64,000 bases of DNA. Source: Bradyrhizobium sp. U87765 SZCCT0048 (GTDB lineage Bacteria > Pseudomonadota > Alphaproteobacteria > Rhizobiales > Xanthobacteraceae). The notes beneath the pieces were generated by a model. It had not been told where the DNA came from and made no database searches. It saw only the letters and a list, made by a program, of their open reading frames with translations. The translations under genes were made by a program, and so were the position numbers. Where the stretch lies: assembly GCF_018131225.1 (NCBI RefSeq), contig NZ_JAFCMM010000004.1:372001-436000 (forward strand), read 5' to 3'. Below are positions 1 through 64,000 of this stretch, piece by piece; the stretch's first letter is position 1; every line of letters starts with the position of its first letter.

Positions 1-320
1 CACGCGCCCGCGCCCCGCGCGCGGGGAAAAGCTCCGAAACGTGATCCAGTCTTGCGGTGTCTCAGCCAAGCAATCGATAAAGTCAGGGGAGATCGTTGTG
101 GACGTACGATTCCCCTTCGCTTCCCGAAGGGCCGAGACGCCGTTTTGTGGCTAGGGGCGCGATAACGCCTAGAGCTTGGGTCCAGCGTTGCTGGATGCCC
201 CATAAACCATTGTTTCGTGACTGCCAGCGTGGGAGTAATATCGATTGGGGAGAATGAGTCTCCTGCAACCAAGTAATATTGAGCAGCAGCATCGCGGTGT
301 TCGAACCGCAAAACGACATC
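1..320. other. Region upstream of the NACHT gene
   Basis: I see no convincing gene here. A perfect 14-bp GC palindrome (CCCCGCGCGCGGGG) lies at 13-26, followed by AAAA; read on the minus strand it has no U-run after it, so a terminator is doubtful. The promoter of the gene that follows should be here, but no clear -35/-10 pair stands out. Confidence 0.4.
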
Positions 321-3300
321 ATGGCGAAGAAGAAAGCACAAGCGACGCAACCGATCGCCCCCGCTGTTCGCGAGGAGAATCCAGTTTGGCTGATAGAAGA
401 GCCGACTGGCCCGCGGTCAACGCCGCCTGTGACAACGCTGATGCCGACCCTAAACTTTCTTGAGCTCGGTTGGCTCGATTTCGAACGTCTGTGTCGTCGT
501 TTAGCGGTTCGCTCGGGCGACGTTGTGGCGTCCTGGGCCTATGGAAGTCAGGGGCACACACAGCTCGGCATCGACATCCTCGTCCGCAAGAAAGATGGAT
601 CGTTCGAAGCATGGCAAAGCAAGCGGCATCAGTCGTTCGGTCCTGCAGATGTTCGCAAGGCTATCAAAGTTTTCCTTGAAGCCGATTGGGCCAAGGAAGC
701 GAAGCGTTTCGTGCTAGCAGTCGCTTGCGCGCCGACGCCGGGTGTGATCGACGAGCTGGAAAAAGCGCGAACACAACTCACCGCCAAGAATATCACATTC
801 GAACCCCAATTTATCGAGGAGTTGACCGATCGCCTACGGCCAGAGCCCGAGATCGTCCATGACTTCTTTTCGCGTGAATGGGTCGCGGTGATTTGCGGGC
901 CGGAACGCGCCGCATTGCTCAAGGACCGCCTATCTCGGTTTGACATCGCCGATATTCGGGAACGATTGCGCGATCTCTACAGCACGTGGATTGCGACCGT
1001 CGATCCCGGCTTACCACTTGCGGGCCACGACCTCGATGGCCAGCCAATCCCAACGCCGCGGCTAGAAAAGCGGTATGTATTGCCCGATTTGCTCGTCGGG
1101 CCGGGTGGCGTCGATACAGCGCCGCAAGACAGACCAGGCGAAGAACAGCGTAAAGCTGAGCACCGAACGGATCAGCGCGATAGTCGAACTAATGGAAACG
1201 AAGGCGCAGCTTCCGTCAGTGCGCCGACGCAACTGCGAGACCGCTTGATCTCAGTGGCACAATTCCTAACGGAAACGCCTCACGCAATCATTAGCGCAGA
1301 TGCCGGCGCTGGCAAAACGACATTTCTGCGTTACGTGGCGCTGGAGGTCCTGTCCAACACACCGATAGAAGCCGTGCGTGCCCGTTACGCTGGATTAGTG
1401 CCGGTGTGGATACCGTTCGCGTTGTGGGCGCGTATGACGGAAGATGCTGGCCAGCCGGTTACACTGGAAGACGCTGCATGTCGCTTCATCACCGCGTTGG
1501 GCGACGCTGCACTTGGCAAGGATGTGGGTAGAGCTATCACGACGGGTCGATGCGTCCTTCTCGTCGACGGCATCGACGAGGCGCGCAATCCAGCCGTTGC
1601 CGGCTCTCTCCTCGTCTCTTTGACCGTCGCTTCGGAGCGGCTCGGCGTTGGCGTGCTGGCTACGTCTCGGCCTCACGGACTCAGGGCGTTGAGCGGAATT
1701 GGCGGCAACTGGACCCGCGTGCGGCTGGCACCGCTTTCCGAACCGCAACGCGCCGCTCTGGCGTTGCTGTGGTATCGAATTCTGGAGCGTCAAGAACTTG
1801 GAGTCGCTTGCGACGAAAGCACCGTCGAAGCTGCGGCACAGCGCCGTGCCGACAACTTTGTTACAGCGTTGGCAAGAGGGTCCGGCATTGTGCGTTTGGC
1901 ACAGACACCCTTGTTCTTACTCGCGTTACTTAAGTTGCATCGCTTGGACCGGGATTTGCCACGCAATCGGTTCGACGCGAGCCGGGAAATTGTTGCGCAA
2001 TTACTCGAACATCAGCCGCGTCGCCGTGCCAAAGATGCTGCCCGCGTCGATCATCCTACGATTGACGCGCGAGTTCGCGACCGAATTTTAGGAGATTTCG
2101 CGTTTGGACTCCACTCCGGAAAGTTAAAGGGGTCGGTCGTCGACGGCGCGCTCGAACATGAAGCGATCGATCGCGCGACCAAACTTATAATCTCCCGTGG
2201 AGCAATTCTTGAGGCCGCCGAGACGCAAGCCCGTTTAGTTTTCACTTTTTCGGAAGAGTCCAGCGGACTCCTCGTCAAGAAGGCAGCCGAAACTCTTGGA
2301 TTTCTGCATCGCTCACTTCAAGAATACTTCGTCGGTCAAAGCCTGGCACAACTACCAAACGTTGAAAGAGTGGCGTTTATCAAGAGCCATGCGGCGCTGA
2401 GCAATTGGTCTGAGCCGATCCTCTACCTGCTCCATCGGGTGGAACCGGAGCACGAGGTTGGCGCTCTGGTCGAAGCGATCGCGGCAGCTGATTTTTCCGA
2501 CGCTGCAGGCAAAGTGACTCGCGATGCGCTACTCACGGCTGCGATCTTTGCCGATTTTGCACACGATGTTCCGAAAGTCCTCGCCCTTGCGCGAGAGCAA
2601 TTCACCGAGCTTGAACTATACGCGTGGGGCGAACGTCAACAGCAGCTGGTTGCCGCCGTGACCGACGGTCTGTACTCGCAATCTTTAGCAATTCAATGCT
2701 TCGACAAGATTTCCGAATGGGTACCCGACTATCACGGCTACGAGCGCGCAGGCGCAATCGCCGCAATGCTCAACTGGTCCAGACCGTCACAAACAACTGC
2801 TGTCCCAGCCCTGCTACGCGTTCTTGCCGGCGATCATGAGCACGTAAGCAGAGAGGCTGCGCACATCCTGGCCGAAATTGCCAAGGGCGATACATCGATC
2901 AAGGGTTCGATCATTGAGCTAATGAAGCGGCCGCGATCGATCGAAACCCTTCACGCAAGCTTTCTTGCATTGGGCCGAGGTTGGAGCGGCGACAGCGATG
3001 TCGGCATTTTAGCAGAGCAACTTCGCAAAAGCGCGAACCGCAGCCTACAAATCGATGCGATCCGGGTGCGAGCGGCGCGCGGGGAGACCGACTTGGTCGA
3101 CCTGGATATATTCTCCACGATCTCGTTCAATCGCGAGGGCCCCGGCATCAACGCTCCCGACCTCGTGCGGCATTTTGCAACAACGATGAGACAAGAGTTG
3201 GTCGCGCGAATCGAGCGCGCGATATCTCAAGACGATCGGCGTGGGAGTAAGCTTGGACTAGTCGGTTCTCTCGTTCTAGCGAACCCGTCGCACCCAGATA

Positions 3301-5276
3301 TTGAGCGCCATCTGGAAGAGTTTCTGACGCAGGACTATATGTTTAGTGACCTCTTCGCCCGGGGTTCGTTTCCAGTTGATCGCGTCAACTGGACGCCGAG
3401 TTTGCGGCAGATGGTTGAGGCGCACGTTGCCAAGCATGAAAGCCATTTCGATTACGAGCTCTATTGGGTAAGCAAGGTCTTGCCGCTGCCTTCTGTGAAG
3501 GCGCGGCTTCTGAAGTCGATGATGGATGGTGATCCAGACTTCTGGACTTCGCGCGCTCTTGCCGAGATCTGGGGTAAAGGCGACCCAGATGTTGTGGCAG
3601 CGTTCCGATCGTTCATAGGAGGTTCGGCCAAAGCACTGTCCATGGTGGGGGACGAACTGCCTCTCATCATCGATGATCCCACCGTCTGTCGTTCGGAACT
3701 CATTCGAGCGCTCCGCGACAAGCCGCGTCGTTCTAGCTTTCTATTACGTGGGCTCAAACGTCTCAAAATTCCGTCAAGTGACAACGAGGCTGTGCGCGCT
3801 TCACTCGAAGCTGGAGACTTGTTCGGGCCGACCTTCATGGATGAAGAATGGCGAGCATCCCTTGTCGACACGTTTCCGGACCACCCGGACGTTCGCGCCA
3901 TCGCGATCGATGAAATTAGAAGGCACGATGGAAACCTAAGCATCGTGGCGCAGAAATACGGCCACGAAGTCGCGGTATGCGATCGGATCATTCAGGTCAT
4001 CAGCCCGCTACCTCAGCAGGCGCGGCTGACGTTCGTATCGACACTCGAGCCCGCGGCGCAATCAAGCGACCGCGCTTTCGCTCTGCTGGCGGAGGCTAGG
4101 AAGGATGCAGAGGGATCGGTGCACGGTGAGGCCGTGATGGCTTGGGCGAAAGCGACCGTGGCCATGGATCGTCTGTCAGAGGACGATGAAACGTTCCTTG
4201 CAACCGAGCTGGTGGCGATTGGACCCCAACTAGATCATCGGCGAGCTGCCGCAGTAGTTGGGCTTGGGATGGCGAACAGGCTCTCGCATTTCGTCGATCT
4301 TAAGGACTACAAACAATCGCCAGAGACAATCCGCCTCACGAGTTTTTCGTTCCGGGGAGGACGCGATCAATACCTCAATCGCATGCTCCCATTTTGGACG
4401 CGGTTCTCAACCGCCCTAGGTGGAGACGAGCAGATCCTGGAGCGTCTTGAGCTCACGCCGGAAACATCATTAAGCCCACTAAACAGCGGTGTTCCGAACG
4501 CCGAACGCCTTTTCAGATTGCTCAACGAACGCGTTCCGCAATCGGTCCATGCCCGAGCGGACGAGCACATGGTCGCGCTGGTAAAGTTTGCGCCAGAAAG
4601 TGATCAGCTCCGCGAAATGGTTATGGACACGATATTTAGGAGAGGTTTGGGGAACGACGGGCACGGACTGCGCACGAACCGCGATCGCTGGCCGTTCATG
4701 GTGGCGGCCGGAGTATTCGCAGAGCTCTTCTCACGGAATTCCGCGCTGCTACGCGAAGTGATCGATGCTTTCGTTGAAAGCCCGCAAAACGCAACCGCGG
4801 CATCGGCTCTTGCGGAGTCTGCATTGCGGCGTCTGGACCCTGCGATTGATCGGTTGTTGAAGGCCAAGACAGCGGGTATTGAATACGACATGGTGACCGC
4901 CCTTCGCGTAACCGCCGCGATTGGAAGCATGGAAGAGCTCATCGGTTTCATCATGGACCTGCTTGACCGTGATCCGATTGAAACCTTCGCTTGGAATTGC
5001 AACTATTGGGTCCCAGCGGTGCTCCGACGCATTGGAAGAGATGCCGCGGCGACTGACGCAATCATCGAAGCGATACCACTGGCACCCTCAAATTCGGCAC
5101 GTATATCGCTTTTGGCGCTTCTCGGCAAAGGCAGCGCGAACGATACCGAAGTTAGACCGTTCTTGGAGCAGGCTTTGGCCGCCGATGCTAACGCGGACGT
5201 GCCGAGCTTCGGTTTTGACATAACGACCGAGAAGAGCCGCCTTGTGAGGCATGTTCTCAGCGAGCTTCTCAGCTAA
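321..5276 (+). CDS. Mrr-like nuclease-NACHT STAND NTPase, Avs-type anti-phage protein candidate
   Basis: A 1651-residue protein. Residues about 45-135 look like a PD-(D/E)xK restriction-type nuclease of the Mrr class: FERLCRRLA helix, YGSQG, Asp85 in GIDIL and Gln99-x-Lys101 in WQSK. Residues about 300-640 are a NACHT NTPase: Walker A GAGKTT with Lys332 and Walker B LLVDGIDE with Asp416, followed later by the FLHRSLQEYF element common at the end of NACHT modules. The remaining ~950 residues are helical, with HEAT-like stretches such as the one around HVSREAAHILAEIA, and would be the ligand sensor. In the Avs/bNACHT family such proteins oligomerise on sensing a phage protein and unleash nuclease activity; applying that here is inference. 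ATG 321 was chosen; an in-frame TTG at 279 would add 14 residues, and neither has a good Shine-Dalgarno. No partner gene is needed in related single-gene systems and none is seen. It is convergent with mobA. Confidence 0.85.
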   Translation: MAKKKAQATQPIAPAVREENPVWLIEEPTGPRSTPPVTTLMPTLNFLELGWLDFERLCRRLAVRSGDVVASWAYGSQGHTQLGIDILVRKKDGSFEAWQSKRHQSFGPADVRKAIKVFLEADWAKEAKRFVLAVACAPTPGVIDELEKARTQLTAKNITFEPQFIEELTDRLRPEPEIVHDFFSREWVAVICGPERAALLKDRLSRFDIADIRERLRDLYSTWIATVDPGLPLAGHDLDGQPIPTPRLEKRYVLPDLLVGPGGVDTAPQDRPGEEQRKAEHRTDQRDSRTNGNEGAASVSAPTQLRDRLISVAQFLTETPHAIISADAGAGKTTFLRYVALEVLSNTPIEAVRARYAGLVPVWIPFALWARMTEDAGQPVTLEDAACRFITALGDAALGKDVGRAITTGRCVLLVDGIDEARNPAVAGSLLVSLTVASERLGVGVLATSRPHGLRALSGIGGNWTRVRLAPLSEPQRAALALLWYRILERQELGVACDESTVEAAAQRRADNFVTALARGSGIVRLAQTPLFLLALLKLHRLDRDLPRNRFDASREIVAQLLEHQPRRRAKDAARVDHPTIDARVRDRILGDFAFGLHSGKLKGSVVDGALEHEAIDRATKLIISRGAILEAAETQARLVFTFSEESSGLLVKKAAETLGFLHRSLQEYFVGQSLAQLPNVERVAFIKSHAALSNWSEPILYLLHRVEPEHEVGALVEAIAAADFSDAAGKVTRDALLTAAIFADFAHDVPKVLALAREQFTELELYAWGERQQQLVAAVTDGLYSQSLAIQCFDKISEWVPDYHGYERAGAIAAMLNWSRPSQTTAVPALLRVLAGDHEHVSREAAHILAEIAKGDTSIKGSIIELMKRPRSIETLHASFLALGRGWSGDSDVGILAEQLRKSANRSLQIDAIRVRAARGETDLVDLDIFSTISFNREGPGINAPDLVRHFATTMRQELVARIERAISQDDRRGSKLGLVGSLVLANPSHPDIERHLEEFLTQDYMFSDLFARGSFPVDRVNWTPSLRQMVEAHVAKHESHFDYELYWVSKVLPLPSVKARLLKSMMDGDPDFWTSRALAEIWGKGDPDVVAAFRSFIGGSAKALSMVGDELPLIIDDPTVCRSELIRALRDKPRRSSFLLRGLKRLKIPSSDNEAVRASLEAGDLFGPTFMDEEWRASLVDTFPDHPDVRAIAIDEIRRHDGNLSIVAQKYGHEVAVCDRIIQVISPLPQQARLTFVSTLEPAAQSSDRAFALLAEARKDAEGSVHGEAVMAWAKATVAMDRLSEDDETFLATELVAIGPQLDHRRAAAVVGLGMANRLSHFVDLKDYKQSPETIRLTSFSFRGGRDQYLNRMLPFWTRFSTALGGDEQILERLELTPETSLSPLNSGVPNAERLFRLLNERVPQSVHARADEHMVALVKFAPESDQLREMVMDTIFRRGLGNDGHGLRTNRDRWPFMVAAGVFAELFSRNSALLREVIDAFVESPQNATAASALAESALRRLDPAIDRLLKAKTAGIEYDMVTALRVTAAIGSMEELIGFIMDLLDRDPIETFAWNCNYWVPAVLRRIGRDAAATDAIIEAIPLAPSNSARISLLALLGKGSANDTEVRPFLEQALAADANADVPSFGFDITTEKSRLVRHVLSELLS

Positions 5277-5418
5277 AAAATTCGCTTTCATGAGTTGCTA
5301 GAGTCGGCCCCTCGGTTCGCCACGGCAACTTGACGCGATGGCCCATGAACTCAACGAAGTGCAAAAGCATCATAAGGTGTGGTCCGACTAGGGCGCCCCG
5401 CCGTGCGCGATGAAGCTA

Positions 5419-7896
5419 TCATCGCGGCGTCGGCAAGGTGCCCTTTCTCGGACGAGAAACTGCAATTCGCCGGCGCACGGCGTCAACTGTGCGTCTAGCA
5501 TATTGCCCGGCATCGTGATGACGCTCGTACACATTGGGTGACGACTCCAGTATGGCGGCTTCCGCGTGCGCGGGCTCCCAGCCCTGTTCCAACATCGTGG
5601 CGGCCGCGGCGAAATCAGCACGCGACTCATCACGACTACCGTCGGCCCGACGCACATCGGCCCGGCTGCGGGCGGCACGAAAAGCCTCCGCAGCAGACGC
5701 CAAATACTGTGCTCCACCCAGATCCACGGCGGCGCGCTGTCGATCTTCAGCGCGGCGGGCGCGGTAGTGTTGTTCATTATGCGCCGCGCGGGCATTTTGA
5801 TCTTGCAACTGCAAGGTAGCTCTCACTTCTAACAGGAGCTTAGGGCCGGCGGCCGCGATGTCACCGGACGCAGCGTGCAGCTTTGCAAAGGGTGCGCCAC
5901 GCTCGCTACGACGTTCTCTTTTCCGATTAGTGAACCCGGCGAGACGGCCATACTGATTCCAACTGGCAGCGCCGGGATCGCCGCCGAAGCGTCTAGAGAG
6001 TTCCCGGGCCAACTGTTGCGCTTCAACGCGGGTAATCGGGTCACCAGCCACGCGACACCAGCCATGAAATCGGCCTGGGCTCGACTCGACCTCAATGGCG
6101 AGCGGAAATCCGGCCCGCTTCATCTGCGCGACCTGGTCAGCTCTGAGGTCGTCAACAAAAACCAGTGGTGGCCGACGTTCGTCATCAAGTGCAGCGGGCC
6201 GAACAAAAATGTCGCGATCAAGCGCGTTCATGCGCTTCAGCCACGCGATGGTGCGGCTTTCCGCCAGTTGCGCGGCCGCAAATCGGCGCGTGCGCTCCGG
6301 CTTCAGGTCGGCCCGATGTTTGGGCGGAATGACCCCAACCTCGAACGCCGGGCAAGCAAACGCCTGGACTTGCCGGCGGACCTGGTCCGCGGTCGGATCG
6401 TTTTTCACAACGACCTGTGCAATCGCGGTCAGGCGCCTAAGTGACGGTGATGAAAATGGCGACATCGTGGGGCTCCTCACGGGTGCATTAAGTTCGGCAT
6501 GAAGGGCTGCAAGAGCATCCAGCTTGCGCCTCTCGCCGTCGGCCCACAGGCGCAGGGCTTCCTCTGCGGTCGCGTCGCCGGGGATCACCACGGGGGCAAG
6601 AGCGCCGACAGCAGTCGTACGGGCGACATGCCCGCGGCCCGCCCGATGGCGAGACCGATCAGCGTCCCCGGCATCGCGGCGATCACCCCGGTCACTATTG
6701 CCACCGACAATTGACTTCGACGCTGCCGTTGATCGACTTGCTTCGCGTAATTTGAGACCGACTTCGCCTGGTTGCTGACGTCGCTCACGAGGTACATCAG
6801 GCTCGTGACTCTTTTCTCCAAATTTTCGGCGGCCTGTTTCACCGCTACGGAGTGCGATGATGGCAGACTCGCCGCGGTCATCTGAACCGCGTTCAGCGAC
6901 GATTTTGCCTCGTGACTCAGGGCGCCCAGCGTATTCCGCGCCTCGGTCGTCAGCTGTGCGATCGATTGTGCGACTGGATTGAGCGTTGAGGCCAAGTTCT
7001 CGATCGCGGCTGTGTGAGTGGTCATGATCTCGATCATTTGGTCGCGCGCTTGATCCATCTCCGCCCGGATTTCTCGCCGCCTCGCATCTGCGGACGCACT
7101 CGCAAGCGATGTCGCGATCTCTTTGTTCGTCATAATTCACGCCCCTTTCTTGTAAACGGCCCCACGAATAAGCCTTGCCCAAGGTCGAGCCGCGCATTTC
7201 GACACCGTCCAAAATAAAACTTAGGCCGGCCACCCGGCCCGTGGACTGCACGTTTGGCCGAACTTCCACGCCAGCGGCCCGCAGCCGTGTGACAAAGTCG
7301 ATGAAGGTTGCGCCGCCGGAAATCGCAGCATCAACAGCTTCCTGGAGTTGCAGCCGAACACTTGGCTCGCCGCGGCCTGCTGCGCCAAGCTCTGCGGCAG
7401 ACAGGGACGCGCGGTGATCATCGCGCTTTGACGGGTCGAGAAGGTGAGAACTCTCGATCTGGGCGAGACCAAATTTCAGCTCGAGCGCGCGAACGCTCTC
7501 CTCTGCACGTTTCCAGTCCCAGTTATCGGCGACGACGGAGCCATCGGCGTTGATACGACTCGCCGCAATGTGGAGGTGGTCGCCATGAGAAAAAGCGCGC
7601 CAGTGCCGATAACCCAATGATGTTGCATGCAGTTCGGCCATAAGAGTTTGCTCAGCGAGCGATGGATGGTCGGCAGCGGTCCAGCGGAGCATGAGGTGTG
7701 AAACGGGGGCCGTGACGGTAGGACGCTGGTCGGCGAGCATTTTGAAAAGGGCCACCTGCTCGGCAGTGGTCTCGCCAGTAATTGTGCCGCCGAGATCGAT
7801 GACAGTTTCACGCTCGCGGCCGGCGGCGTCCTGAGCCGCCGATACGTACGCCAGTAGGCCGGCTGCGTCGACGCCTTTGATTATTTTGCCGATCAC
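5419..7896 (-). CDS. mobA: Relaxase-primase fusion (MobA/RepB-like)
   Basis: An 825-residue protein. Residues 1-240 are a relaxase: GLLAYVS with the candidate nicking Tyr17, VSHLMLRW near 65-72, and the metal-binding HUH-type motif SHGDHLHIAASRI with His104, His107 and His109. Residues 255-437 are a highly charged Arg/Asp/Ser-rich linker that is exactly the part overlapped by the nested gene. Residues 440-720 resemble the RepB-type primase of RSF1010-like plasmids, with FVDDL (580-584), SPGRFHGW and GFTNRKR (654-660). It would nick oriT, pilot the strand and prime replication in the recipient. It overlaps the previous gene by 4 bp (ATGA), which fixes the start. The N-terminal motif resembles MOBP-type relaxases (MIxKIIKG), whereas the fusion and nested gene recall MOBQ; which class it belongs to cannot be settled by eye. 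Confidence 0.87.
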   Translation of the reverse strand: MIGKIIKGVDAAGLLAYVSAAQDAAGRERETVIDLGGTITGETTAEQVALFKMLADQRPTVTAPVSHLMLRWTAADHPSLAEQTLMAELHATSLGYRHWRAFSHGDHLHIAASRINADGSVVADNWDWKRAEESVRALELKFGLAQIESSHLLDPSKRDDHRASLSAAELGAAGRGEPSVRLQLQEAVDAAISGGATFIDFVTRLRAAGVEVRPNVQSTGRVAGLSFILDGVEMRGSTLGKAYSWGRLQERGVNYDEQRDRDIACECVRRCEAARNPGGDGSSARPNDRDHDHSHSRDRELGLNAQSSRTIDRTADDRGAEYAGRPESRGKIVAERGSDDRGESAIIALRSGETGRRKFGEKSHEPDVPRERRQQPGEVGLKLREASRSTAASKSIVGGNSDRGDRRDAGDADRSRHRAGRGHVARTTAVGALAPVVIPGDATAEEALRLWADGERRKLDALAALHAELNAPVRSPTMSPFSSPSLRRLTAIAQVVVKNDPTADQVRRQVQAFACPAFEVGVIPPKHRADLKPERTRRFAAAQLAESRTIAWLKRMNALDRDIFVRPAALDDERRPPLVFVDDLRADQVAQMKRAGFPLAIEVESSPGRFHGWCRVAGDPITRVEAQQLARELSRRFGGDPGAASWNQYGRLAGFTNRKRERRSERGAPFAKLHAASGDIAAAGPKLLLEVRATLQLQDQNARAAHNEQHYRARRAEDRQRAAVDLGGAQYLASAAEAFRAARSRADVRRADGSRDESRADFAAAATMLEQGWEPAHAEAAILESSPNVYERHHDAGQYARRTVDAVRRRIAVSRPRKGTLPTPR
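6585..7133 (-). CDS. mobB: MobB-like membrane protein nested inside mobA
   Basis: A 182-residue ORF lying wholly within mobA in a different frame on the same strand. It is preceded by a strong Shine-Dalgarno (AAAGGGG, 8 nt before the ATG). The protein has an orderly composition: long amphipathic helices (residues about 15-140, likely coiled coil) and one clear membrane segment at about 142-164 (VAIVTGVIAAMPG, then LIGLAIG), with a basic patch QRQRRS just before it. RSF1010 mobB is nested inside mobA in the same manner, has a membrane segment, and helps the relaxosome engage the secretion channel. The opposite frame (the MobA linker) is low-complexity, which suggests that mobB coding constrains this stretch. 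Function by analogy only. Confidence 0.75.
   Translation of the reverse strand: MTNKEIATSLASASADARRREIRAEMDQARDQMIEIMTTHTAAIENLASTLNPVAQSIAQLTTEARNTLGALSHEAKSSLNAVQMTAASLPSSHSVAVKQAAENLEKRVTSLMYLVSDVSNQAKSVSNYAKQVDQRQRRSQLSVAIVTGVIAAMPGTLIGLAIGRAAGMSPVRLLSALLPPW
7142..7148 (-). promoter_or_regulatory. Shine-Dalgarno of the nested mobB-like gene
   Basis: On the minus strand the bases read AAAGGGG, 8 nt upstream of the ATG at 7133. This site sits inside the mobA coding sequence and is the main argument that the nested frame is translated. Confidence 0.65.
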
Positions 7897-8417
7897 AGAC
7901 GGGGCCCTCCCCCGTGGCCATCGTCACCCCCGGCCGAGGGCGGCCGTAGCTCGTAGGCCCCCTCTCCGTCGACGGGAACGGGGTCCGGGCTAGGCTCCTG
8001 CGAGCGTCTCGGGCGTGGCTTGAGATACTCATTGGTTGGATCGCGCCATTTGTTTTCGGCAGCCGGAGGAAGTCCCGCCGCCCGGCGACGCTCGTTCAAT
8101 GACTTTACGAGGTCATCGTAATCGCGCAGTCGCGGTTCCACTGGCTCGCGGAATGCTTGAAAAGCCGTGCGCAAGGCAGTGATTACAGTCGCGACAAAGG
8201 CAGAGTACCCGAGCAGCCAAGAAATCGCAGCGCGGGACGGCGCAATCACGGGAGGCAACATAGCGGTTTGCGGCGATCGCTGGCGCCGCTGGGTTGCCGG
8301 CCTGGGCCTGGGCTTGGGCTTCCGCTTTTGGCCGACCGTTGCCAGGAGATGCTCGTACCACTCAGCGGCGAGGCGCCACTGGTGAGCCCACCACATGGCC
8401 CGGGCGCGGCGCATCAT
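7893..8417 (-). CDS. Unknown protein of the mob operon with one membrane segment
   Basis: A 174-residue protein I do not recognise. It has an aromatic/basic N-terminus (residues 1-30), a proline/arginine/lysine-rich stretch (about 31-48), a probable membrane segment at about 63-86 (AISWLLGYSAFVATVITALR) and a polar, proline-rich and glycine-rich tail. It overlaps mobA by 4 bp (ATGA) and the upstream gene by 4 bp, so it is translated as part of the mobilisation operon. A membrane-anchored relaxosome or transfer accessory is plausible, but only from the context. Confidence 0.65.
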   Translation of the reverse strand: MMRRARAMWWAHQWRLAAEWYEHLLATVGQKRKPKPRPRPATQRRQRSPQTAMLPPVIAPSRAAISWLLGYSAFVATVITALRTAFQAFREPVEPRLRDYDDLVKSLNERRRAAGLPPAAENKWRDPTNEYLKPRPRRSQEPSPDPVPVDGEGAYELRPPSAGGDDGHGGGPRL

Positions 8418-8860
8418 GTGACCACCCGGATGCGCGGGACGATTCCGAGGCCCCCTTCAATATGCTCGGCATCGCCGCGAAGGTTCGCGACGATAAATTG
8501 GTCACAGCGAACTATCGCTGCACAGAATCTGTGGTTTCCATCGAAAATAGGCCACGGCGGGAAATATCCGTGGCCCGGAAAACCAAGGTCAACTTCGATC
8601 GGCGTCGCATCGGGATCGACAACAAGCGCGGCGATGCGCGCGATGTGTTGCCCGCGGGAAAAGCTCCAATTTTTTGCCCAATGGACCGGGGAAATATCAC
8701 CCTTGGCAATCGCCGATTCTACCTCGTCGATACAAATCTGAGCTATGGGACGGCCACATCGGTCGCCCCAAGGAGGGGTAAGGAGCGGATCGCCGATCGC
8801 GCGCAAGTTTTTGACTGGAACAGCCATCGTATCGAGCCCGACCAACTTGAATTCGATCAT
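8414..8860 (-). CDS. ParB/sulfiredoxin-fold-like protein of the mob operon
   Basis: A 148-residue protein. The C-terminal half contains IFDGNHRFCAAIVR, which resembles the nucleotide-binding box of ParB-type domains (dGxHRxxAA), followed by GDQ-like and VANLRGDAEHI segments. The N-terminal half (VPVKNLRAIGDPLLTP) also fits a short ParB-like fold. No helix-turn-helix or dimer domain follows, so it is not a full ParB. It starts by a 4-bp ATGA overlap with mobC and ends by a 4-bp overlap with the next gene. A role in DNA transfer or element regulation is inference; the family assignment rests on one motif. Confidence 0.55.
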   Translation of the reverse strand: MIEFKLVGLDTMAVPVKNLRAIGDPLLTPPWGDRCGRPIAQICIDEVESAIAKGDISPVHWAKNWSFSRGQHIARIAALVVDPDATPIEVDLGFPGHGYFPPWPIFDGNHRFCAAIVRCDQFIVANLRGDAEHIEGGLGIVPRIRVVT

Positions 8861-9249
8861 CGGCCGACCTTTGTGGCCAGCGCCGTCGAAATCGCATTCA
8901 GCTCCCGGCGCAGCGCATCAATGTCATCAGCCGGCCAACCTGGCGCGCGACCTTCATGCGCGAGTCGAGCGGCTTGATTCAGGTTATTTCCGATTTTGCC
9001 GAGATGGGTGATCACCTCAATATCGATGTGAGCAGCCGCCGCAGTAACCGCCTGACCGAGGGCCCTCCGCCGAACAAAAATGGCGACGGGCAACCGCGAT
9101 GCAGCGGCTGACGTCTGGATGGCCGTGGACTCGGCCGGGGTCACACGTAGCTTGATGACGCGTGTGCGCGGCTGGATCGCGCGCGGGCGCCCCCAGATTT
9201 TTCTCTGCGGCGCGGTTACGTTTTCAGCCTGGCCATCACTTGCGGTCAA
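8857..9249 (-). CDS. mobC: MobC-family relaxosome protein
   Basis: A 130-residue protein matching the MobC mobilisation family: a basic N-terminal arm (KIWGRPRA), a ribbon-helix-helix-like region (VIKLRVTPAESTAIQTSAAA), the step to FVRRRALG, and the family signature LGKIGNNLNQAARLAHEG near residues 80-100. MobC proteins bind oriT and help the relaxase open the strands. It is the first gene of the four-gene mobC-ParB-like-unknown-mobA operon, and the non-coding stretch just upstream carries a strong hairpin that could be oriT. Confidence 0.85.
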   Translation of the reverse strand: MTASDGQAENVTAPQRKIWGRPRAIQPRTRVIKLRVTPAESTAIQTSAAASRLPVAIFVRRRALGQAVTAAAAHIDIEVITHLGKIGNNLNQAARLAHEGRAPGWPADDIDALRRELNAISTALATKVGR

Positions 9250-9273
9250 AAAAACCTCCGATGTTTTTGAGTT

Positions 9274-9329
9274 GGCAAGCGAAGCGCGGCCGGCAAGCGT
9301 TGCTGGGGCCCGATCAGGGCACCAGCAAC
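9274..9329. other. Candidate oriT: direct repeats plus hairpin upstream of mobC
   Basis: GGCAAGCG occurs at 9274-9281 and again at 9292-9299. Overlapping its end begins an inverted repeat, GTTGCTGG (9299-9306) with CCAGCAAC (9322-9329), extended inward by GCCC/GGGC around a 5-nt loop, with one mismatch. oriT sites usually carry such an inverted repeat beside the nick site and lie next to mobC. A consensus nick sequence was not recognised, and a terminator for the upstream genes is the alternative. Confidence 0.4.
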
Positions 9330-9452
9330 ATGGCTGGCTACTTCCATCTGCTGACCTTCAAGATTGAACGTGACGACGATTGATCGCCTGCGCAATCGCG
9401 CGCGGGCGATATCAAGGGCGAGGTCAGGGCAAGAAAGGTTGAGGTGATGACG

Positions 9453-9824
9453 TCAGATATCGCTGGTCGTCGCACGCGATCGCAGCGCAGCCGTAAAAGC
9501 ACGCAATAAAATAGCTGTGAACAGTGTGGCGTGGACAAGCAATGGCCGGCGCAACTGCAGCCTCTGACCTTCGATCGGAACCAGCACAGCCAGCCACACG
9601 AGCCCGCCGCCCGCGCGGGCGGACGGCATCAATGCGAGGGTAGCGCCGCGAATGCGAGCCAGCCGGAGCGTGACGACAGCGATTTGGTCCAGGTATAGAT
9701 TCTTTTTTTGCAGGGCCCGCGAAATGCTTCGCCGCAGAATTTCAACCGAGCTGCACCGCGGTGCTCGACGCAGACGGCCGTCGGCGCAACGAATAAAAAA
9801 GGTCAACGGGCGTAACTTTAGCAT
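9453..9824 (-). CDS. Hypothetical protein, probable membrane segments
   Basis: A 123-residue ORF that I do not recognise. The N-terminal half is basic; the C-terminal half holds two hydrophobic stretches (GGGLVWLAVLVPI, about residues 72-84, and LVHATLFTAILLRAFTAAL, about 95-113). Its ATG lies only 3 nt after the stop of the preceding gene, which suggests translational coupling, and it lies on the same strand as all mobilisation genes. No family motif supports it, so it may be a chance ORF. Confidence 0.4.
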   Translation of the reverse strand: MLKLRPLTFFIRCADGRLRRAPRCSSVEILRRSISRALQKKNLYLDQIAVVTLRLARIRGATLALMPSARAGGGLVWLAVLVPIEGQRLQLRRPLLVHATLFTAILLRAFTAALRSRATTSDI

Positions 9825-9827
9825 CCA

Positions 9828-10094
9828 TCAGGGCGTCAGGAGCATCGCCCAGCCCATGGCGACTACGCCGGTTTCGTCGACAAAAGGAAATGGTCGCAAC
9901 TTAACGTCGCTGGCCGCAAATTTGGCGAGGCGCCAGGCGCTATCGGCCGCGTGAGCTGGTTCCCAGCCGCGACGAAGGGCCTCGGTGGCAACATCGATCA
10001 TTTTTTGAACAACCGGGGTGATTTTGGCCTGCTCAACGGCCGCGCCAGCGACCACGAAGGCGCGGACTACCGGTAGGCAATCAAGAATGAGCAT
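9828..10094 (-). CDS. Small hypothetical protein
   Basis: An 88-residue protein of unknown function. The first 15 residues are hydrophobic (MLILDCLPVVRAFVV), and residues 28-56 form a helix-rich stretch. The sequence EALRRGWEPAHAADSAW recalls the C-terminal part of the relaxase-primase (QGWEPAHAEAAI), so the two share a short motif. It lies between the repA block and the mob operon on the same strand and is probably co-transcribed with its neighbours. Confidence 0.55.
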   Translation of the reverse strand: MLILDCLPVVRAFVVAGAAVEQAKITPVVQKMIDVATEALRRGWEPAHAADSAWRLAKFAASDVKLRPFPFVDETGVVAMGWAMLLTP

Positions 10095-10129
10095 GATCGT
10101 TGATCCCGTCTTCTAATGGTGGTCATGGC

Positions 10130-10396
10130 TCATCCTGACGTGAGTTCGACGATACTGCCGTCTTCAAGGCGAACACCAAAGACAACATCGCCAAAGCGGT
10201 AATTGTTGTTATTGCCTTGCAGGCCGTACCCCATGTCGGGCACGACGCGGACATCGAACCATCCATCTTCGGGAGCCTGATAGGAGTACTTGCTGCTCCG
10301 CTTGATGCGGGCCACGAGCTGCTGCCTATTCTCGTTTTCAGCGTCCTCGGCGCATGCCAACCGCTCAAGTGGTCGTAGTGGTCGCACGTCTGTCAT
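10130..10396 (-). CDS. Small hypothetical protein
   Basis: An 88-residue protein of unknown function. The Shine-Dalgarno GGAGGA lies 6 nt before the ATG at 10396 and decides the start over upstream TTG/GTG codons. The sequence is polar, with a mid region GWFDVRVVPDMGYGLQGNNNNYRFGDVVFGV that reads like a small beta-rich domain. It sits downstream of the repA-like gene, separated from it by the hairpin region. Confidence 0.6.
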   Translation of the reverse strand: MTDVRPLRPLERLACAEDAENENRQQLVARIKRSSKYSYQAPEDGWFDVRVVPDMGYGLQGNNNNYRFGDVVFGVRLEDGSIVELTSG

Positions 10397-10542
10397 CACC
10401 AATCCTCCAACACTTTAATGAAGCCACATAATCAAACACTCGGGCTTCGGCAGCAACTGCACACGGTCCGCACCCTTTTCCGGCCTCTTAACAGGGCCCC
10501 GCTTCTTTTTTCCGCGCCGCGCGGCGGCGCGGCTTCGTGGAT

Positions 10543-10671
10543 TGCTCCACCTCTCCCCGATGCAGCAGCACCACCACCCTCCACCTCCAAGACAGGAGGT
10601 GGAGGGTGGAGCAGTGGCGCAAGCGCTCCACTGCTCCACGTTGCTCCGCTGCACCACATCGAGGTGGAGCA
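10543..10671. repeat. Hairpins and TGCTCCAC repeats downstream of the repA-like gene
   Basis: A perfect 15-bp stem (CCACCCTCCACCTCC at 10574-10588 with its complement at 10595-10609, 6-nt loop) is followed by a second inverted repeat, GGAGCAGTGG (10608-10617) with CCACTGCTCC (10628-10637). The octamer TGCTCCAC occurs at 10543-10550 and 10632-10639, and its complement at 10606-10613 and 10664-10671. In RSF1010-type plasmids the RepB primase starts at hairpin ssi sites and the origin carries iterons, so an origin or primase start site is possible; transcription termination after repA is the simpler reading. Confidence 0.5.
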
Positions 10672-10676
10672 GCAGG

Positions 10677-11846
10677 TCAAACGGCAACCCCGGCGACGAC
10701 ATACTTTCTCTTGACGCGGCCCTTGTCCTCTTTTTCCACGACCCGCAACACGTCGTTTTCGATCCACTTTGCCACGATTGACTTCACCATGCCCCGCCCC
10801 GCAACATCGCCAAGGTCGATACCGATGACGTCGGCAACGATAATTCCCACCCATGCTGCAGACTGCGCGTCCCGTCGGGCCGCGCCGGCGGCTACGCGTT
10901 TCTGTACCTCGCGTAGATGGTGGATGGTCACTTCGCTAAATGGGTCTGGCCGCTTCCATTCCTCCACCACAGCGACGTGATCCGACTGCCTTTCTTCGGT
11001 CGAGTTGCCGAGGTCCACGCTGGTCAGGCGGTGCCATCGCGCCGCCTCGAGCGGGGCTAAGTTAGCCTTCCCGTCGTCGACACGAAAATATGAGCGCGGC
11101 TGATCGACACCGAATTTCTCGGCTTCTTTCTTTGTCATTGTATTGATCACTCGGACCGACCTGGCGGCAGCGACAAGTGCACCAGCCCCCCGCGCGTCAT
11201 CCGCGGTTCTATCCCCGTCACCCAAGCCCTTCCGCAGGTGGTGGACGAGTTCAACAGCTGCACGGGTCGAGTCCGCTATTCGCGCCCAAGTTTTCGCTAC
11301 AGCGCCAATTTGACCATTGTCGTTTTCGTTGACCAAATGAGAGCTAATGAATGGGTCGACGGAGAAAACGTCAATTTTCCATTCAATTATCGCCGCGATC
11401 ACTGCATCAACGACGGGGCTGTGTATGAGTGCCCCGCCGGGCGCCCCGCTCGCGATGATCATTTCGCTCACTCGACCTGAATCAAGGAATAGATTTCCGG
11501 CGATTTCAATCGGATCGATGCCAAAATGCAGCATGATCGCGCCGACCCGACGCTGGAGCTCCTCAAGCGGATCCTCGCCATTCCAAACCCAAACCCGGAG
11601 CGGTTGTTGAACTTTGACACCCAACAACGGCCGCCCACTCGCCATTGCGATCGCTTCAGCGAGGATTAGGGATGATTTTCCAGCAGCGCCGGGCGCCACG
11701 GTCGCCGACAGGAAGCGGCGGATATAGTGCCGGCCATAAAGCCATTCACGCGGTGGAATTGATGAGGGATGACGCCAGACGAATGGTGAGGCTGCGATGA
11801 GCCGCTTCCGCGGCTGCGCAACAATAGCGGCAGCCTGCTCGATCAT
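10677..11846 (-). CDS. repA: RepA-like AAA ATPase/replicative helicase
   Basis: A 389-residue protein of the AAA_25/RepA type. Walker A is APGAAGKSS with Lys57; it is followed by WVWNGEDPLEELQRR (residues 86-100), typical of the family, the Walker B-like strand IDVFSVDP with Asp164, and the sensor-type stretch VELVHHLRKG. The C-terminal ~100 residues look like a winged-helix region with AAR..A..WVG and a basic end (KGRVKRKYV). RSF1010 RepA is a hexameric helicase of this class. It starts with a 4-bp overlap (ATGA) with the upstream DNA-binding gene. With the primase domain of MobA it could replicate the excised element; that is inference. Confidence 0.78.
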   Translation of the reverse strand: MIEQAAAIVAQPRKRLIAASPFVWRHPSSIPPREWLYGRHYIRRFLSATVAPGAAGKSSLILAEAIAMASGRPLLGVKVQQPLRVWVWNGEDPLEELQRRVGAIMLHFGIDPIEIAGNLFLDSGRVSEMIIASGAPGGALIHSPVVDAVIAAIIEWKIDVFSVDPFISSHLVNENDNGQIGAVAKTWARIADSTRAAVELVHHLRKGLGDGDRTADDARGAGALVAAARSVRVINTMTKKEAEKFGVDQPRSYFRVDDGKANLAPLEAARWHRLTSVDLGNSTEERQSDHVAVVEEWKRPDPFSEVTIHHLREVQKRVAAGAARRDAQSAAWVGIIVADVIGIDLGDVAGRGMVKSIVAKWIENDVLRVVEKEDKGRVKRKYVVAGVAV

Positions 11847-12181
11847 TCATCACCCCGCAGCGGCTGTGCCATCATTTCCGCTATCGAGGGCCGGCCGCGC
11901 TTCCGGCGTGGTTGCTCTGCGGTGGGCCGCTGTAGCAACGGCGATCGATGTGCAGCGACAAAAGCGTGCAAATCAGCTACTGCGAACAGTGTTCGTCGGC
12001 CAATTTTTATCTGCACCGGGCCGCGGCCACGATAACAAAGATCACGAAGCGCGCCGGGGGTTATGCCCAGCAACGCCGCAGCGCGGCGATAATCAGCTAA
12101 AATCGGATCAGCCGGAAGCGGAGCAGTGTCGGGCGCGCCTCCTGGCGCGCGGGTATGCGTTGGCATGTGCAGCCCCATCAT
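11843..12181 (-). CDS. Excisionase/helix-turn-helix DNA-binding protein
   Basis: A 112-residue protein with a winged-helix DNA-binding core at about residues 29-76: DYRRAAALLGITPGALRDLCYRG followed by a short wing with IKIGRRTLFAVADLHAFV, as in MerR/Xis-type proteins. The tail is basic (PRRKRGRPS). It may act as an excisionase or as the regulator of the downstream repA-like gene, with which it overlaps by 4 bp. The start is uncertain: in-frame ATGs occur at 12181, 12178 and 12166. A 10-bp inverted repeat about 90 bp upstream is a candidate operator. Confidence 0.7.
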   Translation of the reverse strand: MMGLHMPTHTRAPGGAPDTAPLPADPILADYRRAAALLGITPGALRDLCYRGRGPVQIKIGRRTLFAVADLHAFVAAHRSPLLQRPTAEQPRRKRGRPSIAEMMAQPLRGDE

Positions 12182-12272
12182 ATCAATGAGAGGCCGCGGC
12201 CCGCCCAGATGGCGCGGTCAAATCATGGTTTAGTTTACGTACATATCCCGACCGATGGGATCTAGGGCGCTC

Positions 12273-12300
12273 TCAAGAGCGACCCACAGTTCGCTCTTGA
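12273..12300. promoter_or_regulatory. Perfect inverted repeat upstream of the HTH-repA genes
   Basis: TCAAGAGCGA (12273-12282) and its exact complement TCGCTCTTGA (12291-12300) are separated by 8 bp. It lies upstream of the HTH-repA transcription unit, so an operator is plausible. There is no T-run next to it to suggest an intrinsic terminator. Confidence 0.45.
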
Positions 12301-12790
12301 TGAAAAAGCTCACCCGATAACCGAAAAATGTCAACGCTGACAGTCTCGCAGGGCTGTGGATTGTGTGCCTGCGTCGCAGATCATCGCTCTCCGCCGTCGC
12401 CTAAGCGGCCTGAGCAGGGCCTTTCGCTCGGTCAATCTGCCTCAGACCGTGGCCTTCGCCGAATGAGTACCCCGCAAGAGTGCCACCGGTTGGCTCAGGC
12501 GACTTTGCGGACGGGAATTGCCTGTTCAACGCTGAGAACGGCTCTTTGACGACGACAGGGGCATTCGTGGCCATGATGTCAATTAGTGATTAACGTTGTT
12601 TGCACTGAAGAATTGTATCTCCAGCCGTCTCTAGGATAGTTGAGTTGTTCAGATATGCGAGCGGCCCCTCCTTCCGCTCGTTTTGACCCCACCCGGGGTG
12701 GTTGGAGACGCAACGCTCTGGTGTGTCCGGAGCGGGAGCGCACTGCAACCTGTGCCGCCCAGCACGCGCGGTGAACATAAGGAGGACTAC
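12301..12790. other. Non-coding stretch, element right end
   Basis: I find no gene that I can support in these 490 bases. Short ORFs exist but have no ribosome binding site or recognisable composition. The part just before 12791 should hold the promoter of the following plus-strand gene. Confidence 0.4.
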
Positions 12791-13174
12791 ATGCTTACGA
12801 TCGCCCCCCCAACGAAAGGCTCGAAGCGTCCGCTGTTGTGTCAGCCGATGGGAGAGTTTGAGCCCCTCCCTGCGTACATCGAGCTCGGCCTGAAGCATCG
12901 TGTGGTCAATTTTACCTACTGGGAGCGGAACACCGAACCGCTGTACGTCACGCTCGGACATGCGCGCCGGTGGCGAATAAATGCTATGACGTCTCGGCGC
13001 GCAGCGATCAGGCTCGCAAAAGAACTTGAGCCGCTGTTCGAGCGATTGTGCGATGGCTATGCGGTAGACTGGAATGGACGCCATCTCGTAGGCGTGCTCG
13101 ATGCTCACGCTCAAACAGCGGCAGAGGAAGTGTCAGCACGGCTAAAAGAATACCTATGGCCCGAAGCTGTATGA
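12791..13174 (+). CDS. Hypothetical protein near the element's right end
   Basis: A 127-residue protein I do not recognise. The Shine-Dalgarno AAGGAGG at 12779-12785, 5 nt before the ATG, makes the start clear and rules out the longer upstream frame. The protein is mixed alpha/beta in look, with aromatic-rich NFTYWERNTEPLYVTLGHARRWRINAMTS in the middle and a helical C-terminus. It is the last gene before the attachment site and the only plus-strand gene of the element besides the NACHT gene. Confidence 0.65.
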   Translation: MLTIAPPTKGSKRPLLCQPMGEFEPLPAYIELGLKHRVVNFTYWERNTEPLYVTLGHARRWRINAMTSRRAAIRLAKELEPLFERLCDGYAVDWNGRHLVGVLDAHAQTAAEEVSARLKEYLWPEAV

Positions 13175-13490
13175 GGCCACCCCGCCGGCCGCAGAACACA
13201 GCACATGCGCGCGCCAGCGAGCGCGCGCAATCTCGGCTCCAGCGAAGCCGCGACAATCCTTTTCGACTTGTGACCAGCGCCGTCGCCGTTGCACGACAGG
13301 CGTAGCGCCGGTCGCCGACCGTTAAGCATCATCGCTCGTGATCGCTGACGATCAGAACTGCATCAGAGACGTGATTTTAGCTGGCACAATTTTGGCACAG
13401 TAAGGGGCGACTTTTAGCGATAATCCGCGACCCAGAGCGATGATAAGTTATTGATTTTTCTTGCTTTAAACTCTGAAATAAGTGTTTTTA
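13175..13490. other. Attachment-site flank with direct repeats
   Basis: There is no supportable gene here. TGGCACA occurs at 13382-13388 and 13393-13399, 11 bp apart (one helical turn), about 100 bp from the tRNA fragment; such tandem motifs beside a tRNA att site can be arm-type binding sites for a tyrosine integrase. The stretch becomes notably AT-rich from 13440 to 13490. Confidence 0.4.
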
Positions 13491-13540
13491 TTGCCCTCCG
13501 AAGGCAAAGGTCACACGTTCGAATCGTGTCGGGTGCGCCA
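13491..13540 (+). other. attR-type site: 3' part of tRNA-Arg(CCG)
   Basis: Folding by eye gives an anticodon arm TTGCC-CTCCGAA-GGCAA (anticodon CCG), AGGTC, a T-arm ACACG-TTCGAAT-CGTGT, the acceptor 3' strand CGGGTGC, a discriminator G and an encoded CCA. No D-arm or acceptor 5' strand (GCACCCG) precedes it: the upstream bases are AT-rich element DNA. It is therefore the displaced 3' portion of a tRNA gene left by integration, and the intact tRNA should lie at the other end of the element, left of the window. The short T-run after CCA was the original tRNA's downstream sequence. Confidence 0.85.
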
Positions 13541-13635
13541 TTTTTGCCTGTCTGCCAACGCGATAACTGAAGCACCTGGTTGCGCGCGCTCAGCGGCTGG
13601 CTACCGATCCGGTTTCGCAATCCGCCCTGGTCACG

Positions 13636-14043
13636 TCACGATGTCGGGTAGTCCCAGATATCGGCGGGCAGCTTGTCCTTGAGCGAGGCGTACATGGCAT
13701 CGCGGAACAGTTTCACCGCTGGATAGGGGCGAAGGGCAATCGTGCGCTCCACGATCAGCCCCTGCTCGTCATCCACGATGACTTCAAGGCTCTCGATCTT
13801 GTGACCGTCCATGCTTCCTTCCCAGCGCAAGAACGTCGTGCGGTCGTCGAGCTTGAATTCGGCCGTGTAAGCGCCCGAGCCTCGCGTAGAGCTCGATTGG
13901 GCGAAGATCGCCGCGACGACATCACGTCCCGCGATCGCCCGCACCAGAATCGGACTGTTGAATACAACGTTTTCGGCAAGCAACGCGCTTACCTGAGCGG
14001 CCGTGGCGCCACCCGTTTCTCGCAGTTTGCGCAGCGGATGCAT
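13636..14043 (-). CDS. NTF2/SnoaL-like protein
   Basis: A 135-residue protein with the look of an NTF2-like fold: an N-terminal helix (ALLAENVVFNSPILVRAIAGRDVVAAIF), then beta strands alternating with aromatic residues (RTTFLRWEGSMDGHKIESLEVIVDDEQGLIVERTIALRPYPAVKLF). Members are small enzymes (cyclases, isomerases) or binding modules; no catalytic residue can be named here. It is the first chromosomal gene beside the element and lies 76 bp downstream of iorB on the same strand. Family call moderate, function unknown. Confidence 0.65.
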   Translation of the reverse strand: MHPLRKLRETGGATAAQVSALLAENVVFNSPILVRAIAGRDVVAAIFAQSSSTRGSGAYTAEFKLDDRTTFLRWEGSMDGHKIESLEVIVDDEQGLIVERTIALRPYPAVKLFRDAMYASLKDKLPADIWDYPTS

Positions 14044-14119
14044 TGGCTTCCTCCCCTTCGGTGAAAAGGCGTCAAAGGCCGCAAATCGGGCGCGCTCCTA
14101 TCAACAAACAGATCAAACG

Positions 14120-16297
14120 CTACGTCTGCTTCAACTGGGCGCTGTCGACCGGCATCTTGCGCAGCCGCTTGCCGGTCGCCGCGAAGATGGCGTTGGCGAT
14201 CGCCGGCACCGCCGCCGAGGTTCCGGTCTCGCCCATTCCACCCGGCGGCTCGACGCTCTGCACGATGTGAACCTCGATCGCCGGCGCCTCGTTGATGCGC
14301 AGCATCTGATACGTATCGAAGTTGGTCTGCTCGACACGGCCGTCTTTCAGCGTGATCTCGCCGTAGAGCGCCGCAGTGGTGCCGAAGATCGCCCCGCTCT
14401 GGATCTGCGCCCGGACCGTATCGGGATTGACGACGGCGCCGCAATCCATGGCACAGACGATACGCCGAACACGCACTACGCCATCCTTCGCAACCTCGAC
14501 CTCGGCGACTTGCGCGAGGTAACTGCCGAACACGAACTGCAGCGACACGCCGCGGCCGCTCCCTTTCGGCAACGGCTGTCCCCAACCGGCCTTTGCCGCC
14601 GCAAGGTCCAGCACGGCCCTGGCGCGGGGCGACTTGTCGAGCAGCGCCCGCCGATAGTCGACCGGGTCCTGCTTCGCCGCCGCGGCCAGCTCGTCGATGA
14701 CGCTTTCCGTGACGAAGACGTTGTGCGAGGGCCCGACGCTGCGCCAGAACGCCGTCGGAATGCCGGGCGGTTCGACCCGCACATATTCGACATGGAAGTT
14801 GGGGATGTCGTAGACGAGGTCGATGGCGCCTTCGGTCGTATCGGGATCGAGCCCGTTCTGGAATGCGGGAGGCAGCCAGCGCGCGATCACCGAAGACCCG
14901 GCAAAGCGGTTGTTCCAGGCGATCGGCTTGCCCGTCTTGTCGAGGCCGACCGCGATCCGGTCGAACCAATAGGGACGATACATGTCGTGCTGGATGTCCT
15001 CCTCGCGCGTCCAGACAACCTTCACCGGCGCGTCGACCTGCCGGGCGATCTCGACCGCACGGACCACACCATCGACTTCGAGCCTGCGGCCAAAGCCGCC
15101 GCCGAGCAGGTGATTGTGCACCACCACCTTTTCGGGCGGCATCCCCAAAACCTTGGCCGCTGCGGCCTGTGCACGCCCGAGCACCTGGCTGCCGACCCAG
15201 ATCTCGCAACCGTCCTGCCGGACATGCACGGTGCAGTTCATCGGCTCCATGGTCGCATGCGCGAGGAACGGCACCTCATAGGTCGCCTCGACCTTGCTTG
15301 CGGCGCCGGCCATTGCCTTGTCGACGTCGCCGACGTTCTGCGCCACCGCGCCCGCTTTCGTCGTGGCGCTTTCGAGCGCGCGAGCGACGTCGGCGGTCGC
15401 AAGCCGGGCGTGCGGCCCCTCGTCCCACTCGATGGTCAGCGCGGCGAGGCCTTTCCTGGCCGCGCCCATATGGTCCGCCACCACCGCAACCGCATCATCG
15501 AGCCGCACGATCTGGCGCACACCCTTGATGGCCCGGGCTGCGGCATCGTCCACGCGCTTCACCCGTCCGCCGAACACGGGCGATTGGGCGAGCGTGGCAA
15601 TCTTCACCCCGGGCGGCCGGGCATCGATGCCGTAGACCGCGGTGCCGTTGATCTTGGCAGGCGTGTCGAGCCGCTTCGCCGGCGTGCCGATCAGCCTGAA
15701 ATCGGCCGGCGTCTTCAGCGTCACGTTTTCCGGCACCGGCATCTGCGCCGCATCGGCCGCAAGCGCACCGTAACCGAGGCTGCGTCCCGACGCCGGATGC
15801 CGCACCTCGCCGTTCTCCGCCCGGCAGGAGCCGGCATCCACGTTCCAGCGTCGCGCTGCCGCCGCGACGAGCATCGTCCGCGCGGTCGCGCCGGCCTTGC
15901 GCATCGGCTGCCAGGCACCGCGAATCGCATTCGAATTGCCGGTGGCCTGCACGCCGAGCAACGGGTTCATGTAGAGCTTGTCGTTCGGTGGTGCATGTTC
16001 GAGGCGGACCTGATTCAGGCCGACTTCGAGTTCCTCGGCGATCAGCATGGGAATCGAGGTGTAGGTGCCCTGCCCCATCTCGACATAAGGCATGGTCAGG
16101 ACGATCTGCCCGTCGCCGCCGATGCGGATGAACGCATTCGGCTCGAACGCGTCGGACGTCGCAGCTGCGCTGTCGCCACCTGCGAACGGCAGGCTCACGC
16201 TGAGCAGCAGGCCGCCGCCCGCCATGGCGCTGACACCGAGAAAGCTGCGCCGCGACAGGCCAGCTGTGGTTGGCTTGGTTTCGGTTGACTTGAGCAT
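14120..16297 (-). CDS. iorB: Molybdopterin-binding oxidoreductase large subunit (IorB-like)
   Basis: A 725-residue protein of the xanthine dehydrogenase family, resembling the isoquinoline 1-oxidoreductase beta subunit. It begins with a twin-arginine signal (SRRSFLGVSAMAGG, residues 14-27), as single-chain exported family members do. Molybdopterin-family segments are visible: EMGQGTYTSIPMLIAEEL, GVQATGNSNAIRG, the region HNHLLGGGFGRRLEVDG, and GMGETGTSAAVPAIANAI near the C-terminus with the expected catalytic-type Glu. ATG 16297 places the signal correctly and lies 5 bp after the stop of the iron-sulfur subunit. It hydroxylates an N-heterocyclic or aldehyde-type substrate; the real substrate is unknown. 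Confidence 0.88.
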   Translation of the reverse strand: MLKSTETKPTTAGLSRRSFLGVSAMAGGGLLLSVSLPFAGGDSAAATSDAFEPNAFIRIGGDGQIVLTMPYVEMGQGTYTSIPMLIAEELEVGLNQVRLEHAPPNDKLYMNPLLGVQATGNSNAIRGAWQPMRKAGATARTMLVAAAARRWNVDAGSCRAENGEVRHPASGRSLGYGALAADAAQMPVPENVTLKTPADFRLIGTPAKRLDTPAKINGTAVYGIDARPPGVKIATLAQSPVFGGRVKRVDDAAARAIKGVRQIVRLDDAVAVVADHMGAARKGLAALTIEWDEGPHARLATADVARALESATTKAGAVAQNVGDVDKAMAGAASKVEATYEVPFLAHATMEPMNCTVHVRQDGCEIWVGSQVLGRAQAAAAKVLGMPPEKVVVHNHLLGGGFGRRLEVDGVVRAVEIARQVDAPVKVVWTREEDIQHDMYRPYWFDRIAVGLDKTGKPIAWNNRFAGSSVIARWLPPAFQNGLDPDTTEGAIDLVYDIPNFHVEYVRVEPPGIPTAFWRSVGPSHNVFVTESVIDELAAAAKQDPVDYRRALLDKSPRARAVLDLAAAKAGWGQPLPKGSGRGVSLQFVFGSYLAQVAEVEVAKDGVVRVRRIVCAMDCGAVVNPDTVRAQIQSGAIFGTTAALYGEITLKDGRVEQTNFDTYQMLRINEAPAIEVHIVQSVEPPGGMGETGTSAAVPAIANAIFAATGKRLRKMPVDSAQLKQT

Positions 16298-16302
16298 CAC
16301 GA

Positions 16303-16764
16303 TCAGCCTCCCGATTGCGCGGCTTGCTTGATGGCTTCGCGAATGCGGACATAGGTTCCGCAACGGCAGATGTTGCCCGACATCGCGTCATCGATATCGG
16401 CATCCGTTGGCTGCGGCTTGCTCGCGAGCAGGGCGGACGCCGACATGATCTGCCCGGACTGGCAGTAGCCGCATTGCGGGACTTCCCGATCGAGCCAGGC
16501 CTGTTGAATCTTGTGACCCGCCGGCGTCTTGCCGATCGCCTCGATGGTCGTCACCTTCGCATCGCCGATGCTGTCGATCGACGTAATGCAGGACCGGACA
16601 GCCTCGCCGTCGACATGCACGGTGCACGCGCCACACAGCGCCATGCCGCAGCCGAATTTCGTGCCGGTCATACCCAGCACGTCGCGCAACACCCACAGAA
16701 GCGGCGTATCGCCGTCGACATCGACCGAATGGCGATCTCCGTTGATCGTGACCTCGAAAGTCAT
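16303..16764 (-). CDS. iorA: (2Fe-2S) subunit of molybdenum hydroxylase (IorA-like)
   Basis: A 153-residue two-cluster ferredoxin subunit. The plant-type cluster motif [23 protein letters not shown] is near residues 38-60, and the second cluster is bound by QCGYCQSGQ and [15 protein letters not shown]. It passes electrons from the molybdenum centre of IorB to an acceptor, probably a cytochrome. It is directly upstream of iorB (5-bp gap) and forms an operon with it. It has no signal of its own and would be carried out by the Tat signal of IorB. A typical cytochrome subunit gene is not next to it. Confidence 0.9.
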
Positions 16765-17295
16765 GACGACCTCCTCTTGAAGATGATACCGACCGAGCTG
16801 CGAGGCGGCGTGCGGAGCTCACCTCGTTTCATTCGCGGACCGGGATCGGCGATTGCAGCTGGCCGGCCGCAGCTATTTCTATCCAATCACCAACTCCGAC
16901 GTGAACGCAACACGTCCCGTGGCAGAAAAATGCGACAGTGTGCCGGCAGCCCCGCACCTTCATGGACTGTATTGACCTCCTGGCAGAGACCTGCGGTTGC
17001 GGCTCACTGCTCGTGACGCCCTGTCTCACCACGACAAAACGCATATCGGCTGTTATGAGGCCGCCGGCTCCGACATGCTTCCTGCAGGGGCGCCGCATGG
17101 CTGCGTTGCGCACGCCCTCATCTCCAGGCGAGTGCGCTCGATCCAGAGCCTTCCAGGATCTGGAAGTATTCCTCCCGATTTCCGCGCCTGTCTTTGCCCG
17201 GCCTCACCCCCATGTCTCCGAAGACGCCGCCCGCACAGTGCTCGTGCCCGCAGGGCACATGCAGCTTCTGCCGCAAGCCATCGAACAGGGAAGCC
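16765..17295. other. Intergenic region between iorA and the SRPBCC gene
   Basis: In these 531 bases I see no ORF with a ribosome binding site, a known motif or a credible composition. The divergent promoters of iorAB and the SRPBCC gene should lie here, but no clear operator stands out. Confidence 0.4.
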
Positions 17296-17769
17296 ATGTC
17301 AACAATTCATCTTCATCGCAGGACCATCTCAACGCCCGAGCAGTATATTGCCGCGCTCACCGACTTCGGGCCGGGCCGGTCGCAGGTGTTTGGCAACAGC
17401 GCCGACGACTATCTCAAGGTGCATCACAAGAGCGCATCGCACGCGGATGTCACGGAAGGTTCGGGTGGGGTCTGGGAGCGCCTGCACTATGACTGGTCGG
17501 ATCCTCATCGCGTGGTCCTGACGACGACCGGCTCCAATGTCTGGGGCGGCGCATCCGGCCATACCTATACGTTCACGCCTCGCCCCGACGGCACGACCGA
17601 TATCGACGTGATCGTCGTGCGCGACGGCAAGAATCTCAGGGGCCGGGTGCTCGGCTTCATCCTCGGGAGTATCGGCAGAGGCGTCCTGGCAAGGGCGTTT
17701 GAGCGCTCCGTCGACGCTGTCGAACTCCGCAACAGTGCGCTCGACCTGCACGGCCTCGCTGCCATCTAG
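17296..17769 (+). CDS. SRPBCC/START-like protein
   Basis: A 157-residue protein resembling the SRPBCC superfamily: an initial strand and helix with the pattern of ligand-binding polyketide cyclase-like proteins (TPEQYIAALTDFG), a middle of paired strands (VWERLHYDWSDPHRVVLTTT, HTYTFTPRPDGTTDIDVIVVRDG) and a long C-terminal helix (RGVLARAFERSVDAVELRNS). Such proteins bind hydrophobic small molecules. ATG 17296 is chosen because the longer upstream frame is Cys/Pro-rich and unlike the family. It is followed by the epoxide hydrolase gene on the same strand. Confidence 0.65.
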   Translation: MSTIHLHRRTISTPEQYIAALTDFGPGRSQVFGNSADDYLKVHHKSASHADVTEGSGGVWERLHYDWSDPHRVVLTTTGSNVWGGASGHTYTFTPRPDGTTDIDVIVVRDGKNLRGRVLGFILGSIGRGVLARAFERSVDAVELRNSALDLHGLAAI

Positions 17770-17856
17770 CCAGCAATCAACGGGAGCAAATCCCACGCCA
17801 TGCCCAGGGACCGAAAGCCGACCTCAACCGTATTTGAACGCGTATTGGAGAACGCC

Positions 17857-19182
17857 ATGTCCACGAACCGGAACACGGAAGCGATCGATCTCGACCGCCG
17901 TCGACTTCTTGGCACCGCTGCGCTCAGCGCGGCCGCACTCGGCGCTGCGAGCCTGCTGCCTTCGACGCAGGCTACGGCAACCACCGCCGAGGCGGTACGT
18001 CCGTTCCGCGTCGCATTCACCGACGAGCAACTCAACGATCTGCGCCGGCGCATCGCTGCCACGCGCTGGCCCGACCCGGAGACCGTGACGGACGACTCGC
18101 AGGGAGTGCGGCTTGCGACTATCCAGAAGCTCGCCCGCCACTGGCAGACCAGCCATGACTGGCGCAAGGTCGAGGCGCGGCTCAACGCCTTGCCGCAGTT
18201 CGTGACCACGATCGACGGCCTCGACATCCATTTCATTCACGTTCGCTCGAAGCATGACGACGCGCTGCCCATGATCATCACCCATGGCTGGCCCGGCTCG
18301 ATCATCGAGCAGATGAAGGTCATCGCCCCGCTGACGGATCCCACGGCTTACGGCGGCAGCGCATCGGATGCTTTCCATCTCGTGATTCCATCGCTGCCGG
18401 GGTACGGCTTCTCCGGCAAGCCGACGGCTCCCGGCTGGACGCCGGTGCGCATCGCACGCGCCTGGGCGACGCTGATGGAGCGCCTGGGCTACGCGCGCTA
18501 TGTCGCGCAGGGCGGCGACTGGGGCAATGCCGTGTCCGAGATCATGGCGCTGCAGCAACCGCAAGGGCTGCTCGCCATTCACACCAACATGGCCGCGACC
18601 GTACCGGCCGACGTCTCGAAGGCGCTGGCCACCGGCGCGCCCGCGCCATCCGGCCTGTCGAGCGAGGAAAAGCACGCCTGGGATCAGCTCGACGATTTCT
18701 ACAAGAACGGGCTGGGCTACGCGATCGAGATGAACAGCCGTCCGCAGACGCTGTATGGACTGGTCGATTCGCCGGTCGGCCTTGCGGCGTGGATGCTCGA
18801 CCACGACATCCGCAGCTACCGCATGATCGCGCGCTCTTTCGATGGCACGCCCGAAGGGCTGACACCGGATGACGTGCTGGACAATGTCACCCTCTATTGG
18901 CTCACGAACACGGCGATCTCGTCGGCGCGCCTTTACTGGGACACAGCGCGTGTCGCGAAAGGTGGCTTCTTCGACGCCAGAGGGCTCCGGATTCCCGTCG
19001 CCGTCAGCGCCTTCCCCGACGAGATCTATCAGGCGCCGCGGAGCTGGGCCGAGAAGGCGTATCCCAAGCTCATCCACTACAACAAGCCCGGCAAGGGCGG
19101 GCATTTCGCCGCCTGGGAGCAGCCCGAGCTGTTCACGGCGGAGATGCGGGCTGCCTTCCAGTCGCTCCGCAAGTCGATCTGA
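17857..19182 (+). CDS. Tat-exported epoxide hydrolase family protein
   Basis: A 441-residue alpha/beta hydrolase with the epoxide hydrolase N-terminal domain (FRVAFTDEQLNDLRRRIAATRWP). It starts with a twin-arginine-like leader (LDRRRLLGTAALSAAALGAAS). The oxyanion motif HGWPGS, the nucleophile Asp in GGDWG and the C-terminal His in KGGHFAAWEQP are present; a tyrosine-rich cap lies between. It would open epoxides to diols in the periplasm. GGAG 6 nt before ATG 17857 supports this start over the in-frame ATG at 17800. A 9-bp GC hairpin follows the stop codon. Confidence 0.88.
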   Translation: MSTNRNTEAIDLDRRRLLGTAALSAAALGAASLLPSTQATATTAEAVRPFRVAFTDEQLNDLRRRIAATRWPDPETVTDDSQGVRLATIQKLARHWQTSHDWRKVEARLNALPQFVTTIDGLDIHFIHVRSKHDDALPMIITHGWPGSIIEQMKVIAPLTDPTAYGGSASDAFHLVIPSLPGYGFSGKPTAPGWTPVRIARAWATLMERLGYARYVAQGGDWGNAVSEIMALQQPQGLLAIHTNMAATVPADVSKALATGAPAPSGLSSEEKHAWDQLDDFYKNGLGYAIEMNSRPQTLYGLVDSPVGLAAWMLDHDIRSYRMIARSFDGTPEGLTPDDVLDNVTLYWLTNTAISSARLYWDTARVAKGGFFDARGLRIPVAVSAFPDEIYQAPRSWAEKAYPKLIHYNKPGKGGHFAAWEQPELFTAEMRAAFQSLRKSI

Positions 19183-19195
19183 GCCGACCGCAAAC

Positions 19196-19216
19196 GGGGC
19201 GCGCACCGCGCGCCCC
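19196..19216 (+). terminator. GC-rich hairpin after the epoxide hydrolase gene
   Basis: GGGGCGCGC, a 3-nt loop, then GCGCGCCCC gives a perfect 9-bp stem 13 nt after the stop codon. No T-run follows, so it is at best a weak intrinsic terminator or a 3'-end stabiliser. Confidence 0.5.
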
Positions 19217-19290
19217 TGCCAGTCTCGCGTCAGCTACGAGGAATGAACGCCGGTGGACGTGGCTGCCGGGCGCGGTGCAGTCCATTCCAC

Positions 19291-20205
19291 CTAGCGAGGC
19301 GGCGGATTGAACTCCGCGAGGACCTGCTTCAAACGCGGCGTTGCAAAATCGAGGAACGCTCGCACCTTGATCGGCAGAAACCGGTTGGCCGAGTACACGA
19401 GATTGACAGGCCGCGGTGCGGGCTGGAAATCGTCGAGCACGGTCATCAGACCTGCGCCGTCCGAAGCTGCCCCCAGCTGGTAGGACAATGCGATGGTGAT
19501 TCCGATGCCGGCGCGGGCTGCAGCACAGGCGGCCTCGGCGCCGCCGACGATCAGCCGCGTCTTCACCGGCACCGCGACGGTTGCCCTGTCCCTCACGAAT
19601 GTCCAGAGATCGTGTGACTCAAAGCCGGCATAGCTGATGCAATCATGCGCGGCCAGATCCTCTGGTGTCCGCGGGCGACCGCGCGCTGCCAGATAGGCGG
19701 GACTGGCGCATGCGAGGCGGCGCGTCGTGCCGACCGGGATCGCGATCAGGCTGCTATCCGGCAAGGTGCCGATGCGCACCCCGACATCGATCTGCTCCTG
19801 GACCAGACTCAGCACCCGATCGGTCGGGATGATTCTGGTCTTGATATCCGGGTAGGTCTTGAGGAAATCCGCAATGATCGGGATGAGGATAGTGCGGCCA
19901 AAACCGACCGGGGTCGTCACACTCAGCTCGCCTGTCGGCGCGGTATATTCGCCGGAGGCGATACGCTCGGCTTCGCTCACGTCGGCCAGAATGCGTTTGC
20001 AGGCCGTCAAATAGGAACTGCCTGCGTCGGTGAGCACCAATTGACGGCTCGAGCGGTTGAACAGCTTTGTCCGAAGGTGCGCCTCAAGCTCCGAAACCTT
20101 GCGGCTGACGGTCGTCAGCGGCGTCTTCAAGCGACGCGCTGCAGCGGACAGGCTGCCAGCCTCGACAACGGCCAGGAAGGTGGACATCGCATCCAGGCGA
20201 TCCAT
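19291..20205 (-). CDS. LysR-family transcriptional regulator
   Basis: A 304-residue LysR regulator: helix-turn-helix at residues 1-60 (MDRLDAMSTFLAVVEAGSLSAAARRLKTPLTTVSRKVSELEAHL) and the periplasmic-binding-like effector domain from about 90 on (GELSVTTPVGFGRTILIPIIADFLKTYPDIKTRI). ATG 20205 sits where the family starts; an upstream extension of 73 codons is not LysR-like. It is divergent from the small DUF3237 gene pair, which it may regulate, and convergent with the epoxide hydrolase gene. Confidence 0.88.
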   Translation of the reverse strand: MDRLDAMSTFLAVVEAGSLSAAARRLKTPLTTVSRKVSELEAHLRTKLFNRSSRQLVLTDAGSSYLTACKRILADVSEAERIASGEYTAPTGELSVTTPVGFGRTILIPIIADFLKTYPDIKTRIIPTDRVLSLVQEQIDVGVRIGTLPDSSLIAIPVGTTRRLACASPAYLAARGRPRTPEDLAAHDCISYAGFESHDLWTFVRDRATVAVPVKTRLIVGGAEAACAAARAGIGITIALSYQLGAASDGAGLMTVLDDFQPAPRPVNLVYSANRFLPIKVRAFLDFATPRLKQVLAEFNPPPR

Positions 20206-20491
20206 CGAAATCCTCTTCCATGATCCGGAAGGACGCGCCGAAATCCTGCCACGCCCGCGCAAATTTCGGAAGCCGCCTGCTGGATCGCCGCCCAATAAGC
20301 AGCCCTTGGGCCAACGTCTCTTTTCCTGACGTCCCCAACTGGAGGCAGAAAAGCAGGGCAGGTGCCTCCCATGATCTGGAAGGACCGTTTCCACATCGAC
20401 CAGTTCCTGAAGCCGACAGGCCACTCCATGTCATTGGATGAGGGCGGAAGCCACGTCGAGTGAGCGGTCCGCCACCGACAAGGAGAGTTCG

Positions 20492-20638
20492 ATGACAAAG
20501 ATGGTCAAGGCCTATCGCTACGAGCTGATGCACGACGAAGGCGCCGATTACATCGCTTATCGGCGCCAGGCGGGCGACGGCGTTTGGCAGACGGTGTCCG
20601 TCTGGATGATTCCCGCCGATGCGCAAGGGAGGCTGTGA
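20492..20638 (+). CDS. Small hypothetical protein, translationally coupled to DUF3237 gene
   Basis: A 48-residue protein (MTKMVKAYRYELMHDEGADY and on) with an AAGGAG Shine-Dalgarno 7 nt before its ATG. Its stop overlaps the start of the next gene in a TGATG arrangement, so both are probably translated together. The function is unknown. It may be an N-terminal part of a larger enzyme that was split, but no partner is recognisable. Confidence 0.55.
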   Translation: MTKMVKAYRYELMHDEGADYIAYRRQAGDGVWQTVSVWMIPADAQGRL

Positions 20639-21096
20639 TGTCCGAGGTACAGGAAATGCGTGGCGAAAAGATCTACCATTGTGATCTCAATATTACAGGA
20701 GTGGCTGATCACGGTGTCGCTCTGGACGCGGTCCTTGGCGGCCGGGAAAAGGTGCCCCTGCAAGGGACACGATTTGATGTGGCGTTCGAGGGAGACATCA
20801 AAGGCCGCATCACAGGCAAACTCCGTGGCGTCGAGTACCTTCTGATGCGGGCCGACGGTCGCGCCGATCTCGACGGCCGAGGCACAATTGAGGCCGAAGA
20901 CGGCCATCGGATTGCCGTGCATATTGAGGGCGTTGGAACGCCGCGAGCGAACGAACCGATCATCGATCTCGTCATGAACGTGCGTCTCACCACCGCATCC
21001 TCCAAGTATGACTGGCTCAATTCGAGGCAAATCTGGAGTCTCGGGACGGCAGACCTGGCGATGGGCAAGATACGCGTCGACGCGTTCAGGCAGTGA
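20638..21096 (+). CDS. DUF3237-family protein
   Basis: A 152-residue protein with the look of DUF3237: a series of beta strands ending in the family-like segment KYDWLNSRQIWSLGTADLAMGKIRVDAFR, and the acidic middle RADGRADLDGRGTIEAEDGHRIAVHIEG. These small beta-barrel proteins have no firmly assigned reaction. It begins inside the stop codon of the preceding small gene (TGATG), which fixes the start. Confidence 0.75.
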   Translation: MSEVQEMRGEKIYHCDLNITGVADHGVALDAVLGGREKVPLQGTRFDVAFEGDIKGRITGKLRGVEYLLMRADGRADLDGRGTIEAEDGHRIAVHIEGVGTPRANEPIIDLVMNVRLTTASSKYDWLNSRQIWSLGTADLAMGKIRVDAFRQ

Positions 21097-21458
21097 CGGA
21101 CGAAAGTCGCCGCGCCAACACGCGGCGGCAACCTAACAACGACCGGCTTCGTGACGATGAGATCGGGCCGGTCGAACTGCGCCGGCCTCCATGGCTGCGC
21201 CCGGCCACATTGTCGCGTCGGCGTGAGCAGCATGCTGCCGCTTGTCGCGTTCGCGGATGGCAGGCGCGCCGTCCATTTCGCACGCGCGAGCCAATGGCAT
21301 CGGCCAGCCGACGCGCGTCGTGCGCCGCCCAGGACGGGCCGGGAAATATTGCACCGAGATCAATATCCAGATTGCACCGAGATATGTATCGGCGCATAGC
21401 TCTCTTGTTGGCGAAATTGCACTGGGCGAGCCCGCGCAATCCAACAACGGAGGCGAAC
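21097..21458. other. Intergenic region with a direct repeat
   Basis: No gene is seen. ATTGCACCGAGAT occurs at 21348-21360 and again at 21371-21383 (23 bp apart), about 80-110 bp before the small ORF that follows. It could be a tandem regulator site. Confidence 0.35.
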
Positions 21459-21641
21459 ATGCACGTGAACTATCTCGAGACGTTCCTGGCCTTCCTGGGG
21501 CTGACCATCGGCGGGATTTCGGTGCTGCCCGGCCTGTTTTTTTCAAAGCCCGTCGGGACGAACCGCGGCACGGGGCCGGGATGCGCTCTACCGCATGGCA
21601 CGCGGCGCGCCTGTGAACAGCGTCGACCGATATCGAGATGA
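21459..21641 (+). CDS. Possible small membrane protein
   Basis: A 60-residue ORF with a GGAGG-like ribosome binding site (GGAGGCGAAC before the ATG). Residues 5-28 are hydrophobic (YLETFLAFLGLTIGGISVLPG) and could form one membrane helix. The tail is polar and low in information. It lies just upstream of the TauE/SafE permease gene on the same strand. No family is recognised; it may be a chance ORF. Confidence 0.35.
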   Translation: MHVNYLETFLAFLGLTIGGISVLPGLFFSKPVGTNRGTGPGCALPHGTRRACEQRRPISR

Positions 21642-21645
21642 TCCG

Positions 21646-22404
21646 ATGGAGCTGACGGTCACGACAATCCTGATCGCCTTTGTGGGCGTCTTCCTGATCT
21701 GTTTCATGAAGGGCGCATTTGGCGGCGGCTTCTCCATCGTAGGCATCCCGCTCCTGTCATTCGTCATGGATCCGGTGACCGCAGGCGGCCTGCTCGCGCC
21801 CCTGTTCATTGCGATGGACCTGTTCGCGCTGCGCTACTGGAAGCCCTCGACCTGGTCGAAGCCCGACCTCGTCCTGCTCCTGCCGGGGCTCGTGGCCGGC
21901 ATCGGCTGCGGCTATCTGCTGTTTCGCGTGCTGGACCATCGCGCCGTTGCGATCGTGATGGCGCTGACCACCCTGATCTTCGTCGCGCTGTGGCTCGCTG
22001 CGGGTTCGGAGGTGGCCATCCGTCCGCGCTCGTCGCCGAAGGCGGTTGCCGCAGGTCTCGCCTCCGGGGTCACGACCATGGTCGCCCATTCCGGCGGACC
22101 GCCGCTCGCGATGTATTTGCTGCCGCTTGGTCTTCGCAAGGAGATTTATGCCGGAACAACGAGCCTGTTCTTCACGGTCGGCAACGCGACAAAGGCGCTG
22201 CCATGGCTGCTGCTGGCGAAGCCCGCGGGCAATGTCTGGATCGTGATGGCGGTTTGCCTTCTGGCCATTCCCGCCGGCGTCTGGCTCGGCTGGCGTCTTC
22301 ACGGCAGGCTGGACCAGCGCCAGATCTATCGCGCCTGCTACGGATTGCTGGTCGTGACCTCGTTGAAGCTGCTGTGGGACGGCATTTCCGGCTACATCGC
22401 CTAG
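21646..22404 (+). CDS. TauE/SafE family membrane transporter
   Basis: A 252-residue permease with about eight membrane segments and family features: the glycine-rich opening FMKGAFGGGFSIVGIPLLSFVMDPVTAGGLLAP, a second half beginning ASGVTTMVAHSGGPPLAMYLLPLGL, then LFFTVGNATKALPWLL. Members export sulfite, sulfoacetate or other small organic anions. ATG 21646 is at the family start; the longer frame adds 17 unrelated residues. It is convergent with the diguanylate cyclase gene. Confidence 0.85.
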   Translation: MELTVTTILIAFVGVFLICFMKGAFGGGFSIVGIPLLSFVMDPVTAGGLLAPLFIAMDLFALRYWKPSTWSKPDLVLLLPGLVAGIGCGYLLFRVLDHRAVAIVMALTTLIFVALWLAAGSEVAIRPRSSPKAVAAGLASGVTTMVAHSGGPPLAMYLLPLGLRKEIYAGTTSLFFTVGNATKALPWLLLAKPAGNVWIVMAVCLLAIPAGVWLGWRLHGRLDQRQIYRACYGLLVVTSLKLLWDGISGYIA

Positions 22405-22467
22405 GCTTGCCGACCGCCGTCGCGATCGCGGTCCTGGCCGCCCTGCCTCCAGCCCGGGTCGCCGCTC

Positions 22468-23619
22468 TCATGCCGGGCAGTTGCTCGCCGCGGCGACCAC
22501 CTTGTTGCGGCCGGCGCCCTTGGCGCCGTAGAGGGCGGCATCGGCGCGATCGAGCAGCGTCGTGACGTCTTCCGCAAGCGAACTCCCCGACGCCACGCCG
22601 ATGCTGATGGTCGCGGCAACCGCATTGGTATCGACCAGCTGCGCGTCTTCTTCGAACGTCCTGCGCAAGCGTTCGCCGATGGCGAAGGCTTCCTGTTCGG
22701 TGACGTCCTCGAGCAGGCAGGCGAACTCCTCGCCGCCGATGCGGAAGACCTGGTCGGGGCGGCGGAGAACCTTTCTGGCGGCTTCGGCGGCCCGGACGAT
22801 GACCTGATCGCCGAAGGCGTGGCCGAAGCGATCGTTGATCGACTTGAAGTGATCGATGTCGAAGACGATCAGCGCCAGCCCCTGCGGCTGCCTGCGATCG
22901 GCATATTCCAGAATCTTCACCTGGAACGCGCGGCGGTTGCCGATCCCCGTCATGACGTCCTGGAACGCCAGCCGATGATTTTCAGCCGCCACGCTCTCGC
23001 GCATCAGCGCGATGATGAACGCGCTCGCCAGCAGCGCCTGTGTCACGACCGACAGATTGAAGACCACCACCGCCCATATCGCTGGAGATGCGACGCCGAG
23101 CGGCGCCGGCAGCCATACGACGCCGAGCGCGCGCGCCAGATGAAAGACCGCGAACGCCGCGAAGACGCGGTACAGCAGCCTCGCCGACGGCAACGGCTCA
23201 CGCCGCAACTCCCAGGCGGCGAGACCATTGAACGCCGCAATCAGGCCCGTGCGAACGACCGCGGAGGCCACCGCGAGCGCGCCATGGAGATCGTGCACGA
23301 ACGCCGACGACAATCCCAGCCACACCACGCAGGGCAACACGAAGGCCAGGACCCGCGGCTTGCGGCCGTTCACCACCCGCACGACCTGCCAGGCCCCGCC
23401 ATAGCCCAGCAGAGAGCAGACCACCGCGAGGCGCCCACTCCACAACCCCGGCAGCAGCGCCGGATACACCATCAACAGCGCGGTCGCAGCGCCGCATGCG
23501 AACGGCAGCGCGAACCAGACCCGATCGGCCCTGCCGCGCGAGGACAACAGAAAGAACACGAAGATCAGCGCGAACAGGCCGGCGCTATACGCGATCATGG
23601 TCGCCGCGTCGGGCGTCAT
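22468..23619 (-). CDS. Membrane diguanylate cyclase (GGDEF)
   Basis: A 383-residue protein. Residues 1-205 carry about six membrane segments and form a membrane sensor of unknown type; residues 215-375 are a GGDEF domain. The catalytic motif is FRIGGEEFACLL (GGEEF at 295-299), the metal-binding Asp lies in IVFDIDHFKSIND, and an inhibitory I-site RRPD (286-289) stands five residues before GGEEF. It should therefore make cyclic di-GMP and be product-inhibited. ATG 23619 is the start of the hydrophobic part; the longer upstream frame is not protein-like. Confidence 0.9.
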   Translation of the reverse strand: MTPDAATMIAYSAGLFALIFVFFLLSSRGRADRVWFALPFACGAATALLMVYPALLPGLWSGRLAVVCSLLGYGGAWQVVRVVNGRKPRVLAFVLPCVVWLGLSSAFVHDLHGALAVASAVVRTGLIAAFNGLAAWELRREPLPSARLLYRVFAAFAVFHLARALGVVWLPAPLGVASPAIWAVVVFNLSVVTQALLASAFIIALMRESVAAENHRLAFQDVMTGIGNRRAFQVKILEYADRRQPQGLALIVFDIDHFKSINDRFGHAFGDQVIVRAAEAARKVLRRPDQVFRIGGEEFACLLEDVTEQEAFAIGERLRRTFEEDAQLVDTNAVAATISIGVASGSSLAEDVTTLLDRADAALYGAKGAGRNKVVAAASNCPA

Positions 23620-24140
23620 CGCTGATTTACCTCCGGCAACAATGTCTCGTCCAAGTCGCCCCCCGGGATCGTTCAGGCCGCCGGACCACACGCGGTGAAT
23701 CCCGGCAATGCCACGCCCTATGTGCGGTGTCGACGCGGAAACCCCAAGCTGTTTGCGATCTCGCCCCCAACAGGCGACTGACCCGATCGATAAAAAGCCA
23801 TTCAATGAATGCGAAAACGAGTCCGCCCCGGTCGCGTGCGCCATGGAAACGGTATCGGATGGCGATAGGTTCGGGGTCCTGCGCGGCGGCGGATCTGGTC
23901 TGCGGGCGGCGCAGTGCGCGCGATCATCGGCGGCGCAAGGCGGCCGCGACGCACGGCGCTCGGGGCATCGAGATACCGTCGCCGAACGCGGTATCCTGTT
24001 CGGCATCGCCGCGCCGCGGCGCCATGCGACGCTCTCTGCCATGTCCGCAGGCGACGGGAGATCGGCCTGCGCCTCCTGCCCATCGCCGCCGTGTCCATGC
24101 GCGGCTCTTCTCCGGTCAAAAAGATGGTGGAGAAACGGAT
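23620..24140. other. Intergenic region between GGDEF and NTF2-like genes
   Basis: No supportable gene, RNA or repeat is seen in this stretch. ORFs running through it have no ribosome binding site or recognisable family. Confidence 0.4.
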
Positions 24141-24542
24141 TCAGTCCGGGAAGCGGTCGCCGAACATCGGCAATCCGCTGACGGATTCGGCCCTGGTTGC
24201 TTCGTCCTGAAGCACATCCCAGTGCTCGGCGAGCTTGCCGTCTTCCATTCGGACGACGTCAGCCGCGATCCGGGCGGCGGGTCGGGCGTTGCCCGAGAAC
24301 CGGCCGTGCGCGATCACGTAGTCGCCCTCGGCGACAATAAGCTGGTTCTCGTAACGCAGCGTCGCCGGCAGCGCGCGGATCAGGTCGAACAGCCCCTCGC
24401 GTCCGGGCGCGATATGGGCGCTATGCTGAATGTAGCGATCCGACCAGTAGCGTTCGGCAGCTGCATAGTCGCGCTTGTTGAAGAGCGTGTCGAAGGCTTC
24501 GAGCACAAGTCTCTTGTTGTCTTCCGGCGTGGTTCTGGACAT
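24141..24542 (-). CDS. NTF2/SnoaL-like polyketide cyclase family protein
   Basis: A 133-residue protein of the NTF2-like fold: helix NKRLVLEAFDTLFNKRDYAAAERYWSDRYIQHS, then GREGLFDLIRALPATLRYENQLIVAEGDYVIAHGRFSG and the closing strand RMEDGKLAEHWDVLQDE, typical of SnoaL-like proteins. The reaction is unknown. It is the last gene of the minus-strand SDR-SDR-GST-MFS-NTF2 cluster. ATG 24542 follows a Shine-Dalgarno (AAGGACTTGACC, AAGGA about 7 nt away). Confidence 0.82.
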   Translation of the reverse strand: MSRTTPEDNKRLVLEAFDTLFNKRDYAAAERYWSDRYIQHSAHIAPGREGLFDLIRALPATLRYENQLIVAEGDYVIAHGRFSGNARPAARIAADVVRMEDGKLAEHWDVLQDEATRAESVSGLPMFGDRFPD

Positions 24543-24746
24543 GGTCAAGTCCTTCCGTGTTCGGTTTGAGCGACGGTTGAGAGGCTCGTAGGCTGCAGAG
24601 CCGGGTGGTCGGATAATCTTTGGAGCCAGACGCATGGACCGTGCGATCCCGGCGAAGCCTTCGGGGCCAATCGCGATTGCCCCGGTGGCGCAATTTCAGG
24701 CCCATGAAGCGGCGCGGCGATCGCGACAGAAAGGCGAAAAATCGCC

Positions 24747-25967
24747 TCAAGGCGTCGTCGACCACGCGTATCTCGACATCAGAACGGCGCACAGCGTGCA
24801 CACGGCTGCCGCGGCGCCGATCCAGACCACCGAGGTCAGCGCGATCACGACCGACCCCAACGCCGCTCCCAAGGCGAAGCCGAGATACATGAACGAAGCG
24901 TTCAACGACAGCACCACCGACGTATGCTGGGCTCCCGCGAGCGCGACAAGCCGCGCTTGCTGCGGCGGATAGAAACTCCAGCCGCAGACACCCCAGGCCA
25001 CGACGAGCGGCACGAACAGGAGAAGCGTGTGGGGAGCGAGCCACAACGCAGCCAGTGTGAGACCCGCGAACACCAGACCTGACGCCGGAAGCACCCAGGC
25101 GTGGACTCGTCTCGCGCCATAACGATCGTTGGCATGACCACCCAACGTCACGCCGGCGATCGCCGCGCAGCCGAGCAGACCAAGCATCCAGGCGGTGTGA
25201 TTGGCGTCGAGTCCAGCTCCGGCCGCCATGAATGGCGCGATATAGGTATAGACCGTGTAGGCGGCCATCGCCCAAAACATGGTCGTCAGAAGCGTGGGAC
25301 GTATCTTCGCACCACGCACGACGGCGATGCGTTCCTTCAGTCCGGGCGCGCTCGCTTGCGGCAACGACGCGACCTTCGGCAAGCATAAAGCCAGCACGGC
25401 GAGAGCCACGACCGACAGGCCGGCAACACCGACGAACGTCATGCGCCATCCGAGATGCGCGCCGACGAGGCCGCCGAGAGGGACGCCGACCGCGACCGCG
25501 ACGGTGATCCCGCTGTTGACGATGGCCAGGGCACGCCCGCGGTAGTCCTGGGGCGCGAGTGTCCCCGCGAGAGCGTTGGCGTTCGGCACGTAGAGACCAG
25601 CGGTCAACGCCAACAGGATGCGTGCCCCGACAAGAAACCAGTATCCGGGCGCCAGCGCCGCCACCAGGTTGGCCACGACGAACCCCGTCAGTGAAATCAG
25701 CAGCAGGCTTCGTCGCGATATCGAACCCGTCAGCACTGTCAGCACGGGCGAGCTCAGCGCGTAGACGACGGAAAAGACCGTCACGAGAAGACCCGTCGCC
25801 TCGATGCTGACCGCGAGATCGCGGGCGATCGTCGGCAACACCGCAGCGATCATGAAACCCTCGGTCCCGACGGCGAAGGTCCCGAGGGCGAGCGCGTAGA
25901 ACACCTCGCGATCGGGCCTCGCCGCAGAACGGACTTCGGCATCCATCGGGTCCATGGCATGGGTCAT
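24747..25967 (-). CDS. MFS transporter, drug-efflux type
   Basis: A 406-residue, 12-helix major facilitator resembling the AraJ/sugar-efflux and multidrug group: VFYALALGTFAVGTEGFMIAAVLPTIARDL in helix 1, GSISRRSLLLISL after helix 2, and GGHANDRYGARRVH between helices 8 and 9. It is part of the minus-strand cluster with two SDRs, a GST and an NTF2-like protein and probably exports the compound handled by them or a related toxicant. ATG 25967 was taken; two more in-frame Met codons follow within 7 residues. Confidence 0.85.
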   Translation of the reverse strand: MTHAMDPMDAEVRSAARPDREVFYALALGTFAVGTEGFMIAAVLPTIARDLAVSIEATGLLVTVFSVVYALSSPVLTVLTGSISRRSLLLISLTGFVVANLVAALAPGYWFLVGARILLALTAGLYVPNANALAGTLAPQDYRGRALAIVNSGITVAVAVGVPLGGLVGAHLGWRMTFVGVAGLSVVALAVLALCLPKVASLPQASAPGLKERIAVVRGAKIRPTLLTTMFWAMAAYTVYTYIAPFMAAGAGLDANHTAWMLGLLGCAAIAGVTLGGHANDRYGARRVHAWVLPASGLVFAGLTLAALWLAPHTLLLFVPLVVAWGVCGWSFYPPQQARLVALAGAQHTSVVLSLNASFMYLGFALGAALGSVVIALTSVVWIGAAAAVCTLCAVLMSRYAWSTTP

Positions 25968-26060
25968 CTTCAAGTCTCCAGCGTTCTCGTCTCGGACCAT
26001 CCGCGGGTGACAAGCCCGGACGGGATGGCTGGCGCAGCCCGCGCCGTCGCCACCACAGGT

Positions 26061-26705
26061 TCAGGCGGCGGTACTGGCGCGTTCATGGAGTGCGCGATAC
26101 CAGCGCATCGTCGACGGCCCGTCAGGCGCGGCAAAGCTGAGAGCGCTGGATGCGAAATCGATCGTGACGAGGCCGGTGATGTCCGCGACCGTGTAGTGTT
26201 CGCCGGCCACGAACGGGGAAGCCGCCAGGCGCGCTTCGAGATCGTCATAGAAATCCCGGATCCGCTTCATTCCGCGATCGACGATCGCGGGAATCTGCTC
26301 GTAGTCGTGCGGGCCCGCGATGGCGCGCCCCTTGAGATGCGGCGCCCTGTTGCGCACCGTCTCCATGACGGCGGCGAAGCCTTCCAACTCCATACGCCGT
26401 TCCCACATCGAGGCGAGCGCCTTCTCCTTCGGGGTCGCGCCCATCAACGGGCGCTCCGGATAGGCCTCCTCGAAGTAGCGCCAGATCGCCGGCACCTCGC
26501 CAATTGTGGTGCCGTCGCCGAGAAGCAGCGCCGGCACCACGCGCCGCGGATTGATCGCCGCAAACGCGCTGGAGAACTGTTCCCTGGCGCCGAGATCCAC
26601 CGGCACCTGCGCGACACAGATGCCCCGCTCCGCCAGATAGATCCGCACGCGGCGGGAGTTCGGCGATGCGTTGGATTGATAAAGCTTCAGGTTCTCGGTC
26701 TTCAT
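26061..26705 (-). CDS. Glutathione S-transferase family protein
   Basis: A 214-residue GST. The N-terminal thioredoxin-like domain starts LKLYQSNASPNSRRVRIYLAERG (with Ser in the catalytic region) and contains NPRRVVPALLLGDGTTIGEVPAIWRYFEE, the Pro-anchored glutathione site; the C-terminal helical domain has FVAGEHYTVADITGLVTIDFA. It likely conjugates or isomerises an electrophile in the same pathway as the flanking SDRs. It lies 24 bp downstream of an SDR gene. Confidence 0.88.
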   Translation of the reverse strand: MKTENLKLYQSNASPNSRRVRIYLAERGICVAQVPVDLGAREQFSSAFAAINPRRVVPALLLGDGTTIGEVPAIWRYFEEAYPERPLMGATPKEKALASMWERRMELEGFAAVMETVRNRAPHLKGRAIAGPHDYEQIPAIVDRGMKRIRDFYDDLEARLAASPFVAGEHYTVADITGLVTIDFASSALSFAAPDGPSTMRWYRALHERASTAA

Positions 26706-26729
26706 GGCGACGTTCCCTTCAGCAGAGGT

Positions 26730-27482
26730 CTAGAGCTTCGATCCGCCGTCGACGGCGATCGTGGTGCCGGTGATCCAGCGGGCATCGTCGGAAGCCAGGA
26801 ACGCGGCGACCGGAGCGACGTCCTCGGGCTGACCGATCCGCTTGAGCGCCTGCATGCCGAGGATGAACGCCCGCCCCTGTTCGGTCTTCGCGAAGCTCGA
26901 CATATCGGTCTCGATGACGCCGGGCGCGACCGCGTTGACACGGATGCCTTTCGGACCGAGTGCGGCGGCGAAGTGCTTCACGAGCGTATCGACGGCGCCC
27001 TTGGATGCGGCATAGGCGGACAGTTCGCCGACCGCCGCCTGCACCGCGAGAGACGAAAGAAGCACGATGCTGCTGCCTTCGCCGAACAACGGCAGAAGCC
27101 CTTGCACGAGGAAGTACGGCGCGCGGACATTCACCGCGTACAGCCGATCGAAATCCGCCGGCTTCTGGTCCGCGATGGCGGCCGCGCCGCTGATGCCGGC
27201 GTTGGCCACGAGCACGTCAAGCCTGCCGCCGACGATCGCCTTCGTCTTCTGCACGAGGTCGGCGACCGCATCGAGCGAACCGAGGTCGGCCTGGACCGCA
27301 TCGGCCCGGCCGCCGCCGGCGCGGATGTCCTTGAGCAGGCTCTCGGCCTCCGCCCGGGCGTTGCCGTAGTGCACGATCACATGTGCGCCGGCGTTGGCGA
27401 GCACGCGGGCCGTCGCGCGCCCCATTCCGCGCGATGCGCCGGTCACGAGGGCCGTCTTGTTGGCGAGACTGGTCATTGTCAT
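26730..27482 (-). CDS. SDR family oxidoreductase
   Basis: A 250-residue classical short-chain dehydrogenase. Cofactor motif TGASRGMG, NAG near residue 90, the catalytic Ser in VLLSSLAVQ and YAASKGAVD (Tyr-x-x-x-Lys), and the C-terminal DDARWITGTTIAVDGG are all present. The AAGGA Shine-Dalgarno before ATG 27482 selects this start. It lies in the same cluster as another SDR, with a 41-bp gap, and belongs to a different SDR subgroup from the three related copies at 27524, 30946 and 32223. Confidence 0.88.
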   Translation of the reverse strand: MTMTSLANKTALVTGASRGMGRATARVLANAGAHVIVHYGNARAEAESLLKDIRAGGGRADAVQADLGSLDAVADLVQKTKAIVGGRLDVLVANAGISGAAAIADQKPADFDRLYAVNVRAPYFLVQGLLPLFGEGSSIVLLSSLAVQAAVGELSAYAASKGAVDTLVKHFAAALGPKGIRVNAVAPGVIETDMSSFAKTEQGRAFILGMQALKRIGQPEDVAPVAAFLASDDARWITGTTIAVDGGSKL

Positions 27483-27523
27483 ATCCTTCGATTTGATCTG
27501 ATGGTGCATTCGTTCGGTCGGTC

Positions 27524-28282
27524 TCAGCCGGCCGTCTTGCCGCCGTCGACGGTCAGGACATGTCCGGTGACGAACGAGGCGTCGTCCGAACCGACGAAGA
27601 CGATGGCCCGCGCCAGCTCCTCGACGGTGCCGATACGCCCGAGCGGCACGCCCGCGGCCAGAGCCGCCTTGTTCTGTTCGTTGCCGGTGAAGCGATCGAG
27701 CATGCCGGTCTGCGTCGGGCCGGGCGCGACCGCGTTCACGCGGATGCCGGCGCCGGCGACCTCGAGAGCGACGGACTTCGTCAGGCCCTCGACGGCATGC
27801 TTGCTTGCGGCGTAGATCGAGGCATTGGCGGCGCCCTCGTGGCCGTAGGTCGACGAAACGTTCACGATGCTGCCGGCGCCCTGCGCCTTCATGACGCGCA
27901 GCTCGTGCTTCACGCTGAGGATCGTGCCGAGGACGTTGGTATCGAAGGTCGCCGCGTAACTCTCGGCCGTCTGGCTGGTGGCTGGACCCGGCCGGCCCTC
28001 GGTGCCGGCGGCGTTGACCGCGATGTCGAGGCGACCGAAGCGTGCGATGGTCCGATCGACCAGCGCGCTCACGTCATCCTCGTGACGAACATCGGCGCGG
28101 ACGAACTCGGCCTCGGTTCCGACGGCGCGCAGTTCGTTCGCAAGCGCCGCGCCGGCGTCGTCGTGACGACCCGAGACGACGATCTTCGCGCCCCGCCGGG
28201 CGAACGCGAAGGCCGTTGCCCGGGCGATGCCGGTCAGTGCGCCGGTGATCAGGACGACGGGAGCGGTGGCTTGGATGGACAT
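27524..28282 (-). CDS. SDR family oxidoreductase (paralogue B)
   Basis: A 252-residue SDR with TGALTGIARAT in the cofactor loop: the third glycine of TGxxxGxG is Ala. The catalytic SSTYGHEGAANASIYAASK is intact. It closely resembles the SDR at 32223 and the truncated one at 30946, sharing TFDTNVLG, KHAVEGLTK and RVNAVAPGP, so the three are paralogues. It is the first gene of the minus-strand cluster, divergent from the LysR gene at 28459. Confidence 0.87.
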   Translation of the reverse strand: MSIQATAPVVLITGALTGIARATAFAFARRGAKIVVSGRHDDAGAALANELRAVGTEAEFVRADVRHEDDVSALVDRTIARFGRLDIAVNAAGTEGRPGPATSQTAESYAATFDTNVLGTILSVKHELRVMKAQGAGSIVNVSSTYGHEGAANASIYAASKHAVEGLTKSVALEVAGAGIRVNAVAPGPTQTGMLDRFTGNEQNKAALAAGVPLGRIGTVEELARAIVFVGSDDASFVTGHVLTVDGGKTAG

Positions 28283-28458
28283 GGTCTTCTCCTTCGGCAG
28301 GACCCTCTCGGAGGCATACCTGCACAGTCTGGTTTCGCGGACCCGAGGCGCCTGGCCGCTGATGCCGCGCCATTGGCTTCGGTGCTTGCAGAGATAGGCC
28401 TTGCCATCGCGACGGAAAAAGACTTTGTTTCTCTCGGCCCATACCTCAAAGGCATGCC

Positions 28459-29352
28459 ATGGACCTCCGCCATCTTCGCTATTTCGTCGCCGTCGCCGAG
28501 GAAGGCAGCATGACGGTCGCTGCCGAAAAGCGGCTCCATACCGCCCAGCCCTCGCTCAGTCGGCAGATGCGCGACCTGGAGACCGAACTGGGATGCGAAT
28601 TGATGATCCGCGGCGCCAAGGGCGTCGAACTGACGACGGCCGGCCGGGTGTTGCTGGACCATGCCAGGGCGGTCTTGCTTCAGGTCGAGGCCGCGACGGA
28701 GGCGACGCGCCGCGCTTCGGCGTCCGCAAAGCGATCCTTCGTGATCGGCTTTCTGACCGGCTATGAATTCGACTGGCTGGCGGCCGTCATGCGGATTCTG
28801 CGCGACGAATTGCCGAACACCGAGGTCGTCATCCTCAGTTCCTCGTCCCCGGACCTCGCGGATGGACTGACGCGCGGAAAGATTGACCTGGCCTTTCTTC
28901 GCCACGAGCGAAACGCGCCCGGCGTCGTGTTCACAAGACTGATCGACGAACCTCTGATTGTTCTGATGCCCCGGGAGCATCGCCTCGCGAAGCGGGCCGC
29001 AATCACGGCGCACGATATCGCGACGGAGCAACTCGTGGGCGTCCCTCACGACAAGTCGCCCGCGCTCCGCAACGTCACCGACGCATATGGCAAGAAGATC
29101 GGCATCGATCTCACACCGGATCATCTGGTCGACAACCTGTCGATGGCGGTTTCATTGGTGGCGTCCACGGGTGGCATCGCCCTGATGCCGCTCTATGCGC
29201 GAAACCTGCTGCCGGCGACGATGGTCTATCGCCCGCTCGCCGGCCATGCGCCGACGATCGATCTGTCACTGGGCTACAACGAGGCCAACACGTCGCCTCT
29301 TCTGAAGACGATCGTATCGAGGATCGGCGATCTCAAATTTGCCAGCAGCTGA
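28459..29352 (+). CDS. LysR-family transcriptional regulator
   Basis: A 297-residue LysR protein: MDLRHLRYFVAVAEEGSMTVAAEKRLHTAQPSLSRQMRDLE is a textbook N-terminal helix-turn-helix, and the effector-binding domain begins at about residue 92 (FVIGFLTGYEFDWLAAVMRILR). It is divergent from the SDR-SDR-GST-MFS-NTF2 cluster across 176 bp and is the likely regulator of that cluster. It is convergent with egtD. Confidence 0.9.
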   Translation: MDLRHLRYFVAVAEEGSMTVAAEKRLHTAQPSLSRQMRDLETELGCELMIRGAKGVELTTAGRVLLDHARAVLLQVEAATEATRRASASAKRSFVIGFLTGYEFDWLAAVMRILRDELPNTEVVILSSSSPDLADGLTRGKIDLAFLRHERNAPGVVFTRLIDEPLIVLMPREHRLAKRAAITAHDIATEQLVGVPHDKSPALRNVTDAYGKKIGIDLTPDHLVDNLSMAVSLVASTGGIALMPLYARNLLPATMVYRPLAGHAPTIDLSLGYNEANTSPLLKTIVSRIGDLKFASS

Positions 29353-29391
29353 CGGGCCTGCGTCACGGGCCGTGGCTCCGGCGACGCCGCA

Positions 29392-30354
29392 CTAATCCGC
29401 AGACAGCGCGAAGATCGCAAACTCCGGGTTGTCGCTGATCCAGCGCCTTTCGACGGACCAGCCAGCCTGCGCAGCCATGCGCGCGAAGGCGACTGGAGAG
29501 TACTTGTAGGAATTCTCCGTGTGGATGGTTTCGCCGGCCGCGAAGTCGAGCCAGCGGTGCAGCAACGTCACTCTCTGGCGGACGAGGCTGACGAGATGCA
29601 TTTCGATGCGGCTCTCTGCCGCGTTCCAGGACGCGACATGATCGAACGATCCGAGATCGAAGTTCGCTCCGAATTCGCGGTTCAGCCTTGTCAGCAGGTT
29701 CTTGTTGAACGCCGCCGTTACCCCTTCCGCATCGTTGTACGCCGGAACCAGCACGCGCGGCGTCTTGGCGAGATCCGCGCCGACGACAAGTTTCGAGCCT
29801 TGTCCAAACAACCGGCGGACACGCGCCAGGAAATCGACCGCGGCGGACGGCGAGAAATTGCCGATCGTGGACCCGGGAAAGAATCCGGCGATCGACCGGC
29901 CGTCGATCGTGGTCGGCAACGTGAGATGGCGGGTGAAATCGCCGAGGACCGGCATCACGTTCAGCCGGGGATAGTCGCCACGGATCGCCAGCGCGGCAGC
30001 CGATAGCGCGCTCTGGCTGATATCGATCGGCACGTATGCGGACAACAGCGGCAGCGCATCCAGGAGAAGACGTGTCTTGACGCTCGCGCCGCTTCCGAAC
30101 TCAACCAGCACGGACCGGTCCCTGAGAGCGTGAGCCACCTCCGCGGCGATGGATGCCAGCAGCGAGATCTCCGTTCGCGCGACGTAGTATTCCGGTTGAT
30201 CGCAGATCAACTCGAAGAGCCGTGATCCCTCCTCGTCGTAGAGGTACTTGCTGGGCAAGGTCTTCGGCACCGACAGAAGTCCCGCGAGCAGTTCCGCGTG
30301 CGCCGGATGCTGTTCCGGCGTTCGCACCAGCGCCATTGCACTGCCAGCCATCAT
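29392..30354 (-). CDS. egtD: L-histidine N-alpha-methyltransferase (EgtD-like)
   Basis: A 320-residue methyltransferase of the EgtD type: LPSKYLYDEEGSRLFELICDQPEYYVARTEISLL at about residues 33-66, the SAM-binding VLVEFGSGASVKTRLLLDAL at 82-101, and GRSIAGFFPGSTIGNFSPSAAVDFLARV. EgtD trimethylates histidine to hercynine in ergothioneine synthesis. No egtB (sulfoxide synthase) gene is next to it, so it may serve as an orphan or act on another substrate. The gene is at the end of a minus-strand cluster after the DUF427 gene. Confidence 0.87.
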   Translation of the reverse strand: MMAGSAMALVRTPEQHPAHAELLAGLLSVPKTLPSKYLYDEEGSRLFELICDQPEYYVARTEISLLASIAAEVAHALRDRSVLVEFGSGASVKTRLLLDALPLLSAYVPIDISQSALSAAALAIRGDYPRLNVMPVLGDFTRHLTLPTTIDGRSIAGFFPGSTIGNFSPSAAVDFLARVRRLFGQGSKLVVGADLAKTPRVLVPAYNDAEGVTAAFNKNLLTRLNREFGANFDLGSFDHVASWNAAESRIEMHLVSLVRQRVTLLHRWLDFAAGETIHTENSYKYSPVAFARMAAQAGWSVERRWISDNPEFAIFALSAD

Positions 30355-30405
30355 CCCTTCCTTCCGATTCCCTGATCGACGCGCGCCGCAACTCCGCGGG
30401 CAAGA

Positions 30406-30798
30406 CTACGACGGCACCGCATCCTGCACCGGCGTCTCGACAATCGCGTCCACGCGATCGGGATAGAACGCGAGATGGTCCCTGATGACGGCGACGGCCT
30501 CGAAAGGAGCCTCGTACGTCCAGGCGGCATTCCTGGAACGCTCGCCGCCCGCAGGAACGCTGAAGTAGTTGCAGTCCCCCTTGTAGGGACAGTAGGTGGT
30601 GTCCGCGCTGCGTTCGAACGCGGTCATATCGACATCGGCCCTCGGAATGTAGAGCACCGGCGGGTACGTCGCCTCGCGCAGAATGAGCGTCCGCGTCGAA
30701 TTCGCGACGACCTTTCCTGACACCGACACGACGACCCTGTTGGGATTGCTGTCGATCGTGATCGGATGCCCGACGCCGGGCAACTTGACGCTCTTCAT
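30406..30798 (-). CDS. DUF427-domain protein
   Basis: A 130-residue protein of the DUF427 family: HPITIDSNPNRVVVSVSGKVVANSTRTLILREATYPPVLYIPRADVDM, then TTYCPYKGDCNYFSV and the C-terminal AAWTYEAPFEAVAVIRDHLAFYPDRVD. The C-P-Y-K-G segment is the most conserved part of the family. The function is unsettled; the genes often sit beside oxidoreductases. Here it is between the truncated SDR and egtD, on the same strand. Confidence 0.85.
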   Translation of the reverse strand: MKSVKLPGVGHPITIDSNPNRVVVSVSGKVVANSTRTLILREATYPPVLYIPRADVDMTAFERSADTTYCPYKGDCNYFSVPAGGERSRNAAWTYEAPFEAVAVIRDHLAFYPDRVDAIVETPVQDAVPS

Positions 30799-30945
30799 TA
30801 TATTGGCCTCCGTGAGTATCGATTTTCCGGCTCGCGCGCGGCCGCGCGACTACAGAAGACGCTTCGCCGATTCAGGTCGCGGGCCTCTCGCGGGACGACG
30901 AGACTGCGCTTGATGGGCCAGTCGGACTTCGTCCCTCCGTCTGCC

Positions 30946-31362
30946 TCAGCCTGCGGATTTGCCGCCGTCGACATTCAGGATATGGCCGGTCACGAAGCTC
31001 GCATCGTCGGAAGCCAGATACAGAACGGCGCGGGCGATCTCGTCAGGCTGGCCGATCCGCTTCTGGGCGTTGAGCGTGGCCAGATAGGCCTTGACATCTT
31101 CGCCTCCGGTGAAGCGATCGAGCATCGCGGTCTGGATGGGTCCGGGCGCCACCGCGTTGACGCGAATGCCGGAGGCGCCGAACTCCAGCACAACCGACTT
31201 CGTCAGGCCTTCGACCGCATGTTTGCTCGCAGCATAGATCGATGCACCGGCCCCACCCTCGTGACCAAATGTCGAGGAGACATTGATGATGCTGCCGCGA
31301 CCTTGCGCCTGCATGGCCCGCAACTCGTGTTTCATGCTGAGGACCGTGCCGAGCACATTCAC
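30946..31362 (-). pseudogene. Truncated SDR (paralogue C), N-terminal half deleted
   Basis: The frame gives 138 residues beginning at the NVLG motif that in the intact paralogues lies near residue 110. The whole cofactor-binding half (TGxxxGxG, NAG) is missing, while GSIINVSSTFGHEG, IYAASKHAVEGLTK and SFVTGHILNVDGG are kept. The alpha/beta hydrolase gene ends within 5 bp of the break, at the TGA of 31359, so a deletion appears to have fused the hydrolase end to the middle of the SDR. A GTG at the junction could in theory start translation, but without the Rossmann half the product could not bind NAD(P). Confidence 0.8.
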
Positions 31363-32195
31363 GCGTCGAGGAACAGAGAAGCGTGAGCCAGGAAGAGTTC
31401 CGGATACTGGTAGAACGGAGCGTGGCTGGAATCTGGATAGATGATGAGCTGCGCGTTCGGCAGATGCTGTTGCAGGGTGAATCCGTTGATCGTGGGAATG
31501 ATCAGGTCGTTGTGGCCATGCACAACCAGCGCCGGATGATGAATTCCGCTCAGATAATCGAGAACGCCATCGACCTTTTCGTTCGACTTGATGATCGCCT
31601 GATACTGGGCCGCGGCAGATGTCTCGCTGACCTCCGGGCTGCGGTCCCGGCGGCGGTGCTTGCGTTCGAGATACGCCAGACCAGCCGCCCGGCCGGCAGC
31701 AGACGGCGAGAAATGCGCGGCGATCCAGAGATGTTCGGGCGGATCATAGGTCGCGGAAAATATCTCCGCCGATTTGCTCGCCGCGGTGTCGGCGCCGCGC
31801 GGGCCGGTGCCCACCAGCACCAGCTTGCGCACCAGGTCCGGCGCCTGCACCGCGATCTCCTGGGCGATCTTGCCGCCGATCGAGTATCCGAGCACGTCGG
31901 CCTTGCCGATCCCGAGCGCCTTGATGAAGGCGATCGCATCCGCCGCCATATCGGGGAAAGTCGCGGGCACCTCGCCCGAGCTCGCGCCGACACCCGCGTT
32001 GTCGAACAGGATCACCTCGCGGCGCTCGGCCAACCCGTCGGTTATCAGCGGATCCCAATGGTCCATGGTGCCGCGGAAATGGATGTTCATCACGATCGGC
32101 ACGCCGCCCGTCCTGCCAAAACGTCGATACGCGAAGCGGATGCCGTTCGCTTCGACGAATTGGGTTGGCGCGGTGTGGTGGTTATGAGTGGTCAT
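31359..32195 (-). CDS. Alpha/beta hydrolase
   Basis: A 278-residue alpha/beta hydrolase: VLGYSIGGKIAQEIA holds the nucleophile Ser in a G-x-S-x-G elbow, the acid lies in HGHNDLIIPT, and the His in SSHAPFYQYPELF. The N-terminal strand pair reads ANGIRFAYRRFGRTGGVPIVM. It resembles haloperoxidase-like or dienelactone-type hydrolases; the substrate is unknown. It is flanked by SDR copies on the same strand and starts 27 bp after the upstream SDR. Its 3' end is the deletion junction with the truncated SDR. Confidence 0.88.
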   Translation of the reverse strand: MTTHNHHTAPTQFVEANGIRFAYRRFGRTGGVPIVMNIHFRGTMDHWDPLITDGLAERREVILFDNAGVGASSGEVPATFPDMAADAIAFIKALGIGKADVLGYSIGGKIAQEIAVQAPDLVRKLVLVGTGPRGADTAASKSAEIFSATYDPPEHLWIAAHFSPSAAGRAAGLAYLERKHRRRDRSPEVSETSAAAQYQAIIKSNEKVDGVLDYLSGIHHPALVVHGHNDLIIPTINGFTLQQHLPNAQLIIYPDSSHAPFYQYPELFLAHASLFLDA

Positions 32196-32222
32196 CTTGA
32201 AGCTCCCGGTTCCGATGAGGCT

Positions 32223-32969
32223 TTAACTGGCCGTCCTGCCGCCATTGACGCTGACGATATGGCCCGTGATGAACGAGGCCTTGTCCGAGGCCAGGAACAC
32301 AATCGCGTCCGCCAGCTCTTCGGGCCTGCCCGCCCGGCGAAGCGGAATTGAAGCGAGCAGTCCGGACTTGCGGTCAGGCGAGCCGGTGAAGCGGTCGAGC
32401 ATGGCGGTCTCGACGGGACCCGGGGCGACGGCGTTGACGCGGACGCCAAAAGCAGCGGCCTCCAGCGCGCCGGCCTTGGTAAGGCCCTCGACCGCATGTT
32501 TGCTGGCGACATAAAGCGACGCGTTCGCAGCACCGCGGCTGCCCATGGTCGACGAGATGTTGACGATGCTGCCAAAGCCCTGCGACTGCATCACGCGCAA
32601 TTCATGCTTCATGCACAGAAGCACGCCGAGGACGTTGGTGTCGAAGGTCGCGGCGTACGTTTCCGGCGTCTGCTCGGTCAGTGGCCCCGAGGCCCCCTCT
32701 GTGCCCGCGTTGTTGACCGCGACGTCGAGACGGCCGAAGCGCGCAACGATGCCGTCGATCAGCGCGCGGAGATCGTCTTCCTTGCGGACATCGGCACTGA
32801 TGAAGTCGGCTTCCGGACTGAAAGCACGAAGCGCCTTGACGAGTTCTGCTCCGGCTTCTCTTCGCCGTCCGGCGACGACCACGATCGCCCCCGCGCTCGC
32901 AAACGCCATGGCCGCAGCGCGCCCGATTCCCGTCAGCCCGCCGGTGATCAGAACAACCCAACCAACCAT
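32223..32969 (-). CDS. SDR family oxidoreductase (paralogue D)
   Basis: A 248-residue SDR: TGGLTGIGRAA, NNAGTEG, SIVNISSTMGSRGAANASLYVASK with the Tyr-x-x-x-Lys pair, and ASFITGHIVSVNGGR. It is similar along its whole length to the SDR at 27524. It is the first gene of a minus-strand group with the alpha/beta hydrolase, truncated SDR, DUF427 and egtD, divergent from the wHTH-TPR regulator at 33218. Confidence 0.9.
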   Translation of the reverse strand: MVGWVVLITGGLTGIGRAAAMAFASAGAIVVVAGRRREAGAELVKALRAFSPEADFISADVRKEDDLRALIDGIVARFGRLDVAVNNAGTEGASGPLTEQTPETYAATFDTNVLGVLLCMKHELRVMQSQGFGSIVNISSTMGSRGAANASLYVASKHAVEGLTKAGALEAAAFGVRVNAVAPGPVETAMLDRFTGSPDRKSGLLASIPLRRAGRPEELADAIVFLASDKASFITGHIVSVNGGRTAS

Positions 32970-33217
32970 CCCTCACTCCTCGGATCTGCGATCTGTGCTC
33001 GCTTCACTTGAAGGGCCTGTGCGGGCCTACATGGCCGCAATCACGTACGCGGATTGATAGGCAGCTGGGGACTGCCCGTCCTGAAACCGCGCTGAATCAG
33101 TCCGAAATTGTTCTGAAATCCGGGCGATGCCGGCCGACGCTATCGCCTTGCAAGCGCAATCCGCCGGGTGCAATCTTCAAGCGACGCCAGATGGTTCGTC
33201 CGATACCGGAGTAAAAG

Positions 33218-34837
33218 GTGAATATTCGTTCTCAAGACGTCGGATCGGGCGGCCTGAGCTCACCGGATCTCGTCCGGATCGGCGACCTGACCCTCGATCT
33301 GCGGCAGCAGGAGTTGCGCGACGGGGCCGGCGCCCATGTCGATCTGCGAAACCGGTCGTTCGGTGTCCTCCGTCATCTGGTGAAGAATGCAGGGCGGGTC
33401 GTTTCCAAAGATGAGCTGCTGGCCGCTAACTGGCCGGGCTTAAGCGTCACGGAAGATTCGCTTACCCAGTGCATCTCCGACATCCGCCGCCTGCTCGGCG
33501 AGTCCGGACGCGATATTGTGCGCACCATTGCGCGCCGCGGCTATATGATCGTCCTGCCTGAGCCACCTATCAGGACCAAACCAACCTCCTCGACAGGACC
33601 AACGGTCGCCGTCTGGCCCTTTGAGACGGATTCCGGCGCTCTCCAGCGGTTCGCTGATGGCCTGACCCGGCAGATCGTGTTGGCGCTCGGCCGCTTCGGT
33701 GAATTACGCGTTCTGGCGACAAGCGTCGTGCAATCCTACAAGGACCGCTTTGAAGGCACCGCCGACTTCGGCCGCGCCCTCGGCGTCGATTACTTCGTCG
33801 AGGGTGAGTTGCGGTTGGACGGCGACTTGACGCGCGTGGACGTGCACCTGACCGATGCCCGAACGGGTACCCAGCTCTGGACCAAGACCTTCAGGGTCGA
33901 GGTAACCCCCGAAAATCTGCCAACCGTCCAGGATCGGATATCCGGGCAGGCAAGCGCCATGATCGGCAGCTATTGGGGCGCCATCGGTGCCGCCGAGTAC
34001 AAGCACATCCAGAACAAGCCGAGCGCGGAGCTGACGCCATATGAGTGCATCGTCCAGGGCGTGATCGGAATCCCGACGGACGCAACCGTTCTTGAACCTG
34101 TCGCCAAGGCGCGCGAGTGCCTGGAACGCCTGACACGCGAAGAGCCCCGCAATGCGGCCGCATGGGCGGCGCTTGTTCTCGTCTTCAACAATCAAAGGAC
34201 CTGGGGTTTTCCCTCCCCGACGGGAGAGATCGGCAGCATCGAAGATCGTCTTTATCTCGCCGACCTGGCGGTGGATGCCGCAAATCGCGCCGTCGAGATT
34301 GCCCCGAACGACGCGTTCGTCCGCGGCCTGGTTGCGCGGGCGGCGTGGATGGCCTGCCAACCTGATCTGCTTCGGATCGAAACGATGCGTGCCATCGAGC
34401 TCAATCCCAATGATCCTCAGAATCTCGGGCCGCTCGGCAACCTCATGGCCTATGCGGGCTTCTGGGATGAAGGTGTCGCTCTTGCCGAAAAGGGCATCGC
34501 GCTGACCGCTCCCAGCACGCCCCGCTGGTGGTGGTGGGCCTCCGCCAAGCGCGCGTTTGCATATGGCAACTATGCCGAGGCCTTCACGGCCTTTCGCCAG
34601 TCCTACGTCGAGCAGCTCTGGATCAGCCATCTTCACATGGCCTATACGCTGCCGTTCCTCGACCGGACAAGCGAAGCGCAAGCCCACGTGGCAACCCTGC
34701 TTCGCATGAGGCCCGGCTTTACGGTCCGCGAAGCGGACGCCTACTACAAGATGTGGTGCTTCGCGCCGTCGTATCGCGGAAAGATGTGCGATGCATTGCG
34801 GCACGCAGGGCTCCCCGGCGACAGGCTCGCTCCCTGA
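33218..34837 (+). CDS. wHTH-TolB-like-TPR transcriptional regulator
   Basis: A 539-residue protein. Residues about 18-112 are an OmpR/CadC-type winged helix (IGDLTLDLRQQELRDGAGAHVDLRNRSFGVLRHLVKNAGRVVSKDELLAANWPG...DSLTQCISDIRRLLG). Residues about 125-250 resemble the TolB-like part of adenylate cyclase-associated regulators (TVAVWPFETDSGALQRFADGLTRQIVLALGRF). The rest is helical TPR repeats (AIELNPNDPQNLGPLGNLMAYAGFWDEG). There is no cyclase domain and no membrane segment. GTG start at 33218 with GGAG 7 nt upstream. It is divergent from the SDR-hydrolase cluster and is its probable regulator. Confidence 0.85.
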   Translation: MNIRSQDVGSGGLSSPDLVRIGDLTLDLRQQELRDGAGAHVDLRNRSFGVLRHLVKNAGRVVSKDELLAANWPGLSVTEDSLTQCISDIRRLLGESGRDIVRTIARRGYMIVLPEPPIRTKPTSSTGPTVAVWPFETDSGALQRFADGLTRQIVLALGRFGELRVLATSVVQSYKDRFEGTADFGRALGVDYFVEGELRLDGDLTRVDVHLTDARTGTQLWTKTFRVEVTPENLPTVQDRISGQASAMIGSYWGAIGAAEYKHIQNKPSAELTPYECIVQGVIGIPTDATVLEPVAKARECLERLTREEPRNAAAWAALVLVFNNQRTWGFPSPTGEIGSIEDRLYLADLAVDAANRAVEIAPNDAFVRGLVARAAWMACQPDLLRIETMRAIELNPNDPQNLGPLGNLMAYAGFWDEGVALAEKGIALTAPSTPRWWWWASAKRAFAYGNYAEAFTAFRQSYVEQLWISHLHMAYTLPFLDRTSEAQAHVATLLRMRPGFTVREADAYYKMWCFAPSYRGKMCDALRHAGLPGDRLAP

Positions 34838-34968
34838 GCCTCGCGAATGTCCGCACTGGCGGCCATCTGTGCCATCGGTACATGAAAGCCTCTCTCCGGC
34901 GACGTACGCGCCTCTCGCCTGCGTCGCCCTGCGGCTGGTCTGCCTCCGCTGCCGGGCGCAGCGGGGCA

Positions 34969-36192
34969 TCAATCGTTCGCGAGCCTGCGAAAAACCACGG
35001 CTCCTCCCAGCACGGCGATACTGGCGAGCGCCATCGCGAACAGCGTCGCGCCGAGGGAGAGCCCGGCCCTGTCGATGATCATCCCGGTGACGACAGGCAT
35101 CAGCCCGGCGGGGATATAACCGCCGATATTGAGGACCGCATTGGCCTCCGCGCGATGGTTGCCCGGCACATGAAGACCGATCAGGGTCAAGCCGCCAAGC
35201 TGCCCGAGACCCTGGCCGCTGCCGGCGAGCAGCGCCGCCACGATCAGCACGGCGGCACTGGATGACATCACCGCGAGCGCGATGCCCATCATGGACAGAA
35301 GCGTCGCCGCGGCCCCGCACAGGAAGATGATGCGCACGGAGAACCGGCGCGCAGCGAACTGAACGCCGGTCGCGGTCAGGAACATGGCGCAGGCCATGCC
35401 GCCGGCGATCAGCGGGCTGGTCACGCCGAGAAGGTGGGACAGCAGCGACGGGCCGAGCGCCAGCACGAAGGACGTCGCCGTGATGCCCGGACCGAACACC
35501 GCGATGCCGAACAGAAGATGCCGATGGTTGGCGCGCGGCACACGCGGCAGATGCAGCCGCCAGTCGTGATCGGCATGCGTGCCGCGATGCTTCAGCGGCA
35601 GGATCAGCACCACGGCGAGTGCGGTCAGCAGGACGACGAGCTCCACGGCGAAGATCGGAAGCACCGGGTCCGCGAGCGACAGGGCGATCCCTCCGGCCAG
35701 CAGCGGTCCGAGGCCGGCGCCGAGCACCATCGAGACGGACGCGATCAGGGAGGCCTGCCGCTTTCGTTCCGGGCCACCGAGATCGACCACGGCCGCCATG
35801 CCCGCCGACACCACGACCCCCACCGCGACGCCCGACAGGAAACGCGCCGTGATCAGCATCGCCACCGAATGAGCACCAGCGAAAAGCAGGCACGCAACGA
35901 TCGCTGCCGCGACACCCGGCAGCAGCACAGGCCGCCGCCCGAACCGATCCGACAATTGCCCGGCGATCAGCAACGTGAGCAGCAGGCCAAGGATGTAGGC
36001 GGCGAAGATGACCGTCAGCGTCGCCGACGAGAAGCCGATCGCGGCCTGCCAGCGCACATAGAGCGGCGTGGCCGAGTTCGAGAGAATAAAGACGGCGGTG
36101 ACAATCCAGGCCGCTGCCCACATCCGCCGTGGTGGATAAGCCACTTCCTTGAGCGGCGCGCGAACGGCGCGGGAGGAATCGAGGGTCGACAT
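34969..36192 (-). CDS. MFS transporter
   Basis: A 407-residue 12-helix major facilitator. AAAWIVTAVFILSNSATPLYVRWQAAIGFSSATLTVIFAAYILG is helices 1-2, followed by the A-motif GQLSDRFGRRPVLLPG, a hallmark of MFS. Substrate unknown. It is the last gene of the unknown-tautomerase-metallohydrolase-MFS group on the minus strand. An in-frame ATG at 36207 would add five residues. Confidence 0.87.
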   Translation of the reverse strand: MSTLDSSRAVRAPLKEVAYPPRRMWAAAWIVTAVFILSNSATPLYVRWQAAIGFSSATLTVIFAAYILGLLLTLLIAGQLSDRFGRRPVLLPGVAAAIVACLLFAGAHSVAMLITARFLSGVAVGVVVSAGMAAVVDLGGPERKRQASLIASVSMVLGAGLGPLLAGGIALSLADPVLPIFAVELVVLLTALAVVLILPLKHRGTHADHDWRLHLPRVPRANHRHLLFGIAVFGPGITATSFVLALGPSLLSHLLGVTSPLIAGGMACAMFLTATGVQFAARRFSVRIIFLCGAAATLLSMMGIALAVMSSSAAVLIVAALLAGSGQGLGQLGGLTLIGLHVPGNHRAEANAVLNIGGYIPAGLMPVVTGMIIDRAGLSLGATLFAMALASIAVLGGAVVFRRLAND

Positions 36193-36389
36193 CGGCAGGC
36201 TCTCCATCGGAATGTCTGAATTTGTTCTGCAAGGGCTGGCTGGGCTGATGCGGCAGCAGCCATACGCCCTCGCCCCGGCGCAGCCGCGCGCACACCGAGA
36301 AGCCCGGTGGCGGCTTTACCGGCCTGCGCGATCCGGTGAGAAGATGGCGCCGCTGAAGCGCGGACACCTCAAGCGGTCAACAGCGCCGT

Positions 36390-37235
36390 TCACCCGTCAT
36401 AGACAAGGCCATGGCCAGCGCCTTTCCGGGTGATGCGCGCGAAACCGGCTTCCGCGAGATGCATACCGGCGACCAGCAGCCGCTCGGTGGCCACGACATC
36501 CAGCAGCCGCGATCGTGTCGCGGCCGCAAGCTGCGCATCCTGATCGAACGCGATCGACACCTGCGGACGGGCAACCTGAAGCTGCGGAAAGTGGACGATG
36601 TCGCCCCAGACCAGCAGGCTGTCGGCGCCTGCATCGAGACGATAGCCGGTATGTCCGGCGGTGTGCCCCGGCAGCGGCATCGCCGTGATCGCGGGCAGCA
36701 CCTCGCCGGCATCGACGACGCGGAGCCGGTCGCGATAGCCGTCGAACACCTGACGCGCGACCTGGAAATTGCCGCGCGCCCGCTCGCTGGCGCGGCTGAG
36801 ATGGCCATCGTCCTGCCAGAATGCGATCTCGTCATGGTGGACGACCAGCTCGGCATTCGGGAAGGCGGCTTCTCCCGACGGCGCGATCAGCCCACCGACA
36901 TGATCGGGATGCGCGTGGGTCAGAAGGATGGCGTCGACCCCGGAGGGGTCAACTCCCGCCTTGCGCAGATTGGCCCCGAGATGGCCGCCCCACTGCCTGA
37001 TGCCGCCCGCGCCGGCGTCGATGAGCACAGTGCGCCCGCAGGTGCGCACGAGATAGCCGTTGATGTGAACGGCGGCAGGATCCGTGATCCCCGCCTCGTC
37101 CTGCATCCGGCGCACATCGGCCGGATCGATGTTCGAGAGCGCATCGAGGCCGACGGCAAGATAGCCATCGCTGATGGCGGTAATTGTGACATCACCGACC
37201 CGCCGGGTGGGGAACAGGGAGGCAGACATCATCAC
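36390..37235 (-). CDS. MBL-fold metallo-hydrolase
   Basis: A 281-residue metallo-beta-lactamase-fold enzyme with the metal motif ILLTHAHPDHVGGL (HxHxDH, near residue 90), later His in LPGHTAGHTGY and Asp in LLVWGDIVHFPQ, so both metal sites are complete. Members hydrolyse lactones, thioesters or esters; a lactonase-like role is plausible but not proven. It follows the tautomerase-like gene by 15 bp in a minus-strand operon with a divergent LysR gene. Confidence 0.88.
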   Translation of the reverse strand: MMMSASLFPTRRVGDVTITAISDGYLAVGLDALSNIDPADVRRMQDEAGITDPAAVHINGYLVRTCGRTVLIDAGAGGIRQWGGHLGANLRKAGVDPSGVDAILLTHAHPDHVGGLIAPSGEAAFPNAELVVHHDEIAFWQDDGHLSRASERARGNFQVARQVFDGYRDRLRVVDAGEVLPAITAMPLPGHTAGHTGYRLDAGADSLLVWGDIVHFPQLQVARPQVSIAFDQDAQLAAATRSRLLDVVATERLLVAGMHLAEAGFARITRKGAGHGLVYDG

Positions 37236-37250
37236 TCTCCGAATGGAAGG

Positions 37251-37577
37251 TCAGTTGCGCGCGTGCAGGCACGACGCCGCGTAGCCGAAACAGCGGATGC
37301 GTGCTGTGAGGCCGGTTGCATGCCGGATGGCGTCATCGAGCTCCTGCATGAACCGCTCCATGACCTGTGGCGTGCGCGACGCGGCGAGCCGATAGCGAAT
37401 GTCCGCGAACACCGGATGGCCGCGACCATGGCGGACAGGAACGTAGACGACGTGCACGTTTTCCAGTGCAGCCTGGAGCACGCCGGTGCAAAGGTCGCTG
37501 CACCGCCCGGTCAGCTCCGACAGCGCCGCAGCCTCCGGCAGGCCATCGGCCGGAATGAAGATCGTGACATTGGGCAT
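37251..37577 (-). CDS. Tautomerase-like small protein
   Basis: A 108-residue protein with Pro immediately after the initiator Met (MPNVTIFIPADGLP), as in the tautomerase superfamily where Pro1 is the catalytic base. The HVVYVPVRHGRGHPVFADIRYRL segment supplies Arg residues. It resembles 4-oxalocrotonate tautomerase-like or MIF-like proteins but is longer than the 62-residue type. A member of a minus-strand operon with an MBL-fold hydrolase. Family call moderate. Confidence 0.6.
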   Translation of the reverse strand: MPNVTIFIPADGLPEAAALSELTGRCSDLCTGVLQAALENVHVVYVPVRHGRGHPVFADIRYRLAASRTPQVMERFMQELDDAIRHATGLTARIRCFGYAASCLHARN

Positions 37578-37584
37578 TGCGATT

Positions 37585-38130
37585 CTACCGTGCCGGTGTG
37601 CGGGCGCTGTCGCCGCCGTCAGTCAATTGCGCGGTGATCGGCTCGTAGATGTGAATGTCGTCCGGCAGAACCTCGTCCGCCGGCAGCCGGACACGATCCA
37701 GCGTGGCCAGCCAGCGCTGCGCCGGAGACTTATCGAGCGCGATGGCCTGCAGGGCGGACGGCGCAAGACCCAGCCCGACCAGCGATCGTGGGCCAGCGGC
37801 ACTCAACGCCAGGATCTCATCGCGCCCCACGGCCGGCACCCTGGCGAGGCCGTCATAGAGATTGCGGTGCCAGTCGGTGATGTGCTGCTGCCAGCGCGCG
37901 AAATTGCCACCACCCTTCAAGCGGTACTCCTCGCCGGCCAGCACGTCGTGGCCGTCGATGGTGTGCAGGGCGAGATAGGCGGGACAGCCGCCGCGCAAGG
38001 CCTTGAAGCGCTGCGAGGTGTGAAAGCCGCGCACCGAAATGAGCGCCGGCAGCTTGCTGAGGCTGTAGAAGTCGTTCCATTCCGCTTCGCTGCCGGGATC
38101 GGCAAAGCTGCATTCCACCGCGTAGATCAT
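37585..38130 (-). CDS. Hypothetical protein, Dabb/EthD-like
   Basis: A 181-residue protein that I do not recognise with certainty. Its first half (MIYAVECSFADPGSEAEWNDFYSLSKLPALISVRGFHTSQRF) has the pattern of ferredoxin-like alpha-beta barrel proteins such as EthD/Dabb: a strand, a helix with W.. and a conserved SVxGFxxSQRF. The second half is a mixed region ending DIHIYEPITAQL. It is the first gene of the minus-strand operon that runs to the MFS transporter, divergent from LysR. Confidence 0.55.
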   Translation of the reverse strand: MIYAVECSFADPGSEAEWNDFYSLSKLPALISVRGFHTSQRFKALRGGCPAYLALHTIDGHDVLAGEEYRLKGGGNFARWQQHITDWHRNLYDGLARVPAVGRDEILALSAAGPRSLVGLGLAPSALQAIALDKSPAQRWLATLDRVRLPADEVLPDDIHIYEPITAQLTDGGDSARTPAR

Positions 38131-38180
38131 CGGACCATTCCCGGCCGGAACCGCCGCACCGGCCTTGTCTTTTGTTGATG

Positions 38181-38246
38181 TTTGATCACGATAACCGTGT
38201 GATAATCGGCCATAAATCGATATTGGATCATCCTTCAGTGATCAAA
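38181..38246. promoter_or_regulatory. Two inverted repeats between LysR and its divergent operon
   Basis: TTTGATCAC (38181-38189) faces a partial complement, GTGTGATAA (38197-38205), with a T-N11-A spacing typical of LysR boxes. A second site pairs TTGGATCA (38223-38230) with TGATCAAA (38239-38246), 7 of 8 positions matched. They lie in the gap between two divergent genes, so they are likely the LysR operators. Confidence 0.5.
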
Positions 38247-38298
38247 TGTCATGCCGGGAGAGGCCGCGGGCGGGCCGATCCCCACCATGGAGACGCCC

Positions 38299-39186
38299 AT
38301 GCGCCGCAGGATTCCCAGCCATTCCGCGCTCCTGGCATTCGAGGCGGCGGCCCGTCATGGTAGCTTCGCGCGCGCGGCCGATGAACTGGCCCTGACCGAG
38401 GGGGCGATCAGCCGGCAGATCGGGCGGCTGGAGGCGTTTCTCGGCGTCACGCTGTTCGAGCGGATCGGCAATCGCGTGCGCCTGCGGCCGGGCGGGGAGC
38501 GTTATGCGGCGCAGGTTCGCGAGACGCTCGACCGGCTGGAGCGCGACAGCCAGTATCTGATGGGCCAGCCGAGCGATGGCGCCAGCCTCGACATCGCCAT
38601 CCTGCCGACGTTCGCCACGCGCTGGCTCATCCCGCGCCTGACGCGATTCCGCGACAGGCATCCGAACATCACCGTGCATCTTGCGGAGCGGATGGAGCCG
38701 TTCGTTCTCGCCGGAAGCGGCTTCGACGCGGCCATTCATTTCGAGCACCCGGCCTGGACGGGAATGCGAAGCCATCGCCTGCTGCACGAGGTGCTGGTTC
38801 CGGTCTGCCATCCTGCGCTGATCGAGGGACGCGACGCCGCGACCGCCCTCGATGCGCTGCCGCGCCTCCACCGCCGCCAGAACCCGGATGCCTGGCTTTG
38901 CTACGCCGACGAGGCCGGCATCCACCTGAGCAATCCGGCAATCGGCGCGCGCTACGATATCCATGCCATGCTGATCGAGGCCGCACTGTCCGGCCTCGGC
39001 GTTGCGCTGGTGCCGCGCGTCTATGTCGAGGCCGATCTCGCCGCTGGCCGGCTGGTCGCGCCATGGCCGGAGGGCCGCTCGATCGCCAAGACCTTCTGCC
39101 TGGTGCTGCCCGAGCCGGTGAGATTGAGCGACGCTCCGGTGCAGGCCTTCACCGCATGGATCCTGGAGGAAGCGCGCGCAGCCTGA
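38299..39186 (+). CDS. LysR-family regulator, GcvA type
   Basis: A 295-residue LysR regulator: MRRRIPSHSALLAFEAAARHGSFARAADELALTEGAISRQIGRLEAFLG at the N-terminus, then an effector domain from about residue 95 (LDIAILPTFATRWLIPRLTRFRDRHPNITVHL), as in the GcvA subgroup. GGAG 6 nt before the ATG at 38299 decides for this start over 38287. Divergent from the MBL/tautomerase operon, which is its probable target. Confidence 0.9.
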   Translation: MRRRIPSHSALLAFEAAARHGSFARAADELALTEGAISRQIGRLEAFLGVTLFERIGNRVRLRPGGERYAAQVRETLDRLERDSQYLMGQPSDGASLDIAILPTFATRWLIPRLTRFRDRHPNITVHLAERMEPFVLAGSGFDAAIHFEHPAWTGMRSHRLLHEVLVPVCHPALIEGRDAATALDALPRLHRRQNPDAWLCYADEAGIHLSNPAIGARYDIHAMLIEAALSGLGVALVPRVYVEADLAAGRLVAPWPEGRSIAKTFCLVLPEPVRLSDAPVQAFTAWILEEARAA

Positions 39187-39207
39187 ACCGTTATCGCGAG
39201 CGGCCGG

Positions 39208-40155
39208 CTAGCCGACCGGCGTCAGCACCGGCCTGCCGGCGAAATACGCCGCGAGATTGTCGGCGACATGCTGGACGGTGGCGCGGACGGCGTCAGGCGA
39301 GCGGCCGGCGATGTGCGGAGTGAGCACGAGATTCGGGCAGCGCTTGAGATCGTCCGGCACATTCGGTTCGTTCTCGAACACATCGAGCGCCGCGCCGGCG
39401 ATGGCGCCGGCCTGCAATGCATCGACCAGCGCGGCGGTGTCGACGACGCTGCCGCGGGCGATGTTGACCAGAAAGCCGCTTGGACCCAGGGCTTTCAACA
39501 CGTCCGCATTGACGAGATGGCGCGTGCCGGCGCCGCCCGGCGTCGCCACCACCAGAAAATCCGATGCTCGCGCCAGCGCGACGGCATCGGGACAATAGAC
39601 ATAAGGCGACGACGGGCGCGGCGTGCGCGCGTGATAGTGGACGGTCATCGCAAAACCGCCGGCGGCGCGCGCGGCGATGGCGAGGCCGACAGCGCCAAGG
39701 CCGAGAATGCCGAGCCGCTTGCCGCTGATGCCCGGCCGCAGGGCGCGCTGCCATTCGCCGCGCCGCACCGACGCGTCGGCAGCGGGAATGCCGCGCACCA
39801 CCGCGAGCAGCAGCGCCAGGGCATGATCGGCAACCGCGCCGGCGTTGACGCCGGGACTGTTGGTCACCGCGATGCCCCGCGCGCGCGCGGCGTTGAGATC
39901 GATGCCCTCATAACCGGCGCCGAGCGCACAGATGATCCCGAGATTGGGCAGCGCCGCGATGTCCTGTGCATCGAAGCCGGTGGTGCCGCGCGTCAGCACC
40001 GCCCGAATATCGGCGCCGTGCGCATGGATGGCGCGCGCCTTGTCGGCCGCATTGCCGGCGACGACGACACGCAGCCCGACCGCCTCGAGCAATGGCAGGA
40101 ATTCATCGATCGTATCGATCAGCACCAGAATTGTCGCCTGCACGCTGGATCCCAT
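39208..40155 (-). CDS. D-2-hydroxyacid dehydrogenase
   Basis: A 315-residue NAD(P)-dependent 2-hydroxyacid dehydrogenase. The nucleotide-binding loop LGILGLGAVGLAIAARA is near residue 150, the substrate Arg in NIARGSVVDTAALVDALQ, a Glu in VFENEPNVP and the catalytic His in LTPHIAGRSPDAVR. It reduces a 2-keto acid or oxidises the D-hydroxy acid. ATG 40155 begins the typical N-terminal strand (ATILVLIDTIDEF); the longer upstream frame is not protein-like. It is divergent from prpF. Confidence 0.88.
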   Translation of the reverse strand: MGSSVQATILVLIDTIDEFLPLLEAVGLRVVVAGNAADKARAIHAHGADIRAVLTRGTTGFDAQDIAALPNLGIICALGAGYEGIDLNAARARGIAVTNSPGVNAGAVADHALALLLAVVRGIPAADASVRRGEWQRALRPGISGKRLGILGLGAVGLAIAARAAGGFAMTVHYHARTPRPSSPYVYCPDAVALARASDFLVVATPGGAGTRHLVNADVLKALGPSGFLVNIARGSVVDTAALVDALQAGAIAGAALDVFENEPNVPDDLKRCPNLVLTPHIAGRSPDAVRATVQHVADNLAAYFAGRPVLTPVG

Positions 40156-40297
40156 TCGCTTCACACGCCGGCACGATAGCGATCGCATCGAGGCAGCGCT
40201 GTCACAGGGCCGTGAAAGCATCTGGAAACGATGATACTCATCGCTCCAGTCGAGCCCGGTTACAGCCCACATGTCCGACGATTCACGGGAGGCCGCC

Positions 40298-41482
40298 ATG
40301 CCACTGAAGTCCATCCCCGCCGTGTTCATGCGCGGCGGCACCAGCAAGGGACTGATGTTCCGGGCAGGTGACCTGCCGGACCGCGACCAGTGGGACCGGA
40401 TCTTCACCGCGGCGATGGGATCGCCCGACCCGAACGGGCGGCAGCTGGACGGCCTCGGCGGCGGGTTGTCGTCGCTGTCGAAGGTGTGCGTGCTCGGGCC
40501 GCCGACGCGCGACGACGCCGACATCGACTACACCTTTGCCCAGGTGCTGATCCGCGAGGACCGCGTCGACTATGCCGGCAACTGCGGCAACATGAGCTCG
40601 GCCGTGGGACCGTTCGCCATCGACGAGGGACTGGTGCGCGCGACCGGCGACGCGGCGACGGTGCGCATTCACAACACCAACACCGGCAAGATCATCCATG
40701 CCAGCTTTCCGCTGAGCGATGGCGCGAGCCGCAGCGATGGCGATCTGGCGATCCCCGGCGTTGCCGGCACCGGCGCGCCGATCCGCCTCGACTTCCTCGA
40801 TCCCGGCGGCGCCACCACGGGCCGGCTGCTGCCGAGCGGCCACGCCGTCGATCGGCTCATCGTGCCATCGATCGGGCCGATCGACGTCTCGCTGGTGGAC
40901 GCCGCCAACGCCGCGGTGTTCGTGCGCGCCGCCGACATCGGCCTCACCGGCCGCGAGCTGCCCGACATCATCGAGCGCGACCACCGCGCCATGACATTGC
41001 TCGGCGACATCCGCGCGCACGCCTCGGTGGCGATGGGCATTGCCGGCGACGTCGCGGCGGCGCGGCAGATCAGTTCTGTGCCGTTCATCGGCTTTGTCGC
41101 GCCAGCGTCCGATTTCGTCACGCTGGCCGGCGACACCGTTGGTGCCGATGACATCGACCTGCATGTTCGCATGATCTCGAGCGGTCAGCCGCACCGCGCG
41201 CTGCCGCTCACAGCGGCGCTGTGCGCCGCCGTCGCCGCGCGCGTCTCCGGCACGCTCGTCGCCGACGCACTGTCGCCGCGAACCACACCTGGCGCGCTCC
41301 GCCTCGGCATGCCGTCCGGCGTTCTTACGGTGGACGCCGACGTGACGCCAACCGCCGGCGGCTGGCATGCGCGCTCCGGCGCGTTCTACCGCACCGCGCG
41401 GCGGCTGTTTGATGGCCGGGTCTGGGTTCCGGTGGAGGCGGTGAGCCCCGCCAGCGACGCCGGCGCGCCGCACCGCGGCTGA
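40298..41482 (+). CDS. PrpF-family isomerase (methylaconitate/oxalomesaconate type)
   Basis: A 394-residue PrpF-like protein: IPAVFMRGGTSKGLMFRAGDLP at the N-terminus, DGLGGGLSSLSKVCVLGPPTRDDADIDYTFAQVLI and the family box DYAGNCGNMSSAVGPFAIDEGLV, which holds the catalytic Cys, and QLDGLGG near 46. PrpF proteins isomerise 2-methylaconitate, while the GalD branch acts on 4-oxalomesaconate. Shine-Dalgarno GGGAGG about 7 nt before ATG 40298 chooses the start over 40271. Followed by a CoA-transferase gene. Confidence 0.88.
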   Translation: MPLKSIPAVFMRGGTSKGLMFRAGDLPDRDQWDRIFTAAMGSPDPNGRQLDGLGGGLSSLSKVCVLGPPTRDDADIDYTFAQVLIREDRVDYAGNCGNMSSAVGPFAIDEGLVRATGDAATVRIHNTNTGKIIHASFPLSDGASRSDGDLAIPGVAGTGAPIRLDFLDPGGATTGRLLPSGHAVDRLIVPSIGPIDVSLVDAANAAVFVRAADIGLTGRELPDIIERDHRAMTLLGDIRAHASVAMGIAGDVAAARQISSVPFIGFVAPASDFVTLAGDTVGADDIDLHVRMISSGQPHRALPLTAALCAAVAARVSGTLVADALSPRTTPGALRLGMPSGVLTVDADVTPTAGGWHARSGAFYRTARRLFDGRVWVPVEAVSPASDAGAPHRG

Positions 41483-41652
41483 ACCTCCGCAGGGCCGCGC
41501 ACGCGGCGCCGGGCAGGTTGATTCACACAATCAATCTTGACCGTCGCGCGGCCCCGGCGCGATCACATCGCGTCCGCTCTCGATGCGCAGGCCATTCGGG
41601 CCTGCATCATCGGATCGGGGACGACCGTGCATCGCATCGCTTCGAGGCCCTC

Positions 41653-43068
41653 ATGCCAGACACCTCGCCGCCTACCCCGCCGACAAGCCTAGTCACGCAT
41701 CTGCTGCGCGAGATCTGGCAGGCCGTCGGCGGCGATGCGGCCGATCTGCGCCATGTCGCGGTCACCGGCGCGGGATCGCTGCCGTCCGCCTTCCACGTCT
41801 CGGACCTCGCGACCGCGGCGATCGGCGCCGCGAGTCTTGCTGTCGCCGAACTGGTGGCAACACAGGCGGGGGCCCTTCCCGCGGTGCAGGTCGACCGCCG
41901 CCTCGCCGCGATCTGGTTCGGCACCTCGCTGCGGCCGCAGGGCTGGGACATGCCGCCGCCCTGGGATCCGGTGGCCGGCGACTACCGCACGGCGGACGGC
42001 TGGATCCGGCTGCACACCAACGCGCCGCATCATCGTGACGCTGCCATGGCGGTGCTGAAGACGCCGGTCGGCCGCGATGCCGTGACGCGCGCGGTAGCGA
42101 CCTGGAGCGCGACGGAGCTGGAGAGCGCGATCGTCGCCCATGACGGCTGCGCCGCGGCGATGCGCCCGGTCGAAGCCTGGGCCGCGCATCCGCAGGGCCG
42201 CGCCGTTCATGCCGAACCGCTGCTGCACCGAACGTCGATCGCCAGCGGCGCGCGCGCACCATGGATGCCCAAGCCCGGCCGGCCGCTGCAGGGCCTGCGC
42301 GTGCTCGACTTGACACGGATTCTCGCCGGTCCGGTGGCGACGCGCTTTCTCGCCGGCTTCGGCGCGCAGGTGCTGCGCATCGATCCGCCGGGATGGGAGG
42401 AGCCGTTCACGGTGCCCGAAGTGGTGCTCGGCAAGCGCTGCGCGCGGCTCGATCTCAAGACGGCCAGCGCTCGCCGCACCCTGGAGACCCTGCTGACCCA
42501 GGCCGACGTGCTGGTGCACGGCTATCGTCCCGATGCGCTCATGCGCCTCGGCTTCGATCCGGCGCGTCGACGCGCGCTCAATCCGAACCTGATCGACGTT
42601 TCGCTCGACGCCTATGGCTGGAGCGGGCCGTGGCAGGGGCGGCGCGGCTTCGACAGCCTGATCCAGATGAGCACGGGCATCGCCGAGGCCGGCATGCGCG
42701 CCGCCGGGCGCGACCGGCCGACACCGCTACCCAACCAGGCGATCGACCATGCCACCGGCTATCTGCTCGCCGCGGCCGCGGTCCGCGGCCTGACGCAGCG
42801 GCTGCGGACAGGAGAGGGCCTCGAAGCCCGCGCGTCTCTGGCGCGCACCGCACACCTGCTAATCTCGGCGGGCCATCAGGGATTCGATGCCGCACCGATC
42901 GCGCCGGAGACCCCGGCCGACTGGTCCGACGCCGTCGAAGCCACCGGCTGGGGCCCGGCGCGCCGTGTGCGCCCGCCGTCGACCATCGCCGGTGTTGCCA
43001 TGCGCTGGGATCTGCCGGCGCCGCTGCTGGGGTCGTCTCCCGCCGCGTGGGTGACAGACGCCGCCTGA
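41653..43068 (+). CDS. CaiB/BaiF (class III) CoA-transferase
   Basis: A 471-residue protein. Residues about 215-430 hold the CoA-transferase family III core: RVLDLTRILAGPVATRFLAGFGAQVLRIDPP, LGKRCARLDLKTASARRTLETLLTQADVLVHGYRP, the GRRGFDSLIQMSTGIA stretch with the candidate catalytic Asp, and LPNQAIDHATGYLLAAAAV. The N-terminal ~200 residues are an additional region (FHVSDLATAAIGAASLAVAELVATQAG) of the long members of this family. It moves CoA between acyl groups. It lies downstream of the PrpF-like gene on the same strand. Confidence 0.88.
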   Translation: MPDTSPPTPPTSLVTHLLREIWQAVGGDAADLRHVAVTGAGSLPSAFHVSDLATAAIGAASLAVAELVATQAGALPAVQVDRRLAAIWFGTSLRPQGWDMPPPWDPVAGDYRTADGWIRLHTNAPHHRDAAMAVLKTPVGRDAVTRAVATWSATELESAIVAHDGCAAAMRPVEAWAAHPQGRAVHAEPLLHRTSIASGARAPWMPKPGRPLQGLRVLDLTRILAGPVATRFLAGFGAQVLRIDPPGWEEPFTVPEVVLGKRCARLDLKTASARRTLETLLTQADVLVHGYRPDALMRLGFDPARRRALNPNLIDVSLDAYGWSGPWQGRRGFDSLIQMSTGIAEAGMRAAGRDRPTPLPNQAIDHATGYLLAAAAVRGLTQRLRTGEGLEARASLARTAHLLISAGHQGFDAAPIAPETPADWSDAVEATGWGPARRVRPPSTIAGVAMRWDLPAPLLGSSPAAWVTDAA

Positions 43069-43100
43069 GCGCGGCGACCGTCGTCGTCGCGGCGGCCGTG

Positions 43101-45566
43101 TCAGGTGCCGGACCGGCGCACCACCGCGAGGACCGTGAACGCGGCACACGCCGCCGCCGCGAAATAAGGCAGGCCGTGCAGCGTGACGTCCATGGCAACG
43201 CCGGCGGCGCTCGGGCCGATGAACGCGCCGGCGCCCCATGCCACCGACATCACCGCATAGATCGAAACGAGGTCGCCACCCGCAAAGCGGCTGCCGATCA
43301 GCGCCATCATCACCGTGTAGATGCCGACGAACGCGCCGCCCCAGACGAACAGCAGCACATAGGCGGCGACCGCCGAGCCGATCGCATAGGGCCACAGCAG
43401 CGCGCCGATGGCGGACGCGATGCCGAGCCCGATGACCAGCTTGCGGCGATCGATGCGGTCGCCGAGCCAGCCGATCGGCAGCTGCATGACAATGGCGCCG
43501 ATCAGCAGCACCGACAGCAGCAGCGTCGCCGACTGCTCGTCCCAGCCGACGCGCATGGCATAGAGCGGCAGGAACGACATGCCGGCGGTTTCCAGCGCGG
43601 CATTGACCATGGTGGCGACGAGCGCCACCGGCGCGAGCGCGAGATAGCGCAAGGGATTGCGATGGCGTGGCCGTTCGAACGCCGGCGCCCGGACCCACGG
43701 CATCGCCACCGACGCCAGCGCGACCAGCGCCATGCCGCCGGCGATGAGGAACGGCAGCGATCCCTCGGTGCCGACCGCGGTGAGGATCAGCGGCCCGAGC
43801 GCGAAGCCGAGCGACAGCGCAGCGGTGTAGATCGCCATGGTGCGGGTGCGACTGCGTTCGTCGCTGAGCTGGTTGATCCAGGTCTCGGACATGACGAACA
43901 TGGTTTCCGACGCCGCCCCGAGCAGCAGCCGCAGCGGAAACCACAACCACACCGCCGGCATCGCCGGAAACAGCGCCAGCAGGCCAGCGGCGGCGAGCAG
44001 CGCCGCGGTGATCGGCACTTTCGGCCCCAGCCGCCACGCGAGCCGCGGCAGCAGCGGCGCGGTGAGGAGCACACCGACCGCATGCATGGCGGCATTGGCG
44101 CCGATGAACCCTTCGCCGAAGCCCATCTGCGTCAGGGTCAGCGCCAGCAACGGTGCGCTGAGGCCGTAGGTGAGACCTAAGATCATCGCCGTCCCCACCA
44201 GCGAGGCGATCGCCGGCAGGTTGGAGCGGGTCGGCTGTCCCTCGGCGGCGAGGCCACGGCGCTGGCGCTCGTAGCGCGCACGGGTCGCACGCCACCGCGA
44301 CAGCCATTTCTCGCGCCGCCCCTCGAGGACATGCTGCAGCGTCTGCGCGTAGTCGAGGATCAGCCCCGGCGTCCAGGTCATCGCCTCGGCGCGGGCGCGC
44401 CACAGCGCGAGCAGCCACATCGCCGGATCCGTCAGCAGCATGAACACCTGCCGCCACGGCCGCTCATGCCCGAGAGCGCCCTCGACGGCGGCATCGAGCG
44501 ACAGTGCGACGGTCGAGGAGCAGTTGCGGCTGGTCAGATTGTAGACCGGCTGCGCCTGATAGGCGGCAAGGAAGGCGCGCACCGCCGCGCTGTTGTAGTG
44601 GTTGAAGACGATCTCGCGATCGGGGCGGCGCCAGCCGGCGCACTCCTCCTCGAACGACGGCCGGAAGCGGCCGGGCACGTCGTTCTCCGGTCCGGCGCGC
44701 AGCAGCCGACCGAACTCCTCCGAGGAATGGTCGATCTCGTCCGCCGGCACGAGGCTGACATAGACGTCCGGCGACAGCGACATCGCGGCGTGGCCGGTGG
44801 AGATGACGCCGCCCTGGTCGATCGCGGCGATGTAACGGTCGATCAGGAAGCGGCGGCGCGGGTTCACGGCGGAACCGATCGGCGTCCAGACATGGACAAC
44901 CAGCCGCCCGTCGCTGCTCCAGGACGTGGCCTGCTCCTGGGATGGATGGACGAGGCCCCGCGCGTGCCAGTTCGGCCCGGCGAACAGCGGCAACTCGGTG
45001 ATCGAGGCGCCGGGCTTGAGCCGGCGCAGCTGCAGGCTGAGCCGGGCGAGGCTGCCGGCCACGGCGAACAGCGCAACGCCGATACAGAACGGCACGGTCT
45101 GCCGGTTCGGGATCGGCCACGGCGACCAGACGAGACCGCCGACGATCAGCTCGAAAATACCGACCATCGCCGCATGGCGCCAGCGCACCGAGCGGATGAC
45201 CACCGCCGCGGCGACGCGAAACAGGCCGTCGATGAGCAGCGCACCGCCGAGGACAATGGTGGCGACGATGTTGTCGTCCCACGGCACGTCGATCGCCATG
45301 AGGCCGAGAGCGAAGAAGCCGAGCGCCTTGAGCACCGGCACCGTGGCGTTGGGAAAGCCGATCGCCGCCAGCGCCAGCAGCCGCACGACCCCCTCGACGA
45401 TCAGAAGGGCGCCGATCAGGTCGACAGTGATGATGATCGCGGTGTTGAAGTGATTGGTGACGAAGATCGCACCGACGACGACGCAGGCGACCGAAAGCAG
45501 CGCAAACGCCCACCAGTACGTCCGCAGCGGACGGGCGCCCAGCAGCAGCAGGACGAGGCGGATCAT
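43101..45566 (-). CDS. Fusion protein: HdeD-like membrane part, papain-like middle, MFS transporter
   Basis: An 821-residue fusion. Residues 1-185 carry about six membrane segments like the HdeD/DUF308 family (WAFALLSVACVVVGAIFVTNHFNTAIIITVDLIGALLIVEG). Residues about 195-415 form a soluble domain with HYNSAAVRAFLAAYQAQ and YNLTSRNCSSTVALSLD: the Asn-Cys and preceding Asn-His recall DUF4105/papain-like proteins. From about 460 on is an MFS permease (MILGLTYGLSAPLLALTLTQMGFGEGFIGANAAMHAVGVLLTAPLLPRL ... GWLGDRIDRRKLVIGLG). ATG 45566 puts the first membrane helix at the N-terminus; the extension upstream is Arg-rich and unlikely. The function of the combined protein is unknown. Confidence 0.8.
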   Translation of the reverse strand: MIRLVLLLLGARPLRTYWWAFALLSVACVVVGAIFVTNHFNTAIIITVDLIGALLIVEGVVRLLALAAIGFPNATVPVLKALGFFALGLMAIDVPWDDNIVATIVLGGALLIDGLFRVAAAVVIRSVRWRHAAMVGIFELIVGGLVWSPWPIPNRQTVPFCIGVALFAVAGSLARLSLQLRRLKPGASITELPLFAGPNWHARGLVHPSQEQATSWSSDGRLVVHVWTPIGSAVNPRRRFLIDRYIAAIDQGGVISTGHAAMSLSPDVYVSLVPADEIDHSSEEFGRLLRAGPENDVPGRFRPSFEEECAGWRRPDREIVFNHYNSAAVRAFLAAYQAQPVYNLTSRNCSSTVALSLDAAVEGALGHERPWRQVFMLLTDPAMWLLALWRARAEAMTWTPGLILDYAQTLQHVLEGRREKWLSRWRATRARYERQRRGLAAEGQPTRSNLPAIASLVGTAMILGLTYGLSAPLLALTLTQMGFGEGFIGANAAMHAVGVLLTAPLLPRLAWRLGPKVPITAALLAAAGLLALFPAMPAVWLWFPLRLLLGAASETMFVMSETWINQLSDERSRTRTMAIYTAALSLGFALGPLILTAVGTEGSLPFLIAGGMALVALASVAMPWVRAPAFERPRHRNPLRYLALAPVALVATMVNAALETAGMSFLPLYAMRVGWDEQSATLLLSVLLIGAIVMQLPIGWLGDRIDRRKLVIGLGIASAIGALLWPYAIGSAVAAYVLLFVWGGAFVGIYTVMMALIGSRFAGGDLVSIYAVMSVAWGAGAFIGPSAAGVAMDVTLHGLPYFAAAACAAFTVLAVVRRSGT

Positions 45567-45719
45567 GCCGCCGGCCCCCGGCCAGGGACGGGACGGCGCC
45601 GGCCGACGCCGGCAACACGCGGCGAACCCGCGACGACGCCGGCCTGGGCCCGTTGCGGGCAATGAACTGCGCTCTCCAAGGGTCTCTCCATCGGCTGAGC
45701 CGATAGAAGCGACGCACCG

Positions 45720-46349
45720 TTAATGCAGCGTTTCCGTGTAGACGAATTTCGGCATGCGCCAGCCGAAACGCAGCGCCAGCAGGCGCAGGCCGAGCCCGAC
45801 CAGCATCGCCACCACGATGACCACGTCATGGGGCATGCCGGTGTCATGGCCGGCGACATAGATGGCGCCGGTGACCACCGAGACGGTGGCATAGAGCTCG
45901 GCGCGGAACAGCAGCGGAATGTCGGTGCACAGCACGTCGCGCAGCACGCCGCCGACGCAGCCGGTGATCATGCCCGAAGCGATGATGATGATGGTGGGCA
46001 TGCCGAGACCGATCGCGACATTGCAGCCGATCACGGTGAACACGACAAGGCCGACGGCGTCGAGAAACAGGAACAGCCGCCGCAGGTGATGCATGTAGCG
46101 GGCGATGGCGATGGTGGCGAGCGCCGCCGCGCCGGTGATCAGGAGATAGGATGGATGCTCGACCCACGACAGCGGATGACGGCCAAGCAGCACATCGCGC
46201 ACCGAGCCGCCGCCGAGCGCCGTGACGCAGCCGAGCAGGCTGACGCCCACCCAGTCCATCTCGCGGCGGCCGGCCGCGAGCGCCGCCGTCATCGCCTCGG
46301 CGATGATGGCGATGAAGTAGAGGGTCTGAAACAGCGGGGTGGATTCCAT
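45720..46349 (-). CDS. TRIC-type cation channel, UPF0126 family
   Basis: A 209-residue membrane protein of the UPF0126 (YicG/TRIC) family: two repeats of three helices with glycine-rich motifs, GCVTALGGGSVRDVLLGRHPLSWVEHPSYLL and GMITGCVGGVLRDVLCTDIPLLFRAELYATV. Members form trimeric cation or amino-acid channels. ATG 46349 sits where family proteins begin; the longer frame upstream (to 46733) is Arg/Gly-rich and out of character. Confidence 0.9.
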   Translation of the reverse strand: MESTPLFQTLYFIAIIAEAMTAALAAGRREMDWVGVSLLGCVTALGGGSVRDVLLGRHPLSWVEHPSYLLITGAAALATIAIARYMHHLRRLFLFLDAVGLVVFTVIGCNVAIGLGMPTIIIIASGMITGCVGGVLRDVLCTDIPLLFRAELYATVSVVTGAIYVAGHDTGMPHDVVIVVAMLVGLGLRLLALRFGWRMPKFVYTETLH

Positions 46350-47063
46350 GGCCGCTCCGGTCACCGCGCCGGCCGGGCGGGCGCGACGCCACGGCCAGCG
46401 GCAATACGCCGCGCGGCGGCTGCGGGTATCACCGGCCGAAAGGCGTTTCTCATCGCTCTGCGACGTCGCACGGTGCGGCCCGATCCCTGACAGCTGCCAA
46501 ACAGGTCGGCAACCTATCGCCGCACGCCCGCGAGGGAAAGGCCGGAGCCGGCCGGTCACCGGCATCACGCCCATACACCGGGCGTCACGGCGAAAGCCGC
46601 ATCGATGATCGGCAGCTTGACCGCCAGCGCCGTCGTCAGCTCCTGTAGAAAGCCGCGTGAGACCGACATATGGGATTGAGCACGCCGGGCCAGCGCGGCG
46701 CGCGCGAGCAGCCTGCGCTGCCGTTGGCGGCACCGCCGCTAGGCGGGCGTTGACCTCATCGACGCCGGGGCGCGCACGCGACCACTGACGCAGGGGAATC
46801 GGGCAGCACCGGGCTCGCGACGATCAGCCCGACGGAAGGACTGATGCTCCCCCCAGCACGATCATCCGCGCCCCGACGCGGCTGCGATGGTTCGTGCCGG
46901 TCGATCTTCGACAACATTGGCAGTCCCGGTACGCGCAGGGCGCGCGGATCACGCAACAGCAATGAAGCCGCGGGATTTCGCATCACCGGCCGATGATGGA
47001 GAATCGGCGTTGCCCGCTGCGGTAAAATGAGAGATGCTGCCATTGCGAGCAGGGGGGTGGAGC
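46350..47063. other. Long intergenic region, possible gene remnant
   Basis: No intact gene is recognised in this stretch of more than 700 bases. On the minus strand from 46671 an ORF fragment (MSVSRGFLQELTTALAVKLPIIDAAFAV) reads like the end of an enzyme, but no start or preceding frame fits. It may be a decayed gene. Confidence 0.35.
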
Positions 47064-48038
47064 ATGCGTGCATTGGTTGCATTCGCTGGCGTGTTGTTGT
47101 TGGGCCTGTCGACTGCTGGCCATGCCAAGACCATCAAGACGTTCGAGGTCGGCGGCTGGAGTGCCGGCGCCTACACGGATGAAGGCAAATTCTCCCATTG
47201 TGCAGGCACTGCCGGCTACAACAGCGGTATCCACGTTACGGTCCTGATCGGTCGCAAATACAATTGGGGCGTCGGCTTCTCCAATCCCGCCTGGCGCCTA
47301 ACCCCTGGAGCGGAAATTCCGCTGGCTTACGTGATCGATGGCGGCGACGTTCAGCAGGTGACAGCCAAGGCCATTTCACCGACCGGGGTCATTGTCGGCT
47401 TTGGTGGAAACAGCGATCGCTTTCAGAATTTCAGCCGCGGACGCGTGCTGCGGATCGCGGCCTCCGATCAGGTCTTTACCTTCAACCTCACGGACACGTC
47501 GCGCCTTCTGCCCATGCTGCTGAACTGCGTCAACGAACAGGTCAGCCCGGCGCCGGTCCGCGCGGCTGTCACGCGTCCCGAGTTGCGCGCCGACGCCATG
47601 GTGTTCGCGGCCAATCTGCTGTCGGAGGCCGGCGTGACGGGCTTTCGCATCGCGACGTCGAACGAACTTCCCGATATCAAGGCCGACGTGGTCTGGGTGG
47701 CGGGCGACGTCGTCGGAACCGTCAACGTCTTGCCGGTGATTCTGCCCCGGCAGATCGACGAGCTCAAAGCTCTCATGGTCGGGACCCGCGCCAAGGAGTG
47801 CAAAGGCACGTTCTTTTCGGGCTCCATGCCCGACGACAGCGGCGACAGCCGGCTGGTGCGCGTGTTCACGACCTGTCAGACAGACAAGACCACCACCACG
47901 GACTACTATCTCGTCGTGCCGCGTAAGGCTGGCGGATATTACATGATGCGGACGATGACCGAGGGCAAGTCCGAGACGCCCGCCAAGGAAGTGGATGCGA
48001 ACATCCGCAAGGCTGTGTTCAAGGTGCTGCCAAAATAG
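47064..48038 (+). CDS. Exported hypothetical protein
   Basis: A 324-residue protein with a clear signal peptide (MRALVAFAGVLLLGLSTAGHA, cleavage after AHA-type residues near 21). The mature part begins KTIKTFEVGGWSAGAYTDEGKFSHCAG and is beta-rich; two half-related regions may be present (FSHCAGTAGYNSGIHVTVLIG; CKGTFFSGSMPDDSGDSRLVRVFTTCQ). The purine-rich GGGGGGTGGAGC before ATG 47064 supports the start. Family not recognised; periplasmic. Confidence 0.75.
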   Translation: MRALVAFAGVLLLGLSTAGHAKTIKTFEVGGWSAGAYTDEGKFSHCAGTAGYNSGIHVTVLIGRKYNWGVGFSNPAWRLTPGAEIPLAYVIDGGDVQQVTAKAISPTGVIVGFGGNSDRFQNFSRGRVLRIAASDQVFTFNLTDTSRLLPMLLNCVNEQVSPAPVRAAVTRPELRADAMVFAANLLSEAGVTGFRIATSNELPDIKADVVWVAGDVVGTVNVLPVILPRQIDELKALMVGTRAKECKGTFFSGSMPDDSGDSRLVRVFTTCQTDKTTTTDYYLVVPRKAGGYYMMRTMTEGKSETPAKEVDANIRKAVFKVLPK

Positions 48039-48127
48039 ATTTGTGCGGACGTCCCGATACGACCGCATGCAAGCTGACGGAATAGCCCGGAATAGCATTG
48101 GCGCGCCGCAGAGATTGCGCGCCTGCG

Positions 48128-48550
48128 TCACTCGACGACGGCCAATCCCTGGCGCTCGCACCAGACGCGCAGCGCATCACGGAGTGCCTCCATCTCGAAG
48201 GCATGCCACCGGTCGGTGAGGCTCCTTCGCTCCAGCAGCGCGCGGAACTTGCGAAATCCGCCCTTCTTGCCGAACATGTCCCGGATATCGTCGACGTCGC
48301 CGGGGATATATTTTTTAGCGAACTCCAGTGCGAGCGGCCTGCCTAAGCCCAAAGCTCGCCTGGAAGGGATCGCAACATATTTCGCCGTGTCGCTGAGATC
48401 GACCGGCAATTCCTCAAGCTGTGCCTCTCCGTCGATCCTCCAGTAGACCTTTCCGGTGCCCCGGCAGACAAATGCTCCGTGGGCCACAAAGATGCCGTCG
48501 GCGCTGGCGAACTCAACCGCTTCGAGCAGGTCCTGAAGGTGGCATGGCAC
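48128..48550 (-). CDS. UPF0158-family protein
   Basis: A 140-residue protein: VPCHLQDLLEAVEFASADGIFVAH at the start and the C-terminal signature YIPGDVDDIRDMFGKKGGFRKFRALLERRSLTDRWHAFEMEALRDALRVWCERQGL, which matches the UPF0158 pattern (GxFxxFxxxLxxxxxxxxWxxFxxxAL). The start is a GTG at 48550 with GGAG 8 nt upstream; the longer frame upstream is Cys/Arg-rich and not part of the family. The function is unknown. Confidence 0.75.
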   Translation of the reverse strand: MPCHLQDLLEAVEFASADGIFVAHGAFVCRGTGKVYWRIDGEAQLEELPVDLSDTAKYVAIPSRRALGLGRPLALEFAKKYIPGDVDDIRDMFGKKGGFRKFRALLERRSLTDRWHAFEMEALRDALRVWCERQGLAVVE

Positions 48551-48788
48551 AATCGCGACTCCGACGGGCAGGACAGGCTGCAATTCGGCGACCGAATGCA
48601 CTCCGCCGCGTTCCGCACGGCTAGTACAGCTGACACATCCCCGCGGCGCAGCACAAGACGCGGCCGCTTTGTTGGCGATGGCAAGACGACCCCACTGCAC
48701 GTGCCGCGCCTTCTCTTCAGCACGGCAACACATCTGCGAACGACAGGCCCTCTGCCACAACTGCGATGCGACATGTCGAGGTGTTACT

Positions 48789-49961
48789 CTAGTTCCTCAG
48801 TCGGGTGGCGCACGTTGAGTAGTAGCCACCGCCCCTCTCGATCCACTTCAGGCCACCATTGCTGTTGGTCGCCTTGTTGGCGATGTATTGATCGAGGCAG
48901 GTGTGCATCAGCGCCTCCGGCCTGTTTTCCGATGCATATTTGGGCGAGATGGAGGTCGGAAATATCAGCGACGTTGGCGGTGCGGCTGAGCCTTGCTGTT
49001 GCTGAGGGCTCTTTTGCTCTTGCTGGGAGGCCTTGCGCCCCGCATCAATGGAAATCCTTTGCACCGCACACATCCCGCCTGCAGTCTTGAGTTGCGTACA
49101 GAAGTCAGAAGCCGCAGTCGCGGTGTCGAACGGCCCGATGACAGCCCGATAGTAGATGCCATGCTCGCCAGTATCGGCACGGATCATCAGCGGCGAACGC
49201 GCCGCAAGAAGTGACGGATATGTGCTTTGCAGAATTCTATAGGCAGCCCGCGCATCTGCTTCACTTCGTTGCGAGGTGACCTGAACGCCGTAACGCTCAG
49301 GCGGCGGCTCGGGCATAGATTGTCGACCACGCGCCCGCTGAGGCGGCGGCTGTTGCAGGGGATCCGACTGTACAGAGCGCGTCGGTGACGGATTGCCTTC
49401 CGGGCTAAACAGGGAGACCTCTATTCCAAGCTTCTCCGCATCAGCGTTGCTCAACCATGTCACCGATTCCGGAGGCGGCGATGTGATGTAGAGAACCGCT
49501 TTGTAAGGCAGCCCGATCTTGTTCAAATAAGCTCCAACCAGCGCGTTGCCACCGCTTGTCACCTTGCCCGTCTGACCGTCATAGGCAGCGTGAAATCCGA
49601 CCTGCGCGCGGGGCCCCATGAGCCGTCGCGTCCCTCCGAGCCACGCCAGGGCGCACGACGAAGCACAACGCGCCTGGTCGGGCACCAGTGTCGCGAAGTT
49701 CTTCATTCGAATGGTCTCGCCGATCTGAAGGCCCGCGATCAGATTGCCACCATCACTGTCAAACGCCACGATGGCGTTCGTGACCGGGACGATCTTTCTC
49801 AGGAACGTATCTCTGTCAGCCGTTTCGATCGTTCCACTGATCGTGATCAGGGAAGGCCTGTCGGCGCCCAGCGAGTTCACCTCAATGGTCGCAGCGTGCG
49901 CAGGCGACGCTATTGCGACAAGCGCGGCGACGGCCAAACGCCGGCCAACAAGCGACCACAT
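48789..49961 (-). CDS. Secreted ClpP-like protease-fold protein with SPOR domain
   Basis: A 390-residue protein. Signal peptide at residues 1-23 (RRLAVAALVAIASPAHA). Residues about 25-190 resemble the periplasmic ClpP-like fold: VAFDSDGGNLIAGLQIGETIRMKNFATLVPDQARCASSCALAWLGG, where the Ser after ARCA is the candidate nucleophile, and RLMGPRAQVGFHAAYDG with a possible catalytic His. Residues about 245-320 are a SPOR domain (YGVQVTSQRSEADARAAYRILQ ... YYRAVIGPFDTATAASDFCTQL), which binds septal peptidoglycan. Between is a Pro/Gln-rich linker. A cell-wall-located protease is plausible. Confidence 0.75.
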   Translation of the reverse strand: MWSLVGRRLAVAALVAIASPAHAATIEVNSLGADRPSLITISGTIETADRDTFLRKIVPVTNAIVAFDSDGGNLIAGLQIGETIRMKNFATLVPDQARCASSCALAWLGGTRRLMGPRAQVGFHAAYDGQTGKVTSGGNALVGAYLNKIGLPYKAVLYITSPPPESVTWLSNADAEKLGIEVSLFSPEGNPSPTRSVQSDPLQQPPPQRARGRQSMPEPPPERYGVQVTSQRSEADARAAYRILQSTYPSLLAARSPLMIRADTGEHGIYYRAVIGPFDTATAASDFCTQLKTAGGMCAVQRISIDAGRKASQQEQKSPQQQQGSAAPPTSLIFPTSISPKYASENRPEALMHTCLDQYIANKATNSNGGLKWIERGGGYYSTCATRLRN

Positions 49962-50060
49962 TCCAATGCCCCCGCCCACGACCTTATTCAGGCCGAACAT
50001 CTCTCAGAACACAGCGGGAGACAACTCCGGATTGAGAATCCACCAGCACTTCACCAGTAC

Positions 50061-50663
50061 TCACGCGCGCATCGCACTCGCCACATACACATCCACCAGC
50101 TGTGCCACCTGCTGGCGCAGCAATGGCGCGGGGACGGCGACGAGACGGTCTTCGAGGCCGAGCGAGACGATGCCGTGCACGGCGGAGAACATGGTGCGGG
50201 CGAGCAGCGCGACCGCGTCGGCCGGCGCATCGGGCAGGAGCGCGGCGAGCGGCGGATAGAGCAGCGCGAAGGTGTCCTGCACGCGGTCGAGCAGATCCTG
50301 CGGGAACGGACGGTCGTCTACCATGCGGTGTTCGAACAGCGCACGCAGCAGATTGGGATGGTCGGTCGCGAAATCGAGATAGGCGGCACCGAGCGCATGG
50401 AGCTGCCGTACCGGATCGGGATCGGCGATCGCCGCCATCCTCTCGCGCAACCTGCGCACGGTCTGGCGGCTGACTGCGAGCACCAGGCCATCGAGATCGG
50501 CGAATTCCAGATACACCGAACCGACCGCGCAGCCCGCAGCTGCGGCGACGTCGCGCACCTTGAGCGCCCGGAGGCCCTTTGCCGCGATCAGATCGCGGGC
50601 GATGTCGCGCAGCTGTTGCCCCCGCGCGCTCAGTTCATCCACGTCAGCAGTTTCCGCGTTCAC
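50061..50663 (-). CDS. TetR/AcrR-family regulator
   Basis: A 200-residue TetR protein. The HTH is at residues 16-60 (LRDIARDLIAAKGLRALKVRDVAAAAGCAVGSVYLEFADLDGLVLAVSR); the ligand domain follows (RQLHALGAAYLDFATDHPNLLRALFEH). It is divergent from the small gene at 50804, and two palindromes in the gap are its probable operators, controlling itself and the neighbour. Confidence 0.88.
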   Translation of the reverse strand: MNAETADVDELSARGQQLRDIARDLIAAKGLRALKVRDVAAAAGCAVGSVYLEFADLDGLVLAVSRQTVRRLRERMAAIADPDPVRQLHALGAAYLDFATDHPNLLRALFEHRMVDDRPFPQDLLDRVQDTFALLYPPLAALLPDAPADAVALLARTMFSAVHGIVSLGLEDRLVAVPAPLLRQQVAQLVDVYVASAMRA

Positions 50664-50715
50664 CAGCAGCCCTCATTTCGGTGCGATTTCCGGCGCGATC
50701 ACGAATCCGTGATTT

Positions 50716-50779
50716 ATGAGCATTGCTCTTGAGCAACGCTCATGCTCTTGCTACACACGATCCGTGAACAATGTTCACG
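50716..50779. promoter_or_regulatory. Palindromic operators between TetR gene and small ORF
   Basis: Two palindromes lie in the gap. The first spans 50716-50743 with 12 of 14 positions of each half matched (ATGAGCATTGCTC / AGCAACGCTCAT). The second, 50763-50779, is perfect: CGTGAACA-A-TGTTCACG. Both have the size and spacing of TetR-family operators. Confidence 0.6.
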
Positions 50780-50803
50780 ACTTTCATGCCCTGGGAGACA
50801 GCC

Positions 50804-51055
50804 ATGACGCAAGCTCTTCTGATCTACGTTCCTGCCTCGACCCCGTCCCGCCGCACTGGCCAGCGCAGCCCGTGGCGCCGCATGGTCCGCGCGATGCGGG
50901 ACCTGGTGATGGGCCCGATCGACCGCCTCGCCCGGGCTGCCGACGTCGGCCAAGTCCTGGAGGCGCGCGCGGCCGGCCGGCCGGGCCGCGCCACCTTCAC
51001 GCTGCGCAGCCTGTCGCCGTGTGCCGCCTTCAAGCACCTCAAGCATCTGACCTGA
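50804..51055 (+). CDS. Small hypothetical protein under TetR control
   Basis: An 83-residue basic protein beginning MTQALLIYVPASTPS; Arg-rich from about residue 16. It lies downstream of the TetR operators and 192 bp before the acyltransferase gene, on the same strand. An earlier in-frame ATG at 50771 would overlap the second operator, so 50804 was chosen. No family recognised; it may be a short regulatory or spacer peptide. Confidence 0.55.
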   Translation: MTQALLIYVPASTPSRRTGQRSPWRRMVRAMRDLVMGPIDRLARAADVGQVLEARAAGRPGRATFTLRSLSPCAAFKHLKHLT

Positions 51056-51247
51056 GGGACAAATCGCGGCGATCGACGCAACGCTCCGTTGACGATCCGC
51101 ATCCGCCGCGGCGGCCAAAAGCCGCCCTTCTCATCGAAAGTTAAGAACTTCCGGCGGCATGATCGCGACTTATTGCCGAACCTCTTCCGGTTTTTCACCG
51201 GGCGCCCGACCCGCCTCCGCCCGTTTCAAGTCTGCAAGGACCTTTCC

Positions 51248-54200
51248 ATGATCAAGGATCTGATGACCACCCGGCGCTTCGCCCCGCTGTTCTGGGCGCA
51301 GTTCTTCTCGGCGCTGAACGACAATTTTCTCAAGAACGCCCTTGTCATCCTGATCCTGTTCGGCGCGGCCACCGGCCACGGCGACTCGCTGGTGACGATC
51401 GCCGGCGCGGTGTTCATCTTTCCGTTCTTCGTGCTGTCGGCGCTCGGCGGCGAGATCGCCGACAAGTATCCCAAGGCGCTGATCGCGCGGCGGCTGAAGT
51501 TCGCCGAGATTTTTGCCGCGGCCTTCGCCGCCGCCGGCTTCTTCCTGCACTCGGTGCCGCTGCTGTTTGTCGCGCTCGGCCTGTTCGGCATCGTCGCGGC
51601 GCTGTTCGGCCCGGTGAAGTACGGCATCCTGCCCGACCAGCTCTCCACCGGCGAACTCGCGACCGGCAACGCCCTGGTCGAGGGCGCGACCTTCCTCGCC
51701 ATCCTCGGCGGCACGATCGGCGGCGGCCTGTTCGTGTCGGAATCGAGCCACCCCGGCTATGTCTCCGGCGCGGTGGTGCTGCTGGCGATCGCCTGCTGGC
51801 TGTCGGCGCGGCAGATCCCCGCGACGACGCCGGCGGCACCCGATCTCACGATCACCCGCAATCCGCTGACCTCGACCCTGCGTCTGCTTGCCTCCCTGAA
51901 GGCGGAGGCGCGGCTGTGGGACGGCATGATCATCGTGTCATGGTTCTGGCTGGTCGGCGCGGTGGTGCTGTCGCTGCTGCCCGCCGTGATCAAGGCCAAC
52001 ATCGGCGGCACCGAGGGCGTGGTCACGCTGTGCCTCACCGTGTTCGCGGTTGGCATCGCCACCGGTTCGCTGGTCGCCGCCCAGCTCAGCCATGTCCGGC
52101 CGAACCTCGCGCTGGTGCCGCTCGGCGGCATCGTCATGGGGCTTGTCGGCCTCGACCTCGCCTGGACCATCGGCCATGCGGCGGCGGGCAGCGACATTCA
52201 TCCGCTGGCGTTCGCGACCAGCGGCACGGGCCTGCGCATCCTCGTCGACTTCTTCATCTTCGCCATCGGCGGCGGCCTGTTCGTGGTGCCGTCGTTCGCC
52301 GCGGTGCAGGCGTGGTCGGCGGCGGCGGAGCGCGCCCGCGTCATCGCCGCGGGCAATGTGATGTCGGCGGCGTTCATGGTGGTGGCCTCGCTCGGCGTCG
52401 CGCTGCTGCAGTCGGCCGGCCTTGCCGTCGCCTGGATCTTCTTCGGCCTCGCCATCGCGAGCTTCGCGATGACGGTGTTCGTGATGCGCAAGTGGGGCGA
52501 AGCGGGCGTGCGCGACCTCGGCGCGCTGATCTTCAAGGCGCTGTTCCGGGTCGAGGTGCGGGGCCTCGAAAACCTGCCACCGGCCGGCACGCGCATGCTG
52601 ATCACGCCGAACCACGGCAGCCTGCTCGACGGTCCGCTGCTGCATGCGGTGCTGCCGATCGACGCCGCCTTCGCGGTCGATACCGGTATCGCCAATGCGT
52701 GGTGGGCCAGGCCTTTCCTCAAGATGATCCGCCACTACACCATGGACCCGTCGCGGCCGCTGGCGACGCGCGACCTCGTACACCTCGTCAGCCGCGGCGA
52801 GCCGGTGGTGATTTTCCCCGAGGGCCGCGTCACGGTCACCGGCAGCCTGATGAAGGTCTATGACGGCGCCGCGATGATCGCCGACAAGGCCGATGCGGTG
52901 GTGGTGCCGGTGCGCATCGACGGCGCCCAGCGCTCGTATCTCGGCTATCTCTCGAACGGCCAGGCCAAGCGCGTGTGGTTTCCCAAGATCACCATCTCGT
53001 TCCTGCCGCCGGTGAAGCTGCCGGTCGATCCGGCGCTGCGCGGCAAGGTGCGGCGTATCCAGGCCGGCGCCGCGCTGCAGGACGTGATGATCGATGCCAT
53101 GGTCAAGACCGCGATGCTCGACCAGACCCTGTTCGAGGGGGTCGTGCACGCCCGCAAGCTGCACGACACCGGCAAGCCGATCATCACCGACGCGCTCGGC
53201 ACGGCGCTGACCTACAGCAAGCTGATCCTCGGCGCCCAGGTGCTGAGCCGCAAGCTCGAGGCCGGCACCGCGGTCGGCGAGAATGTCGGCGTGCTGCTGC
53301 CGAACTCAGCCGGCGTCACCGTGGTGCTGATGGCGCTGCAGACCATCGGCCGCGTGCCGGCGATGCTGAACTTCTCGGCCGGGCCGGGCAGCGTGGTCAG
53401 CGCCATGACCGCGGCGAAGGTGCGCACCGTGCTGACCTCGCGCGCCTTCATCGACAAGGGCAAGCTCGACAAGCTGATCACCGCGATCGCGGCGAATGCC
53501 CGCGTCGTCTATCTCGAGGACATCCGCGCGACCATCGGCCTCACCGACAAGATCAGGGGTCTGCTCGACGGCAGCACGCCGCGCGTGCGCCGCAAGGCCA
53601 ACGATCCGGCGGTGATCCTGTTCACCTCAGGCTCCGAGGGCACGCCCAAGGGCGTGGTGCTGTCCCACCGCAACATCCTCGCCAACGCGGCGCAGGCACT
53701 GGCGCGGGTCGACGCCAACGCCAACGACAAGGTGTTCAACGTGCTGCCGGTGTTCCACTCGTTCGGCCTCACCGGCGGGCTGATGATGCCGCTGCTCGCG
53801 GGCATTCCGATCTTCATGTACCCCTCGCCGCTGCACTACCGCATCGTGCCCGAGCTGATCTACCAGACCGGCGCGACCATCCTGTTCGGCACCGACACCT
53901 TCCTCACCGGCTATGCCCGCTCGGCGCATCCGTATGATTTCCGCACTCTGCGCCTCGTGCTCGCCGGTGCGGAGGCGGTGAAGGAACGCACCCGCGCCAT
54001 CTACATGGAGCGGTTCGGCATCCGCATCCTGGAGGGCTATGGCGTCACCGAGACCGCGCCAGTGCTGGCCATGAACACGCCGATGGCGAACCGCCCCGGC
54101 ACGGTCGGCCGGCTGTCGCCGCTTATGGAGTACCGTCTCGATGCGGTCCCCGGCATCGAGGAGGGCGGCCGCCTGTCGGTGCGCGGCCCCAACGTCATGC

Positions 54201-54649
54201 TTGGCTACCTCCGCGCCGAAAATCCCGGCGTGCTCGAACCGCTGCCCGATGGCTGGCATGACACCGGCGACATCGTCAGCATCGATGCCGGCGGCTTCAT
54301 CACCATCAAGGGCCGCGCCAAGCGCTTCGCCAAGATCGCTGGCGAGATGGTGTCGCTGTCGGCCGTGGAAGCGATGGCCTCCGCGCTGTGGCCGCAGGCG
54401 CTGTCGGCCGCGGTGACAGTGCCCGATGCCCGCAAGGGCGAGCGCATCGTGCTCCTGACGACGCAGCGCGACGCCAGCCGCGAGGCGCTGCAGGGCCGCG
54501 CCAAGGCGACCGGCGCATCGGAGCTGTCGGTGCCGGCGGAGGTGCGGGTGCTCGACAAGATCCCGCTGCTCGGCTCCGGCAAGACCGACTATGTCGGCGC
54601 CACCGCGCTCGCCCGCGAGCTCGCAGCGCCACCGCAACAGGTGGCGTGA
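51248..54649 (+). CDS. LplT-PlsC-Aas fusion: lysophospholipid transport and acylation
   Basis: A 1133-residue fusion. Residues 1-430 are an MFS domain like LplT (FAPLFWAQFFSALNDNFLKNALVILILFG ... LGGEIADKYPKALIARRLK). Residues about 435-620 are a PlsC acyltransferase: PNHGSLLDGPLL (HxxxxD) and FPEGRVTVTGSL. Residues about 635-1130 are an AMP-dependent acyl-activating enzyme: ILFTSGSEGTPKGVVLSHRNI and GYGVTETAPVLAMN. Together they would flip lysophospholipid in and re-acylate it with acyl carrier protein-bound fatty acid. AAGGA before ATG 51248 supports the start; the longer upstream frame (51089) is not MFS-like. Confidence 0.93.
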   Translation: MIKDLMTTRRFAPLFWAQFFSALNDNFLKNALVILILFGAATGHGDSLVTIAGAVFIFPFFVLSALGGEIADKYPKALIARRLKFAEIFAAAFAAAGFFLHSVPLLFVALGLFGIVAALFGPVKYGILPDQLSTGELATGNALVEGATFLAILGGTIGGGLFVSESSHPGYVSGAVVLLAIACWLSARQIPATTPAAPDLTITRNPLTSTLRLLASLKAEARLWDGMIIVSWFWLVGAVVLSLLPAVIKANIGGTEGVVTLCLTVFAVGIATGSLVAAQLSHVRPNLALVPLGGIVMGLVGLDLAWTIGHAAAGSDIHPLAFATSGTGLRILVDFFIFAIGGGLFVVPSFAAVQAWSAAAERARVIAAGNVMSAAFMVVASLGVALLQSAGLAVAWIFFGLAIASFAMTVFVMRKWGEAGVRDLGALIFKALFRVEVRGLENLPPAGTRMLITPNHGSLLDGPLLHAVLPIDAAFAVDTGIANAWWARPFLKMIRHYTMDPSRPLATRDLVHLVSRGEPVVIFPEGRVTVTGSLMKVYDGAAMIADKADAVVVPVRIDGAQRSYLGYLSNGQAKRVWFPKITISFLPPVKLPVDPALRGKVRRIQAGAALQDVMIDAMVKTAMLDQTLFEGVVHARKLHDTGKPIITDALGTALTYSKLILGAQVLSRKLEAGTAVGENVGVLLPNSAGVTVVLMALQTIGRVPAMLNFSAGPGSVVSAMTAAKVRTVLTSRAFIDKGKLDKLITAIAANARVVYLEDIRATIGLTDKIRGLLDGSTPRVRRKANDPAVILFTSGSEGTPKGVVLSHRNILANAAQALARVDANANDKVFNVLPVFHSFGLTGGLMMPLLAGIPIFMYPSPLHYRIVPELIYQTGATILFGTDTFLTGYARSAHPYDFRTLRLVLAGAEAVKERTRAIYMERFGIRILEGYGVTETAPVLAMNTPMANRPGTVGRLSPLMEYRLDAVPGIEEGGRLSVRGPNVMLGYLRAENPGVLEPLPDGWHDTGDIVSIDAGGFITIKGRAKRFAKIAGEMVSLSAVEAMASALWPQALSAAVTVPDARKGERIVLLTTQRDASREALQGRAKATGASELSVPAEVRVLDKIPLLGSGKTDYVGATALARELAAPPQQVA

Positions 54650-54713
54650 GAAACTGACACGCTGTGCCCCGCGCGACGCGCGGGCGCGTTCCCCACCGCG
54701 GCGACGTCAGAAA

Positions 54714-54814
54714 GACGTGGATGGCCGGGACAAGCCCGGCCATGACGCAGATTTGGTCGAAGCAACTCGGCACTCTCTACCGTCATGCCCGGCCTTGTGC
54801 CGGGCATCCACGTC
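54714..54814. repeat. Inverted pair of REP-like palindromic repeats
   Basis: Two 34-bp GC-rich copies (54714-54747 and 54781-54814) are inverted to each other; each is itself partly palindromic around GGCCGGGACAAGCCCGGCC. They are near identical: the arms differ at a handful of positions. The type GTGGATGGCCGGGAC...CATGACG is seen widely in Bradyrhizobium-like genomes. The pair lies in the 225-bp gap between two convergent genes. Confidence 0.7.
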
Positions 54815-54874
54815 TTACTGCCTCACCGATCGCACCGGACTCATAATGACAGCCATGAGCCAACCGACAGTCCC

Positions 54875-55591
54875 TCAGCTTTCGTAGCTAAACCGCCCGT
54901 GTCTCAGAAACGCGATGGTCTGACAGATTGCCGCAGGGTGGCTCACCAATTGCGGATGCGAGGTCGCGATCACCACATGGTCATGCATGCCCTCGAGCCG
55001 GGTGTTGCGTACCGAGACACGGCCATCGTTTGGCTTCGGCAGCACCAGTGACGCCAGTGGATAGAGCGAGCGATTGCCGGCGACGATGCCGACGGGATAG
55101 TCCGGCGGCGGAAGCAGCGCCTCGGTCACCGGGTCGCGCCGGGTGACCAGTTGCTGGCCGGCAGGACCGAAAGCCGCACGGTAGAGCGCGACATCGCGCA
55201 GCAAATCGGCGATCTCGCTGCCGCCGTTGGGCGTGCCGAGCATCACCACGCGCCCGAGCCGCGGCGGACGGTGGCGTGCCAGATAGGCCCGGACGACAAG
55301 CCCACCCATCGAGTGAGCGACAAAGTGCAACGGCCCGCGCACCTCGGCAGCAAATGCCGCGATCGACGGATGCAGTTCGTCGGCGAGCGTCGCCAGCGTA
55401 GCGCGGCGGCTCGGGTAATCGAGATTGAGCGTCGCGAACCCGGCATCGGCCATCGCCCGTTCCATGCCGCGCAGCGAACGCGCGGTGCGGGCAATGCCAT
55501 GCAGAAGAACCACTCCGCCCCCGCCGGACGACGGCGTCACGGATCGCTCGCAGGTCTCAGGCATCGCCGGCTCCACGTCCACCGGCTTCAT
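54875..55591 (-). CDS. Alpha/beta hydrolase, lipase-like
   Basis: A 238-residue hydrolase: the oxyanion strand VVLLHGIARTARSLRGMERAMADAGF, the nucleophile elbow FVAHSMGGLVVRAYL (AHSMGG), and a lipase-type stretch RVVMLGTPNGGSEIADLLRD. The C-terminal His is in EGMHDHVVIATSHPQLVSHP. It resembles PGAP1/triacylglycerol-lipase-like serine hydrolases. The gene is convergent with the LplT-PlsC-Aas gene and near lipid-linked genes, so a lipid ester substrate is possible. Confidence 0.85.
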   Translation of the reverse strand: MKPVDVEPAMPETCERSVTPSSGGGGVVLLHGIARTARSLRGMERAMADAGFATLNLDYPSRRATLATLADELHPSIAAFAAEVRGPLHFVAHSMGGLVVRAYLARHRPPRLGRVVMLGTPNGGSEIADLLRDVALYRAAFGPAGQQLVTRRDPVTEALLPPPDYPVGIVAGNRSLYPLASLVLPKPNDGRVSVRNTRLEGMHDHVVIATSHPQLVSHPAAICQTIAFLRHGRFSYES

Positions 55592-55624
55592 GTATGTGGC
55601 GCCGACGAGGCGCGCAATTCCACG

Positions 55625-56986
55625 TCAGTTCGTCAGGTGCGCCTGCGCCACGGCCTTCTGGAACAGCGCGTTCATCGCTTCGCTGATGCCCTGTGTCGGA
55701 CTGACCTCGAAATAGAAACCGTCCGACGCGCACGCCTGCATGCTCTTGGCGATCTCGCTGTTGGGAGACGGCCCGTACGGCCCCTTGTTGAAGGGATCGA
55801 TCCAGTTCATGTACCAGCTGTTGGTCGGCAGCTGCAGGTAGGTGGTGTAGAGCACCGCGATCTTGACGCCACGATCCTTCATGGCCTTGCAGCCGGCGAC
55901 GTTGAGCGGCTCCTGGCAGCGCCCGCCCGTGGTCTTCTTGAGACATGACCCGGGATAGTAGGCGTCGGCGACGCCGTCGGAGACGAAAAACACGAACTTC
56001 TGCGGATCGGTCGAGGCGCCGGTGCCCGGCGTCGGCACGACGCCGTTCATGGCGGCAAGCACGCCATCGAAATCGGTGCACTGGTCGTTGTTGTAGCCCT
56101 GGTAGGGCACGGTCATCAGATCGATGCTGCTGGCCGACGTCTTGGCGTTGCCGAGATTCGACGTCAGCGGCGCGATCGTGGTCAGGCCGGCGACCGAGCA
56201 CGACGACCCCAGGGTGTAGATCGCCATGCGAAACTGGCTTGGATAGATCGCGGTCGCGGTTGCCGTATCCATCAGGTTCTGAGTCGCCTGCCGCACCACG
56301 TCGATCCGCATGGTGACGCCGGCTTTCTGGGCGATATCATAGTAGGTGTTCTTGTCCAGCCTGGTCATGCTGGAGTCGGTATAGATGTTGTGGCAGGCGA
56401 AGGCGCATTTGTCCGACGTCTTGCCGACCATGACCGCGACATCGTCCGGCGTCGCCGCCACGCCCATGGACGGCGAATTGTCGAGCAGCAGATAGAAGTC
56501 GATGTAGGGCGGCAGGCCGACCTGCGCCGTCGACGAGCCGTTCACCGTCAGGCTGTTGAAGCCCATGATCTGCATGATGGTGGTCGGCACCACGCTCGAC
56601 GCGGTCCCTGTCACGGTGCGACCGCTGGCGCTGTCGTTGATATCGAAATTGACCGCACTCGCGGCGACGCCATAGGTCGCGAGCTGCGCGTTGAACATGT
56701 TGAGCGCATGGGCCTTGACCGTATCCGCGGGCAGGTTGGCCTCGGTGCGGCTGGTGGCCATCAGCACGGCGGCATCGAGCGCGGTGGTGATCTTGGCGCG
56801 GCGCTGGTTGGCGAGCGAATAGTCGACCGCAGCACCAACGCACCCGAGCACCGGGATCACCGCGATGCCGAACATAATGGCGACATTGCCACGCCGGTCG
56901 GCGAGAAATCTGCGAAAACCCCCGAAAAACGTCATGCGCTGGCCCCGGAACGCAACTAACAGCGCGCGGAGCGTACGTTTAGACAT
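55625..56986 (-). CDS. TadG-like pilus protein with vWA domain
   Basis: A 453-residue protein. The N-terminal hydrophobic segment of the TadE/TadG type is RRGNVAIMFGIAVIPVLGCVGAAVDYSL (about residues 31-58). From about 165 on it has a von Willebrand A domain with a complete metal site: FYLLLDNSPSMGVAATPDD (DxSxS), later FVFFVSDGVADAYY. TadG proteins are pseudopilin-like factors needed for Flp/Tad pilus assembly or adhesion. ATG 56986 was chosen; ATG 56935 is an alternative. It is separated from a paralogue at 58543 by two unrelated genes. Confidence 0.82.
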   Translation of the reverse strand: MSKRTLRALLVAFRGQRMTFFGGFRRFLADRRGNVAIMFGIAVIPVLGCVGAAVDYSLANQRRAKITTALDAAVLMATSRTEANLPADTVKAHALNMFNAQLATYGVAASAVNFDINDSASGRTVTGTASSVVPTTIMQIMGFNSLTVNGSSTAQVGLPPYIDFYLLLDNSPSMGVAATPDDVAVMVGKTSDKCAFACHNIYTDSSMTRLDKNTYYDIAQKAGVTMRIDVVRQATQNLMDTATATAIYPSQFRMAIYTLGSSCSVAGLTTIAPLTSNLGNAKTSASSIDLMTVPYQGYNNDQCTDFDGVLAAMNGVVPTPGTGASTDPQKFVFFVSDGVADAYYPGSCLKKTTGGRCQEPLNVAGCKAMKDRGVKIAVLYTTYLQLPTNSWYMNWIDPFNKGPYGPSPNSEIAKSMQACASDGFYFEVSPTQGISEAMNALFQKAVAQAHLTN

Positions 56987-57080
56987 ATTAAGAAACGGTA
57001 GGATGATATCCCGGCTTTCCGGGATTTCCCGTGGTTTCAGCGCCACTTGGCGGCGCCGAATACCGGCGCCGGTTGGCCGG

Positions 57081-57956
57081 CTAGCCGCTCTCGATCGGCA
57101 GGGCGGGATCGTTCGCCCACTCTCCCATCGACGCATCGTAAAGCGTCAGATCGTCGAACCCGAGACGGTGCAGCATGAACAGGTCAAGCGTGGCCGAAAT
57201 GCCGCCGCCGCAATAGGCGATCACCCGCCTGTCGCCATTCACGCCCTTTGCCGCGAACGCCGCTTGCGCCACCTCCAGAGGCACCAGGGTCTTGAGCTCG
57301 GGATCGACCAGCGTGGCTGCGGGCACGTTGACGCTGCCGGGAATGCGCCCGGGCCGCCCGTAGCGACTCGCTTCGCGGCCGGCGAAATGCGAGGCCCCGA
57401 GCGCGTTGACGAGACACGTGTCGTCGCGCCCCAGCGCGGCCCGCACCGCATGACGATCGACAAAGAGGCCGGCGCGCGGCGACGCGACGAAGGCGGCCGG
57501 CGGATAGCCGCGCGGCGGTCCGCTTTCGGTGGGACGGCCTTCGGCCGTCCAGCGCTCGAACCCGCCGTCGAGCACCATGACGCTGTCGAAGCCGAGCGCA
57601 CGCAGCATCCACCAGAACCGCGTCGCCCACATCATGCTGCCGATGCTGTAGAGCACCACACGGGTGTCGGGACCGACGCCATGCCGGCCGAACGCAGCTT
57701 CGAGCTGCGCGACCGCCGGCATCATGAAATGCAGCGGCGTGTCGCGGTCCGAGAACTCGCCCTGCAGGTCGAGGACATCCGCGCCGGGAATATGCGCGGC
57801 CTCGAAGCTGGCGCGTCCGGAGGCGACGACATAGGGGCCGGGATGCTCCGGCGGCGCCGGTTGCAGATAGGTTGTGCAGTCGAACACCCGCAGGTCCGGC
57901 TCATCCAGCGTTGCCGCCAGGTCCGCCGTCGTGATCACTCCGCCCCGGTCGGCCAT
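57081..57956 (-). CDS. Sulfurtransferase (rhodanese family, two domains)
   Basis: A 291-residue two-domain rhodanese/3-mercaptopyruvate sulfurtransferase. The N-terminal domain is inactive in layout (YIPGADVLDLQGEFSDRDTPLHFMMP); the C-terminal one carries the catalytic Cys in IAYCGGGISATLDLFMLHRLG. It moves sulfur from thiosulfate or mercaptopyruvate to an acceptor. It lies between the two tadG-like genes and next to the thioesterase gene, which is unexpected for a pilus locus. An in-frame ATG at 57983 is possible; 57956 was chosen by family start. Confidence 0.9.
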   Translation of the reverse strand: MADRGGVITTADLAATLDEPDLRVFDCTTYLQPAPPEHPGPYVVASGRASFEAAHIPGADVLDLQGEFSDRDTPLHFMMPAVAQLEAAFGRHGVGPDTRVVLYSIGSMMWATRFWWMLRALGFDSVMVLDGGFERWTAEGRPTESGPPRGYPPAAFVASPRAGLFVDRHAVRAALGRDDTCLVNALGASHFAGREASRYGRPGRIPGSVNVPAATLVDPELKTLVPLEVAQAAFAAKGVNGDRRVIAYCGGGISATLDLFMLHRLGFDDLTLYDASMGEWANDPALPIESG

Positions 57957-58003
57957 GTCTGGCACTCCTCCTGCCGGTGACATCTGGTCTCGTGCCGGTG
58001 AGA

Positions 58004-58402
58004 TCAGCCGAGCACCAGCTGCGTCTGCGTCACCAGCGCGACCAGCTTGCCCTCGGCGGTCGCAATGCGCGTCTGCCACACCATGGTGCGCCCGCCGCGA
58101 TGCACCGGCGTGCTCTCACCCACGAGGCGCGTGCCGACCGGCGCGCCGCCGATGAAATTGGTCTTGCTCTCGATCGTGGTGGTGCCCGCCCCCTCCTTGA
58201 GATTGGCGACGGTGCCAATCGCACCGAGGGTATCGGCAAACGCCATCAGCGCCCCGCCATGGACCACGTCCGGGCGCGTGCAGAGATCGGGGCGCACGGT
58301 CATGTGCCCGACGATCCTGTCCGGCTCGGCGCTGACCAGCTCGATTCCGAGCAGCGCGGCCAACGGCAGCGGCTGATCCTTCAGACGCTCCAGCAGACTC
58401 AT
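58004..58402 (-). CDS. PaaI-family thioesterase (hotdog fold)
   Basis: A 132-residue hotdog thioesterase: VVHGGALMAFADTLGAIGTVANL (HGG motif with His, acid nearby in ADTLG), then TTTIESKTNFIGGAPVGTRLVGESTPVHRGGRTMVWQTRIATAEGKLVALVTQTQLV, as in the PaaI group. It hydrolyses acyl-CoA thioesters, possibly phenylacetyl-CoA-type. It is upstream of the sulfurtransferase gene, 47 bp apart, same strand. Confidence 0.88.
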   Translation of the reverse strand: MSLLERLKDQPLPLAALLGIELVSAEPDRIVGHMTVRPDLCTRPDVVHGGALMAFADTLGAIGTVANLKEGAGTTTIESKTNFIGGAPVGTRLVGESTPVHRGGRTMVWQTRIATAEGKLVALVTQTQLVLG

Positions 58403-58542
58403 GTCGACCTCCCCATGCCATGCGCATCGCGCTGTCGATGCGACCGCGCGTCAAGGCCACGGACCGGCCGGCACACTAACGCACCGCTCCAGACGAGGGA
58501 AGGTAAGCGTTTTGCATCCGGCGCGCGCAGTACGCCGCGACG

Positions 58543-59859
58543 TCAGTTGGTGAGATGCGCCGACTTCTGCAGCGCCAGCGCGAACATGCGCTGCATCGCC
58601 GTGTTGATATCGCTGGCGCTGTCGGCCTGGAAGAAGAAATTCGGCGAGGCGCAGGACTGCAACGCAGGCAGGATATTGCTGGCAAAGGGCTGCACCATGC
58701 TGGTGTAGCGCACGTCGCTCAGCGGGTTGTAGTTGGTATAGAGCACGGCCACGGTGACACCCTTGTTCTTCAGGCCGGTGCATGCCGCGGGGTTGAGCGA
58801 GCCGCTGTAGGGCGTGCCGTACCAGGCGCCATAGGGATTGCTCAGGGTATCGTAATTGCCCGACGTGAAATTGAACGCCTGGTCCTCGACGCCATCGGTC
58901 ACCAGAAACACGAATTCAAACGGCGAGGACTGGCTGCCGTTGCCGGAGTTCGCCGTCACCACCCTGCGGCTGAGCCAGTCGACGGCATCGCCGATCTGGG
59001 TGCCGAGATCGGTGGTCGGCAACTGGATCGCCGTGTTCGCCGCCTGCACCGCGGCGAGATTGTTCGTTAGCGGACTGACCGTGGTCACGGTGTTGGCGAA
59101 AGTATAAAGGCCGATGCCGAACTGGTTCGGTACCGTCTGCTGCGCGATCGCGGTGGAGATCAGTTGCGCTGTCGCGTTGCGCAGCGCATCGATCCGCAGC
59201 TGGGTGCCGGGCACGTTCGGCAACGTATAGCCGGGATAGGTGCCGTTATAGGCATTGGGCGAATGACAGGCAAACGCGCAGCCATTGTTGGCGTTCTGCA
59301 TCGCCGTGATGTCGGCGGGCGTCGCACCGATGCCCATCGACGGCGAATCGTCGAGCAGCAGATAGAAGTTGATGTAGCTCGGCAGGGAGGCGCTGGCCGT
59401 GGACGCGCCGCCGACCGTCGTGAACGTCGAGCCGATCAGCCCGGGCACGATGCTCGGGATCGTCGCGGTGTACGAGACGCTCGACGTCAGCGTGGACGGC
59501 GCGGTCGTTGTCGCGGCGGCATAGGTGACGGCGACGTTCAACGAGTTGATGGTCACGCCGCTGACCTGGGCAGCCTGCGTGTTGAACATGGTCTTGGCCT
59601 GCGCCTGTCCCGTGGTGCCGGAATTGACATAGGCGGTCATCGCGACGCTGGACACCGCCTGCAGCGCCGCCGCATCGGCGATGGCATTCAGCTTGGTGCG
59701 CGTGGCAATGATCATCGCGAACTGCACGACACCAAGCGTGGCGAGAGCCATCGGAATCATCGACACGGCAAAGCCGAGCGCGACGCCGCCGCGCCGATCG
59801 TCACGCCAGCGCCGGAGACGCAGAAACCACGGTCTGAAAAAATTCACGCACGACAACAT
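58543..59859 (-). CDS. TadG-like pilus protein with vWA domain (second copy)
   Basis: A 438-residue protein built like the one at 55625: a TadE/TadG N-terminal hydrophobic stretch (RRGGVALGFAVSMIPMALATLGVVQFAMIIATRT), then the vWA metal motif FYLLLDDSPSMGIGATPAD and FVFLVTDGVEDQAF. The ends KSAHLTN and QAHLTN are also alike, so the two are paralogues. ATG 59859 is the first before the hydrophobic segment. It lies near two TadE-like genes on the same strand. Confidence 0.83.
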   Translation of the reverse strand: MLSCVNFFRPWFLRLRRWRDDRRGGVALGFAVSMIPMALATLGVVQFAMIIATRTKLNAIADAAALQAVSSVAMTAYVNSGTTGQAQAKTMFNTQAAQVSGVTINSLNVAVTYAAATTTAPSTLTSSVSYTATIPSIVPGLIGSTFTTVGGASTASASLPSYINFYLLLDDSPSMGIGATPADITAMQNANNGCAFACHSPNAYNGTYPGYTLPNVPGTQLRIDALRNATAQLISTAIAQQTVPNQFGIGLYTFANTVTTVSPLTNNLAAVQAANTAIQLPTTDLGTQIGDAVDWLSRRVVTANSGNGSQSSPFEFVFLVTDGVEDQAFNFTSGNYDTLSNPYGAWYGTPYSGSLNPAACTGLKNKGVTVAVLYTNYNPLSDVRYTSMVQPFASNILPALQSCASPNFFFQADSASDINTAMQRMFALALQKSAHLTN

Positions 59860-60057
59860 GCGGGCCGCCTCTGGACCAACACGAACGACTGAAATGATAC
59901 CTGTTATCAACGCGGCGGTATTATTGGGTTGGCCCGCTAATGGAAGATTACCGTAGGTCGCGAGACTCGGCGGTATCGGCGAATATTCTTCGCGCGGTCG
60001 CACAGCCGGTGTCGGGATTTTGCCGAACGTGTCGGAATATGGCGCACGTGCGCCTGC

Positions 60058-60582
60058 TCAGGGCGAGATGCGTGTGATCGATGCGCTCTTGCGCGGAGAG
60101 ACAAAGAGGCTGTCGGAGAGCGTGATCGGCGCGCGCGTGAAGAACACAGTGGCGGCGTTGTAGGTGAAGCTCACCTGGCTGTAGATCAGCCAAGAGTTCG
60201 GGATGGCGAGCGCGGCAGGCAGAGTGAACGACGATCCCGGAGTCAATGTGTTGCTCCAGCTCACCGTCGCGTTTCCCCTGCTGTCGATCGCGATCTGCGA
60301 CACGTTGACCACGGCGGTCGCGCTCGAATACGGCGACATCACCGCGGCCGTTGCGCCAAGGATCTGCTGCATGTCGGAGTCGTGGATGATGGTGTACTGA
60401 TTGGTGATCTGGGCAAGGGTCGCGGTGGCGTAACGCGTCTTGTTGTAGATCGCGAGCGCCGTGCCGGCATCGTAGAAGCCAAGCAGCGCCAGCAGGATCA
60501 GCGGCAGGATCATCGCGAATTCGACGCCGGCCACGCCGCGCCGCGAGCGCCAGAAATCGCGCGGTCCACGCATCCGGCGCAT
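60058..60582 (-). CDS. TadE/TadG-family pseudopilin-like protein
   Basis: A 174-residue protein: RRGVAGVEFAMILPLILLALLGFYDAGTALAIYNKTRYATATL at residues 14-56 is a typical TadE-like N-terminal hydrophobic helix. The mature part is a small beta domain with no other motif. The ATG at 60582 follows directly on the stop of the upstream gene (adjacent TGA-ATG), so it is translated with it. Confidence 0.85.
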   Translation of the reverse strand: MRRMRGPRDFWRSRRGVAGVEFAMILPLILLALLGFYDAGTALAIYNKTRYATATLAQITNQYTIIHDSDMQQILGATAAVMSPYSSATAVVNVSQIAIDSRGNATVSWSNTLTPGSSFTLPAALAIPNSWLIYSQVSFTYNAATVFFTRAPITLSDSLFVSPRKSASITRISP

Positions 60583-61158
60583 TCAGTAGGGCTCCACCAC
60601 GAAGGCGGACACCCCCATCATCAGCGCGGTGCCGTTCGACAGGTTCGGCAGGATCAATTGGAACGGACCGCCGATCAGCGGCCACTGGTAGATCAGCCGC
60701 AGAACCACGACCTGGCCTTGCGACCCCGGGCTGAACGCCCAGGTGTTGGTGACCTGGCCCTGCGCGTTGTAGGTCAGCGTCGGGCTGCCAGTGTTGGCCG
60801 AGCTGAACGAAGTATAGCTCTGGACGTCGACCATCAGCTGACTGCAGTTGAACAGCGCCTGAATCGACGGACAAACCTGATTGACGAACTGCGTCTGGGT
60901 CATGCTGCTGCTCTGCACCTGTCCCGTCATGAACAGGCGGCCGGACTGCATCGTCGCGGCCTGCAGCGTTTCCTGGGCGAAGAAGAAGATGCCAGTCTGC
61001 AGTACCGACAGCAGCAACCCGATGAAGATCGGCGACAGCAGCGCGAATTCGACCGCGGTCGCGCCGCCCTCGGTTCTGACGAAGCGGACGAACGACCACG
61101 ACCTGCGTGCCGCAGGCCGCGCAGACGCCTGACGCTGCGGTCCGCTAGAGTGCGCCAT
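60583..61158 (-). CDS. TadE/TadG-family pseudopilin-like protein
   Basis: A 191-residue TadE-type protein. Its hydrophobic N-terminal segment is GGATAVEFALLSPIFIGLLLSVLQTGIFFFAQETLQAAT (about residues 31-69), the mature part has a TLTYNAQGQVTNTWAFSPGSQGQVVVLRLIYQWPL region. The gene overlaps the end of the upstream CpaC-like gene by 14 bp and ends next to the start of the next TadE-like gene, so all three are in one operon. Confidence 0.85.
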   Translation of the reverse strand: MAHSSGPQRQASARPAARRSWSFVRFVRTEGGATAVEFALLSPIFIGLLLSVLQTGIFFFAQETLQAATMQSGRLFMTGQVQSSSMTQTQFVNQVCPSIQALFNCSQLMVDVQSYTSFSSANTGSPTLTYNAQGQVTNTWAFSPGSQGQVVVLRLIYQWPLIGGPFQLILPNLSNGTALMMGVSAFVVEPY

Positions 61159-61678
61159 CCTTGCCCGTGATCTTGTTGCGGTTGTCTTTCGCGACCGCCG
61201 ACGCACCGGCGGCGCCGTTGCTGCGGCTGAGAATCTGACTGCCAATGTCTTTCGACGGTGCGCCGTCGCCGAGCTGAAGCAGCGGCTGGCACTGATCCGT
61301 ACAGCTGTAGGTCATGCGCTCGCTGCCGCGCTGCACGACTGGCCCCGCGCCGACCTGTGCATCGACGCGCACGCGCTGCTCCTGCAGAACGACGCCGGCG
61401 CCGTCGAGCACCACCATGTTGGTCTCGCCGAATGCCGTCCCTGTCAGTACCGCATGCCGGCCGTCGGACAGGCGCTGCGCGCGCACGACGAGGGGCGCAC
61501 CGAGAATGATGCGGCGCGTGCCGCTCGGCAGATCGACCAGCTTCGCCTCGTTCACGGCGACGCGCACGACCGGCGGCGCGTCGATCGCACACGCGCGGTC
61601 GATGGCCGGCGAAAGCATCGCGGCCGCGATCAGGCTTGCTGAAGTCCACTGCGGAACGAAGCGAGGCACGGCATCCAC
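61145..61678 (-). CDS. Pilus assembly protein, CpaC N-terminal domain
   Basis: A 177-residue protein with a possible signal segment (SASLIAAAMLSPAIDRACA) and then the CpaC/RcpA-type N-terminal domain: PPVVRVAVNEAKLVDLPSGTRRIILGAPLVVRAQRLSDGRHAVLTGTAFGETNMVVLDGAGVVLQEQRVRVDAQVG. In full CpaC this precedes the secretin domain; here the protein ends soon after, so it is a free N-domain. The start is uncertain: the GTG at 61678 was chosen because the longer frame is not like a signal peptide. Confidence 0.7.
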   Translation of the reverse strand: MDAVPRFVPQWTSASLIAAAMLSPAIDRACAIDAPPVVRVAVNEAKLVDLPSGTRRIILGAPLVVRAQRLSDGRHAVLTGTAFGETNMVVLDGAGVVLQEQRVRVDAQVGAGPVVQRGSERMTYSCTDQCQPLLQLGDGAPSKDIGSQILSRSNGAAGASAVAKDNRNKITGKDGAL

Positions 61679-61889
61679 CTGGCGATATGCAGCCTTTCGC
61701 CCGACAATGGTACCGCTGGTTCGTAAGAGGATCGTAAATCGGACCGCGCAAATCGACGTCGGGAATACGCCAGCCGTCGGCCACCGCTGGCCGCTTTCGG
61801 ACAACACCGCTACACAGGCGGCATCATCGTGCCGCCAGCGGCCGATCGCGGCAACAACATGAAACAAAGCCGCGTCGACCCATGGCCGC

Positions 61890-63038
61890 CTAGCGCAACG
61901 TGATAAGCTCCATCAGCGCGGCGTTGGCTTCGACGAACCCTTGCGGGCAGCCATCCGCCGCGATCTGCAACAGGCGCTGCGCTTCCGTGCGATCCTTGCG
62001 GAGCAGCGCGAGTTCGCCGCCGTAGAAGTTCGCCTCGCAGCCCTGCGCCAGCTTCGTCCGGGCATCGCCGCCATCGGCCGCAGCCAGCGTCTGCGCGAAG
62101 CTCGCCTCGCCGAGATAGTGCCGGACGAGTGGCGCCGGCCACACCGTCATGTCGAGCGGCTTCGCCGTCTCCCTGAAATGGCCTGCGCTGTTGTTGCGGC
62201 GCTCGGCGATCTCCAGCCAAAGCGCAGCATACGGATCCTGCGGATTGATCCGGTTCGCCTTGCGGAAATCGGCCTCGGCATCCGGCAGGTGGCCGCCCAG
62301 CACGTAATAGGCGACACCGCGGCTGAAATAGACCAGCGCATTGCCGGGATCGAGCCGCAGCGCGCGGCCGAAGTCATCGATCGCCACAGTGTTGTCGCCG
62401 CGCGCATAGGCGACGCAGCCACGGTTGAAATACGCCAGCGCATTGTTGGGATCGAGCTTGAGCGACTGGTTGAAGTCGTCGAGCGCGCGGTCGAACTCGC
62501 CGCGCCCCTTGTACAGCAGTCCGCGGTTGTAATACGCCGCGGCATAGCCGGCGTCGACGCGGATCGCATCGTTGAAGTCAGCAAGCGCGCGATCGAGATT
62601 GCCGCGGACGCGGCTGAGGTTGCCGCGCTCGGTCAGCGCCCATGCGCTCTTTGGATCGCGGCGCACCGCCTCGTCGAAATCCCTCGCCGCGCGCTCGACA
62701 TCGCCCTTGCCGAGATAGGTGTTGCCGCGGTTGAGATAGGCGGCGGTCTGCGCCGGATCGAGCCGGATCGCCTCGCTGCAATCGGCGAGGGCGCCATCGG
62801 CGTCGCGCTTGAGCCAGCGCCAGCCGCAGCGGTTGCTGAGCGCCTGGGCGCGGGCCGTGCCGGTCACGGTGGCATCGCCGAGCACGCGATCGCAGGCGGC
62901 GATGCTCTGGTCGGCCTTGTTGACGTCGCCGGCGAGCCTGCACTGGTTGACGTCGCCGTCGCTCGCGGCCCGCGCCGGCCCTGCAAACCCGGCAGCCAGC
63001 GCCACCACAAGCCCTGTCGCCATCCATCCACCGCGCAT
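61890..63038 (-). CDS. Exported TPR-repeat protein
   Basis: A 382-residue protein with a signal peptide (WMATGLVVALAAGFAGPARA) and at least seven TPR repeats (for example ALTERGNLSRVRGNLDRALADFNDAIRVDAGYAAAYYNRGLLYKGRGEFDRALDDFNQSLKLDP). The C-terminal part has a small extra domain (SFAQTLAAADGGDARTKLAQGCEANFYGGELALLRKD). GAGGGG before ATG 63038 supports the start. It is upstream of the tad-type genes, on the same strand, and may be a pilus-assembly scaffold (TadD-like), but this is inference. Confidence 0.82.
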   Translation of the reverse strand: MRGGWMATGLVVALAAGFAGPARAASDGDVNQCRLAGDVNKADQSIAACDRVLGDATVTGTARAQALSNRCGWRWLKRDADGALADCSEAIRLDPAQTAAYLNRGNTYLGKGDVERAARDFDEAVRRDPKSAWALTERGNLSRVRGNLDRALADFNDAIRVDAGYAAAYYNRGLLYKGRGEFDRALDDFNQSLKLDPNNALAYFNRGCVAYARGDNTVAIDDFGRALRLDPGNALVYFSRGVAYYVLGGHLPDAEADFRKANRINPQDPYAALWLEIAERRNNSAGHFRETAKPLDMTVWPAPLVRHYLGEASFAQTLAAADGGDARTKLAQGCEANFYGGELALLRKDRTEAQRLLQIAADGCPQGFVEANAALMELITLR

Positions 63039-63325
63039 GCAGCCCCTCCGCTTCGCGACGCGATCCGTCGCGGGCGGCATTGTGCGTCAGGGCCCCGGTG
63101 CCGGCCATCGACCGGAGGGACGATTCCATGACCGAGCGCGCCCTTTGATCGCTCCGGGAGTGCCCTCGACTTGACCCGCGACAAGCGCAGCGCCCATGCA
63201 TGCTTGCTGCAACGCAGCGAAAGCCGGAGCGGGGCTGCGCTGGCGCGACAAGGCGGTTGATGCTTCAACTGACACCGCAGGCGTTCAACCGCCCGCTCCC
63301 GCCGACGAGCAGCGAGCCGCAAGCC

Positions 63326-64000
63326 ATGATGACACTCCGCCAGGTCGAAGTCGTCCGCGCCGTGATGGTGACGGGCACGATCGGCGGCGCGGCCAAGCTG
63401 CTCAACGTCTCGGCGCCCGGCATCAGCCGCCTGATCAAGTACACCGAGAAATCCCTGGGAATCCGGTTCTTCCAGCGCCAGAACGGCCGCTATTTCCCGA
63501 CGCCCGAGGCGCGCAGCATCTTCGAGCAGATCAACAGCGTCTACAAGAAGGTCGACGACCTCTCCAGCACGATCTCGGCGATCGGCCGCGGCGGCCTGTC
63601 GGAGCTGCGCATCGGCTCGGTGCCCAGCATCTCGCAGGTGATGGTGCCACGCGCCATCGAGCGGGTGCGGCGGCGCTATCCCGACCTGCACATGGACATC
63701 AACATCCTCAAGCTCGAGGAGGCGATCGACTACCTGCTGCTGGACAAGGGCGAGTGCGTGGCGATGAGCTATCGCCTGCCGCATCCCGGCCTCGAATTCC
63801 TGCCACTGGCATCGGGCGAACTCTACTGCATCGTGCCGGAGAACCATGCCCTCGCCGGACGCGAGGAGATCAGCGCCGCGGAAATGACGCGCCATCCGCT
63901 GATCGGCATCGATCCCAACGATCCGTACGGGCGAATCATGGCGGAGATGTTCGCGCGCAACAAACTCACCTATGACATCACCATCCGCGCACGTTTCGGC
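63326..64000 (+). CDS. LysR-family regulator, truncated by the window end
   Basis: The frame is open from ATG 63326 to the last base (225 codons). It begins MMTLRQVEVVRAVMVTGTIGGAAKLLNVSAPGISRLIKYTEKSLG, a LysR helix-turn-helix, and continues into the effector domain (ELRIGSVPSISQVMVPRAIERVRRRYPDLHMDINILKLEE). Divergent from the TPR gene at 61890. The stop codon is outside the window, so the length and C-terminus are unknown. Confidence 0.9.
   Translation, partial: MMTLRQVEVVRAVMVTGTIGGAAKLLNVSAPGISRLIKYTEKSLGIRFFQRQNGRYFPTPEARSIFEQINSVYKKVDDLSSTISAIGRGGLSELRIGSVPSISQVMVPRAIERVRRRYPDLHMDINILKLEEAIDYLLLDKGECVAMSYRLPHPGLEFLPLASGELYCIVPENHALAGREEISAAEMTRHPLIGIDPNDPYGRIMAEMFARNKLTYDITIRARFG

Follow-up and report, generated by a model that had tools for sequence, protein, structure and literature searches.

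The window analysed here, a stretch of 64,000 nucleotides from Bradyrhizobium sp. U87765 SZCCT0048, carries a mobilization locus whose features are listed in Table 1. Its central gene, mobA-repB, encodes a protein matching the Pfam families Relaxase (E=3.5e-10) and RepB primase N-terminal (3e-17) and C-terminal (9.6e-13), and a shorter ORF in another frame lies inside it. The MobC/NikA-like gene and the two small-protein genes share the strand of mobA and are linked by 4-bp overlaps. For comparison we used locus L027, the same element in a same-genus genome, with a relaxase 83% identical. The small, likely transmembrane protein encoded next to mobA is conserved in L027. A separate RepB' primase made from an internal start appears possible from the sequence, and GAGGG...ATG is found in L027 at the place of the window RepB' start.

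Table 1. Features of the mobilization locus, in window positions
Feature	Position	Strand	Remarks
NACHT-domain STAND-type protein, 1665 aa	279..5276	+	Cargo; no comparable ORF in the L027 element
mobA-repB	5419..7896	-	825 codons; Relaxase residues 35-144, mobB-overlapped linker codons 255-438, RepB primase N + C 579-806
Possible separate RepB' primase (MSPFSSPSLRR...)	5419..6465	-	Internal in-frame ATG, GAGGAG upstream, -8.5 kcal/mol
mobB-like nested gene	6585..7133	-	182 aa, +1 frame; helical body, C-terminal hydrophobic segment at about residues 141-164
Shine-Dalgarno region of mobB, AAGAAAGGGGCGTGAATT	7134..7153	-	Same letters encode relaxase residues QERGVNY
174-aa protein, likely transmembrane segment	7893..8417	-	Just upstream of mobA, 4-bp overlap, same operon; no family match
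148-aa protein of the mobA operon	8414..8860	-	No family match; conserved in L027
MobC/NikA-like relaxosome accessory protein	8857..9249	-	NikA-like E=2.5e-17, MobC E=5e-8
AAA_25 ATPase	10677..11846	-	PF13481 E=8.5e-34
HTH_17 excisionase/regulator-like protein	11843..12181	-	Family match
Right attachment repeat, 45 bp	13496..13540	.	50 bp at 13491-13540 identical to the 3' end of tRNA-Arg(CCG) in L027

A 45-bp direct repeat marks each end of a stretch some 15.5 kb long (G000:C8:369996 to 385540); its left copy is situated 2 kb before the window begins (G000:C8:369996-370040). In L027 the repeat sequence at the tRNA-Arg(CCG) 3' end adjoins a tyrosine integrase, which the window genome has as well. 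Taken together, the direct repeats, the tRNA-Arg end, the tyrosine integrase and the mobilization genes indicate that the segment is an integrative mobilizable element, with what appears to be an IncQ-like mobilization/replication module (MobC, MobA-RepB, RepA-like ATPase); PF13481 is the Pfam family of the RSF1010-type RepA helicase (PMC12375680). No RepC initiator was recognised among the tested ORFs, the ORF lists contain no T4SS of the element's own, the IncQ-3 oriT motif is absent from the window, and positions 9240-10440 hold no convincing oriT repeat. VirB4 homologues are present elsewhere in the window genome and could be part of a helper T4SS. The NACHT/STAND protein is likely defence cargo; PADLOC gave no clear match for it. 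In locus L028, a second integrase gene (12459-13811) lies directly outside the left repeat (13996-14040), where no tRNA gene was found, which suggests two islands in tandem at one attachment site.

The nested ORF begins with an ATG at mobA codon 255 and ends with a stop in codon 438, in the +1 frame relative to mobA; its coordinates, start and offset agree with the description in an earlier sequence-only reading of a 182-residue frame entirely inside mobA. The strong Shine-Dalgarno sequence claimed there was also borne out, since the letters 5' of the start (ACAAGAAAGGGGCGTGAATT-ATG) form an anti-SD duplex of -8.2 kcal/mol, within the best 2.5% of window ATGs. As for length, in 55% of the synonymous-codon shuffles of mobA the +1 frame held an ORF of 182 aa or more, so that the length of the nested ORF by itself is no evidence, and we dropped it as an argument for a gene. 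The exact nested span was open in 7% of the shuffles, and open with the ATG in place in 4%.

It is conservation, not length, that is decisive for regarding the nested ORF as a gene. Between the window and L027, substitutions at mobA codon positions 1/2/3 number 46/17/11 inside the overlap, against 35/20/71 upstream and 31/19/103 downstream of it (Fisher p=2e-13); the span thus holds 11 third-position changes in 183 codons, the flanks 71 in 254 and 103 in 388. Position 1 of a mobA codon coincides with a nested third position, so inside the overlap it is the nested frame that is constrained. The sequence-only reading had predicted both raised synonymous-site conservation in mobA codons 255-437, which the scarcity of third-position changes confirms, and an open nested frame in relatives, which held: the nested ORF of L027 also has exactly 182 codons. 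The two nested proteins are identical at 157 of 182 residues (86%), without indels, whereas MobA identity is 68% inside the overlap compared with 83% and 89% outside. In 5000 simulations with mobA-only constraint and an equal number of substitutions, nested identity reached 126.9 +/- 3.4 residues, with a maximum of 138, and the nested frame stayed free of stops in only 15%. The nested frame is therefore under selection as a protein, far beyond chance, and the mobA frame in the overlap appears to be mainly a loosely constrained linker from relaxase to primase.

The same position shift was seen in four of the five nested groups tested, including an IncQ-like beta/gamma set, Rhodobacterales and the pWES pair; in the fifth, Donghicola, the pattern was only flattened. 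In controls without a nested ORF (cyanobacterial and enterobacterial), the substitution peak stays at mobA position 3. The pooled-pair counts in these other lineages are descriptive only, as the pairs have common ancestry.

We next turn to the identity of the nested protein, which the sequence-only reading had called mobB-like. In near plasmid relatives the nested proteins hit PF17511 (Mobilization_B) at E-values of 4e-13, 4e-13 and 1e-11, and two of them are named IncQ-type MobB by NCBI. The window protein does not reach the PF17511 cut-off (E=0.2, 12.4 bits against 27 bits; E=0.129 within its own genome), and its other Pfam and NCBIfam matches are weak coiled-coil noise. We built a profile from 16 IncQ-like MobBs, leaving out the window protein and its sister. 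Against this profile the window protein scored 27.8 bits, while the best of 500 shuffles scored 9.4 and coiled-coil decoys 2.9. A similar MobB profile run on the whole 7.76-Mb genome ranked the nested ORF first (E=4.4e-5), with the next hit at 0.12. The mobB-like label is hence upheld: judged by profile, the nested ORF is a divergent MobB, its resemblance amounting to homology beyond mere analogy. The C-terminal half aligns poorly with IncQ MobB, and a core common to both reads LASTLNPVAQSIAQLTTEARNTL in the window protein and LAEQIEPLAQSMATLADEARQVM in pMS260 MobB. AlphaFold2 predicts helices at residues 3-89 and 92-168 with a modest mean pLDDT of 68. The hydropathy peak (Kyte-Doolittle 2.05) falls at residues 145-163, which the model renders as helix with the lowest pLDDT of the chain, below 50.

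The earlier expectation that annotation would drop the nested gene was right in part. The window copy, being below the Pfam cut-off, would go unnamed, whereas close plasmid relatives have MobB annotated. In the PLSDB gene table, which is incomplete, the nested MobB is entered and the full-length mobA is missing for L019, L022, L023 and L123, so in the annotation of such loci it may be the relaxase rather than the nested gene that is dropped.

Nesting of MobB in mobA is already known from IncQ plasmids, and the window gene represents a distant, unannotated relative. PMC2200642 describes RSF1010 mobB as lying within mobA/repB in a different frame, with MobA, MobB and MobC essential for mobilization. 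MobB of R1162 is described as required for efficient mobilization and needed by the MobA transport signals (Parker and Meyer 2007, via PMC3297438). Like MobB of RSF1010, R1162 and pMS260 (PF17511), the window protein is nested in mobA-repB and has a predicted helical body with a C-terminal hydrophobic segment; as in the IncQ1 module, its gene is associated with those for a RepB primase and a RepA-type helicase. The nesting claimed to be RSF1010-like has a close counterpart in IncQ1 pMS260, whose MobB also lies in the +1 frame and starts near mobA codon 250. Unlike the 136-aa IncQ1 MobB, the window protein has 182 aa and a longer N-terminal part; its host relaxase is a MOBP-like member of Pfam Relaxase, while pMS260 is of type MOBQ; and its setting is a chromosomal integrative element instead of a plasmid. 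The C-terminal part of MobB reportedly inserts into the membrane, according to work by R. Meyer. In ColE1, the small mobilization genes mbeB and mbeD are overlapped by the MOBP relaxase gene mbeA; as far as we know, they and MobB are different protein families, and a family search gave no MbeB-family match for the window protein.

A second group of counterparts is formed by MOBP IncQ-like plasmids with a nested MobB, namely Serratia p31A16004_B_KPC, Plesiomonas pPS-MS-17-188-3, Komagataeibacter pGXY040, IncQ-3 pJF-707 and pWES-1. They share with it the relaxase family (~31-36% identity), the frame and the start offset, and the first three also have the primase fused to the relaxase. In contrast, they are replicating plasmids, and their nested proteins are only ~19-24% identical to that of the window. 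The IncQ-3 mobilization module has only mobA and mobC named (PMC7557826), yet in pJF-707, assigned to IncQ-3 in the same paper, the +1 frame of mobA holds a nested ORF of 227 aa, annotated as hypothetical, whose ATG is at locus position 3264. A nested ORF is present in the same way in pWES-1.

What is less familiar is that the host relaxase is MOBP-like, that the element is chromosomal and that the overlap is so widespread. To survey its breadth we collected plasmid and genome relatives via the relaxase, not the nested protein, and labelled all loci by one rule, an ATG-started ORF of at least 70 aa. By this rule 42 of the 88 relaxase relatives carry a nested ORF at the homologous site; among relaxase-primase fusions the figure is 19 of 20. 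One side of the relaxase tree, with 36 rows (cyanobacterial in the rows displayed), has none, and all 42 nested loci fall among the remaining 52. In most nested relatives the ATG lies at the same offset, shortly after the point where alignment to the relaxase query ends, and the letters 5' of it at the homologous place are rich in purines; their +2 frame holds nothing comparable. The sequence-only reading had counted stops in the nested frame of homologous mobA genes against a nested gene. Some homologues do lack the ORF (L018, L043, L046 and others); most of these lie outside the part of the tree with nested loci or represent scattered losses. The nested loci were assigned to Pseudomonadota, Thermodesulfobacteriota, Myxococcota, Bdellovibrionota, Bacteroidota and Bacillota, the last represented by MAG contigs. 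Searches that started from the nested protein itself yielded no plasmid match, and across 397 genomes of the order they picked up nothing beyond generic coiled-coil stretches. Single-sequence scans of genome and viral contigs gave no relatives, and when 289 genomes of the class were searched by profile, the gene was recovered from no second genome at the threshold applied. An alignment-based scan of genome contigs returned 78 loci.

The computation shows the ORF, selection on it as a protein, conservation of its start site, homology to MobB and the gene context; from these we infer the expression, topology and transfer function of MobB as follows. Ribosomes would translate mobA-repB and also initiate anew at the internal Shine-Dalgarno sequence, at 7133, yielding the 182-aa MobB. 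This protein is predicted to be long and helical, with a C-terminal hydrophobic segment that anchors it in the inner membrane. As the analogy with R1162/RSF1010 suggests, it would hold the relaxosome at the membrane and aid recognition of the relaxase by a helper type IV secretion system, thereby raising the mobilization frequency. The analogy makes a transfer role of the window MobB likely, and we are highly confident in the explanation as a whole, that is, a translated MobB gene on an integrative mobilizable element that tethers the relaxosome at the membrane for a helper T4SS.

An alternative that we regard as unlikely is a real nested gene of MobB ancestry with another present role, for example as a membrane anchor of the RepB/RepA module or in regulation of the integrated element. 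The divergence of the C-terminal half from IncQ MobB fits such a role, as does the chromosomal state of the element, where post-excision steps may be the target of selection; the nested gene is, however, strictly linked to mobA, and it also occurs in mobA without fused primase (Rhodobacterales and deltaproteobacterial-type loci), which argues for a role in transfer. Far less probable is ribosomal frameshifting from mobA into the nested frame, which would yield a relaxase-MobB fusion and no separate protein. The constraint on the nested frame and the end of the aligned relaxase part just before it would be compatible with frameshifting, but the ATG and Shine-Dalgarno sequence are conserved at one offset, in 20 fused loci the mobA frame runs on without a stop across the overlap and into the primase, and MobB of RSF1010 is described as a gene of its own (PMC2200642). 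The idea of a long ORF arisen by chance in GC-rich coding DNA, which the outcome of the synonymous shuffles would allow, is contradicted by the substitution pattern, the mobA-only simulation, the conserved start site and the profile homology to MobB, leaving it a negligible probability.

The reading as a translated MobB gene implies that the MobB overlap is no peculiarity of RSF1010 and recurs with a MOBP-like relaxase, on chromosomal elements and in several phyla. When such elements are annotated, a transfer partner is probably overlooked, or mobA is lost in favour of MobB. The aligned locus set also makes the relative age of the mobA-linker and MobB frames testable. The rest of mobA varies widely among nested loci, being primase-fused, provided with another C-terminus or very short, and mobB continues beyond the mobA stop in five loci (L036, L049, L050, L051 and L069). 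Together with the drift of the linker frame while MobB is conserved, these features would fit MobB as the older frame. We tentatively suggest, with slightly less than even confidence, that the start of mobB within the last part of the relaxase region is an old, multi-phylum trait and that mobA was later extended through mobB, for example by primase fusion, the linker being the younger, overprinted frame. The direction rests on an unrooted relaxase tree that needs seven gains or losses of the nested label.

Two further observations concern individual genomes and genes. Neptunicoccus sediminis CY02 has five copies of the relaxase locus, namely L034, L035, L036, L039 and L104; in L036 and L104 the nested ORF is shortened along with mobA, as though the two were in joint decay. 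Two Bacteroidota relaxase genes, L078 and L080, contain, at about the same place, a +1 ORF whose product is helical and ends in a membrane segment, and that of L078 matches the MobB profile with 24 bits.
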